DNA of 52,253 bases, taken from the NCBI GenBank assembly GCA_021827495.1, contig JAKAVN010000005.1:1-52253 (forward strand), written 5' to 3'. A program made the translations under genes and the position numbers. The stretch's first letter is position 1, and the number at the start of each line of letters is the position of its first letter. This DNA comes from Deltaproteobacteria bacterium. Its GTDB lineage: Bacteria > Desulfobacterota > Binatia > Binatales > Binataceae. Under the pieces are notes generated by a model. The model searched no databases. It had not been told where the DNA came from and worked only from the letters and a program-made list of their open reading frames with translations. Below, piece after piece: positions 1 through 52,253 of the stretch.

Positions 1-165
1 CTGACGGCTGAGACCACCATGACGATCACAGGGGACGCGTGGACAGGGTTTGCCGCTGACCGCTGGACCTACAACGGCGGAACCTTTGGTCCATATTCGG
101 TCACAGCCAATTATTCGGGCCTGCCGCTCGGTTGGCTGGTGTTGCTGCCTTCGGGACTGCAGTAG
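1..165 (+). CDS. C-terminal end of an unidentified protein (truncated by window start)
   Basis: Open frame from base 1 to TAG at 163-165: LTAETTMTITGDAWTGFAADRWTYNGGTFGPYSVTANYSGLPLGWLVLLPSGLQ*. Confidence 0.55.
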   Translation: MTAETTMTITGDAWTGFAADRWTYNGGTFGPYSVTANYSGLPLGWLVLLPSGLQ

Positions 166-258
166 TGCAGGGCAAAAATCCGTGGATCGCACGAAGGGTG
201 AAGCGTCTGGGTCTTTAGACGGCAATCTGGTATGTTCTCAAAATGCGGGAGAACGCTC

Positions 259-669
259 ATGAACAAAAATACACTCGTAGCGGCATTGGCGCTCGTAGTC
301 GTTGGCGGCTGGCCGGTTGGCATCCGAGCGCAGGAGGCGCCGCCCTCAACGCAGTACTCTGGACCCGTTGTGCACAGCGCCAAACCCCTGACGCCCGAGG
401 AATTGCAAAAGGAGCGCGAGAGCGTCGCAGAGTATTGCCGCACGCACCAATGCGGCTCGGCCGTTGTGGGACCCAACTTCCTTCCGGGCGCGATGGAATC
501 GGCCGACCGGGCAATCCACCGTATCCCCTCCGGTTTCGCCCCCGGCGTGGCGAATCCCAACGATCTCATTCAGTGCGAAAGAGACCCGGCCCATCCTAAC
601 GGGCCCGAGATCTGCTACAGGGCCGGTGACCATAGCAGAGTGTACTCAGGTACCCCCGGTCCAAATTGA
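259..669 (+). CDS. Small secreted hypothetical protein
   Basis: ORF with a signal-peptide-like N-terminus (MNKNTLVAALALVVVGGWPVGIRAQE); internal start preferred over 232. Confidence 0.5.
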   Translation: MNKNTLVAALALVVVGGWPVGIRAQEAPPSTQYSGPVVHSAKPLTPEELQKERESVAEYCRTHQCGSAVVGPNFLPGAMESADRAIHRIPSGFAPGVANPNDLIQCERDPAHPNGPEICYRAGDHSRVYSGTPGPN

Positions 670-893
670 CACTGCCAAAACAATTGCTTTCCAGTTTGGG
701 GCCGTAACGGCACTGGCACGCATCCCCGATCTCGATACATCAGGTTCGCACCGCTGGCCCGCACATCTGGCTCGCACATATTGGCCGATTCGAAACCGGG
801 CGCGGTTAACGCTACAATCGCGCCTGTTTCCGGGCGCATCGAGAGCGCGCTCTTTTGGCCCGGTTGGCCGGCTTTCCCGCGACAGGAGTAGCG

Positions 894-2156
894 ATGGGAT
901 CGGAACTGCTCAGCGGATTCAGGATGCTCGACTTCGCCGACGAGAAGGGCGCGCTGTGCGGCAAAATCTTCGCCGACTTGGGCGCCGACGTGATCAAGGT
1001 TGAGCCGCCCCAGGGCTGCCCGACGCGGCGAATCCCGCCGTTCCTCGACGACCTCCCGGACGCCGACCGCGGGCTTTATTTCATCGCCTACCAGGCCGGC
1101 AAGCGCTCGGTGACGCTGAACCTCGGCTCGCCCGATGGCCGCGCGCTGCTCGAAGACCTGGTGCGCAAGTCCGACTTCCTGCTGGAGTCGTTTCCCGTCG
1201 GCTACATGGACTCGCTCGGCCTTGGCTACGAGCGGCTCGCCGAGCTCAACCAGCGGCTCATCTACGCATCGATCACGCCCTTCGGCGACAAGGGTCCGGG
1301 CAAGGATTACAAGGCCTACGACATCGTCTCTTGGGCCTCGGGCGGCCCGATGTTCATGATGGGCGAGGCGGGCAAGCCGCCGCTGGAGATGAGCCTGCCG
1401 CAAGCCGGGCTGCACGCCGGCGCCGAGGCCGCGGTCGCCTCGCTGCTCGCGCATTACCCGCGCGAGATCGAAGGGCGCGGCCAGCGCGTGGTGGTTGACA
1501 TGCAGGCCTGCGTCGCCTGGACGTTGATGAACGAGCAGGCGATGCCGATCATGCACGGCGATTACATACGGCGCAGCGGGGTCTATTACACGGCGACCGG
1601 CACGCGGCGCAAAGTCGTTTACACCTGCAAGGACGGCTACATCTCGACCCTGCTCGCGGGCGGTCCCGGGGTCGGGGCAATTTCGATGAAGGCGATGGTC
1701 GCGTGGATGAAGGAGCGCGGAGCCGCCGCGGACTGGATGATCGGGAAGGACTGGGCGAGCTGGGCGCCGGGGATTCTGATGGAGGCGACCGACACGGATC
1801 GCCAAGAGATAGCGGACCTCGAAGAACGCGTCGAGCGCTTTTTCAGCCCGATGACCAAGCGCGAAATCTACACCGAGGGCCTCAAGCGGCGCATCCTGCT
1901 GGCGCCGGTGGCGACTGCCGCCGATATCGCCGATGACGAGCAGCTCAAGGCGCGCAACTACTTCGTCCGCGTCGAGCACGACACGCTCGGGCGCACGCTC
2001 ACGATGCCCGGCGCGTTTGCCAAGTTCAGCCTGACGCCGGTCGGTCCGGAACTCCGCGCGCCGCGCCTGGGCGAGCATAACGGCGAGGTTTGGGGCAAGC
2101 TTTTGGGAATCGACGGCGCACGGCTTGGCCGTCTGCGCGCAATTGGGGCAATCTGA
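894..2156 (+). CDS. Class III (CaiB/BaiF family) CoA-transferase
   Basis: N-term LSGFRMLDFADEKGALCGKIFADLGADVIKVEPPQG, typical of the family; RBS acaggag upstream of ATG 894. Confidence 0.9.
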   Translation: MGSELLSGFRMLDFADEKGALCGKIFADLGADVIKVEPPQGCPTRRIPPFLDDLPDADRGLYFIAYQAGKRSVTLNLGSPDGRALLEDLVRKSDFLLESFPVGYMDSLGLGYERLAELNQRLIYASITPFGDKGPGKDYKAYDIVSWASGGPMFMMGEAGKPPLEMSLPQAGLHAGAEAAVASLLAHYPREIEGRGQRVVVDMQACVAWTLMNEQAMPIMHGDYIRRSGVYYTATGTRRKVVYTCKDGYISTLLAGGPGVGAISMKAMVAWMKERGAAADWMIGKDWASWAPGILMEATDTDRQEIADLEERVERFFSPMTKREIYTEGLKRRILLAPVATAADIADDEQLKARNYFVRVEHDTLGRTLTMPGAFAKFSLTPVGPELRAPRLGEHNGEVWGKLLGIDGARLGRLRAIGAI

Positions 2157-2191
2157 CGGGCGGCGCACAATCTGGTGAGCAGGAAACTTCG

Positions 2192-3412
2192 ATGAGACGT
2201 TACGCGCTTGAGGGAGTGCATGTGCTGGACTTTTCCTGGGTCGGAGTCGGGCCGATCACGACCAAGTACCTGGGCGACAACGGCGCCGACGTTATCCGGG
2301 TCGAGTCACTGGCGCGGCCCGACGTTCTGCGTCTCGCGCCGCCCTGGAAGGACGCCCAGCCCGGCATCGACCGCAGCCAGTTCTTCGCCAGCTACAACAC
2401 CTCGAAACGGAGCATCGCGCTGGATTTGAGCAAGCCCAAAGCGCGCGCGCTGGTGCTGAAGCTGCTGCCGTGGGCCGATATCGTGGCCGAGAGCTTCACG
2501 CCCAAGGCGCTGCGCAAATGGGAACTCGACTACGAGCATCTGCGCGCGCTCAAGCCCGACCTGATCATGCTTTCGACCTGCATGCAGGGTCAGACCGGGC
2601 CCAACGCGCTCTATCCGGGATACGGACAGTTGATGGCGGCGCTCAGCGGCTTCTATCATATCTCGGGCTATTCGCCCGGCGAGCCGCCATGTCCACCGTA
2701 CGGGGCGTATAGTGATTTCATCGCGCCGCGCTTTTCGGCCTGTGCGCTGCTCGCCGCGCTCGACTATCGCCGGCGCACCGGGCGCGGACAGTATATCGAC
2801 ATGTCGCAGTACGAGGCCGCGCTGCACAACCTTGCGCCGGCGCTGATCGACTATTTCGCGGCCGGCCGCGTAGCGGGGCCGCAGGGCAACCGCTCCGAGC
2901 GTTACGCGCCGCACGGCGCCTATCGATGCGCCGACCTCGACGGACAGGAGCGATGGCTCGCGCTGGCGGTCGCCAACGACGAGGAGTGGGGCGCAATGCT
3001 AGCCGCGTTGGAGAATCCGCCGGCCACCGAGCGCTTCGCCACGATGGAGCGCCGCATGCATAATCGCGCGGCGCTCGACGAGTTCGTCGGCGCCCTGGTG
3101 CGCGAGCGCGACGCTGACGCGCTGGCCGCGACACTGCAGGCCGCCGGCGTCTCCGCCTATCCGGTGCAGAACTGCGTCGATATCCATCGCGACGACAATC
3201 TCGAGGCCTTCGGCTTCTGGCATTGGCTCGATCACAAGGTGATGGGTCCGTCGCCCTACGACGGCCTCGCGCATCGGCTCAGCCGCACTCCCGGCGAGTT
3301 GCGCAGCCCGGCCCCGGCGCTCGGGCAGCACAACGACGAGGTGCTGGGCGGATTGCTGGGGCTGGACGCGGCCGAGATCGCGCGGCTCAAAGAGGAGCGG
3401 GTGATCTTTTGA
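2192..3412 (+). CDS. Class III (CaiB/BaiF family) CoA-transferase, second subunit/paralogue
   Basis: LEGVHVLDFSWVGVGPITTKYLGDNGADVIRVES; immediately downstream of and co-directional with the first CoA-transferase. Confidence 0.9.
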   Translation: MRRYALEGVHVLDFSWVGVGPITTKYLGDNGADVIRVESLARPDVLRLAPPWKDAQPGIDRSQFFASYNTSKRSIALDLSKPKARALVLKLLPWADIVAESFTPKALRKWELDYEHLRALKPDLIMLSTCMQGQTGPNALYPGYGQLMAALSGFYHISGYSPGEPPCPPYGAYSDFIAPRFSACALLAALDYRRRTGRGQYIDMSQYEAALHNLAPALIDYFAAGRVAGPQGNRSERYAPHGAYRCADLDGQERWLALAVANDEEWGAMLAALENPPATERFATMERRMHNRAALDEFVGALVRERDADALAATLQAAGVSAYPVQNCVDIHRDDNLEAFGFWHWLDHKVMGPSPYDGLAHRLSRTPGELRSPAPALGQHNDEVLGGLLGLDAAEIARLKEERVIF

Positions 3413-3505
3413 GCCGCCGCGGCGCTGCCCCGGGCGCATCGTTGACCGCACCGGCCAGCGTCGAGGCGCGCGGCGCCGCCGCCGCATCGCGCGCTGGAGC
3501 GTGAT

Positions 3506-4750
3506 TTGCGTTACGAGATGATGATCGCGCTGCGCTATCTGCGCGCGCGGCGCAAAGACGCCTTTATCTCGATCACCACCCTGTTCACGGCGGTGGGCGT
3601 GATGATCGGCGTGGCCGCGTTGGTCGTGATGCTGGCCGTGATGAGCGGGTTCGAGACCAACCTGCGCCAGCGGATGCTCAGCCTGAGTCCGCAGGTGCAG
3701 GTGCAAAGCTTCAGCGGCGCGATCGCCGACTACGGGGCGATTCAGGGCCGCATCGATCGTACGGCCGGCGTGGCCGGATCGGACCCGTTTATCGTGGGCC
3801 AAGGCCTAATCAGTTCGGCGCACGGGCTTTCGGGCATCGTGGTACGCGGAGTGGAGCCGCGCAACCCGGTGATTGCCGCGCAACTTCAGCGCTACGTCGG
3901 CGCGGCGGCCTTGCGGGCGCTCGAGCGCAGCTACCCAGCCGGCGCCGGCGCGGCGCATCCGCTCAGCGGCCTGCTGCTCGGCGCGGCGCTGGCCGACAAG
4001 CTAAAGGTTAAACCCGGCGACCCGGTGCGAATAGTCGCGCCGATAATTTCGGGCCCCAATGCCCAGCTCAGCACCCGCAGCGCGGATTTCCGGGTCGCGG
4101 CGGTCTTCGATTCGGGCGTCCAATTCATCGACAGCGAAGTGATCTTCATGGGCCTCGGCACGGCGCAGGACTTCTTCGGACGCCCGGGCAAGGCCGACGG
4201 AATCGAGGTGAAGCTTCATAACCTCGACGCGACGACCGCAGTCACCAGCGCGCTGCGCGGAGCCCTGGGCCACAAGTTTCGGGTGAGCAACTGGATGGAG
4301 TACGACCAGGCGGCGTCGGCCGGGTTTGCGATGCTCAAGCGGGTCTATGCGCTGGTGCTGCTGCTGCTGATCGGTGTGGCGGCGTTCAACCTGATCGCGA
4401 CGCTAATCATGGTCGTGATGGAAAAGCGCAAAGATATCGCGGTGCTGCTGGCGATGGGCGCGACCCCGGCCGAGGTGCGCCGCATCTTCCAGCTCAAGGG
4501 GATAATCGTCGGCGCGGCCGGGACCGCGATGGGGCTGGGGATCGGCACCCTGACCTGCTTTGCGCTCTCCCGCTACCAGTTCATCCATATTCCGCGCAAA
4601 ATCTACGGCATTTCAACCCTGCCGATCGACGCCGAGCCGCTAAGCTTCGTGCTGGTCGCGGTGGCGTCGATGGTGCTGTGTTACCTGGCGACGATCTATC
4701 CGGCGCGGCAGGCCTCGCGCGAGACGCCGGTCGAGGTTTTCCGCTCCTAG
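3506..4750 (+). CDS. LolC/LolE-type lipoprotein-releasing ABC transporter permease (FtsX-like)
   Basis: MRYEMMIALRYLRARRKDAFISITTLFTAVGVMIGVAALVVMLAVMSGFE; C-terminal FtsX-like region ending YPARQASRETPVEVFRS; TTG start. Confidence 0.85.
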   Translation: MRYEMMIALRYLRARRKDAFISITTLFTAVGVMIGVAALVVMLAVMSGFETNLRQRMLSLSPQVQVQSFSGAIADYGAIQGRIDRTAGVAGSDPFIVGQGLISSAHGLSGIVVRGVEPRNPVIAAQLQRYVGAAALRALERSYPAGAGAAHPLSGLLLGAALADKLKVKPGDPVRIVAPIISGPNAQLSTRSADFRVAAVFDSGVQFIDSEVIFMGLGTAQDFFGRPGKADGIEVKLHNLDATTAVTSALRGALGHKFRVSNWMEYDQAASAGFAMLKRVYALVLLLLIGVAAFNLIATLIMVVMEKRKDIAVLLAMGATPAEVRRIFQLKGIIVGAAGTAMGLGIGTLTCFALSRYQFIHIPRKIYGISTLPIDAEPLSFVLVAVASMVLCYLATIYPARQASRETPVEVFRS

Positions 4751-4871
4751 GAACGGCCTCGATTTCCGCGGCGAGCGGCAAAGGGAACTGTGCCCTCCGC
4801 GCGTGGCGGCACAAGCGACTCTGCTCGGCGGTGCCGCCAGCAATCTTGGGCGGCGGATTATGCGGGAGAGT

Positions 4872-5159
4872 CTACTGGTTGGAACGGTCGATGGCGTTGG
4901 AAGGCTTGGCCACCAGCTTAGGCTTGCGAATCACGAGCGTCTCGTGACCGCGAACTTTGATCGTGCGGGCGGACTCCGACTGCGAAATGGAGCGTGCACC
5001 GTCGGATTCGTTAGGCCTGGGCCGTGCCGTGGTTCGCCGTCGACGCCAGTTACTCAGCTCTTGCGATAGCTTGGTAGCCAGCGATTCGTTATTCTGGTCA
5101 GCGTCCATGGCGGACTCGTTTTCCTTCTGGTTATCGTTTGGCGGATCCTGCGAACTCAT
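4872..5159 (-). CDS. Small charged hypothetical protein
   Basis: 95-aa ORF with GGAGGAGG upstream, although the spacing to ATG is long; no family recognised. Confidence 0.4.
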   Translation of the reverse strand: MSSQDPPNDNQKENESAMDADQNNESLATKLSQELSNWRRRRTTARPRPNESDGARSISQSESARTIKVRGHETLVIRKPKLVAKPSNAIDRSNQ

Positions 5160-5440
5160 GTGAAATATCTTTTTGTTCCTCCTCCGCCAGGTTCAATCCT
5201 GGCGATAAAAATGTCCTAAGACCGGCGGCTAAAACGAACGAGGCTCTGGGTCCGCCTGATAAGACGCGACGCTGGGTGGCCTCTTCACCTGTTTTTCTTG
5301 TTCATTCAATGCCGGCGGCGGCGGTTTGTCACACGCTCCGGCCTTACGCGGATTTTCGGAATGTTATCGGGATGATTGCGGGTCTATTTCTGGCTCCGCG
5401 GCCCTCAGCGAACCGCAGGTTGTGTGGTCGGCTCCTATAG

Positions 5441-5770
5441 CTAGGCAAAGAGGCTCTGCAGGCGAAGCGCCAACCCCATGTCGCCTGCGATCTTCAGCTT
5501 TCCGGTCATGAAAGCCATCTGACCATTCAGCTTGCCATTGACCATGTCCACGTAATCCTTGGCGGTCATGGAGATAGTGATGTTGGGAGAGGCGGCCTTT
5601 CCTTCCTTAACTTCGCACTGTTCGTTCGCGATTATTGCATGCCACTGGCCGCCACCGTCGCCGGAGAGATCGAACTGGTAGGTCGCATTAAGGCCCTTCG
5701 CGGCGTCCTTTTTGAACCGCGAAGTCATGTTGTCAAAGACTTCTTTGCACGAAGACGCAGTCTCAGCCAT
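5441..5770 (-). CDS. SCP2 sterol-binding domain protein
   Basis: Translation MAETASSCKEVFDNMTSRF...ISMTAKDYVDMVNGKLNGQMAFMTGKLKIAGDMGLALRLQSLF matches the SCP2 domain pattern. Confidence 0.85.
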   Translation of the reverse strand: MAETASSCKEVFDNMTSRFKKDAAKGLNATYQFDLSGDGGGQWHAIIANEQCEVKEGKAASPNITISMTAKDYVDMVNGKLNGQMAFMTGKLKIAGDMGLALRLQSLFA

Positions 5771-5821
5771 TTGTAAACGGGGCCTCCTGAAGGGGCTCAG
5801 TGGGAAAGGTTCCTGAAGCCA

Positions 5822-5850
5822 GTCTAAGCGTCAGCCCAAAAGAATGTCAA
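5822..5850 (-). promoter_or_regulatory. Sigma70-like promoter of the SCP2 gene
   Basis: Minus strand TTGACA (5850-5845), 17-nt spacer, TTAGAC (5827-5822), upstream of the SCP2 start at 5770. Confidence 0.55.
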
Positions 5851-5896
5851 TAGCTATGCCATATCACCCGCGGCGGATTATCCCTCATTAACCCCC

Positions 5897-5948
5897 TTAT
5901 CATGGCCGCTTATCATGGCCGCTTATTATGGCCGCCTATCATGGCCGC
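5897..5948. repeat. 13-bp tandem repeat, 4 copies (YTATYATGGCCGC)
   Basis: ttatcatggccgc / ttatcatggccgc / ttattatggccgc / ctatcatggccgc read directly. Confidence 0.9.
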
Positions 5949-6285
5949 CTACCGGTGACCCCGCTGGTGTGTCATAGCCAAAACCTACGGGGCAAGAAGC
6001 CCGCCAATCGCGGCATCAGCAGAATCCGGCTGAACTGTGACGGCCTACCGTGCAACGTGCGACGCCTGCGCTCGAGTCGTGGTGCAAAGCGGCCCGGACG
6101 CACGGGAAACCTATCGGTTTTCCGTGCGGCGGAGATGCGTAAATAGACGCGATGGGTTAGCCGGTTACCGCAAAGGGACTGGCGGCAGCATGTCTGGGTT
6201 GGTCAGTTTTGCACCTGCGACACGCCCCTCTGTTCAAGGCCATTTATCGGCGCTCGCCGGCTTTCACCTAAACCCGAGCACCTTG

Positions 6286-7821
6286 CTAGAAGCCGAATAC
6301 CCTGCCCGGTGCTACGCGAATCAGGTTGCTACGCACTTTGACTGGCGCCGCGCCCTCGGCGATCGTCACCGCACGCAGGCGGTCGAGGTCGTTAGCAACT
6401 GTGCCGTCGAGATACGCGTCACTCCCAATCACCTTGACCGTGACGCCGCTCAACCCCGCGCTGGCCAGAGCCTGTGAGATCTGGACCTGGCGAGAGGCCC
6501 ACAGCGCCGTGTCAGTGGTCGTTTGATCGATAACGTCGGTGGCTCCGCTCACGCCGCGCGCGGTTCGCACGGCCAGACGTTTGTCGTTATCGTCGAAGAC
6601 CTTGCCGTAGAGCGTCACTACGCCCCCGTTGGTATAGGCATTGACCTGGTTAAGCTTGCGATTGGAGTGCAGCGCCGCCTGGACCCGCTCCAACAAGGTG
6701 GATTTCGGCGGCCGCGCCGAGACCAGCTCGCGCCGCCGCCGCCTGGGGCGGAGCTTTGCGGCAGGAGCGGCTTCCGGCGTAACCGGCGCAGAGACTTCCA
6801 TTGCGGGCGACGGCGTAGCTGACGCCGCGGCGGGCGGCGCGAAGGCGTACTCGGGGGAAGAGCTCGCATCGAGGACCGCGACCTTGGAGGCGAGGCTCGA
6901 GTCGATAGCGCCAGCATGGGCGGCGTCGCGCGCGAAGATTATCGGATAGTCGGCTTTCACTTCGCCGCCGTTGAAGGGCGCAAAAGTCCATCCCATCATC
7001 GACTTGACCACCGCCGCGTCGAGCTCCGGGTTGGACGCGGTCGAGGTACGCACCGCGGCGCCGGTTACCGCTCCGCTGGGCGCCACCGTCAGCCGCACCA
7101 TCATCCCGTCGTCGACCGCCGACCCGCCCGCCAGCACGCCGCGGTAGTCGTCGAGCAGCCCGCCCTTGCCGGCCTCGAAGAGCTTGCGCGCCGCGTTCGT
7201 ACCACGCTCGGGTGCCGCCGCCGACTCGCCGATCGTCTGAACCGCCAGGCTATGCGCCAGATCGACCGTCGGGCCGCTGGCCACGGCCGCCGGACTGGCC
7301 GTCGCGGCCGGAGACGCCACGGCCGTCTTCGGCGTGGAGGGCGTGGAGCTTAGATGGAGCGCGAGCAAGGCGCCGGCGGCCAACGCAACAACCGCCGCGG
7401 CCGAGTAGCCGATTATGCCTATCAGAGGCCGGCGCGGTTCGTCTCCGGCTTCGTCATCGGGTGGAATTGGCGGAGTGAAATCGGTCGCGGTCAATTTGTC
7501 TTGGGCGGGAACGTAGGTCTCGGGGCGCCGCCGCGGCGCTCCCGCGGCCCCACCGCCACGCGCCGCGCCGCTCGCGGGCGCGGGCTCGGTCACCGGCGGC
7601 GCGCCCGCGCTCACTGGCAGCCGCGCGCCGCAAAAATTGCACATCAGCTCGCCGGGCTCGGCCTTGCCGCCACACACCGGGCATTCGATTGCACCCTCGC
7701 CCGCCTCACCCATCGGCGCCGTGGCGGGCGCTGCCGAAGCGGCTACCAATGCAGTGCCGTCGGCCTCACAAAACGACTCGGCGTCGGGATAGCTCTTGGC
7801 GCATCGTGGACAGGTCTTCAT
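6286..7821 (-). CDS. Multidomain protein: N-terminal zinc ribbons, one TM segment, TonB-C/AgmX-like domain, C-terminal BON-type domain
   Basis: MKTCPRCAKSYPDAESFC and ECPVCGGKAEPGELMCNFCGARL; hydrophobic IGIIGYSAAAVVALAAGALLAL; GAVTGAAVRTSTASNPELDAAVVKSMMGWTFAP; BON-like VNAYTNGGVVTLYGKVFDDNDKRLAVRTARGVSGATDVID. Confidence 0.75.
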   Translation of the reverse strand: MKTCPRCAKSYPDAESFCEADGTALVAASAAPATAPMGEAGEGAIECPVCGGKAEPGELMCNFCGARLPVSAGAPPVTEPAPASGAARGGGAAGAPRRRPETYVPAQDKLTATDFTPPIPPDDEAGDEPRRPLIGIIGYSAAAVVALAAGALLALHLSSTPSTPKTAVASPAATASPAAVASGPTVDLAHSLAVQTIGESAAAPERGTNAARKLFEAGKGGLLDDYRGVLAGGSAVDDGMMVRLTVAPSGAVTGAAVRTSTASNPELDAAVVKSMMGWTFAPFNGGEVKADYPIIFARDAAHAGAIDSSLASKVAVLDASSSPEYAFAPPAAASATPSPAMEVSAPVTPEAAPAAKLRPRRRRRELVSARPPKSTLLERVQAALHSNRKLNQVNAYTNGGVVTLYGKVFDDNDKRLAVRTARGVSGATDVIDQTTTDTALWASRQVQISQALASAGLSGVTVKVIGSDAYLDGTVANDLDRLRAVTIAEGAAPVKVRSNLIRVAPGRVFGF

Positions 7822-7946
7822 GGCTCAAAGGTGGCCTCCTGATACATCGCCCGCTCCGATTTCAATGATATCCGCAGCGCCGCGCGCAAGGCTATGACCA
7901 CGCTACCGCAGGCTTGCGGCGCCTGCGCAAGCGCCGGACGCTGCCG

Positions 7947-8801
7947 CTATTGCCGCGCCATCACCTGGCTGTGGACCTGCTCCATCGCGGCGATCGCGCG
8001 CTCGGGGTCGCGCGCACTGGGGATTATCAGCCGCGAAACGCCCGCCTGGGCGAACGCATTGACCAGTTCGACGGTCAGCGGTCCATCCAGGCGCGGGCTG
8101 AGCGTGATTTCCAGCGGCGTCGCGCGGTTCTGCGCACTTTCGTGGCCGCGCAGCCGGGCGATCAGATCGCGCGTGTCGTGAAGATTCTCGGCGATCCCGT
8201 ACCATCCATCCGCCAGTTGCGCGGCCCGGCGCAGCGAGGGCTCGGTATGGCCTCCGAAGATGAGGGGCGGACGCGGCTGCTGGATCGGCTTGGGCATGAA
8301 CTTCACGCCCCCGACGCGGATCGTTCGCCCCTCGAACACCGGGTCCTTGCGGGTCCATAGCTGGTCCATCAGGGCCAGGTATTCGCGAGTGCGGCGCGCG
8401 CGGTCGGCAAACGTCATCTCCACCGCCGCGAATTCCTCTGCGAGCCATCCGATACCCACGCCGAAGATGAAGCGGCCGCCCGAGAGAACGTCCAGGCTGG
8501 CCACCGCCTTGGCGGTGGCGAACGCATTGCGCAGCGGTACGACGAAGATGCCGGTCGCGAGCCGGATGCGGCTGGTGACGGCGGCGGCGTAGGCTAGGGC
8601 CAAAAAAGGGTCATGCAGCGGCGTGTCGGGCGGCGCGGGCATCCTGCCGGCCGCGGCGTACGGGTAGCGCGATCTGTATTCGACCGGGAGGACGAGATGC
8701 TCGGGAATCCACAGCGACTCGAACCCCAGTTCCTCGGCCCGGCGCGCCACGCGGGCGAGGTCGGGGCCGGCAATCTGATAAAGAAACGTCGCGAATTTCA
8801 C
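7947..8801 (-). CDS. LLM-class flavin/F420-dependent oxidoreductase
   Basis: MKFATFLYQIAGPDLARVARRAEELGFESLWIPEHLVLP...RIRLATGIFVVPLRNAFATAKAVASLDVLSGGRFIFGVGIGW. Confidence 0.9.
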   Translation of the reverse strand: MKFATFLYQIAGPDLARVARRAEELGFESLWIPEHLVLPVEYRSRYPYAAAGRMPAPPDTPLHDPFLALAYAAAVTSRIRLATGIFVVPLRNAFATAKAVASLDVLSGGRFIFGVGIGWLAEEFAAVEMTFADRARRTREYLALMDQLWTRKDPVFEGRTIRVGGVKFMPKPIQQPRPPLIFGGHTEPSLRRAAQLADGWYGIAENLHDTRDLIARLRGHESAQNRATPLEITLSPRLDGPLTVELVNAFAQAGVSRLIIPSARDPERAIAAMEQVHSQVMARQ

Positions 8802-8929
8802 CCGCTCACCTCACGCACCCCGCGCAACCCTGGGCCACGCGCCTGGATTCCACGCCGCGGCGGGATCGCCGCGGCGGGCGCATCTCTCTCAGTACGCCCG
8901 CCACGGCCACACTCAGCGGCGCGCGCGAT

Positions 8930-9148
8930 TCAGACCTGACCGTTTTCGAGGCGGAAGCCTATCTTGACGTGGACCTGGAACTCAGGCTCGCCCTTGGGGT
9001 TGACCGATCCACGAATCTCCCGGACTTCGAACCAGTCGATGTTGCGCAGCGTCTGGCTGGCCTTTTTGAGCGCGTTGCGCACGCCCTGCTGGATGCTCTC
9101 GTCGGAGACTCCGACCACGTCGACTATCTTGTAGGTCTTCTCGGGCAT
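8930..9148 (-). CDS. Dodecin-family flavin-binding protein
   Basis: MPEKTYKIVDVVGVSDESIQQGVRNALKKASQTLRNIDWFEVREIRGSV...FQVHVKIGFRLE; RBS ggagaaaatcccATG. Confidence 0.9.
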   Translation of the reverse strand: MPEKTYKIVDVVGVSDESIQQGVRNALKKASQTLRNIDWFEVREIRGSVNPKGEPEFQVHVKIGFRLENGQV

Positions 9149-9226
9149 GGGATTTTCTCCTGGCGTTTGCACGCCTCGCTTACAGCAAGACCCCCCCAGC
9201 CGCCGCATCGCGGCGGCCATGCCGGT

Positions 9227-10693
<1,467 letters not shown>

Positions 10694-10810
10694 CCTGTTC
10701 GCTGAACCTGTGCCCAATCCTGCGCCGGCTCTGTACGCAATCGGGACTCGAACGCCCGCCCGCAACGAGCCCCCATTATAGCCGTATCGCGCCCGCGCCT
10801 GGCCAAGCGT

Positions 10811-12121
10811 TCAGGCCACCCGTTCGCCGCCGGCCTGGGCGTCGGCGATCACGGAGAGCCGGGTCACCAGGATGATGCCGCAGGCGAGCGTCGCCAGGGC
10901 CGACAGGGCGACCGCGATTTGTGGACTTAGGCGCTCGCCGACGTAGCCGACCTCGAGGCTGCCGATCGGCGCGAACCCGATGAACGACAGCGTGTACATG
11001 CTCATCACGCGGCCGCGCAAGTCATCCGAGACGAATAGCTGGAGCATCGTATTGCTGGTCGCCATGTAATTCATCAGCCCGGCGCCGATCACCATCTGCG
11101 CGACGAGCGACAGCCACATCCACGGCGAAAGACCGAAAACGAAAATCCCGGCCGCCGCGCCGAACAGCCCGACGATCAGATTTTGCCGCAGCGCGGGCGC
11201 CGTCTTGCACGAGGCGAGCACCAAAGCGCCGAGCAGCGCGCCCACGCCCTGGGCGGCGAGCAGAAATCCATAGGCGAGCGCCTGGCCATGCAGTACGTCG
11301 CGGGCGAAGACCGGAATCAGCACCGAGTACTGCATGCCGAAACCCGCGGCCAGCGCGATCACGAGCAGCAGGTAGAAGCTCGCCCGATGATGCCAGATGT
11401 AATCGAAGCCCTCGCGCAGGCGGGCGAACATCGCGGAGCCGATGCGGGCGACCTCGCGCGGCGCCAGCTCCATCTCGACGAGGCTCCAGATGACCGCGAT
11501 ATAGCTTAGTCCGTTGAGCAAGAAGCACCCCGCAATGCCGATTACGCTGATCAGCACGCCGGCCACGGCGGGCCCGACGATGCGCGCGCCGTTGAAGATC
11601 ATCGAGTTGAGCGCGATCGCGTTGGGCAAGTCCTCACGCCCCACCATCTCGACCACGAAGGCCTGGCGGCCCGGCATGTCGAAGGCCGTCACCAGGCCGT
11701 TGAAGGCGGCCAGTGCGATCACGTGCTCGACCCGCACCACGCCGGCCCAGGTCAGCGCGGCCAGGATCAAGGCGCTCAGCATCAGCAGCGCCTGGGTGGT
11801 AACGATTAGCCGGCGGCGATCGATATGGTCGACCACCACACCGGCGAACAGCGCCACCACCAGCACCGGCAGGTAGCCGGCGAAGCTCACCACCCCGAGC
11901 ATCAACGGGGAATTGGAGAGCTTGAGCACCAGCCATCCCTGCGCCACCGACTGCATCCAGGTGCCGATGAGCGAGGTGAACTGCCCGCCGAAAAAGAGGC
12001 GGAAATTGCGATGGCGCAGCGCGCGGAACGCACCGAGCCTCCCGGAGAGAAGCTCGGAGGGAGCCGGCGAAGCGGACGCGGGCGGGTTGCTCTCGGAAGA
12101 AGTCTCGATAGCCGCACTCAC
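10811..12121 (-). CDS. MFS transporter (MFS_3/EntS-like)
   Basis: FRALRHRNFRLFFGGQFTSLIGTWMQSVAQGWLVLKLSNSPLMLGVVSFAGYLPVL; multiple TM segments. Confidence 0.88.
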   Translation of the reverse strand: MSAAIETSSESNPPASASPAPSELLSGRLGAFRALRHRNFRLFFGGQFTSLIGTWMQSVAQGWLVLKLSNSPLMLGVVSFAGYLPVLVVALFAGVVVDHIDRRRLIVTTQALLMLSALILAALTWAGVVRVEHVIALAAFNGLVTAFDMPGRQAFVVEMVGREDLPNAIALNSMIFNGARIVGPAVAGVLISVIGIAGCFLLNGLSYIAVIWSLVEMELAPREVARIGSAMFARLREGFDYIWHHRASFYLLLVIALAAGFGMQYSVLIPVFARDVLHGQALAYGFLLAAQGVGALLGALVLASCKTAPALRQNLIVGLFGAAAGIFVFGLSPWMWLSLVAQMVIGAGLMNYMATSNTMLQLFVSDDLRGRVMSMYTLSFIGFAPIGSLEVGYVGERLSPQIAVALSALATLACGIILVTRLSVIADAQAGGERVA

Positions 12122-12293
12122 TTGGGGGATGCGGGCAGTTTGGCAAAGTCAGGGGCGGCTGGCGAGCGCATCCTCGCGCGATGCCAATCGGCTATCGGGG
12201 AGTGGCTCGTTGTGAATTCAAAATGATCCACTGTCGCTGCCAACCCACGCTGGACAAGGTGCTGCGCTTGCCAGGTTACCGGCGGGCGGGCGC

Positions 12294-12332
12294 GCGCCGG
12301 TAGCTCAACTGGACAGAGCCTCGGACTTCGGA
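12294..12332 (+). pseudogene. Truncated tRNA-Arg(UCG)-like 5' half
   Basis: GCGCCGG TA GCTC AACTGGACA GAGC C TCGGA CTTCGGA: acceptor strand, D-arm and anticodon loop read out, but no matching 3' anticodon stem, T-arm or CCA follows. Confidence 0.5.
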
Positions 12333-12346
12333 AACGGTGCGCATCA

Positions 12347-13066
12347 TCAATAGGCGTGGCCGGGGGCGGGCGGATGCGAGGTCTGGCAGCCGATCCACAC
12401 TTCGCCGCCCGCGAAATATTCCTTCTTCCAGATCGGCACGACCTGCTTGAGCCGGTCGATCGCGAAGCGGCAGGCCTCGAAGGCCTCGGCGCGATGCGCT
12501 GCCGAGACCGCGATCGCGACCGAGGTCTCGCCGATATCGACCGGGCCGATGCGATGGCTTATCGCGATACGGACGATTTGCCATCGCTCGCCCGCCTCGC
12601 GCGCGAGCCGGCGCATCTCGCCGAGCGCCATCGGCTCGTAAGCCTCGTACTCCAGGCGGATCACGCTGCGGCCGGCGTTTTCGGCACGCGTGGTCCCGGC
12701 GAAGGTGACGATCGCGCCAGCGCGCGGCTCGGCCACGGCGCGTTCGAGCGCGGCAACGTCGATCGGTGCGCGGCCGATCGTTATCGGGCCGATCCATTTT
12801 GGATCGTGCGCCGGCACCGCGCCGCCGCTGACGGGCGGGATGAACGCTACCTCGTCGCCGGGGCGCGGGCGATAGCCGCCCTGTACATATTCCTGGTTGA
12901 CGGCGAAGCCGACCGAGTCGCGATGGCCCTTAAGCGCGGGAAACTCCTCCGCCAGGTGCTGCCAAATCTGTGCGACGGTCGCGCCGTCGGGAAATTCGCG
13001 GCTCAGCTCGGAGGCGCCGGCGCGCTCGCGCAGTGTCGCGAACAGCTTTATCGTTATTCGGTTCAT
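12347..13066 (-). CDS. Molybdopterin synthase MoaD-MoaE fusion
   Basis: N-term MoaD-like (ITIKLFATLRERAG...VNQEY...GDEVAFIPPVSGGA), then MoaE-like (GAIVTFAGTTRAENAGRSVIRLEYEAYEPMA...ISHRIGPVDIGETSVAIAVSAAHRAEAFEACRFAIDRLKQVVPIWKKE). Confidence 0.93.
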   Translation of the reverse strand: MNRITIKLFATLRERAGASELSREFPDGATVAQIWQHLAEEFPALKGHRDSVGFAVNQEYVQGGYRPRPGDEVAFIPPVSGGAVPAHDPKWIGPITIGRAPIDVAALERAVAEPRAGAIVTFAGTTRAENAGRSVIRLEYEAYEPMALGEMRRLAREAGERWQIVRIAISHRIGPVDIGETSVAIAVSAAHRAEAFEACRFAIDRLKQVVPIWKKEYFAGGEVWIGCQTSHPPAPGHAY

Positions 13067-13118
13067 TGCGGTTGCTTGCCGTCGATCGGGTTGCGCGCTA
13101 GCCGTTCAAAAAGCATCG

Positions 13119-13616
13119 TCAGAGCTTCAACAGATGGGCCATGTGACCGAGCTCGGGAATTAGCAGCTGCTCCATCGCGAGGCGGCAGGCGCCGGGCGAG
13201 CCCGGCAGCGCAGCCACGACCTTGCCGGCCGCGACTCCCGCCAGCGCCCGGCTCAAAATCGCCGCCGGGCCGATCTGCTGATAGGAGAGATAGCGGAACA
13301 ATTCGCCGAAGCCCTCGAGCTCCTTGTCGAGCAGCATCCGTACCACCTCGATCGTCGAGTCGCGCGCCGCGATCCCGGTGCCGCCGTTGACGATGATGGC
13401 GTCGAGATTGCGCAGGTTGTCGAGCAGCGCCTGGCGGATACGGCTGGGGTCGTCGGGCAGCACCGCGTAATACTCCACGCGATGGCCGGCGGCGGTCAAA
13501 AGATCGCGGATCAGATGGCCGCTCTCATCGGTCTCGGCACTGCGCGAATCGCTTGCGGTCACCACCCCGACCCTGAGGCTCTTATGGCCATGGCGATGAT
13601 GCTCTTCTACGGACAC
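13119..13616 (-). CDS. moaB: Molybdenum cofactor biosynthesis protein MoaB/MogA family
   Basis: VGVVTASDSRSAETDESGHLIRDLLTAAGH...IIVNGGTGIAARDSTIEV...LPGSPGACRLAMEQLLIPELGHM. Confidence 0.9.
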   Translation of the reverse strand: MSVEEHHRHGHKSLRVGVVTASDSRSAETDESGHLIRDLLTAAGHRVEYYAVLPDDPSRIRQALLDNLRNLDAIIVNGGTGIAARDSTIEVVRMLLDKELEGFGELFRYLSYQQIGPAAILSRALAGVAAGKVVAALPGSPGACRLAMEQLLIPELGHMAHLLKL

Positions 13617-13718
13617 AACGCGATTATATCATCAAGTTGGATCATTTTGCCCACGCCGCCCCGTTAAAGCGGCCCGCGTCCGGCGTGCGATCGTGGCCGA
13701 TTGCGCGAACCGGCGGCG

Positions 13719-13922
13719 TCAGCGCAAACGCAGGTTGAACGCTTGCGGCCCTTTGTCGCCGGGGCGAACCTCGAACTGCACCTGGTCGCCCTCGCGCAGG
13801 TCTTCGAAGTAGACCTTGGGCGAAAGCCGCGAGCGATGGAAGAAGACCTCATCGCCGCCGTCGTCAGGGGTGATGAAGCCGAAGCCCTTGTCCTTGATCA
13901 CTTTTTTGATCGTGCCGAACAC
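13719..13922 (-). CDS. Cold-shock domain protein
   Basis: MFGTIKKVIKDKGFGFITPDDGGDEVFFHRSRL. Confidence 0.92.
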   Translation of the reverse strand: MFGTIKKVIKDKGFGFITPDDGGDEVFFHRSRLSPKVYFEDLREGDQVQFEVRPGDKGPQAFNLRLR

Positions 13923-14013
13923 AGCATCCTCCGCGGGGCCACGCCCCTGGAGTTGAGCTTAGGCGAGCCGCGCCGTATGTAAAGAGGAGTTACGACACGG
14001 CGCAGGAGGCATT

Positions 14014-14250
14014 TTGCTCAAGGCGGTTGGACTGGCGGAAATCGAGCGCATCTTCGCGGTGACCGACGCGCTCGGAATCTCGCGCGAGGCGCTGGTGATC
14101 CCGCTGCGCACCGAGCATCCCGGCCGCATCCGCAAGCTCGGCGGCGCCAAGCTCGAGATCGTCGTCGAGCGCGAGGCCGACTTCGATCAATGGCTCAGCC
14201 GGCTTGCGGCGGAGATTCGGGCGGTTTGGCCGGCACCGCCGCCGGGCTGA
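14014..14250 (+). CDS. Small hypothetical protein
   Basis: TTG start preceded by gcaggaggcatt; translation [57 protein letters not shown] looks coding-like; overlaps 3' end of 14195-14755. Confidence 0.5.
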
Positions 14251-14755
14251 GCTCGATCAGCCGCGCGCCATGGTCGACCATCTGCCCGGCCGCCACGCAA
14301 ATTTTCGCCACGATCGCCGGGCTCTCGGCGTAAAGCGTCGTCTCCATCTTCATCGCTTCGAGCACGATCAGAGGATCGCCATGCTCGACTGGCTGGCCCT
14401 CAGCGACCAGCACCTTGAGCACCTTGCCCGGCATCGGCGCGTCGACCTCGGGAGCGGCCAGTCCGCCCGTGCGATGCGCCGCACGTCCTTCGACTGCGAC
14501 GAACTCGGCCGCGAACGGGCCCGCCGCCACCGTTATCGAGGAGCCGCGCCGCGCGCCCGCGACGCGGACACGCCGGCCGCCCAGCTCCACCATCGCGCTG
14601 CCGTCGGGCATCGCTGCGATCGTCGCCGCGACTTCGCGCCCGTCTATCATGATGCGCACTCGGCGCGGGCCGCTCGGGTCTCCCGTGTCCGGCTTGTTTT
14701 GCGCGAGCAGTTCGACCTCGAACTCGCGCGCGTCGCCCTGGCGCTTGAGTTTCAT
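14195..14755 (-). CDS. Biotin carboxyl carrier (BCCP-like) subunit of acyl-CoA carboxylase
   Basis: [44 protein letters not shown] at 14755-14753 overlaps the previous stop (ATGA). Confidence 0.88.
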
Positions 14756-16293
14756 CGTTCCTCCCGCCCCCAGGGCTCGAAACCCGCAAGCTCCGTCCAC
14801 GGCGAGCGCCGGCCGCGCCCCGTCCGTGCGCCGTCGCTGAGCGCGCCGCGCGCCCAGGAGGAGCCCGGCGGCGCCAGGCGCGCCGAGCCAAGCGCTCCGC
14901 CGGCAGCCATCGCGGCCGCGGCCAGCAGGCTCTCGAGCGCATCCTCGCCCGGGCTCCATCGCGGAAAAAACTGCTCCAGGAATCGCGTCGAGAGTCGCGC
15001 GTCGCGAAACGCCTCGCTCGCCATGACGTCGCGCAGGAAGGCCGCCGTGTTGGTCACGCCCAGTAGCGAGAATTCGCCAAGCGCGGCCGCCATCCGAACC
15101 CGCACCTGCTCGCGGTCGGCGCCCCAGCACACCAGCTTCGCCAGCAGACCGTCGTAAAAGGCGCTCACCCGCGCGCCGGGCGCGAGATGGGTGTCCACGC
15201 GCACGCCGGGTCCCGCGGGGAGATTCAGATAATGCACTTCGCCGGTCGCCGGACGGAAGTTATGCTCCGCATCCTCGGCGTAGATCCGGCACTCGATAGC
15301 GGCGCCGCGCGGCGCCGCCGGCTCGGCGACGCGCGCGCCCATCGCGACCCGAAGCTGCTCGGCCACCAGGTCGCAGCCGAAACGCATTTCGGTTACCGGA
15401 TGCTCGACCTGAAGCCGTGTGTTGGCCTCGAGAAAGTAGACCTCGCCGCCCTCGACCAGGAACTCCATCGTGCCCGCGTTGCGATAGCCGGCCGCGCGCG
15501 CGACCTTGAGCGCCGCCTCTACCATCCGCGCCCGCAGAGCGTCGTCGAGTCCGGGCGCAGGCGACTCCTCGATGATTTTCTGATGGCGCCGCTGGATCGA
15601 ACAGTCGCGCTCGCCGAGCGCGACCACTGCGCCATGCTGGTCGGCGAGAATCTGCACTTCGACGTGGCGCGGATGCGCCAGGTATTTCTCCAGGAATACG
15701 CGGCCGTCGCCGAAAGCGGCCTTGGCCTCGCGCGCCGCCGCCGCCAGTGCCTCGGCCAGGCCCGCCTGCGCCTCGACCAGCCGCATCCCGCGGCCGCCGC
15801 CGCCCGCCGCCGCCTTGACCATCAGCGGAAACCCGACGCGAGCGGCAAACTCGTGCGCCGCGCGCTCCTCGACCGTCTCGAGCCCCGGCACCACCGGGAC
15901 GCCCGCGCCGGCCGCCAGGCGCCGCGCCGCGACCTTGTCGCCCAGCGCCGCCATCACCTCCGCCGGCGGCCCGACGAAAACGATCCCGGCCGCGGCGACC
16001 GCGCGGGCGAACTCGGGCCGCTCGGAGAGAAAGCCGTAGCCGGGATGGATTGCGTCGGCGCCGGTGGCGCGCGCGGCCTCGATGATCGCGGCGATGTTGA
16101 GGTAGCTCTGGCTGGCCTCGGGCGGACCGATGAGACGGGCCTCGTCGGCCGCGGCGACGTGCGTAGCGTCGGCGTCGGCTTCCGAGTAGACCGCCACGGT
16201 GGCAAGCCCAAGCAGGCGCGCGCTGCGAATTATCCTGAGCGCTATTTCGCCACGGTTGGCGACCAGTAGCTTGCTGATGGAGCCGTGTTTCAT
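14752..16293 (-). CDS. Biotin carboxylase subunit of acetyl/propionyl/methylcrotonyl-type acyl-CoA carboxylase
   Basis: [46 protein letters not shown]...[15 protein letters not shown]...[22 protein letters not shown]...[15 protein letters not shown]. Confidence 0.95.
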
Positions 16294-16428
16294 TCTGCAG
16301 GCGAGCGTAGCACACGCCGCGCTCCCGCGAGCAGAGCTGCGGCGGGCGGCGACGCCGGGGTTTGTACTCGCTTGCCGGGCGATCGGTGAAAAATTTCAAA
16401 AAAATTTCGCGCCGCGGCGCCAAATGGA

Positions 16429-16456
16429 TTGATCGTCAGAAAGATTTCACTATCTT
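16429..16456 (+). promoter_or_regulatory. Putative sigma70-like promoter
   Basis: TTGATC, 16-nt spacer, TATCTT, upstream of the small ORF at 16542. Confidence 0.4.
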
Positions 16457-16541
16457 GGAAAGGCCGGCGCGCGCGGGTCCATTTGCTCGGCCATCGCGTC
16501 GAAGGAGAAAATCCTGAATGAGGGAGTGCTAGGTGCAGGAA

Positions 16542-16754
16542 ATGGAAGCAACCGACATTCGTACGGTGTACGACTTCCCCGTCGCCGGCCATCTCTGCAG
16601 TGATGGGGCGGTGCACTACGTCAAACTGGTTCGCCGTTCCGGCAACCCCAAGCCCCAGGGCGTCTGCCAGCAATGCCGGACGACCTTTCAGTACGAAAAG
16701 CCGCAACGCTCCCGCGTGCGGCACTACGGCAGCGAAGGCGCCAGTCACTTCTAG
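16542..16754 (+). CDS. Small Cys-containing (CxxC) hypothetical protein
   Basis: MEATDIRTVYDFPVAGHLCSDGAVHYVKLVRRSGNPKPQGVCQQCRTTFQYEKPQRS; upstream promoter-like sequence. Confidence 0.55.
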   Translation: MEATDIRTVYDFPVAGHLCSDGAVHYVKLVRRSGNPKPQGVCQQCRTTFQYEKPQRSRVRHYGSEGASHF

Positions 16755-16817
16755 GCCGTAAGGGCCGCCCCAACTCATTCTGCGTTCTGAGCATGCGCGC
16801 GTCCGCCGCGGCGGCGG

Positions 16818-17798
16818 TTAGCGGGCTGCTGGAGTCTGCGCCGGCGCGGCGCCGGTATGCTCCAGCGCCGGCGCAGCCGTGCCCAACGGCGCGGCGGACC
16901 GTGGCGCGGACGGCGGCGCGGAAGACAAGGGCGCCGGCGTCGCTGACTCCTGCGGCGCGATAAACGCGGGAGGCTCAGGCCGTTCGAATACGGGGTGCGG
17001 CTTCACCGGCGGCGCCGTGCTCACCAGCAAAACCTCGGGGCCACGGTAGTAGCGCGACAGCATCCCGCCCATGAAGACGAAGTCCTGCCTGGGGTCGAAC
17101 CATAGCTGCGTGGTTGGCACAAATGGCTTCAGAAACACATTGAACCATCCAAAGACTGGATGCGCCTGGGCCTCGGCCAGCTCACCGTCTTGCGGGCGAT
17201 ACTCCCATGGTGACCGCCCAAGATCGACGTGCAGAGAGAGGATGCGCGGGCCGTGGGCGCAATCAAAGACATGCATGTCGAGGGCGGCATCCGCGCCGTG
17301 GCGGAGCCGGTCCGCTATCGGCACCAGCACGCCGGCGCCGGCGTAGGTGTCCGGGGTAAATTTCAGCATGGCGATCTGGATGATGCCCTCACCGTTGTCG
17401 TATTTTGCGCAGCTGGTCTTTCCGGTGACGGCGTCGGCGGTTGCAGTAAGCCGCGGAGCGCCGTACGCATCAAAGAAGCGGTGTTCGTAAGTAAGCAGGC
17501 GCGGGGCCTCGCCCGGGACCGCCTTGAGCGTGTCGTGTTCGAGGTCGCGCTCACCGTCGATGAACTCGTTGCGCCCGTCGATGGTTACCGAATCATCGTG
17601 CTGCGTGACGGTATAGTGCGCGCGCCCCAAAAGCCTCGTACCGGTCGGGTCGTAGATGAACAGGTCGGGTTTTTGCGTGATCATCGCTCGCGCCTGGGAC
17701 GCGGCGGCCACGGCCGCAACGTCCGTTCCCTTGATGCGCGCCGCCAACAGGGCCGCGGCGAGCATAGCCGCCACAACGGGTGCTCTCTTCCTCAGCAC
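16818..17798 (-). CDS. Secreted/periplasmic hypothetical protein with Pro/Ala-rich C-terminus
   Basis: GTG start preceded by ggagatgac; N-terminal signal-like VLRKRAPVVAAMLAAALLAARI; C-terminal PA-rich tail. Confidence 0.6.
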   Translation of the reverse strand: MLRKRAPVVAAMLAAALLAARIKGTDVAAVAAASQARAMITQKPDLFIYDPTGTRLLGRAHYTVTQHDDSVTIDGRNEFIDGERDLEHDTLKAVPGEAPRLLTYEHRFFDAYGAPRLTATADAVTGKTSCAKYDNGEGIIQIAMLKFTPDTYAGAGVLVPIADRLRHGADAALDMHVFDCAHGPRILSLHVDLGRSPWEYRPQDGELAEAQAHPVFGWFNVFLKPFVPTTQLWFDPRQDFVFMGGMLSRYYRGPEVLLVSTAPPVKPHPVFERPEPPAFIAPQESATPAPLSSAPPSAPRSAAPLGTAAPALEHTGAAPAQTPAAR

Positions 17799-18099
17799 GT
17801 CATCTCCGATTCGCCGCCTGCCCAAGAACTGCGATCCGCGCGCACCGCTCGGTTGCCCGAACTCATCATATGGGCCTCGCGCATCGGAGCCTCCCGTGCG
17901 CCCGTGCCGCGCTGGTCCCGGCAACCTTATCCGGGAGCCTGATCCCGTGTATACATCCGCCCGCTTTCGATGCAGCAAGAAAAGCCGCGCTCGACGTTTC
18001 GGCGCCCGCACGGCCGCCGGCGGCCTTTGTGGCGGCGGGCGGGGTGTTGATCCTGAGGTTGTTCCAAGCTTCCAGCCGCGGCACGCGGGAAGATTGGGA

Positions 18100-19215
18100 C
18101 TACGCGCTCTTGTTGGGCGTGAAGAGCTTGGAGAAGGTTCCGATCGAGGCGGGCGGATGGTCCAGCGTCCGCAGGATCTCGCGCACGTGCTCCGCCGACT
18201 TCATCCCGACCAGCGCCACGTTGATCCCGGGCGCCGAGCGCACGAATTGCAGCGCACGCTGCGCGTCGGTGGTCAGCCCCTCGAATGCCTGCGACACAAT
18301 CGGCGGCAGCCCGCGCGTAAGCCGTCCCTGCAGCAACGAGGCGCTGGCGCATACGGCGATGCCGAAGCCTACCGCGGCGCGCAGCGCGGTGCCGCGCCGG
18401 TCGGGGAGCTGCTGATTGGCAACCGTCAGCGCTTCGGGCATCGCCAGGTTGAACGGCAGCTGGATCACGCGGAAGTGATGGTTGCGACCGGCGATTTCGA
18501 GGGCAATTTTCACCAGCTCCTCCATCTGCAGGTACTGCCGCTCGTCGGGGCCCAGCCGGTAACCGTTCCATGTCGCGGTGCCGTAGACCCCGATCTTGGA
18601 GCCTGCGACCTGTTGCTCGAGGAACTCGAAGGCGCGGCGCATCCGCTCGAGAAACTGCGGCCGTTCGACGCCGGCAAGCTGCGTTTCGGGATTATGGACA
18701 TAATAGATGTCGATAGTGTCGAGGCCCAGGTTGGCGCGGCTCATCTCGAGCATCGCGCCGAGATAGCGCGGCGTCATGCAATGCGAGCCCTCGACCAGAT
18801 CGTCGGGCTCGACCAGTCCGCTGCGCACGAACTTCTCCTCGAACCAGGCCCGCGGATTGGGCGGCATCGCGCCGTCGAAGGTGACGTAACCGCCCTTGGT
18901 CGCGACCACTACTTCTTCGCGGCGCAGTTGCCCTGCGGCAATCAGTTCGCCCAACACTTTGCCGATCGTGCGCTCGCCGCGCTGGAAGCGGTAATTCACC
19001 GCCGTGTCGATCAGATTGATTCCGCCCAGCAGCGCGGTCCGGATGGCTTGCGCGTAGGCCTGGTCGGTCTCCTGGTCGGGCTCGCCCAGATAGGTGCCGA
19101 TCCCAACCGACGAAACGCTCAGCCCACCGAGCATCGGGCGGAAATTTCCCGGCAGCCCGGCATGGCGGCGGGCGTAAGCAAGCGTGCCCTCGGCCGTGGC
19201 GCGGTTCTTCAGCAT
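18100..19215 (-). CDS. Aldo/keto reductase
   Basis: VSSVGIGTYLGEPDQETDQAY...GGINLIDTAVNYRFQRGERTIGKVLGE...REEVVVATKGGY...DTIDIYYVHNPE. Confidence 0.9.
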   Translation of the reverse strand: MLKNRATAEGTLAYARRHAGLPGNFRPMLGGLSVSSVGIGTYLGEPDQETDQAYAQAIRTALLGGINLIDTAVNYRFQRGERTIGKVLGELIAAGQLRREEVVVATKGGYVTFDGAMPPNPRAWFEEKFVRSGLVEPDDLVEGSHCMTPRYLGAMLEMSRANLGLDTIDIYYVHNPETQLAGVERPQFLERMRRAFEFLEQQVAGSKIGVYGTATWNGYRLGPDERQYLQMEELVKIALEIAGRNHHFRVIQLPFNLAMPEALTVANQQLPDRRGTALRAAVGFGIAVCASASLLQGRLTRGLPPIVSQAFEGLTTDAQRALQFVRSAPGINVALVGMKSAEHVREILRTLDHPPASIGTFSKLFTPNKSA

Positions 19216-19241
19216 CGCGAGTCTCCTTGGCGCGCCGTGGC

Positions 19242-19427
19242 TCAGGCCTTCGGCGAACTAATGTCGAGAGGACTGATCTTTGGTTCGAACAGCAGTCGGA
19301 TAACGTTTCCGTCCGGGTGGCGGATGTGGAATGACAGCGAGCCGTCGTGATGGTGGCGCAACGGATGAACTATATCCAATCGCTCGCCCCGTGCCCATCA
19401 CCATCCCGCTTCCAGCGCGGCGATACG
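19242..19427 (-). pseudogene. Remnant of a VOC (glyoxalase/dioxygenase fold) protein
   Basis: One frame on the minus strand reads ...RRMLGFGVPRIAALEAGW*WARGERLDIVHPLRHHHDGSLSFHIRHPDGNVIRLLFEPKISPLDISSPKA*, resembling VOC N- and C-terminal motifs with an in-frame TGA and the middle missing. Confidence 0.5.
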
Positions 19428-19534
19428 CGGCACGCCGAAGCCGAGCATCCGCCGAGTGCATGTACCGTAATATGATGATTTATCAGTAAAAACAACAGCT
19501 TAGGATGAATTGGAAGCGAAAGCGAATAATCGCG

Positions 19535-19564
19535 TTGACATAAACGGAGGGCGACGTCTAGAGT
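19535..19564 (+). promoter_or_regulatory. Putative promoter of iclR-family gene
   Basis: TTGACA, 18-nt spacer, TAGAGT. Confidence 0.45.
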
Positions 19565-19630
19565 AAAACGTTTTTCCAAATCGGCTCGATCCGTTGCTCC
19601 GTCACGGCGGCGTTCGAGGAGAAGTTCGCC

Positions 19631-20413
19631 ATGGTCAGGCGCAACAAAACCAACTACGTCATCCAGTCGGTTGCTCACGCGCTCGACGTGCTCGAACAGT
19701 TTTTCGGCGAGGTCGACGAACTCGGCGTCACCGAACTTTCCAAGCGCCTCAAGCTGCACAAGAACAACGTCTTCCGTCTGCTCGCCACGCTCGAGGCGCG
19801 GGGCTATATCGAACAAAATCGGGCGACCGAAAACTACCACCTCGGGATCAAGTGCCTGCACTTGGGGCGCCGCTATATTGATCACATGGGACTGGTGCGG
19901 CAAGCGCGGCCGATCCTGGCCGAGGTCGCGCGGCGCTGCCGCGAAAGCACTTTCGTTGCGATTCTGCGGCGCGAGAGCGTGGTCCCGCTGGAGTCGGCCG
20001 AGCCGTGTGACCGCGTGGTCCGGATCACGACGCCGCTGGGCCAGGCGCTGCCGCTGCATTGCACGGCGGTCGGCAAGGCCCATCTCGCCTTCGATCTCGA
20101 GGAGCAGTTGCGTGCGCGCCTGCCCGAGCAGCTCCCGCGCTTCACCGACCGCACCATCGTCGACCGCGCGCTGCTGTTCGAGCAACTCGACGCGGTGGCG
20201 CGCGAGGGCTTTTCGGTTGAGGCGTGCGAGTTTTTCGAGGACGTCTCGGCAGTGGCCGTGCCGATTCGCGACTATACCCGCAGTGTTGTCGGATCGCTCG
20301 CGGTGGCGGGACCGGCCTACCGCATTCCAGGCGAGCGCATCAAGGCTGAAATAGCGCCGCTCATCATCGAAGCCGGCCGCGACCTCTCCCATCGCCTCGG
20401 CTACAACGAATAG
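19631..20413 (+). CDS. IclR-family transcriptional regulator
   Basis: YVIQSVAHALDVLEQFFGEVDELGVTELSKRLKLHKNNVFRLLATLEARGYIEQN plus IclR effector-domain-like C-terminus. Confidence 0.93.
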   Translation: MVRRNKTNYVIQSVAHALDVLEQFFGEVDELGVTELSKRLKLHKNNVFRLLATLEARGYIEQNRATENYHLGIKCLHLGRRYIDHMGLVRQARPILAEVARRCRESTFVAILRRESVVPLESAEPCDRVVRITTPLGQALPLHCTAVGKAHLAFDLEEQLRARLPEQLPRFTDRTIVDRALLFEQLDAVAREGFSVEACEFFEDVSAVAVPIRDYTRSVVGSLAVAGPAYRIPGERIKAEIAPLIIEAGRDLSHRLGYNE

Positions 20414-20535
20414 CACGTCGGCCTTCGCGCACAGGGCTGCGCGGCGTTTTGCGCCAAGTGTAATAATCGTTAACTTGAGGGTGTGTTGCACAAATGGCCA
20501 CGCCAAGGGAACGCTCCGCGGCCATCCGCGGAAGC

Positions 20536-20554
20536 CCGGGCTGCATTAGCCCGG
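20536..20554. terminator. Hairpin (possible terminator) after the iclR-family gene
   Basis: CCGGGCT gcatt AGCCCGG followed by only TTT; weak U-tract. Confidence 0.35.
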
Positions 20555-20692
20555 TTTGACTGGCCGATGGGCCATTGTTAGTTTCTTTGCGTCTCGCGGG
20601 TTCCGGCGCCCCGGAGCGGTAAGCCACGGTCCATCGTTCTCGCTGAACATGCCGGAGTAAGGCGGGCTGAATACACCTGGAGTGAGATTGCA

Positions 20693-21442
20693 GTGAAAAT
20701 TCTGGTTCCCGTAAAGCGCGTCCCGGATCCCGCCACCACCATCCGTATCCTGCCCGACGGGTCCGGAATCGCCACCGACAACATTAAATGGGTGATTAAC
20801 CCGTTCGACGAAATCGCCCTCGAGGAGGCGCTCCGAATCAAGGAGAAGCAGGGTGGCGGCGACGTCGCGCTGCTGTCCGTCGGCCAGCAAGCCTGGCAGG
20901 AGCAGTTGCGCACCGGATTGGCGATGGGCGCCGACCGGGCGATTCTGGTGCGCGCCGACCAGCCGCTCGACACTCTGGCGATCGCGCGGGTGATGGCGAA
21001 GATCGTCGGCGACGAAAAGCCGGAACTCGTGATCATCGGCAAGCAGGCGATCGACGACGACTCAAACCAGGTCGGCCAGATGCTGGCCGAGATGCTGGGA
21101 TGGCCGCAGGCGACCTTCGCCTCGAAGGTCGAAATCGCCGGCACCAAGTGTACGGTGGTGCGCGAGGTCGACGGCGGCGTGGAAACCCTCGCCTTCGAGT
21201 TGCCGGCCGTCATCACCGCCGACCTGCGCCTCAACGAGCCGCGCTACGCTTCGCTGCCGGGGATCATGAAGGCGCGCAAGAAGGAACTGAAGGAAATTCC
21301 GGTCGACAGCCTGGGCCTCGACCTTGCCCCGAAGCTCAAGATAAAGGCGCTCGCCGCGCCGGCCAAGCGGCAGGCCGGACGCAAGGTCGGCTCGGTCGAA
21401 GAACTGGTCGGCGTGCTGCACAGCGAAGCCAAGGTGATCTAG
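20693..21442 (+). CDS. etfB: Electron transfer flavoprotein beta subunit
   Basis: MKILVPVKRVPDPATTIRI...WVINPFDEIALEEALRIKE...GKQAIDDDSNQVGQMLAEMLGWPQATF. Confidence 0.95.
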   Translation: MKILVPVKRVPDPATTIRILPDGSGIATDNIKWVINPFDEIALEEALRIKEKQGGGDVALLSVGQQAWQEQLRTGLAMGADRAILVRADQPLDTLAIARVMAKIVGDEKPELVIIGKQAIDDDSNQVGQMLAEMLGWPQATFASKVEIAGTKCTVVREVDGGVETLAFELPAVITADLRLNEPRYASLPGIMKARKKELKEIPVDSLGLDLAPKLKIKALAAPAKRQAGRKVGSVEELVGVLHSEAKVI

Positions 21443-21530
21443 CCAAGTGATCCGATGATCGCCGCGCAGCCAAAAAACCGCATCGTATCCGCGCCCGGCC
21501 AGCCGGCGGGCGCCGCGGAGTGAATTCGAG

Positions 21531-22508
21531 ATGGGTGACGTACTGGTTTTTGCCGAACATCAGGCGGGACATTTTTCCAAGGCGACGCTGGTCGCGGTCA
21601 ATGCCGGAATCGAACTGGCAAAAAAGCGCGGCGGCGGCAAATGCATCGCCGTGATCGCCGGCGAGAACCTCGACGGCCCGGCCGGCGAGCTGGCCAGGTA
21701 CGGGATGAGCAAGGTCATCGCGCTCGATGACCCGAAGCTGGCGCACTACCTGGCCGATCTCTACGCGCAGGCGCTGAGCGCGCTGGCAAAGAGCCTCGGC
21801 GCCGAATACGTGCTCGCGACCGCGACCGCGATGGGCAAGGACCTGATGCCGCGGGTGGCGGCGCGGATGGGCGCTCCGATGGCGTCCGAGATTGTTTCGA
21901 TCGGCGGCGACGGCACGCTGGTGCGTCCGCTGTACGCCGGCAACGCGCTGGCCACGGTCGAGATGGACGGTCCGATCAAGGTCGTGAGCGTGCGTGCGAC
22001 CGCCTTTGATTCGGCCAAGCCCGGCGATTCCGCCGCTCCAGTCGAAAAGGCCAAGCCCGAACTCGACCCGGCCGGGCTCAAGATGCAGTTCGTCAGCTTC
22101 AACGAGATCAAGAGCGATCGGCCGCAGCTCACCGAGGCGCGCATCGTGGTCTCGGGCGGACGGGGACTCAAGTCAGGCGAGAACTTCAAGACCGTGCTCG
22201 AGCCGCTGGTCGACGAGATGGGGGCCGCGATGGGCGCCAGCCGCGCGGCGGTCGACGCCGGCTTCGTGCCCAACGATTTGCAGGTCGGGCAGACCGGCAA
22301 GGTGGTCGCGCCCGAGCTCTATGTCGCGGTCGGAATCTCCGGCGCGATTCAGCATCTGGCCGGGATGAAGGATTCCAAGACCATCGTCGCGATCAACAAG
22401 GACGAGGAAGCGCCGATCTTCAACGTCGCCGACTACGGCCTAGTGGCCGACCTGTTCAAGGCGGTGCCCGAGATGGTCGAGGCGCTGAAGAAGGTCAAGC
22501 ACTCGTAG
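21531..22508 (+). CDS. etfA: Electron transfer flavoprotein alpha subunit
   Basis: ARIVVSGGRGLKSGENF...GASRAAVDAGFVPNDLQVGQTGKVVAPELYVAVGISGAIQHLAGMKDSKTIVAINKDEEAPIFNVADYGLVADLF. Confidence 0.95.
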   Translation: MGDVLVFAEHQAGHFSKATLVAVNAGIELAKKRGGGKCIAVIAGENLDGPAGELARYGMSKVIALDDPKLAHYLADLYAQALSALAKSLGAEYVLATATAMGKDLMPRVAARMGAPMASEIVSIGGDGTLVRPLYAGNALATVEMDGPIKVVSVRATAFDSAKPGDSAAPVEKAKPELDPAGLKMQFVSFNEIKSDRPQLTEARIVVSGGRGLKSGENFKTVLEPLVDEMGAAMGASRAAVDAGFVPNDLQVGQTGKVVAPELYVAVGISGAIQHLAGMKDSKTIVAINKDEEAPIFNVADYGLVADLFKAVPEMVEALKKVKHS

Positions 22509-22819
22509 CGCGCCGCGCGCGGGCGCCACGCAGCTGGCTATTCGCAAATCCGGGGGAGTGTGGACTTGAGCGTTGACGAGTTCGTAGCCCTCGTCGATTA
22601 GCGTCGCGGCACTCCCTACCGTCCGAACTCAGCCAGCGGCACTGCCTCGATGACCTCGACCGGCGAGAGGCGCGTGGTCCTCAAGCGCGCGGACGGCCAA
22701 ACCGTGAGCGATGCGCCGCGGATTGAATTTGCATTGCCGAGGGTGATTTAAAGTTAGCTCAACGGCCGCGCCGCGCGTCGACCAGGTTTGGCGCCCGCCG
22801 GCCGCAACAGGAGCCTCAC

Positions 22820-24889
22820 ATGAAGATGACGGGGATTCTCTTCACTCTTTGCATTTTGGCCGCCGTGGGCGTTTTTTTCTACCAGCTCTGGCGCCGCTTT
22901 CAGCTCCTGCGGAGCGCTGCCCCCGTGTCCCGTTTCGATCGCATTCCAGAACGCGTTCGCGCCGTGCTTGTCTACGCCTTTGGCCAGAGGAAATTCGTGC
23001 GCAGGAATCCGGGAGCCGAGCGGTCCGCCGGGTGGATGCACTTTTTCATCTTTTGGGGCTTTATCATCCTCGGGATCCAGATCCTCACGCTGTTCGGCCG
23101 TGCCTACTCCGACTCGTTCGTCGTTCCCGGCTTTAGCCTGCATCTCCTGGGCGGCCCCTATTCGTTGCTCCGCGACTTCATGGAGGTGGCCGTCCTGTGC
23201 GCGGTTGGGGTGGCGTTGGTGCGATGGGGGATCACGCACGCGCCTCGACTTTACGGCTATCTTCCGCCCGAGCGTCGCCTGCGCGATAAATCCCACTGGG
23301 AGGCCTATCTGATCCTGCTCCTCATCGCGATCCTCATGGTGGCAGGCCTCGTATATGATGGTGGGCGAATCGTTTCTCACCCGAACAACATGCAGATCGT
23401 TCGGGATGCGCGGTGGGAACCTCTCTCAACCTTGGTGGGTGTCGCCCTGGCGAAAGTTCTGGGCGCGAGCTTCGCCTTGCGGGCGAGCAACGTAGCCTGG
23501 TGGGTGCACAACCTCGTCGTTCTCGTCTTTTTGAACTTACTGCCGCCCTCGAAACACTTCCACATTATCACTGCAATCCCGAACATCTTTTTCTCGAAAC
23601 TCGAGCCCAAGGGGCGGCTCTCGAAGCAGGACCTCGAAAATGATTCCCGCTTCGGCACCTCGCACATCGATCATTTCACGTGGAAGCAGATGCTCGACAT
23701 GTTCAGTTGCACGGAATGTGGCCGCTGCTCCTCAAATTGCCCCGCCACGGCAAGCAAGAAGCCCCTGGCCCCACGTCAATTGCTACTCGATCTGCGGGAC
23801 TACCTCTACCGGCATCAGGACGAGATCATTGAAAAGAGGAGCCACCCAGGCAAAGGGGATGGCACGGAACCCTTGGAGGTCGGAGAAAACATTGTCGGTC
23901 CCGTCATCCATGACGACACACTGTGGGCTTGTACCACCTGCCGAGCCTGTGAGGAGGCCTGTCCCCCGATGATCGAGTACGTCGACAAGATCGTCGACAT
24001 GCGCCGTCATCTGGTGCAAGAGGAGGCCCGTTTCCCCAAGGAGCTTACCCGCACCTTCAAGAACATGGAGACGCAATCCAATCCGTGGGGGCTCGATTCC
24101 GAGCAGCGGTTCGAGTGGGCCGAACGGATGAACGTCCCGACCCTCGCCGACAAGCCCGACGCCGAGTTCCTCTACTACGTCGGCTGCGCCGGTTCCTACG
24201 ATGATCGCAACAAGAAGACGACGCAGGCCTTCGTGCGCGTGCTGCAGAAAGCAGGCGTAAACTTTGCCTGCCTCGCGCGCGAGGAACTTTGCAACGGCGA
24301 AACGGCCCGTCGGCTCGGAAACGAGTACCTCTACCAGTCGATGGCCCAAATGCTGATCGAAACCCTCAACAAATACAAAGTTCGTAAGATCATCGTGAAC
24401 TGTCCCCACTGTTTCAACACGATCAAGAACGAGTTTCCGCAATTCGGTGGTTCGTACGAGGTCATTCATGCCTCCGACCTCGTGCGACAATTGATCGCTT
24501 CGGGGCGTCTCAAGATCTCCGCGGAATTCCCGAAGCGGACCGTATACCACGACTCATGTTACTACGGCCGTTACAACGACGTATTTGACGATCCACGGAC
24601 GGTGCTCAGCCGCGCGGGGGCCCAAGTTCACGAGATGGAACGCCACCATAAATTCAGCATGTGCTGCGGTGCTGGCGGAGGGCGGATGTGGCTAGAGGAA
24701 GAACGGGATAAACGGGTGAATCTGCTCCGCACCGAGCAGGCGCTTCAGGTTGACCCTGAGGTCATCGCGGTCTCCTGCCCTTACTGTATGGCGATGCTCA
24801 GCGACGGCATCAAGGCCAAAGACCTAGGGGAGAAGGTCCAGACCCTCGACGTGATGGAAATCGTCGACGAGGTCACCCGGGAGCTGTGA
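22820..24889 (+). CDS. Membrane-anchored FeS oxidoreductase (HdrD/CCG-domain; Etf:(mena)quinone oxidoreductase-like)
   Basis: N-terminal NarI-like TM region; CTECGRCSSNCPATASKKPL and CTTCRACEEACPPMIEY ferredoxin motifs; CCG-type NCPHCFNT, DSCYYGRYND, MCCGAGGGRMW; downstream of etfBA. Confidence 0.9.
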   Translation: MKMTGILFTLCILAAVGVFFYQLWRRFQLLRSAAPVSRFDRIPERVRAVLVYAFGQRKFVRRNPGAERSAGWMHFFIFWGFIILGIQILTLFGRAYSDSFVVPGFSLHLLGGPYSLLRDFMEVAVLCAVGVALVRWGITHAPRLYGYLPPERRLRDKSHWEAYLILLLIAILMVAGLVYDGGRIVSHPNNMQIVRDARWEPLSTLVGVALAKVLGASFALRASNVAWWVHNLVVLVFLNLLPPSKHFHIITAIPNIFFSKLEPKGRLSKQDLENDSRFGTSHIDHFTWKQMLDMFSCTECGRCSSNCPATASKKPLAPRQLLLDLRDYLYRHQDEIIEKRSHPGKGDGTEPLEVGENIVGPVIHDDTLWACTTCRACEEACPPMIEYVDKIVDMRRHLVQEEARFPKELTRTFKNMETQSNPWGLDSEQRFEWAERMNVPTLADKPDAEFLYYVGCAGSYDDRNKKTTQAFVRVLQKAGVNFACLAREELCNGETARRLGNEYLYQSMAQMLIETLNKYKVRKIIVNCPHCFNTIKNEFPQFGGSYEVIHASDLVRQLIASGRLKISAEFPKRTVYHDSCYYGRYNDVFDDPRTVLSRAGAQVHEMERHHKFSMCCGAGGGRMWLEEERDKRVNLLRTEQALQVDPEVIAVSCPYCMAMLSDGIKAKDLGEKVQTLDVMEIVDEVTREL

Positions 24890-24917
24890 TGCAGAGTCCT
24901 GAAGAGACCTTCTTCGT

Positions 24918-25172
24918 GCAAGAACCACACGTTCTGCCGCGGCGCGGGCGGCGGAGGCTTCTGGAAGGAGGAGCGCGGGGGGCTCGCGGATCAACCACAT
25001 GCGCTTCGATCAGCTGAGCGAAGCGAACCCCGAGACGCTGGCCGTGGGATGCCCGTTCTGCATGACGCAGATGGAAGACGCGATGAAGGCGCGCTCGATG
25101 GAGGAGAAGATGCGCGTGCGCAGTATTTCAGAGCTGATCGCCGACTCCACTGGAGCGTTGGAGAACAAGTGA
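24918..25172 (+). pseudogene. 3' remnant of a second HdrD/CCG-domain oxidoreductase
   Basis: KNHTFCRGAGGGGFWKEERGG, then a +1 shift at a G-run, then GSRINHMRFDQLSEANPETLAVGCPFCMTQMEDAMKARSMEEKMRVRSISELIADSTGALENK*. Confidence 0.75.
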
Positions 25173-25178
25173 GAGGCG

Positions 25179-26594
25179 TTAACCGCCCCAGCCGTACCAT
25201 CGCACCTGCCAGGTGAAGAAGATGACCAGGACGATTGACACCGCGATTAGTATCTTGGTCAATTGATCGGGTTTGCGCGGCATTCCGAGCGCTACCAGCG
25301 TCAGCAGGAACGGGTAGACCTGCACGTAGTAGCGCGGGCCGAGCTGCGCGAAGCCGCTGGCATAGACCAGCAGGCTCGGACCGCTGGCGAGGATCGCCGC
25401 CGCCGCCACCAGCGCGGCAAGCGGCCTCAGAAAGCTCGGCCTGAGCGCCAGTACGACGGCCGGGCTCGTGAGTATCAGCGCCTGGCCCATGAACTCGGGA
25501 TGGATCCACGGAAACTTGTCGCTGTAGCCCGGCGCCATGAAGAGCAGCGTGTAAAGGTTGAACGGCAGATCGCGCAGCGCAAACGGGCCGCCCGGCCGGG
25601 AAAAGCGGTACTTGTCCTGGGCGTACCAAATCCATAGCGCGATATCGTTGGGCGTGCCGAAGCGGACTTCGTTGTAAGCGGCGTAGATCAACACGGCGCC
25701 GGCGAAACCGGGCACCATCCACGCAAGCGCGCGCACTCCCCGCCCGCGCGCCGCCAGCATCAGCGCGTACGCCGGCCACGTGAGCACAAGATCATAACGC
25801 GCCAGCGCCGCCAGCGCCGCCAGGATTCCGACTGCCCACGGCCGCGCTTCGCCGAACACCTCGCCGAGCGCCGCGAGCGTGAAGGGCACCGAGGCGATCA
25901 GCGCGAAGTCCCATGAACTGCCAAGCGTCGCCTCGTACCAGAACGTGGTGCCGACGCCGAAGAAAAGCGTCAGCCATACGCGTGCCGCGACGCCGAGGCC
26001 GATCTTGCACAGCAGCCGCCACACCAGGCCGAGCGAGACCGCCCCGACGATGACCGAGAGCGCGGTTTGGTTCGTCGCCAGTCCCCAAATAGCCACTGCG
26101 GGAAGGGTGATGAGCGCCGCAAGCGGCGGATGCAGGATGTAGCTGCGGCCGCCCACGACCACGTGCTCCATGTAGCTCGGCGCGTCGACCCAGGTGCGGC
26201 CATGCAACAGCGCCCAGGCCAATCGCACGTGTTCGTTGTACGGCGTGGGCGGCGAGGTGGTCGCGGCGTAAAAGGCCAGGAACAGAATCCCGACGGCGCC
26301 GGCGCACCATCCGCCGCGGGCGAGCATGCGTTCGAGCCACGGCCAGCGCCGCGATGCGGTGCGCCGCGGAGCGACCATGAGGTCCGCGCTTATTCCCGCC
26401 AGCCCAAGGATGAACGCGGCGATAATCAGCGCGTTGGGCAGCGCATGCGTTAACCACGGGACGATCAGAATGTCGGCCAGCGCGATCAGCGCGGCGACGA
26501 TGAAAAACCATCGCGCCACCGCCCGCTCATCCGCAGCCTGCACGGCGATCACGGTTCGCAAGTCTTCGACAGCGCTGAGCGGCCGGGCGTCCAC
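25179..26594 (-). CDS. Polytopic membrane protein (GT-C-like/DUF family)
   Basis: Many hydrophobic segments; LSVIVGAVSLGLVWRLL...FFGVGTTFWYEATLGSSWDFALIASVPFTLAALGEVFGEARPW; start uncertain. Confidence 0.65.
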   Translation of the reverse strand: MDARPLSAVEDLRTVIAVQAADERAVARWFFIVAALIALADILIVPWLTHALPNALIIAAFILGLAGISADLMVAPRRTASRRWPWLERMLARGGWCAGAVGILFLAFYAATTSPPTPYNEHVRLAWALLHGRTWVDAPSYMEHVVVGGRSYILHPPLAALITLPAVAIWGLATNQTALSVIVGAVSLGLVWRLLCKIGLGVAARVWLTLFFGVGTTFWYEATLGSSWDFALIASVPFTLAALGEVFGEARPWAVGILAALAALARYDLVLTWPAYALMLAARGRGVRALAWMVPGFAGAVLIYAAYNEVRFGTPNDIALWIWYAQDKYRFSRPGGPFALRDLPFNLYTLLFMAPGYSDKFPWIHPEFMGQALILTSPAVVLALRPSFLRPLAALVAAAAILASGPSLLVYASGFAQLGPRYYVQVYPFLLTLVALGMPRKPDQLTKILIAVSIVLVIFFTWQVRWYGWGG

Positions 26595-26673
26595 CGTGAT
26601 CCGGGTCAGTGCGGCCGGCCCATCAGGCGTGCGCCAGCCGATGCCGCTCGAGCGCAGCCGCGTGCGCCGAAGT

Positions 26674-27645
26674 TCATTTCCGCAGGTCGGCGAGGAATTC
26701 GAGCATCGCGCGGTTGACCTCTTCGGGCTTCTCCTGTTGCGTCCAATGGCCCGCGCCCTCGATCGGCACGGTCTGGCGCAGGTTCGGCACCCACATCCGC
26801 ATCCCGTTTGCCATCTCCGGCCGCAGCACAATGTCCAGTTCCGCCGTGATCATCAGCGCGGGCTGGCTCACCTGGGCGGGCAATCCGGCGCTCTCGTGCC
26901 AATTGCGATCGATGTTGCGGTACCAGTTGAGCGGCCCGCGAAAGCCGCTCTTCTCGAACGCCCGCACGAAAACCTCGAAGTCATCGCCGGTGAGGAAGCT
27001 GCCGTGCGGGAGGTCGGGCAGATGGTCGAGAAGTCCGCCGCCGGCCGGCCCCAGCACGCCCGCGGGCATCTTGCGCAGTTCGGCGAGGCCGGCGCCCTTG
27101 ATCAATTCGCCGCCCTGGTAGAGCGAGCGCAGGCTGCGGCGCACGTCGCGGCCGAGTTCGGCCTCGGCGACGCCGGACTCCTGGAAGTAGACGATGTAGT
27201 TGAAATTGCCGGCCGCCATCGCGCGGATGATATCCATCGGCTTCATCGGCGTGCGCGGAAAGAACGGAGTGTTGAGCGCGATCACCCGCTCGATTCGCGC
27301 CGGCGCCATCAGCGCCGCGTTCCACGCCACGAAGCCGCCCCAGTCATGGCCGGCGACCACGCACTTGTCGATCCCCATCGCGTCGAGCATCCCGGCCAGG
27401 TCGGCAACGATCTCGCGCTGGGTGTAGGCCTCGACCGGTGCGGGCGCGCCGGTGTCGCCGTAGCCGCGCTGGTCGGGCGCGATCGCGCGCAAGCCGGCCC
27501 TCGCCAACGCGCGCATCTGATGGCGCCACGAGTACCAGAGTTCCGGGAACCCGTGGCACATCACGACCGGGTAGCCCTCGCCCGCCTCGGCGACGTGCAT
27601 CCGGATCCCGTTGGTGTTGACAAAGCGGTGGCTGAACTCGCTCAT
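26674..27645 (-). CDS. Alpha/beta hydrolase, epoxide hydrolase-like
   Basis: HRFVNTNGIRMHVAEAGEGYPVVMCHGFPELWYSWRHQMRALARAGLRAIAPDQRGYGDT...VVAGHDWGGFVAW. Confidence 0.92.
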   Translation of the reverse strand: MSEFSHRFVNTNGIRMHVAEAGEGYPVVMCHGFPELWYSWRHQMRALARAGLRAIAPDQRGYGDTGAPAPVEAYTQREIVADLAGMLDAMGIDKCVVAGHDWGGFVAWNAALMAPARIERVIALNTPFFPRTPMKPMDIIRAMAAGNFNYIVYFQESGVAEAELGRDVRRSLRSLYQGGELIKGAGLAELRKMPAGVLGPAGGGLLDHLPDLPHGSFLTGDDFEVFVRAFEKSGFRGPLNWYRNIDRNWHESAGLPAQVSQPALMITAELDIVLRPEMANGMRMWVPNLRQTVPIEGAGHWTQQEKPEEVNRAMLEFLADLRK

Positions 27646-27788
27646 CGGCGTGACCTCGGCGATTTCCAAGCTAGCACGCGGGCCGCGCGGTGGCAGCGCC
27701 GGCCTTTGACTTGCCCGCGCGGTGTGATGGACGATGGTTGGGCCTCGCTCGCAGCGGGGTAATGCCAAAGACCGCCGAGGGAAAGCCG

Positions 27789-28781
27789 ATGGCCTTTACA
27801 GTGCAGCCGGACAGCTTCCGCTTCGCAAACGAGTTTCGCAGCGGCGTCGCGGGCAAGCGCGTCCTGATAACCGGAGCCGGCAAGGACGGCGGGCTTGGCC
27901 AGGCCTTCGCGCTGGCGGCCGGCCTCAACGGGGCCGCCGCGGTGGGCGTGCATTTCCATAGCAGCTACTCCGACGGCTTCGACCTGGTCAGCGCGTTGCG
28001 CAAGCTCGAGGTCAATGCGTTTCCGGTGCAGGCCGACGTCACCAACCTGGGCGACCTGTGGGCGACGCGCAGCTATGTGATCGAGCAGATGGACGGCAAG
28101 CCGCCGAACCTGCTGATTTGCAATTCGGGATTGACCGAGAAGGGCTACGGGTTCGGCCGGGCGCTCAAGGAAATCCCCGACGAACCGCTCGCGATGCGCC
28201 GGGCGCGGGTGCGCCAGCACTTCATCGACAGCCTGCACGAATCACGCCTGGTGCTTAATACGAAAATCGACGGCTTCCTCGCCATGACCCACCTATGGGC
28301 GGGCGAGGCGGTCTACCATCAGGAATTCTTGCAGCTCATCTATGTCTCCTCGCGGCAGGCGATCGACCCGGGGGTCTCGGTGCCGGGCTACGTGATCAGC
28401 AACTGGGCAGTGCTCCAACTGCCGAAGATGCTCGCGGTCAATCTGGGCCAGAACGCGAAATTCGTGGGCGCGGCCTGCATCCTGCTGCCCTTCATCCGCA
28501 CCAGCATGACCGACCAGTACGCGGGCAACCCCAAGGTGTTCGGGCGATGGCAGCCGCGGATGCTGGAACCCAACGAGGCGGCCGAGGCGCTCCTGCAGTT
28601 GCTCGCGCGGCCGCAGGCCGAGCTTGATAAAGGGCTGTTCGAGTTGATGGCGGACGGCACGCCTGACGAGGTCGATGTGATTTGGAAGAAAGTCGGGCTC
28701 GAGGTGCGCGAGGAGGCGATGGCATGGAGCAGGGGAGGGTCTTTGCAATTCCATGGCCAGCACCGCGCGGTGAAGAAATAG
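27789..28781 (+). CDS. Divergent SDR-fold oxidoreductase
   Basis: KRVLITGAGKDGGLGQAFALAAGLNGAAAVGVHFHSS...ADVTNLGDL...LLICNSG...YVSSRQAIDPGVSVPGYVISNWAVLQLPKML. Confidence 0.8.
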   Translation: MAFTVQPDSFRFANEFRSGVAGKRVLITGAGKDGGLGQAFALAAGLNGAAAVGVHFHSSYSDGFDLVSALRKLEVNAFPVQADVTNLGDLWATRSYVIEQMDGKPPNLLICNSGLTEKGYGFGRALKEIPDEPLAMRRARVRQHFIDSLHESRLVLNTKIDGFLAMTHLWAGEAVYHQEFLQLIYVSSRQAIDPGVSVPGYVISNWAVLQLPKMLAVNLGQNAKFVGAACILLPFIRTSMTDQYAGNPKVFGRWQPRMLEPNEAAEALLQLLARPQAELDKGLFELMADGTPDEVDVIWKKVGLEVREEAMAWSRGGSLQFHGQHRAVKK

Positions 28782-29063
28782 ACTACCGGGTGCATCCGCG
28801 GCGGATTAAAGATCATGGCCGAGCGCGAGGCGTACCATGCGCGGGTATTCGAGTGCCGGATGCGCGATCTGGACGGCGGCGGCGCGCCAGCGCAACGGAG
28901 GAGGGGAGCGAGCTCACCGAGTTGCTCGGCGATCAGGCGTAGGGCCGGGCTAAGGCGCAATTGGAAAACAACCGCGCCGCGGCTTTTCAAACCTCAGTAC
29001 TTGGACTAGGAACGGCGTGTAAGCAGGCGCACGTCATTTTGAAGGCTTAGGGAGGGAACCCAC

Positions 29064-29969
29064 ATGCCCGTAGAAAAAGTGAAATTCAAGAGCGGCGGAA
29101 TCCACTGCGCTGGAGATTTATACATTCCGGAGGTGCGGCGCGCGGGTTCGCGCGGTCCGGCCCTGGTCATCGGCCATGGCTTCAGCGTCGTAAAGGAAGC
29201 GCTCCCCGAGGAAGCTGGATACTTTCAGCGCGCCGGGTACGTGGTCCTCGCGATCGATTATCGCAGCTTCGGCGAAAGCGAGGGCGAGCCGCGAGGCCAA
29301 CTGTTTCCGCTCAACGAAGTCGAAGACTATCGCAACGCGATCAGCTATCTGGAGACTCGTGCGGAGGTCGATCCCGGCCGGATCGGCATCTGGGGCAGCA
29401 GCTTCGGCGGCGCGGTGGTCATCTATACCGCGGCCGCCGATCGTCGGGCCAAGGCCGTGGTCGCGCAGGTCCCGGTCGTCAACGGGCGGCGCTGGATGCA
29501 GTCGCTTCGGACCAGCGACCAGTGGCTGGCACTGCTGGACAAGCTCGAAGAAGACCGGCGACGGCGCTTCCAAACCGGCGAAGGCGCCCGCGTGCCGGTG
29601 AGCGGCATGGCAAGTCAGAGCGTGTTTTGTGCGATGCCCGCCGATGCTCCGATCATCGCCTTTTTCGAAGAGGCGAAGAAGAGCCTGAAAACGTGGCGTG
29701 CGGACCTGGTTCTGGAATCAGTCGAAAAAATCATCGAGTTCAGCCCGGAGAGCGTGATTCATCAGATCTCGCCGCGCCCGCTGTGCATGGTGGTTACCGC
29801 CGGTTATGACATGATCCATCCAATCGAGCACATTTTGGACGCCTATCGTAAGGCCAACGAGCCCAAGAAGCTGGCGCTGCTGCCCTACGACCAGCTTGGT
29901 CTCTATACGGAACCGGGGCGCGGCGACGCTATGCGCGTCGCGATCGATTGGTTCAACCAGTACCTGTAA
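29064..29969 (+). CDS. Alpha/beta hydrolase (dienelactone hydrolase/S9-like)
   Basis: VIGHGFSVVKEALPEEAGYFQRAGYVVLAIDYRSFGESEGEPRGQLFPLNEVEDYRNAISYLETRAEVDPGRIGIWGSSFGGAVV. Confidence 0.88.
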   Translation: MPVEKVKFKSGGIHCAGDLYIPEVRRAGSRGPALVIGHGFSVVKEALPEEAGYFQRAGYVVLAIDYRSFGESEGEPRGQLFPLNEVEDYRNAISYLETRAEVDPGRIGIWGSSFGGAVVIYTAAADRRAKAVVAQVPVVNGRRWMQSLRTSDQWLALLDKLEEDRRRRFQTGEGARVPVSGMASQSVFCAMPADAPIIAFFEEAKKSLKTWRADLVLESVEKIIEFSPESVIHQISPRPLCMVVTAGYDMIHPIEHILDAYRKANEPKKLALLPYDQLGLYTEPGRGDAMRVAIDWFNQYL

Positions 29970-30210
29970 GTCTGTTCGGCCGCTGCACGCTTTTTCTATT
30001 CGCTCCCTGGAGTGGGGAGTTGGCCACCATCGCGCGGCGTGCTGGCGCGTGCGCACTGCGGCTTGTCCGCCGCGCCGAGTTCTGTCACAAACTTTGCGCA
30101 ATAGGGTTGCCTGGACGCGCCTCGGCCTGTAGCCAGCTCAGGCGCGGCCGCGGCATTGCGCGGCGGGTCCACGCCCTTGCAGCGCTCAGCATGATCGAGG
30201 AGAAACTGCG

Positions 30211-31536
30211 ATGCCGTTAGCGATTTCCTGCCTGGGTGCCGCGCTTGCCGGCCTGCTGCGTGCCGCTCCGCTTACTGCGGCCGCGGCGGCCGCGCCGCCG
30301 CTGGCCATCAACAGCGGCGACACCGCATGGTTGCTGACCTCATCGGCACTGGTCCTGCTGATGACCGCGCCGGGGCTGGCCCTGTTCTACGGCGGGATGG
30401 TGCGGCGCAAGAACGTGCTCGCGATCCTGATGCAGAGCTTCATCCTGGCCGCGCTGGTTTCGATCCAGTGGATGCTGTTCGGCTACAGCATCGCGTTTTC
30501 GCCCGGCAACGCGTTCATCGGCGGCCTGCAATGGATCGGGCTTAGCGGCGTCAGCGCGACGCAGCCTTATGCCGCCTACGCGCCGACCGTCCCGCATCAG
30601 GCCTACATGATCTTCCAGTGCATGTTCGCCGTGATCACGCCGGCGCTGATCACCGGCGCTTTCGCCGAGCGCATCTCGTTCAAGGGCTTCCTGGTCTTCA
30701 GTCTGCTCTGGATGACGCTCATCTACGATCCGCTGGCGCATTGGGTATGGGGCGTGGGTGGATGGCTGCACGACCTGGGCGCGCTGGATTTCGCCGGCGG
30801 CACCGTGGTGCATATCTCCTCGGGGACCTCGGCGCTCGCCGCCGCGCTGGTCATCGGGCAGCGGCGCGGGTTCATGCGCGAGCCGATGCCGCCGCATAAC
30901 CTCACGCTGACGCTGACCGGCGCGGGCCTGCTGTGGTTCGGATGGTTCGGGTTCAACGCCGGCAGCGCGCTCGCCGCCAACGGGCTTGCGACCTCGGCAT
31001 TCGTCGCGACCCACTTCGGCGCGGCTGCGGCAGCGCTGGGATGGGTTTTTGCGGAATGGATCATACTTGGCAAGCCGACCACGCTCGGCGTTGCCAGCGG
31101 CGTGGTCGCCGGGCTGGTTGCGATCACGCCGGCCTCGGGCTATGTCGGGCCGCTGCCGGCGATGGTGATCGGGCTGGTCGCCGGCGTGGTGTGCTTTTTC
31201 GCGGTGCGGCTGAAGGCGCGCTTTGGCTATGACGACGCGCTCGACGTGGTCGGAGTGCATGCGGTGGGCGGCATCTGGGGCGCGCTCGCCACCGGCCTGT
31301 TCGCCAGCGTCGCGGTCAACGCGGCGGGCGGCAACGGGCTCTTTTACGGCAATCCGCGCCAGTTCCTGATCCAGGCGGTCGCGGTGGCCACCAGCATCTC
31401 GTTCGCCTTTGTCGGAAGCCTCATCCTGCTCAAGATAACCGACGCGCTGGTAGGACTGCGGGTCAGTGATGAGGCCGAGCGGAGCGGGCTGGACCTCAGC
31501 GAGCACGACGAGAACGCCTACGAGTTGGGCGCGTAA
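30211..31536 (+). CDS. amt: Ammonium transporter
   Basis: NSGDTAWLLTSSALVLLMTAPGLALFYGGMVRRKNVL...GTVVHISSGTSALAAALVIG...VGVHAVGGIWGALATGLF. Confidence 0.96.
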   Translation: MPLAISCLGAALAGLLRAAPLTAAAAAAPPLAINSGDTAWLLTSSALVLLMTAPGLALFYGGMVRRKNVLAILMQSFILAALVSIQWMLFGYSIAFSPGNAFIGGLQWIGLSGVSATQPYAAYAPTVPHQAYMIFQCMFAVITPALITGAFAERISFKGFLVFSLLWMTLIYDPLAHWVWGVGGWLHDLGALDFAGGTVVHISSGTSALAAALVIGQRRGFMREPMPPHNLTLTLTGAGLLWFGWFGFNAGSALAANGLATSAFVATHFGAAAAALGWVFAEWIILGKPTTLGVASGVVAGLVAITPASGYVGPLPAMVIGLVAGVVCFFAVRLKARFGYDDALDVVGVHAVGGIWGALATGLFASVAVNAAGGNGLFYGNPRQFLIQAVAVATSISFAFVGSLILLKITDALVGLRVSDEAERSGLDLSEHDENAYELGA

Positions 31537-31606
31537 GCCGCATTCGTCGTGCGGCGTGAGCCTCAGCGGGGCCGCAGAGGGTCGCACGCGCGCTGGCGCG
31601 CGGGCT

Positions 31607-31873
31607 TCAGCGCCGCAGCGCCTGGAACAACAGCGGAGCGGCCTCCGACATGACCTCGCCGACGATTTCGGACAGCGGCTTGCTCAGGATCGCGAGCTTT
31701 TCGGCCAGCGACTGCATGATGCGCAGGTATTGCTGCTTGGTCGCGGCGCTGATGGTGGTGAGCCGGTCGATCTCCATCACTTCGACGAAGCGGCGATGGG
31801 CCTCGTAGATTTCGCGCTCGACGGGGTCCGAAAACGGATTGGGCTGGTCGAATTTCCTGCCCGTGGTAGCCAT
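31607..31873 (-). CDS. Small hypothetical protein downstream of rodA
   Basis: 88-aa ORF MATTGRKFDQPNPFSDPVEREIYEAHRRFVEVMEIDRLTTISAATKQQYLRIMQSLAEKLAILSKPLSEIVGEVMSEAAPLLFQALRR; co-directional. Confidence 0.6.
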   Translation of the reverse strand: MATTGRKFDQPNPFSDPVEREIYEAHRRFVEVMEIDRLTTISAATKQQYLRIMQSLAEKLAILSKPLSEIVGEVMSEAAPLLFQALRR

Positions 31874-31967
31874 TGGTGATGCACCCGGTATTGAATTGGG
31901 CGCGCCGCGCGCGCCGCCGGGAAACTATAACAGCCGCCGCGCCGCCCCCGCCATCGCGCGTCCCACG

Positions 31968-33071
31968 CTAGAACAAGTAGCGGCGGGTGTTGATGCTGAT
32001 CATCACGCCCATCGCCGCCATCATCGCGATCAGCGACGAGCCGCCGTAACTCACCAGTGGCAAGGGGATTCCCACCACCGGCAACACCCCGCTCGCCATG
32101 CCGATGTTGATCGCGACCTGCCAGAACACGATGGCGGTAAAGCCCACCGCGAGAAGCTGGCCGAAGCGGTCGCGGGCGTGGCGCGCGATCCAGATTCCGC
32201 GCGCGATCACCCCCGCATACAGGGCCATCAGCAGGATCGATCCCGCGAAGCCGAACTCCTCGGCGAAGACCGAGAAGATGAAGTCGGTAGTCTGCTCGGG
32301 AAGAAAATTCAGCCGCGCCTGGGTGCCCTTCAGAAAGCCCTTGCCCCAGGCGCCGCCCGCGCCGATCGCGATCTCGGACTGGATGATATGGTAGCCGGCG
32401 CCGAGCGGGTCGGATTGCGGATTGAGGAAGCTCACCAGGCGCTCTTTCTGGTAGGGCTTGAGGTAATGCCATCCGACCGGAGCGGCCAGCGCCGCCGCCA
32501 GCATCGCGGCCAGCAGCACCCGTCCGTTCAACCCGCCGACGAAGACCAGAGTCGCGGTCACCAGGGCCAGGATGATCCCGGTGCCAAGGTCGGGCTGCTT
32601 GAGCACCAGCGCCAGCGGCACACCCAGCAACAGCGCCGGGATGATCATCTGGCGAAAGCTCCATCCGCCGCGCGGCGGCTCCTCGCGCAGGTAACGCACC
32701 ATCACCAGCACCAGCGCGAGCTTGGCCAGTTCCGAGGGCTCCAGCCGAATCACGCCGAGGTTGAGCCAGCGGCGCGAGCCGCCGGTCACATGTCCCGCCA
32801 CCATCACCGCCGCCAGCAGCCCGACCGTCACCACGTACAACGGATAGGCGTAGGCCGCGAGCGCGCGGTAGTCGAAAATCGCCGCCGCCGCCATCAGCGC
32901 CGTGCCCACCCCGATCCAGACCAGCTGGCGTACCACGAGCGGGTCAAGCGCATGCTTGGGAGCGCCCCACGACGCGCTCAGCACGCTGAGCAGGCCGACG
33001 CCCGCCAGCCCAAGCGTCATCATGAACAGGGTCCAGTCGAAGTGGTAAACCAGCCGCCGGTCCAGCGCCAT
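31968..33071 (-). CDS. rodA: Rod-shape determining SEDS protein RodA
   Basis: SEDS signature GGSRRWLNLGVIRLEPSELAKLALVLVMVRYL...LKQPDLGTGIILALV...PLPLVSYGGSSLIAMM. Confidence 0.95.
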   Translation of the reverse strand: MALDRRLVYHFDWTLFMMTLGLAGVGLLSVLSASWGAPKHALDPLVVRQLVWIGVGTALMAAAAIFDYRALAAYAYPLYVVTVGLLAAVMVAGHVTGGSRRWLNLGVIRLEPSELAKLALVLVMVRYLREEPPRGGWSFRQMIIPALLLGVPLALVLKQPDLGTGIILALVTATLVFVGGLNGRVLLAAMLAAALAAPVGWHYLKPYQKERLVSFLNPQSDPLGAGYHIIQSEIAIGAGGAWGKGFLKGTQARLNFLPEQTTDFIFSVFAEEFGFAGSILLMALYAGVIARGIWIARHARDRFGQLLAVGFTAIVFWQVAINIGMASGVLPVVGIPLPLVSYGGSSLIAMMAAMGVMISINTRRYLF

Positions 33072-33082
33072 CGCGGCCCCGC

Positions 33083-35020
33083 TCAGTCCTGGCGCGCGGC
33101 GATCGAGCCGGGCGGCGGGCGCTGTGGCGCGGGGCTCGGCATCGCCTGCGGTGCACCCGTTACCGGGATGGACGGCTGGCTGCCCGGCGGCGGATAGAGC
33201 GCGAAAAACTTCTGCAGCACGTCATGCACCACCGGCCCGGCCGAGCTTCCGCCGTGTCCGCCGTGCTCGATCACGCAGGCGATGGCGATTTGCGGATGGT
33301 CGCGCGGCGCGTACGCCACGAACCATCCGTGATCGCGGTATTTAAGCGGCTCCTTGTTCTCGGGGATGCGCGCGTTGCCGGCTTCCTTGACGACCTGCGA
33401 GGTGCCGGTTTTGCCGCATACGACGACGTTGTCGAGATGGGCCGCATGGCCGGTCCCGCCCACGCCGTTGACCACGTCGCACATCGCACTGCGCACGATC
33501 TCGAGCACGCTGGGGTCAAACGGGATGCGGCGTTCGAGAATCGGCGGAAAACTTCTGACCACCGAGCCGTCGAGCGCTTCGGCCGCTTTCACGAACTGCG
33601 GCTTGTAGCGGGCGCCACCGTTGGCGATCTCGGCCGCGACCAGCGCCATCTGTAGCGGCGTCGCCGCGACGTAGCCCTGTCCGATCGCGACCGACAGGGT
33701 CTCCGCCGGGTACCATCGCTGATGGAAGCGCTGCTCCTTCCACCGCGAGGACGGCATCAATCCCGCGCGCTCGTTGTCGAGTTCGATCCCGCTCTTTTCG
33801 CCCAGGCCCAGCAGGTGCGCCCATTGGGCCAGGCGATCGATGCCGAGATGAATGCCGACCTGGTAGAAGAAGACGTCGCAGGAACCCACGATCGCGCGGT
33901 GCACCGAGAGCGTGCCGTGGCCCTGCTTGCGCCAGCAATGATACACGCGATTCCCGTACCACAGTCCGCCGGGACAGTAGTAGGTGGTTTCGGGAGTCAG
34001 CGTGCGGTCTTCCAGCGCGGCGATGGCGTCGACCAGCTTGAAGGTCGAACCGGGCGGGTAGATGCCCTGGATGGCACGGTTGGCCAGCGGATGCTGTGGG
34101 TCGGTGGTCAGCGCGCGCCACTGCACCGGGGTAATTCCGTTGGCGAAGATGTTGGGGTCGAAGGCTGGATGCGAGACCATCGCGATGATGTAGCCGGTGT
34201 TAGGATCGATCGCGACCAGCGCGCCTGAACGGTTGCCCATCGCCTGCTCGGCCGCCTGCTGGACGTCGAGGTCGAGGCTCAGGACCACGCTTTGGCCGGG
34301 AATCTCGGGAATCTCGCGCAGCAGCTTAAGCCTGCGGCCGACCGAATCGACCTCGATTTCCTGGCCCCCGGCCTGGCCGCGCAGCTCGCTCTCGAACACG
34401 CGCTCGAGGCCGAATTTCCCGATCTCATCGCCCATGCGGTAGTCGTTGGTGTGGCGGAGATCACCCTCGGCGACCTCACCGACGTAGCCGAGCAGATGCG
34501 CGCCGAGCGATCCGTAGATGTAATGGCGCTGCGGCATCACCTCGAGGCTCACGCCAGGTAGCTGGAGCTGATGGGTCTCCAGCGACACCACTTGCTGCCA
34601 GTCCAGATGTTCCTCGACCGTGACCGGGTCAAACGGTGGACGGTCGTCATCCTCGGCCTGGGCCAGCTTGGCGGCGATGTTGTTCTCGCCGAGGTAGCCC
34701 CCCAGGCGCGAGATCGTTTGCCTGGCGTTGCGGACGTCTTCGGGCACCACCACCGCCTCGAATGATGGCCGGGTGTCGACCAGTGGGCGATGATGAACGT
34801 CGAAGACCAGGCCGCGCAGCGCCGGCTGACGATGGATGCGGATGCGGTTGCGGTCGGCCAGCTCGACGAATTCCTTGTGCCGGATGATCTGCAGGTAGTA
34901 GAGCCGCACCGAGACCACCGCCAACACCAGCGCGATGAGCGTGGAGAGGATGGTGACGCGCAGCTCAATACGCGGTATCGCGCGAACTTTCTTGCCGCGG
35001 TAATAGCGCCAGCGCGCCAT
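33083..35020 (-). CDS. mrdA: Penicillin-binding protein 2
   Basis: GLVFDVHHRPLVDTRPSFEAVVVPEDV...YPPGSTFKLVDAIAALE...SCDVFFYQVG...CGKTGTSQV. Confidence 0.95.
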   Translation of the reverse strand: MARWRYYRGKKVRAIPRIELRVTILSTLIALVLAVVSVRLYYLQIIRHKEFVELADRNRIRIHRQPALRGLVFDVHHRPLVDTRPSFEAVVVPEDVRNARQTISRLGGYLGENNIAAKLAQAEDDDRPPFDPVTVEEHLDWQQVVSLETHQLQLPGVSLEVMPQRHYIYGSLGAHLLGYVGEVAEGDLRHTNDYRMGDEIGKFGLERVFESELRGQAGGQEIEVDSVGRRLKLLREIPEIPGQSVVLSLDLDVQQAAEQAMGNRSGALVAIDPNTGYIIAMVSHPAFDPNIFANGITPVQWRALTTDPQHPLANRAIQGIYPPGSTFKLVDAIAALEDRTLTPETTYYCPGGLWYGNRVYHCWRKQGHGTLSVHRAIVGSCDVFFYQVGIHLGIDRLAQWAHLLGLGEKSGIELDNERAGLMPSSRWKEQRFHQRWYPAETLSVAIGQGYVAATPLQMALVAAEIANGGARYKPQFVKAAEALDGSVVRSFPPILERRIPFDPSVLEIVRSAMCDVVNGVGGTGHAAHLDNVVVCGKTGTSQVVKEAGNARIPENKEPLKYRDHGWFVAYAPRDHPQIAIACVIEHGGHGGSSAGPVVHDVLQKFFALYPPPGSQPSIPVTGAPQAMPSPAPQRPPPGSIAARQD

Positions 35021-35022
35021 GC

Positions 35023-35550
35023 TCACGCTCCGCGCGAGGCCCAGCCGCGCCCCCTGCGCGGCTGGCTCAGCCCCAGCATCCGCTTGCACCGCGCCACCAG
35101 CGCGAACACCGGCGGCGCCAGCACCGCGGTCACCGTCGCCTGCAACAGCGCGGCGGGCAACAGCGCTCCGAGTTGGTTGGGGGCGCGAAACTGCGTGCTG
35201 ATTAGAAAGCCGCCCAAGCTCTGAATCAGCACCGCGATGAAGGCCAGCACGGCGCCGGCCTCCGGCCCGGTGGCGGAGGTATGGGTTCCGGCTTCGTACG
35301 CGACCAGGTAAGTGAGCGTCACCACGAAGGTGTTGACGCCGAGCTGCGAGCCCGAAAACGAATCCATCGCGTAGCCCATCGCAAACGCCATAATCGGCGC
35401 CAGCGCGCGCCGATGGCGCAGCCCGAGATCGACTGCCAGCACCAGCACCAAGTCGGGCACCAGCGCGCTCAGCGGCAGCCAGCGCGAGGCCGTGGTCTGA
35501 ATCGCCAGGGCAAGCAGGGTCAAAACGGCAAACAACGCGGCCAAACGCAC
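35023..35550 (-). CDS. mreD: Rod-shape determining protein MreD
   Basis: Polytopic small membrane protein between mreC and mrdA; DLVLVLAVDLGLRHRRALAPIMAFAMGYAMDSFSGSQLGVNTFVVTLTYLVAY. Confidence 0.88.
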   Translation of the reverse strand: MRLAALFAVLTLLALAIQTTASRWLPLSALVPDLVLVLAVDLGLRHRRALAPIMAFAMGYAMDSFSGSQLGVNTFVVTLTYLVAYEAGTHTSATGPEAGAVLAFIAVLIQSLGGFLISTQFRAPNQLGALLPAALLQATVTAVLAPPVFALVARCKRMLGLSQPRRGRGWASRGA

Positions 35551-35557
35551 AACCCTC

Positions 35558-36409
35558 TTAGCCCTTGGGCTCCGCCGGCGGCGGCTGGGGAATACGCTGG
35601 GTCACTATCAGCACCTGTTCGACGCGGCGAAAATCGGCTGCCGGCGCGACGCTGACCGTCAGGAACAGTCCCGGCCCCTCGCGCACCACCGCCGTGACCT
35701 CGCCCACCAAGAGTCCGCGCGGGAAAATCCCGTCCACGCCCGACGTCACTATTGTATCTCCTGGCTTCACGTCCTCCGAACGGTCGACGTACTTCATCAC
35801 CAGCCCGTCGTCGACCACTCCGGCCACGATGCCGCGCACGCGCGAGCGCTGGTCGAAGGCGTCGAGCGCCGAGTTATGGTCGTTAATCAACAGCACGCGC
35901 GAGGAACTCGGGCCCACCGCAATAAGCTTGCCGACCACGCCCGCGGTCGACAACACCGCCATCCCGGCCTCAAACCCCTGGTCGGAGCCGCCTTCCAGCA
36001 GCAGCGTGCGCGCCAGGCCCGAGGCGTCGGCGCCAATCACGTTGGCCGCGATCGACTTGAGCGCGAGCGCCTGCTTGAGTTCGAGCAGATCGCTTAGATG
36101 GAGGTTTTCGACCTCCAGCTCGGCCAGCCGCGCGCGCTGGGTTTCCGCGTGGGCCAACTCGGCGCGCAGCCGCGTGTTGTCCCGCTGCACGCCGACCAGG
36201 TCGAGGTAGTCATGGATGATTCCCGCGCCGCCATCGGTCAGCCGGGCGGCGGCGGTCTGCACCGGGGCCAACGCCGCCATCACCAAGCGGCGCGGTTTGG
36301 CGACCCGCTGGCCAGAATGCACGCCGCTCCACAGGAGGTGGGTGGAAATGAGCAGCAAAAGCGCGCCCGTGATCAGAACGCGGTTGCGCCACAGGAAGTA
36401 GTTTTTCAC
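35558..36409 (-). CDS. mreC: Rod-shape determining protein MreC
   Basis: DNTRLRAELAHAE...ANVIGADASGLARTLLLEGGSDQGFEAGMAVLSTAGVVGKLIAVGPSSSRVLLINDHNSALDAFDQRSRVRGIV. Confidence 0.93.
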   Translation of the reverse strand: MKNYFLWRNRVLITGALLLLISTHLLWSGVHSGQRVAKPRRLVMAALAPVQTAAARLTDGGAGIIHDYLDLVGVQRDNTRLRAELAHAETQRARLAELEVENLHLSDLLELKQALALKSIAANVIGADASGLARTLLLEGGSDQGFEAGMAVLSTAGVVGKLIAVGPSSSRVLLINDHNSALDAFDQRSRVRGIVAGVVDDGLVMKYVDRSEDVKPGDTIVTSGVDGIFPRGLLVGEVTAVVREGPGLFLTVSVAPAADFRRVEQVLIVTQRIPQPPPAEPKG

Positions 36410-36461
36410 CGCTTTGCGCTTCAGCGATGCCTCAGGACGTCATCGACCGGGCCGCTTACGC

Positions 36462-37526
<1,065 letters not shown>

Positions 37527-37707
37527 TCACCCAGACTTCCGCATCGACCCCCCAAGTAAAGATCGGCCAAGGCCCGGGGCTTCGCGCGGTAAAGGAATTT
37601 TTAGACGTGCCCGAGACCTATGAAGAAGCTAACAGACGCGTATCGCCCGAGGCAAGGCGCAAACCCGATTTGCGCGATTAAAAGCCACAAAATATGATGG
37701 ATACGCA

Positions 37708-39624
37708 ATGCTCGACCTAATGCGCAAGCACGCGTACTCATGGCTGACCCGCGCCGTCGTCATCGGTCTCATCGCGGTGTTCGCCTTCTGGGGCGTTGGC
37801 ACGGGCCTGTTCAATCGCATAAAGCCCGTCGCCACCGTCGACGGCCATCAGATCCTGACCAAGGATATCGACCAGCAAGCCCAGCAGTTGCGCCGCCGGC
37901 TCGAACAAATCTATGGACCCGAGGCGGCGGCGGCGATGGCCCGCTTCAACGTCCGCGAGCAGGCGCTCGAGCAGCTCATCGATCAACAACTTGTGCTCGA
38001 TGAAGCAAATCGTTTGGGGCTAAGGATAAGCGGTGCCGCTTTGAAGCGAATGATCGAATCGCAGTCGGCCTTCCAAGTCGACGGCCACTTCGACGTCGCC
38101 ATCTACCGGACGGCCTTGCGCGGCGAGAATATGCGCCCGGCCGACTTCGAATCCGACGTGCGGCTCGATATGCTCCAGCAACTGATGCAGCGGATGGTGA
38201 CCGAGACGGTCGAGATCGGCAACGCCGAGGCTCGCCAGACTTACGATCAGCTCAACCTGAAGCTCGCGATGTCCTACGTCGAAATACCGTACAAAGATTT
38301 TGAATCGGCTATCACTGCCACTGATAAGCAAATCGCCGACTTCTACCAGGCGCATCGCGAACAGTTCCGCGAGCCCGAGCGCATCTCGTTCGACTTCATC
38401 CGCTACGACCCCGACAAGCTGGCGGCCAAGGTCAATCCTTCCGATAAGGAGATCCAGGAATATTACAACCGCTACCGCGACTCGGGCTTCACTCATCCCG
38501 AGCAGGTCCGCGCGCGCCATATTCTGATTGCCGTGGCGGCTGACGCCACACCCGCCCAAAGGGCCGCCGCCAAGGCCAAGGCCGACGGCCTCCTGAAGCA
38601 GATCAAGGCCGGGGCTGACTTTGCCAAGCTTGCCCGGCAATACTCCGAAGACCCGGGGACCAAGAACAACGGCGGCGACCTCGGCTATTTCTCGCAGGGC
38701 GAGATGATAAAGCCCTTTGCTGACGCGGTATTCAGGATGAAGGCGGGCGAGATGACGGTGGTCCAGACCCAGTACGGCTACCATGTCATCAAGGTCGAGG
38801 ATCACAAGCTTGCCCATGTCGAAACGCTGCAGGAGGCGCGCCCGCAGATTATCGCGGCACTGCGCCATCGCGCCGGCGCCGAGCAGGCCCATCAGGAGAT
38901 CGATCAGGATCTCGCGGCGGCGCTGTCCGGCAAGAACTTCCGGGAGCTGGCGGACAAACGCGGGCTCGACCTCGTCAAGACCCCGTTGCTCGCCGTTGGC
39001 GAGCGCACGCCCGAGATTACCGACCCGCACGTGGTGCAGGAGGCCTTCAAGCTCAACCCCAACGATGTGCGCGTAATCAACGGCCGTGACGCGCAATACA
39101 TGGTCCATCTGGTCGAGCGCAAACCGAGCTATCTGCCCAAGCTCGCCGAGATCGAGACCAAGGTGCGTGTCGCGCTGGTGCGTCAAATGGCCGAGGCCAA
39201 GGCGCTGGAGCAGGCCACCGCCTTCCTCAAGCAGGCTAAGGATGCGGCCGGTTTTGCCGCGGCGGCCGCTGCCGCCAAGCTCGCGGTCCATACCACGGGC
39301 GAGTTCTCGCGCGCCGACAATTCGCTCCCAGGCATCGGCAAGTTTCACGAGGCGGTGCAGGCGGCCTCAATGCTGCCCAAGGTGCCCACGCTCATCACCC
39401 GCCCGCTCGCACTAGACGGCAACGCCTACGTCTTCGAAGTCAGCAGTCGCACGCCGCCGAGCGACGATCAATGGAAGCAAGCGAAGGATGCGTTCATGGG
39501 CGAGCTGCTGAAACAGCGCCAGGCGCAGGCCTGGGAGAGCTTTGTCCAGGAACTGCGGGCGCGCGCCCAGATCTCCGTGCATCCCGAGCTTATCGGCGAG
39601 CAACCGTCCGAAACGCCGATGTAG
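37708..39624 (+). CDS. ppiD: SurA_N/parvulin-type periplasmic PPIase (PpiD-like)
   Basis: Single N-terminal TM; RARHILIAVAADATPAQRAAAKAKADGLLKQIKAGADFAKLARQYSEDPGTKNNGGDLGYFSQGEMIKPFADAVF. Confidence 0.9.
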   Translation: MLDLMRKHAYSWLTRAVVIGLIAVFAFWGVGTGLFNRIKPVATVDGHQILTKDIDQQAQQLRRRLEQIYGPEAAAAMARFNVREQALEQLIDQQLVLDEANRLGLRISGAALKRMIESQSAFQVDGHFDVAIYRTALRGENMRPADFESDVRLDMLQQLMQRMVTETVEIGNAEARQTYDQLNLKLAMSYVEIPYKDFESAITATDKQIADFYQAHREQFREPERISFDFIRYDPDKLAAKVNPSDKEIQEYYNRYRDSGFTHPEQVRARHILIAVAADATPAQRAAAKAKADGLLKQIKAGADFAKLARQYSEDPGTKNNGGDLGYFSQGEMIKPFADAVFRMKAGEMTVVQTQYGYHVIKVEDHKLAHVETLQEARPQIIAALRHRAGAEQAHQEIDQDLAAALSGKNFRELADKRGLDLVKTPLLAVGERTPEITDPHVVQEAFKLNPNDVRVINGRDAQYMVHLVERKPSYLPKLAEIETKVRVALVRQMAEAKALEQATAFLKQAKDAAGFAAAAAAAKLAVHTTGEFSRADNSLPGIGKFHEAVQAASMLPKVPTLITRPLALDGNAYVFEVSSRTPPSDDQWKQAKDAFMGELLKQRQAQAWESFVQELRARAQISVHPELIGEQPSETPM

Positions 39625-39669
39625 CGCGGTTCGGCGCAAGGTTCGATACGCGAACGCAAAGCGGGGCAG

Positions 39670-39800
39670 CCTTAACAGGTTGCGGAAAAACCCGGCGAAA
39701 GACGATTGCGGCGAAGGGTAAGCATTACTACGATCATGAGAGTGGGCCTTGGATTAATGTTGTTAGGGGTCAAAAATCCTTTTTCCGCAACCTGCTAAAG
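39670..39800. mobile_element. MITE-like non-coding element with terminal inverted repeats
   Basis: CCTTAACAGGTTGCGGAAAAA (39670-39690) vs reverse complement of 39780-39800 CTTTAGCAGGTTGCGGAAAAA, 19/21 identical; 131 bp in total, no ORF. Confidence 0.6.
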
Positions 39801-39812
39801 GCGGAATAACGA

Positions 39813-40637
39813 ATGAGTTCGTCAGAAGACGATCCCCACCCAGCTAACTTAGGCGTCGACACCAGCGAGTTTCTCCTCCCCGGCACCGGGGTGAGCGCAT
39901 TGCTCATCCACGGGCTAAGCGGTACGCCTTTCGAAATGCGCTACCCGGGCGAGCGGCTGGCCGCGGCCGGTGCGCGTGTGTGCGGCGTGCGGCTGGCCGG
40001 CCATGCCGGCGCACCCGAGGAACTGGGCGCCGCGACTCACGCGCAGTGGTACGAGAGCGTGGTCGAGGGCTTCGAGCGGGTACATCGCTACGGCGATCCG
40101 GTGGTCGTGATCGGGCTCTCGATGGGCGCCGTGCTGGCGGCGCGCCTGGCCGCCGATCAGCGCGAGGCGGTGGCGGGAGTGGTGATGCTGTCGCCGGCGT
40201 TTTTCCTGCCGCTGTGGGTGCGCGGGCCGCTCAAGGCCTTAGGCGCGCTGGGCCCGTTCGCCGACCGCATCTACTTGCGCAGCAAGGGATCGGATATTCA
40301 TGACGCCGCCGCCCGCGGCGTGCATCCATCGGCGCGCCTGATGCCGCTTAGCGCGGTGTTCGAGATGCTGAACTTGTCGGCGGCGGTGCGCCCGCGCCTT
40401 TACCGCGTCATCCAGCCCGCGCTCATCATCCACAGCCGCCGCGACCATACCTGTCCGATGCGCCGCAATGTCGACTTTGTGCTCGGCCACTTGGGCAGCG
40501 CGCAAAAGCGCGCCGTGATCCTCGAGGAGAGCTTCCACGTGGTCACGGTGGACAGCGAAAGAGAACGCGTGGCCTCCGAAGTGATCGATTTCGTCAGCGC
40601 GTTTCGCACCGCTCAAGTTTCCACCGCGATCGGCTGA
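39813..40637 (+). CDS. Alpha/beta hydrolase (carboxylesterase-like)
   Basis: ALLIHGLSGTPFEMRYPGERLAAAGARVCGVRLAGHAGAPEELGAATHAQWYESVVEGFERVHRYGDPVVVIGLSMGAVLAARLAAD. Confidence 0.88.
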   Translation: MSSSEDDPHPANLGVDTSEFLLPGTGVSALLIHGLSGTPFEMRYPGERLAAAGARVCGVRLAGHAGAPEELGAATHAQWYESVVEGFERVHRYGDPVVVIGLSMGAVLAARLAADQREAVAGVVMLSPAFFLPLWVRGPLKALGALGPFADRIYLRSKGSDIHDAAARGVHPSARLMPLSAVFEMLNLSAAVRPRLYRVIQPALIIHSRRDHTCPMRRNVDFVLGHLGSAQKRAVILEESFHVVTVDSERERVASEVIDFVSAFRTAQVSTAIG

Positions 40638-40742
40638 CCGGCGCCCGCCGGGTTCCAACGCCCATTTTCGCAAAATCGCGTGGGCGCGGGGAATAAAATA
40701 AGAAGATTGAGGCGGACTACGGTCGCGTGATCGGCGCGCCGA

Positions 40743-41492
40743 TCAACGCGCAGCGGAATCGCTCAGCCTAAACCCCGGATTCCAGCCCAACTCGCGGCGC
40801 GCCCGCGCGCTCGATACCGCGCCGTCGTCCTCGGCGACGTTGTAAATTCCCGGCGCGCCCCGCGCGATCGCGAGCACCGCCGCCCACGCCGCCGCGTCGA
40901 CGTGTACCGCCGGCTTGCCCGGCGCCACGTCAAATCCGGTGCCGAACCCGTAAAAGTAGCCGTAACGCAGCACGATGCCGTCCAGCCTGGGTGTCGCGGC
41001 CGTGAGCCGCTCCAAGGTTACGACTGCTTCCATCGTTGTCCGCCACGGCTCCTCGGCCGGTGAAATGAGCGGATCGCTTTCGTCGTGCGGTTCTTGCCCC
41101 GGCGCGTAAACGAACGCGATGCTCTGGGCGATAAGCCGGCGCGCGCCCGCGCGCAGCGCGGCATCGAGCAGGTTGCGCGTCCCCTCGATTCTAAGCCGTG
41201 CATTGCGCAGCAATCCCGCGGCCATCAATTCCGGCTTGAGCCCGGGCGGCAGGTCGGTAAGTTGATGGATGACGACGTCGGGGCGCGCCGCTGCGACTGC
41301 GGCGCCGAGCGCGGCCGCATCGTAGACATCAACCACGGCCGGCGTGATTCCGGCGGCGCGCAACTGTTCGGCCTTTGATGCGGCGCGCGTGGCGCCGGTC
41401 ACCTCGTAGCCGGCTTCGCGCAGCAGCGGCAGCATCCGCCGCCCTATCGCACCGGTTGCTCCAGCCAGAAAGATTTTTTTCACCAATCCCAA
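40743..41492 (-). CDS. NAD(P)-dependent epimerase/dehydratase-like protein
   Basis: KKIFLAGATGAIGRRMLPLLREAGYEVTGATR...VVDVYDAAALGAAVAAARPDVVIHQL. Confidence 0.9.
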   Translation of the reverse strand: MGLVKKIFLAGATGAIGRRMLPLLREAGYEVTGATRAASKAEQLRAAGITPAVVDVYDAAALGAAVAAARPDVVIHQLTDLPPGLKPELMAAGLLRNARLRIEGTRNLLDAALRAGARRLIAQSIAFVYAPGQEPHDESDPLISPAEEPWRTTMEAVVTLERLTAATPRLDGIVLRYGYFYGFGTGFDVAPGKPAVHVDAAAWAAVLAIARGAPGIYNVAEDDGAVSSARARRELGWNPGFRLSDSAAR

Positions 41493-41926
41493 CTCCGCGC
41501 CTGCGTTGTCGGCGCCGCGCTACATTTGTTCATGGCGCCGAGGCTCGCGCGAGCGCCACCGCCCTTGGCGTTCTCCAGCCCTGTGGGCCACTTCGCTCGA
41601 GCATTCAGCAACCGTGTGGCTTGCTACGGGCTATCTGTACCGGCCGCGACCCTCAAACATTTCCTCAGAAAAGCGTCAAGATCGGCATCCGCTATGCGCG
41701 CAAGCTCGCCAAAGTTAGTATCCTTATTGCAGTCTTTGCCTGCGGATTCTTTGCGCCCGTATGAGCTGTCGTCAAGAGAGTGTACTCGTGCAATACATGG
41801 GTGGCACTTTTGGAGATGAGGATTTATGGCGCGGGGGTGTGTTGGAGGCGTCGGCCCGCAATTGCCGCCTTGCCAGCCCATTGATAAATTGCGGACAGGG
41901 AAGGGCCACAAGGCGAAAGCGCATCG

Positions 41927-42457
41927 ATGATGCCAGAAAATCCAGCGGACAAAAACGACGCATCGCAAGGCGCGCCGACTGCGCCAGCACCAGCCGCGGC
42001 GGTGAAACCCGCCGCGGTGGCTGCGGCGCCGGCCGCCGCCAAGGCGGCCGCGCCCCAGCCACCGCCACCGCCCAAGCCTCAACCGGTCGACGAATTCGAT
42101 CCGCTCGGATGGGACGTCCCGATCATCTGCAAGAACTGCAACCAGCGCTTCATCGTACCCTACCGCAACTTTCACACCGGCGTGGTCTTCCATTGCCCGT
42201 CATGCCAAGGCTCATGGGTTCCCAACACGACCATCGCCACGGGGATGCGTCGCGTGTTCGAGGACTTCTGGGGCCCGCGCAAACTAGCCCGCGCGGCTTT
42301 CGAGCGCGGCGAACTAAAGCTCGAGCGCGCCGGGTTCGAGCGCCGGCGGGCGGAGGAACTCGAGGCCTTCAAGCAGCGGCTCGAGCGGCTGGCCACGGAG
42401 TTGAAGCCGGCGGGCAAGCTGGTGCGTCCCAAGGGCCTTGCGGCGATGTTCAGCTAG
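41927..42457 (+). CDS. Zinc-ribbon hypothetical protein with Ala/Pro-rich N-terminus
   Basis: CKNCNQRFIVPYRNFHTGVVFHCPSCQGSWVPN (CxxC...CxxC) after a low-complexity PA-rich segment. Confidence 0.65.
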   Translation: MMPENPADKNDASQGAPTAPAPAAAVKPAAVAAAPAAAKAAAPQPPPPPKPQPVDEFDPLGWDVPIICKNCNQRFIVPYRNFHTGVVFHCPSCQGSWVPNTTIATGMRRVFEDFWGPRKLARAAFERGELKLERAGFERRRAEELEAFKQRLERLATELKPAGKLVRPKGLAAMFS

Positions 42458-42473
42458 CCGCTCCGATTCATAG

Positions 42474-43856
42474 ATGAGCCTGCGGGCGAAATTCGCGGCG
42501 GTCTTTCTGCTCCTGCTCATTCTGCCGATAATCGCGGTCACCGCGCTCGAGCTCGACCGCACGATTGCCGTGATGGTCGAGGACCTCGGCGATTCGGCCT
42601 CGCTGCTGATCGATCTGACGTTCGAGCAGCTGCGCGCGGTGCCGGGCGCCGCCGCCGGGCAGGAAGCGCTTGCGGCGCTGCACGACAACCGGCCGTTGCA
42701 GGCCTTCATCGAGTCCTCGCAGGCCTTCGGCAAGGCGGTCGTCTACTTACGCATCGAGCAGCTCGACGGCACGATCGTCGCCGGCGGGCGGGCGGGAACG
42801 TCGGGTTTCGCCGACGCTCCCGCGGCCTTCGACGATCTCCAGGCTATCGCCACCGGATGGTGGCCGCTGTCGGCGATTCGCGCATTGTGGGCGGCGCACA
42901 ACTACGAGATGAGCCGGGTGGTGCAGGCGGACGGCAAGCCGATCGCGATCATCGCGGTCGGCATCTCGACCAGCCTGATCGCGCCCAAGCTCCATCAGGC
43001 ATTGGCGCGGATCCTGGTGGTGGCCGCGTGCGCGGTGGCGCTGAGCCTGCTGGGCGCCGCGTTCTTCGGCGGCCTGGTGTTAGGCCCGCTCGCCGCCATC
43101 ACCAGCGGCGTCGAGCAGATGACCGTGGGCCACGGCGAGGTCAAGGTTTCGGTCACCGGCTCCGACGAGCTGGGCGTGCTGGCCGCCAAGTTCAACCAGC
43201 TCTCGGAGAAAGTCCGGCTGAACCATGTCCAGTGGGAGGCCGAGCGCGACCAGCTGGTGAACGTCTTTCACTCGATCAGCGACGCGGTGCTGGTACTCGA
43301 TTTGAACGCGGCCGTGCTGTTCGCCAATGCCGAGGCCGAGGGCCGGCTGGGACTGCCGGCGGGCGGGATCGCCGCCGGCAAACCGCTCGCGCGGTTGCTG
43401 GGCGGCGACAACCCGCTGATCAGGATAATCGAGACCGCGCGCAACGCCGGCCAGGGAGTTCATGACGTGCCAATCGAGATGGGCGACGGCGCTCATCACG
43501 TACACTTCCTGGTCTCGGTCTTTGCGCTGGGGCTCGAGCCGCCGTCGCCCGCAATGCTGGTGATCCTGCGCGACCTCGAGCCGGTGCGCGGGCTGCGCAA
43601 CGTGGTCGATCATTCGGATCGCCTGATCAGTCTCGGCGAAGTGATCTCCGACGTGGCGCGCCAGATTCGCAACCCGCTCAGCGCGATCAGCTCGCAACTG
43701 GATCTTTTGCGCCGCGAGGCCGAGCACGGCCAGCCGGTCGGAGAGCGCGTGCACGCACTGCGCGATGAAATCCGCCGCCTCGACAAGGCGGTCGAGGCGC
43801 TCAACCCGTTCATGGCGCCGCAGGGTTCCGGGCCGCGCGGGAAACGGACGGCCTGA
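42474..43856 (+). CDS. Histidine-kinase-like membrane receptor (sensor-HAMP-PAS-HisKA-like) lacking HATPase domain
   Basis: Two TM segments, HAMP-like GPLAAITSGVEQMTVGHGEVKVSVTGSDELGVLAAKFNQLSEKV, PAS-like VFHSISDAVLVLDLNAAVLFANAEAE, HisKA-like LISLGEVISDVARQIRNPLSAISSQLDLL, then a stop. Confidence 0.8.
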   Translation: MSLRAKFAAVFLLLLILPIIAVTALELDRTIAVMVEDLGDSASLLIDLTFEQLRAVPGAAAGQEALAALHDNRPLQAFIESSQAFGKAVVYLRIEQLDGTIVAGGRAGTSGFADAPAAFDDLQAIATGWWPLSAIRALWAAHNYEMSRVVQADGKPIAIIAVGISTSLIAPKLHQALARILVVAACAVALSLLGAAFFGGLVLGPLAAITSGVEQMTVGHGEVKVSVTGSDELGVLAAKFNQLSEKVRLNHVQWEAERDQLVNVFHSISDAVLVLDLNAAVLFANAEAEGRLGLPAGGIAAGKPLARLLGGDNPLIRIIETARNAGQGVHDVPIEMGDGAHHVHFLVSVFALGLEPPSPAMLVILRDLEPVRGLRNVVDHSDRLISLGEVISDVARQIRNPLSAISSQLDLLRREAEHGQPVGERVHALRDEIRRLDKAVEALNPFMAPQGSGPRGKRTA

Positions 43857-43917
43857 TTGGCCGCGCGCGGCAACGGTTCACGAACTTGCCGGCGGCCGCC
43901 TTGCCGGCGCAGCCCGG

Positions 43918-44943
43918 CTAGCTGGTATGCACCATGGGGCCGGGCTTTTCGAGCGCGACGCCGTCCGTTTGCGCCTCGGCGGCGCTCTCCGGCTCTTCAT
44001 CCAGCACGCGGATCTCGTGCGGATTCAGGGTGCGCGCCAGCGCCAGCATTCTAAGCGCGGCGGATTCGAGCACGCGCCCGAGCCATCGCCGCACCGGCGC
44101 GCCATTCCCGCCCGGCGCCTGCGCGCGCAACGTGGAGAAGAGGCTGTCGTACTCGGTCACCGCCGCCTCGACCATCCGCGTGTCGACCATCCTGGCGCCG
44201 CCGGAGTACGCGAGCAGCATCGCGTTGTGGCACAGCACGTTGATGCGGCGCGGGATGCCGCCGCTGTGGCGGACCAGGTAGCGCAAGGCTCCCGGCTTGA
44301 AGATTCTCTCGGCGGCGCCGTTGACCACCTGCAGCCGCTGCTCGATGTACCCATGGCATTCGGCCCGCTGCAGGGGATTGAGTACGGTCTTGGCGCCGAT
44401 CCGCTGTTCGAGCTGGCGCAGCGACGGATTGGTCAGCCGGCGCAGCAGCTCGGGCTGCCCGATGAAAACGAAGTGAAGCTGCTTCTCGTCGGGTTTTCCG
44501 CTGTTCGACAGCAGGCGCAACTGCTCCATCGTCTCGTCATTGAGGCCCTGCGCCTCGTCCATCATTATTACCGCGCGCGCGCCCGGCTTGAGTGCGCAAA
44601 GGAAATCGTTCACCGCCTCGAGGTCGGCCAGCTTGCTTCTGCGCTGGGTCTTGATCCCGAGTTGCTTCATGATCACCTTCACCATCTCTTCGAAGGTCAA
44701 CTTGGGATTGCTCAGGTAGGCAGTGCGCACGTTCTCGTACTGGCGGGCGAGGATCGCCAGCGCGAGCGTCGTTTTGCCAGTCCCAACCTCGCCGATCAGG
44801 ACGGTAAAGCCGCTCGGCTCATGCAACAGCCCCCATTCCAGGGCGGCGTAGGCCTCCCGATGCTCCTTGCTCATGTAAAGCTGGGCAGGCGATGAAGTGA
44901 GTTGGAACGGCGGACCGGTGAGGCCGAAGTGGCTATAGTACAT
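43918..44943 (-). CDS. ExeA/GspA-like AAA ATPase
   Basis: MYYSHFGLTGPPFQLTSSPAQLYMSKEHREAYAALEWGLLHEPSGFTVLIGEVGTGKTTLALAIL...VIMMDEAQGLND...GIPRRINVLCHNAML. Confidence 0.92.
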   Translation of the reverse strand: MYYSHFGLTGPPFQLTSSPAQLYMSKEHREAYAALEWGLLHEPSGFTVLIGEVGTGKTTLALAILARQYENVRTAYLSNPKLTFEEMVKVIMKQLGIKTQRRSKLADLEAVNDFLCALKPGARAVIMMDEAQGLNDETMEQLRLLSNSGKPDEKQLHFVFIGQPELLRRLTNPSLRQLEQRIGAKTVLNPLQRAECHGYIEQRLQVVNGAAERIFKPGALRYLVRHSGGIPRRINVLCHNAMLLAYSGGARMVDTRMVEAAVTEYDSLFSTLRAQAPGGNGAPVRRWLGRVLESAALRMLALARTLNPHEIRVLDEEPESAAEAQTDGVALEKPGPMVHTS

Positions 44944-45281
44944 GGGCCTTCTGCGTCTCCTCTCGCGCAACTGCTGGTGCGCCAAGGCCGTTCGGCGCGG
45001 CCGTCTTCATGGCGCAGCCGAACCGCCCGGCACCGCGATCCCTCAATGGGACAGCCTGCGCACGCAGGTTACTATGTCAATGCAATTAGTGTCAAGGCAC
45101 CCTTATTTAAGCCTATACCTAATTTAATTGCGCAAATCACAACCTACTCTCCGGCTGGTGCCGATTGCCGCGCGGCAACCGGGCTTGTGGTCACCAAAGA
45201 CAGGGAATTCGCAAGCGGCTCCTTGAACCGCTCCATTTTGCGTTCCCCGGCTACTCGCTCATCGAGACTGCGCGGCCATAG

Positions 45282-46043
45282 CTATTGCGCGATCATGGCG
45301 CCGTCGACCGGTAGCGCGGCGCCGGTCACGAATGACGCGTAGTCCGACATCAGCCATACCACCGCCTCGCCAATCTCCGCCGGCTTGCCCAGTCTTCTCA
45401 TCGGCTCGACCGAGATCAGGTGTTCGCGCAGGCCCGGATGGCCGGTCACCATCTCGGCCACCATCGCGGTGTCGATCACTCCGGGGCAGACCGCGTTGAC
45501 GCGGATGTCATGATGCGCGTACTCCAGCGCCGCCACCTTGGTCAGTCCAACCACGCCGTGCTTGGCGGCGGTATAGGCCGGCTGTCCGTGCGAGCCGACC
45601 AGGCCCGCCACCGAAGCGGTGTTGACGATCGCGCCGTGCGCGCCCTGCTTGAGCATCTGCAGGATTTCGTACTTCATGCACAGCCATACGCTTTTGAGGT
45701 CGATGGCGATGACGCGGTCGAAGTTTTCCTCGGTGTCATCGGCGGTGCGCAGCATCTTGCCGACGATGCCGGCGTTGTTGTGCGCACAGTCCAGGCGTCC
45801 GAAGATTCTGACTGCGGCCGCGACCGTCGCCTCGACCTCGGCGGCGCGCGTCACGTCGCACTTCTGAAACGCGGCCTCGCCGCCCGCCTGCTTTATCGCC
45901 TTGACCGTATCTTCGCCGGCCGCGACCGCGTCGACCACCAGCACCTTCGCACCCTCGCGCGCGGCGGCGATCGCCGTGGCGCGGCCGATGCCGCTGGCGG
46001 CGCCGGTTATCAATGCGACTTTCCCCTCTAATAAACCTGCCAT
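45282..46043 (-). CDS. SDR-family oxidoreductase (classical)
   Basis: LLEGKVALITGAASGIGRATAIAAAREGAKVLVVD...NNAGIVGK...YTAAKHGVVGLTKVAALEYAHHDIRVNAVCPG. Confidence 0.95.
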   Translation of the reverse strand: MAGLLEGKVALITGAASGIGRATAIAAAREGAKVLVVDAVAAGEDTVKAIKQAGGEAAFQKCDVTRAAEVEATVAAAVRIFGRLDCAHNNAGIVGKMLRTADDTEENFDRVIAIDLKSVWLCMKYEILQMLKQGAHGAIVNTASVAGLVGSHGQPAYTAAKHGVVGLTKVAALEYAHHDIRVNAVCPGVIDTAMVAEMVTGHPGLREHLISVEPMRRLGKPAEIGEAVVWLMSDYASFVTGAALPVDGAMIAQ

Positions 46044-46083
46044 CTTCCTGCCTCCGAAAATTCAGCTTGAGTGCGCGCCCGGC

Positions 46084-46755
46084 TCAGCGCGACGCGATTT
46101 GGATATGCTCCTGCGCCATGAAAAAGGTCATCCTGGACCCATCGATGAACACGCGGCCATCGGCCAGCAGGTCAGTGCCGGCTGGCGAGGCGAAGGCCGC
46201 GGCGAACGCCGCGGGACTGTCGAACCATAATTGCGCGACGCCGTCGCAACGCGGCGTGGCATAGAGGTAGGCCTGGTCGATCAGATGCGACTGGACGTAG
46301 CGGCGCAGCCCCTGCAGCTTGAGCGCCAGCGGCCCGTGCACCTCGAGCCAATACTTGCGGAAGTCCTCGAGCGCCATCCCGGGCTTGATCGCGAGCTGCC
46401 ATACGCCCTTGACCAGTTTGCCGCCGGTCGGCCCGTCGGCAAGCACGTGGTCGCGCGTCGCCATCCATTCCACGCGCGTAAGGTCGATAAAGTTGCGCTC
46501 GTCGGCGAGCGCTCCCTCGAGGTACTCGGGACTGCGGCGCAGAGCCGCCAGCGCGTCGAGCCCGTCGATCAGCACCTCGGCCACGCCGTCGTAGGGCGAG
46601 TTGGAGCCGAAGGTGGTGATACGATGGCTTTGGACGTAGCGATGAAGCTGCGGGATCCGGGCTGCGATCGGCCCGTGGGTTTCGCGCCAGTAGCGATGGA
46701 ACTCCGCGTCGCCCATCGAGGGCTTGCGGGTGATGAAATAATGGATGTGGATCAT
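46084..46755 (-). CDS. Tandem EthD-domain protein
   Basis: Two repeats: MGDAEFHRYWRETHGPIAARIPQLHRYVQSHRI and MALEDFRKYWLEVHGPLALKLQGLRRYVQSHLI. Confidence 0.85.
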   Translation of the reverse strand: MIHIHYFITRKPSMGDAEFHRYWRETHGPIAARIPQLHRYVQSHRITTFGSNSPYDGVAEVLIDGLDALAALRRSPEYLEGALADERNFIDLTRVEWMATRDHVLADGPTGGKLVKGVWQLAIKPGMALEDFRKYWLEVHGPLALKLQGLRRYVQSHLIDQAYLYATPRCDGVAQLWFDSPAAFAAAFASPAGTDLLADGRVFIDGSRMTFFMAQEHIQIASR

Positions 46756-46896
46756 GGTTGGATCCTCCCGTTGCGATTGGCCGCTTCTGAATCCGGCGTT
46801 GCGATTTTGCGGCCTGTGCTCGTTGTATAGCGCAGCCCCCGCGGATCACGCCAATGGAGCGCACACCGCCCGCCCGGCGCGCGCAGCCTCGGGGCC

Positions 46897-47015
46897 GCGC
46901 CGGCGAGCATTCGGGAAGGCTCGAATTCGACGCCCTGCTCACGGTCGACCCCGACGTCATCCTGGTCGCGCCGTGCGGCTTCAACCTGCGGCACACGCTG
47001 GCGGAACTGCCCGCG
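46897..47015 (+). pseudogene. Fragment of a BtuF-like (cobalamin/siderophore) ABC substrate-binding protein
   Basis: GEHSGRLEFDALLTVDPDVILVAPCGFNLRHTLAELPA, matching a short internal stretch of this family; neither end of the gene is present. Confidence 0.55.
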
Positions 47016-47090
47016 TCAAGACTGAATCATGGAACGGCCCCGCGACCGTCAGGTTGCGCGGCGAATCAGGTTCGGGCTATCGATTGGGCG
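47016..47090 (+). ncRNA. Partial cobalamin-riboswitch-like sequence
   Basis: AATCATGGAACGGCCCCGCGACCGTCAGG...GAATCAGGTTCGGGC resembles the core (CCCGC-AC-GT) and B12-box (aGTCAGGa..CCtGCC) regions; 5' half not recognised. Confidence 0.4.
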
Positions 47091-47165
47091 CGAGCTCAGG
47101 TGGCGGAGCGGCCCGGCAAACGTTCACGCCAGCTCTTACAACCAGACCTCAAAGGACGCGGTGTG

Positions 47166-48104
47166 ATGGCCAGAACGGCGCTTGCATTCTCGGTGATGCC
47201 CGACAGCCCGATCGAAAAGATCGTCGAGTGGACCAGGGACGCGGAGGAGATGGGATACGCCGCGGTCTTCATGACCGAGGCGAACAACGATTCGCTCGCC
47301 TGCGCGCTGGCGCTCGGAATGCGGACCCGGCGCATCGGGCTCGGCACCGCGATCACCAACATCTATCTGCGTCATCCGGCGCTGCTGGCCAACGAGGCCG
47401 CGACCGTGCATCAGCTCACCGGCGGGCGCTTCATCCTGGGCCTCGGCACCGGCCACGGCGAGGACAACTCGCGCCTGGGGATCGATATGGGGCCGCCGAT
47501 GGTGAAGATGCGCGCGACGGTCGCGACCCTGCGCAAGATGCTCGACGGCGGCGGCACCGGACCGAAGATCACCGGCAAGCTGCCGCTCTACTTGGCGGGC
47601 GTATCGCGGCCGATGGTGAAGATGGCGGGCGAGATCGCCGACGGGGTGATTTTCAATTTCTTTCCGCCCGCCCGCGTGCGCGAGGCGCTGGGCGAGATAG
47701 CGCAAGGCGCGCGCGCGGCCGGGCGCAACCCGGCCGAGGTCGAGTCGGCGCTGTTTGCGACCGCGTTCATCTCGAACGACCTCGAGGCCGCGCGCCGCCC
47801 GGCGCGCACGCTGCTTTCGCGCTACGGGGCGCTGCGCTTTTACGGCAACATGATGGCCAAGGCGGGGTTCGAGCGGGAGATCGCGGCGATTGCGGCAGCG
47901 CGGGGAGAGGCCACCAAGGCGCTCGCCGCGGTGAGTGACGCGATGATCGACGCGACGCTGCTGGTCGGCCCCGAGGAGCGCGTGCGCGAGCGGCTGGCCG
48001 AGCTGTGCGCGCCGGGGATCGGCACGGCGATCGTCTTCGTCAACCCGGTCAACGAGCCGCGCGAGGCCGCAGTTCGCCGGCTGCTGCGGGCGCTGCGCCC
48101 GTAA
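47166..48104 (+). CDS. LLM-class flavin-dependent oxidoreductase
   Basis: IEKIVEWTRDAEEMGYAAVFMTEANNDSLACALALGMRTRRIGLGTAITNIYLRHPALLANEAATVHQLTGGRFILGLGTGH. Confidence 0.9.
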   Translation: MARTALAFSVMPDSPIEKIVEWTRDAEEMGYAAVFMTEANNDSLACALALGMRTRRIGLGTAITNIYLRHPALLANEAATVHQLTGGRFILGLGTGHGEDNSRLGIDMGPPMVKMRATVATLRKMLDGGGTGPKITGKLPLYLAGVSRPMVKMAGEIADGVIFNFFPPARVREALGEIAQGARAAGRNPAEVESALFATAFISNDLEAARRPARTLLSRYGALRFYGNMMAKAGFEREIAAIAAARGEATKALAAVSDAMIDATLLVGPEERVRERLAELCAPGIGTAIVFVNPVNEPREAAVRRLLRALRP

Positions 48105-48143
48105 GGGCGCTGCGCCCGTAAGGGCGCAGCGCCCGCAGCAGCC
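48079..48143. terminator. 22-bp perfect inverted repeat with nested palindrome spanning the LLM stop codon
   Basis: GGCTGCTGCGGGCGCTGCGCCC (48079-48100) ... GGGCGCAGCGCCCGCAGCAGCC (48122-48143); loop contains GGGCGCTGCGCCC; 17-bp unit gggcgctgcgcccgtaa occurs twice in tandem; no U-tract. Confidence 0.5.
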
Positions 48144-48153
48144 ACGCGGCCCC

Positions 48154-48906
48154 TTACGCCGGCGCCGCCACGCCGGCGCCGCCGGCCGGCTTCAGCATCG
48201 CGAAAAACCCCCGGATGCGATTGTAGTTCACACCGAAGTCGCCGGTGCCGTCACGCGAGCGCGAGCGCATCTCGACCAGACTGCTGTTGCCGTCCGGGCT
48301 TGGACGCACCTGGATCACGAAATCGTCGCAGAAGCGGAACACGTTGGAAAACTGGACGCCTTCGACTGTCCGCGTGGCCGGGTCGACATAAACAATCAGC
48401 CAGCCCGGCATCGTGTGTGCAGCGGCGCTCACCTTGGCGAAGGCGTCGTCGGGCTTCTCGTCAAGCCGCAGCGGGTCGAGCTTGGGGTACTCCTTGCTCT
48501 GGACCGGCTCGAACTTGGCGCGGTCGTACTTCATCGAATCGGCTGACAGACCCGGCGGTTTGACGAACGCCGGCGGGTTTTCGTAGTCAGTCGTGATGTC
48601 GTTGATCTCCGGGTATGGCATCGACATCCAGCGCCACATCGTGAGCCCGACCGGGACTCCGACCAGCAGGCTCAGCACTATGCCCGCGACCGCCTTGGGC
48701 CGCCCGACCCGGCGCTGCGGGGCCGAGGTCCGGGCGAGGCCTATCAGTCCGAACAGCAGCGCCAGAATCGCGATTACGAAGCTCAGCAGGAACATCAGGA
48801 AGCCGGACATCGGCACGATCATGCCCATGTGCGCGCCCATCACACCGATTCCCACCAGCAGCGCGGCGAGTATCGCGTCCAATAAGGAAAGCCAGGCCGG
48901 GATCAT
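48154..48906 (-). CDS. DUF1499-like membrane protein
   Basis: N-terminal TM segments, then KLDPLRLDEKPDDAFAKVSAAAHTMPGWLIVYVDPATRTVEGVQFSNVFRFCDDFVIQVRP...SSLVEMRSRSRDGTGDFGVNYNRIRGFF. Confidence 0.75.
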   Translation of the reverse strand: MIPAWLSLLDAILAALLVGIGVMGAHMGMIVPMSGFLMFLLSFVIAILALLFGLIGLARTSAPQRRVGRPKAVAGIVLSLLVGVPVGLTMWRWMSMPYPEINDITTDYENPPAFVKPPGLSADSMKYDRAKFEPVQSKEYPKLDPLRLDEKPDDAFAKVSAAAHTMPGWLIVYVDPATRTVEGVQFSNVFRFCDDFVIQVRPSPDGNSSLVEMRSRSRDGTGDFGVNYNRIRGFFAMLKPAGGAGVAAPA

Positions 48907-49171
48907 CGTCGTTTCTCCTTGGCTGGGCGGCGGCGCGCGCGCCGACACCCGCCGTATCCAGCATTAGTGAACCGGCCCGGCCGCGAAAGTTCCGGGTGCG
49001 CCGTGGCCTACTTTGACGCCCGTGTGACGAACCCGCGGCAGCCCAGAGATCCGTTACAGCACTTAGGCCGCAAATACAAAGCGTTCGTGGATACGGCCCG
49101 GCTGAAATTGCCCGCCACGCCCCGCTCCGATAGGCTGGATGGCCAGGGCTGCGGGGCCTTTTTCATTCAGT

Positions 49172-52253
<3,082 letters not shown>

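Follow-up and report, generated by a model that had tools for sequence, protein, structure and literature searches.

Degenerate histidine kinases are a known class of signalling proteins. Approximately 1% of histidine kinases have a substitution at the acceptor His, and Arg is among the substitutes (PMC5361649). In pseudo-histidine kinases of the DivL type, the acceptor His is replaced, and the non-phosphorylating protein keeps the histidine kinase fold and binds a response regulator (PMC5361649). A sensor part can also be found without a kinase of its own, as in SkiA (pXO2-61), a sensor-only inhibitor of a sporulation kinase whose proposed target is BA2291 (PMC5862856). A further mechanism is provided by RetS and GacS, in which a heterodimeric DHp interface blocks autophosphorylation, a possible route by which a DHp-bearing protein may act without phosphorylating (PMC12148439).

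The locus described here lies in a 52,253-nucleotide stretch of contig JAKAVN010000005.1 of a Deltaproteobacteria bacterium of the family Binataceae (the window), and its kinase gene is a degenerate member of this class. It resembles DivL in its replaced acceptor His, but DivL keeps the histidine kinase fold, whereas the window kinase lacks the CA domain and its gene is decaying. Like SkiA it resembles the sensor part of a histidine kinase; however, SkiA has a globin-like sensor and a tested function, while the window protein is a TM-HAMP-PAS receptor with a remnant DHp, known from sequence. RetS keeps its kinase region (RetS-HK), whereas the DHp of the window kinase is degenerating. The explanation we regard as probable is that the gene is what is left of an ordinary membrane sensor kinase, a paralogue truncated by a deletion and then subject to decay of its transmitter.

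Domain organization of the truncated kinase

The open reading frame at positions 42474-43856 of the plus strand starts with ATG, encodes 460 amino acids, and was confirmed as real. Pfam matches, relatives, and an AlphaFold model identify its product as a histidine kinase paralogue with the order TM-sensor-TM-HAMP-PAS-DHp and without a CA/HATPase domain; domain calls were judged against the curated Pfam cut-offs. An extracytoplasmic PAS/Cache-like sensor region (residues 28-176; 42555-43001), flanked by two TM helices, is indicated by the model and by identity to relatives. It is followed by a HAMP domain (residues 198-248; 43065-43217; PF00672, E 6e-9, 36.5 bits against a cut-off of 25) and a PAS domain (residues 260-372; 43251-43589), which is called from Pfam PAS_8/PAS (PAS_8 at residues 263-317, 22.5 against 21.8) and has a PAS fold in the model. 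The HisKA (DHp) helical hairpin, devoid of its phospho-acceptor, occupies 43632-43802 (PF00512 at residues 387-443, 33.8 against 26.9; helices 382-417 and 423-447). According to the alignment to relatives, a non-homologous C-terminal tail (residues 448-460), which together with the stop codon spans 43815-43856, stands in place of the CA domain.

The AlphaFold model has a mean pLDDT of 73.6 and a pTM of 0.41. Its sensor half is predicted to comprise a long helix (3-55), a mixed alpha/beta region (63-165), and a helix (169-218), with two long membrane-spanning helices; the remaining chain is modelled as a pair of HAMP-like helices, then a PAS fold and a DHp hairpin with both of its helices complete, and it becomes disordered from residue 448 onward. 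Foldseek searches with the whole model returned generic PAS and histidine kinase structures only. An earlier note, made from the letters of the window, had described a TM sensor followed by HAMP-like, PAS-like, and HisKA-like parts, and this layout is borne out by the Pfam matches above cut-off and by the two TM helices of the model.

A HisKA kinase can autophosphorylate only if it has an acceptor His as well as a CA domain. Pfam gave no HATPase match in the 460-aa protein, no HATPase_c turned up on the window's contig when the whole genome was scanned, even with E<=10 allowed, and searches with the ATPase domains of full-length family members gave no match in the window beyond the end of the DHp in any frame. 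The note was right that the protein stops where the HATPase would begin, and only 61 nt separate the kinase stop from the stop of the convergent ExeA-like gene. A missing HATPase hidden in another frame or farther downstream was ruled out, as none was found.

The H-box of the truncated kinase is ARQIRNPL, with Arg396 (codon CGC, 43659-43661) in the acceptor column, where all 32 other rows of the family alignment with a residue have His. The note had read this motif as a departure from AHEIRNPL, which implies two changes. Since the family motif is AHQ(I/L/V)R, with Gln after the acceptor in every row with a residue there, the replacement of His by Arg is the sole real one and the Gln is no oddity of this protein. 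As both required elements are absent, the 460-aa protein cannot autophosphorylate, nor can it be phosphorylated at the usual His. It has the TM sensor, HAMP, PAS, and HisKA parts of a functional HisKA sensor kinase and lacks the phospho-acceptor His and the C-terminal HATPase; as a histidine kinase homologue, it has the substituted acceptor site seen in pseudo-histidine kinases. The note's term "non-phosphorylating receptor" is thus apt for a protein with no acceptor His and no ATP-binding domain, the truncation of which is common to a congener at the same locus.

Glu or Asp usually follows the phospho-acceptor His in HisKA kinases, unlike the Gln seen across this whole family (e.g. L049:7439-9256). 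The FleS/FlrB flagellar kinases also have AHQ.

Intact relatives and congeneric loci

The family otherwise consists of ordinary kinases in Ca. Binataceae MAGs, nearly all of 601-640 aa with the AHQ(I/L/V)R motif and a HATPase. Among the genomes compared, members occur in all 17 genera of the same taxonomic family. A scan of database contigs with a single protein as query gave no match; with the alignment as query, 20 family loci were obtained from uncultured MAGs (Ca. Binataceae, Deltaproteobacteria, and Proteobacteria). The window's own genome (G000) encodes an intact paralogue on contig C246, of 606 aa with HisKA and HATPase, in the order sigma-54 response regulator, kinase, lipoprotein gene, and convergent AAA+LysM ExeA-like gene. 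The layout of kinase, lipoprotein gene, and convergent ExeA was also found in genus g7. The closest intact members, such as C246, have the same domain order as the truncated copy and are 46-51% identical to it over residues 1-450. It differs from them in having no HATPase, acceptor His, adjacent response regulator, or lipoprotein gene.

Several family loci have features of their own. A module of sigma-54 regulator, AHQIR kinase, and short lipoprotein-like protein, often with a convergent AAA-TM-LysM ExeA-like gene, recurs in Ca. Binataceae (L049, which is the C246 locus, L051, L053, and L064); the lipoprotein-like protein (cluster 2) has no Pfam match. The family member L015 (G010:C17:36101-37480; L047:9102-10478) has an in-frame TAG after residue 379 and ends near residue 460. 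It keeps its His and has the longest branch in the tree (1.09); the 19 kb around it gave no clear HATPase match. This member seems to have decayed in a similar way, independently of the window kinase. At L152 (G000:C214:62398-63075), a HisKA match (open frame of 368 aa) adjoins a HATPase match (164 aa) in a different open frame, which suggests a frameshift or split kinase.

Two congeners, G001 and G002, show what became of the truncated gene in close relatives. The G002 locus has the same order as the window, namely zinc ribbon, kinase, convergent ExeA, SDR, and EthD. Its sister kinase of 407 aa is likewise without a HATPase, and an in-frame deletion has removed most of its DHp. An EAL motif is shared by the two truncated kinases, each of which ends 17 aa past it. 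In G001, the zinc-ribbon gene and ExeA are kept 116 nt apart, and no credible kinase remnant was found between them, though this genome has an intact paralogue. The neighbouring genes place G001 nearer to the window's genome than G002 (ExeA 81% vs 71% identity; SDR 89% vs 82%), so G001 must have lost its kinase later, in an event of its own.

The truncated pair (G000 and G002) is monophyletic with an SH-aLRT of 100 and stands apart from the clade of the genus's full-length copies; a recent duplication of the genus's own kinase was ruled out on this ground. The altered acceptor site is not conserved across orthologues, as the sole sister gene lacks that region and G001 lacks the gene. The gene has the marks of a decaying copy, with intact relatives elsewhere and further degradation or loss in close relatives. 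Relatives with an intact His and HATPase, which the note had held out as a sign of a local frameshift or truncation, are the rule, and the window gene is therefore a local degenerate copy; an assembly error, which the note had named separately, is not the cause.

Neighbouring genes and the proposed deletion

The convergent gene (43918-44943, minus strand, start ATG at 44943) encodes an ExeA-like AAA ATPase, which by Pfam and comparison with relatives is itself truncated. The protein ends approximately 60 residues past the AAA domain, while most relatives run on into a TM segment and LysM. The short, LysM-less ExeA is present in all three congeners and forms one clade. Most likely, one deletion is behind both shortened genes. 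In the ancestor of the genus, it would have spanned the facing 3' ends of a duplicated module of kinase, lipoprotein gene, and convergent ExeA, and would have removed the part encoding the CA domain, the whole lipoprotein gene, and the part of ExeA that encodes LysM. About 1.5 kb would be missing relative to C246, as judged from the coordinates. That the ancestral copy had a lipoprotein gene is an assumption based on the layouts at C246 and in g7, and we infer the single event, its timing, and any residual activity of the truncated kinase. LysM-less ExeA relatives also occur in other lineages (G003, G018, G021, and G025), so the shortening of ExeA and that of the kinase could be separate events.

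The zinc-ribbon gene upstream (41927-42457, plus strand) ends 16 nt before the kinase, in keeping with the short spacing that the note had reported. Genome comparison shows that it is conserved independently of the kinase: it was found in 25 of 38 genomes from several families, and none of the relative loci examined outside the genus had this kinase beside it. The suggestion that the receptor acts through the zinc-ribbon protein finds no support, as the gene is widespread without the kinase and was kept in G001 after the kinase was lost; a functional link between the two genes was ruled out on the same ground. The protein itself has an N-terminus rich in Pro and Ala and a ribbon of the CxxC-CxxC type; it occurs across several families of the class, and no Pfam family matched it above cut-off.

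Erosion, selection, and the fate of the receptor

Erosion of the truncated kinase is concentrated in the transmitter, as expected after loss of the CA domain. The sensor (residues 1-195) has an identity of 0.40 to the full-length set, against a family mean of 0.43; the values are 0.46 for HAMP (mean 0.50), 0.50 for PAS (0.59), and 0.49 for the DHp, for which the family mean is 0.64 and the lowest full-length row 0.52. Family-invariant positions are changed at 0 of 9 sites in the sensor, 1 of 9 in HAMP, 1 of 13 in PAS, and 4 of 13 in the DHp, the His included. Once kinase activity was gone, the DHp would have been freed from constraint: it carries His396Arg and other changes in the window's genome and was mostly deleted in G002, while in G001 the whole gene was lost. 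The membrane sensor, HAMP, and PAS can still fold and probably dimerize, and purifying selection continued to act on them during much of the period after truncation. If the protein is active at all, it would most likely be a kinase-less sensor that titrates a ligand or forms unproductive heterodimers, for example with the C246 kinase.

A functional pseudo-kinase, which inhibits C246 or another kinase through a HAMP/PAS/DHp heterodimer or titrates ligand, is the foremost alternative, and we consider it possible but rather unlikely. The continued constraint on sensor, HAMP, and PAS, the complete DHp hairpin in the model, and an intact paralogue, 48% identical, in both genomes with the truncated gene are all consistent with it, and the RetS-GacS heterodimer (PMC12148439) and the sensor-only sporulation kinase inhibitor (PMC5862856) offer precedents. 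However, a heterodimer would be expected to form through the DHp, and no other part of the protein is less conserved; the DHp is nearly gone in G002, and G001 dropped the truncated gene despite its intact paralogue. A more specific version, for which we hold a somewhat lower expectation still, is a genus-specific kinase-less membrane receptor that arose by a single deletion and that selection retains in the role of decoy or dominant-negative partner to the intact sigma-54-linked kinase, with a decaying transmitter and a conserved sensor.

A functionless, inactive pseudogene that is open by chance is doubtful. The truncated pair has evolved at approximately twice the rate of its full-length counterpart (tree path of 0.98, against 0.51); this, the loss of the gene in G001, and the loss of the conserved His and other DHp invariants would agree with such a pseudogene. 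On the other hand, neither genome has a stop or frameshift at 57-59% protein identity, codon-position identities are 0.72/0.80/0.60, with second positions far more conserved than third, and neutral simulations gave 2-6 stops on average. The length of the open frame is weak evidence of selection, because the DNA is GC-rich and a non-coding frame of the gene has only 2 stops. YN00 estimates for the truncated pair (dN 0.26, dS 1.42) and the full-length pair (dN 0.16, dS 1.80) put dN/dS below 1 in both and, with the codon positions, indicate that constraint on the truncated genes is weaker, yet present. An open frame that is intact after long divergence, together with dN/dS well below 1, argues against a plain dead pseudogene, and some function likely lasted after truncation.

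A split kinase, completed by an orphan HATPase encoded elsewhere, is very improbable. One short HATPase open frame exists at C132 (156 aa from GTG), but it was ruled out as the missing half since it is only ~31-34% identical to the family CA domain, and the receptor would still be without a phospho-acceptor His. A faulty 3' end, produced by misassembly or an erroneous frameshift, is conceivable in a draft genome of 264 contigs but is the least credible reading, as the independent G002 assembly has the same order with a truncated kinase facing ExeA, no HATPase lies on the contig, and none of the frames downstream contains a piece of the CA domain.

A relict of an ordinary sensor kinase remains the preferred explanation. 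The note had envisaged a dominant partner or scaffold for another kinase; the advancing decay in G002 and the clean loss in G001 favour a dispensable relict instead, the sensor half of which was perhaps kept for some time as a decoy or dominant-negative partner. A conserved regulatory role is at odds with the missing gene in G001, the loss of the DHp in G002, and the lack of a consistent partner gene. The locus plainly illustrates how a two-component sensor loses its kinase half: among close relatives, every state can be seen, from intact through truncated and more degraded to absent. Should the sensor half prove functional, it would amount to a naturally occurring dominant-negative receptor; if not, the locus cautions against inferring function from an odd motif in a degenerating paralogue.
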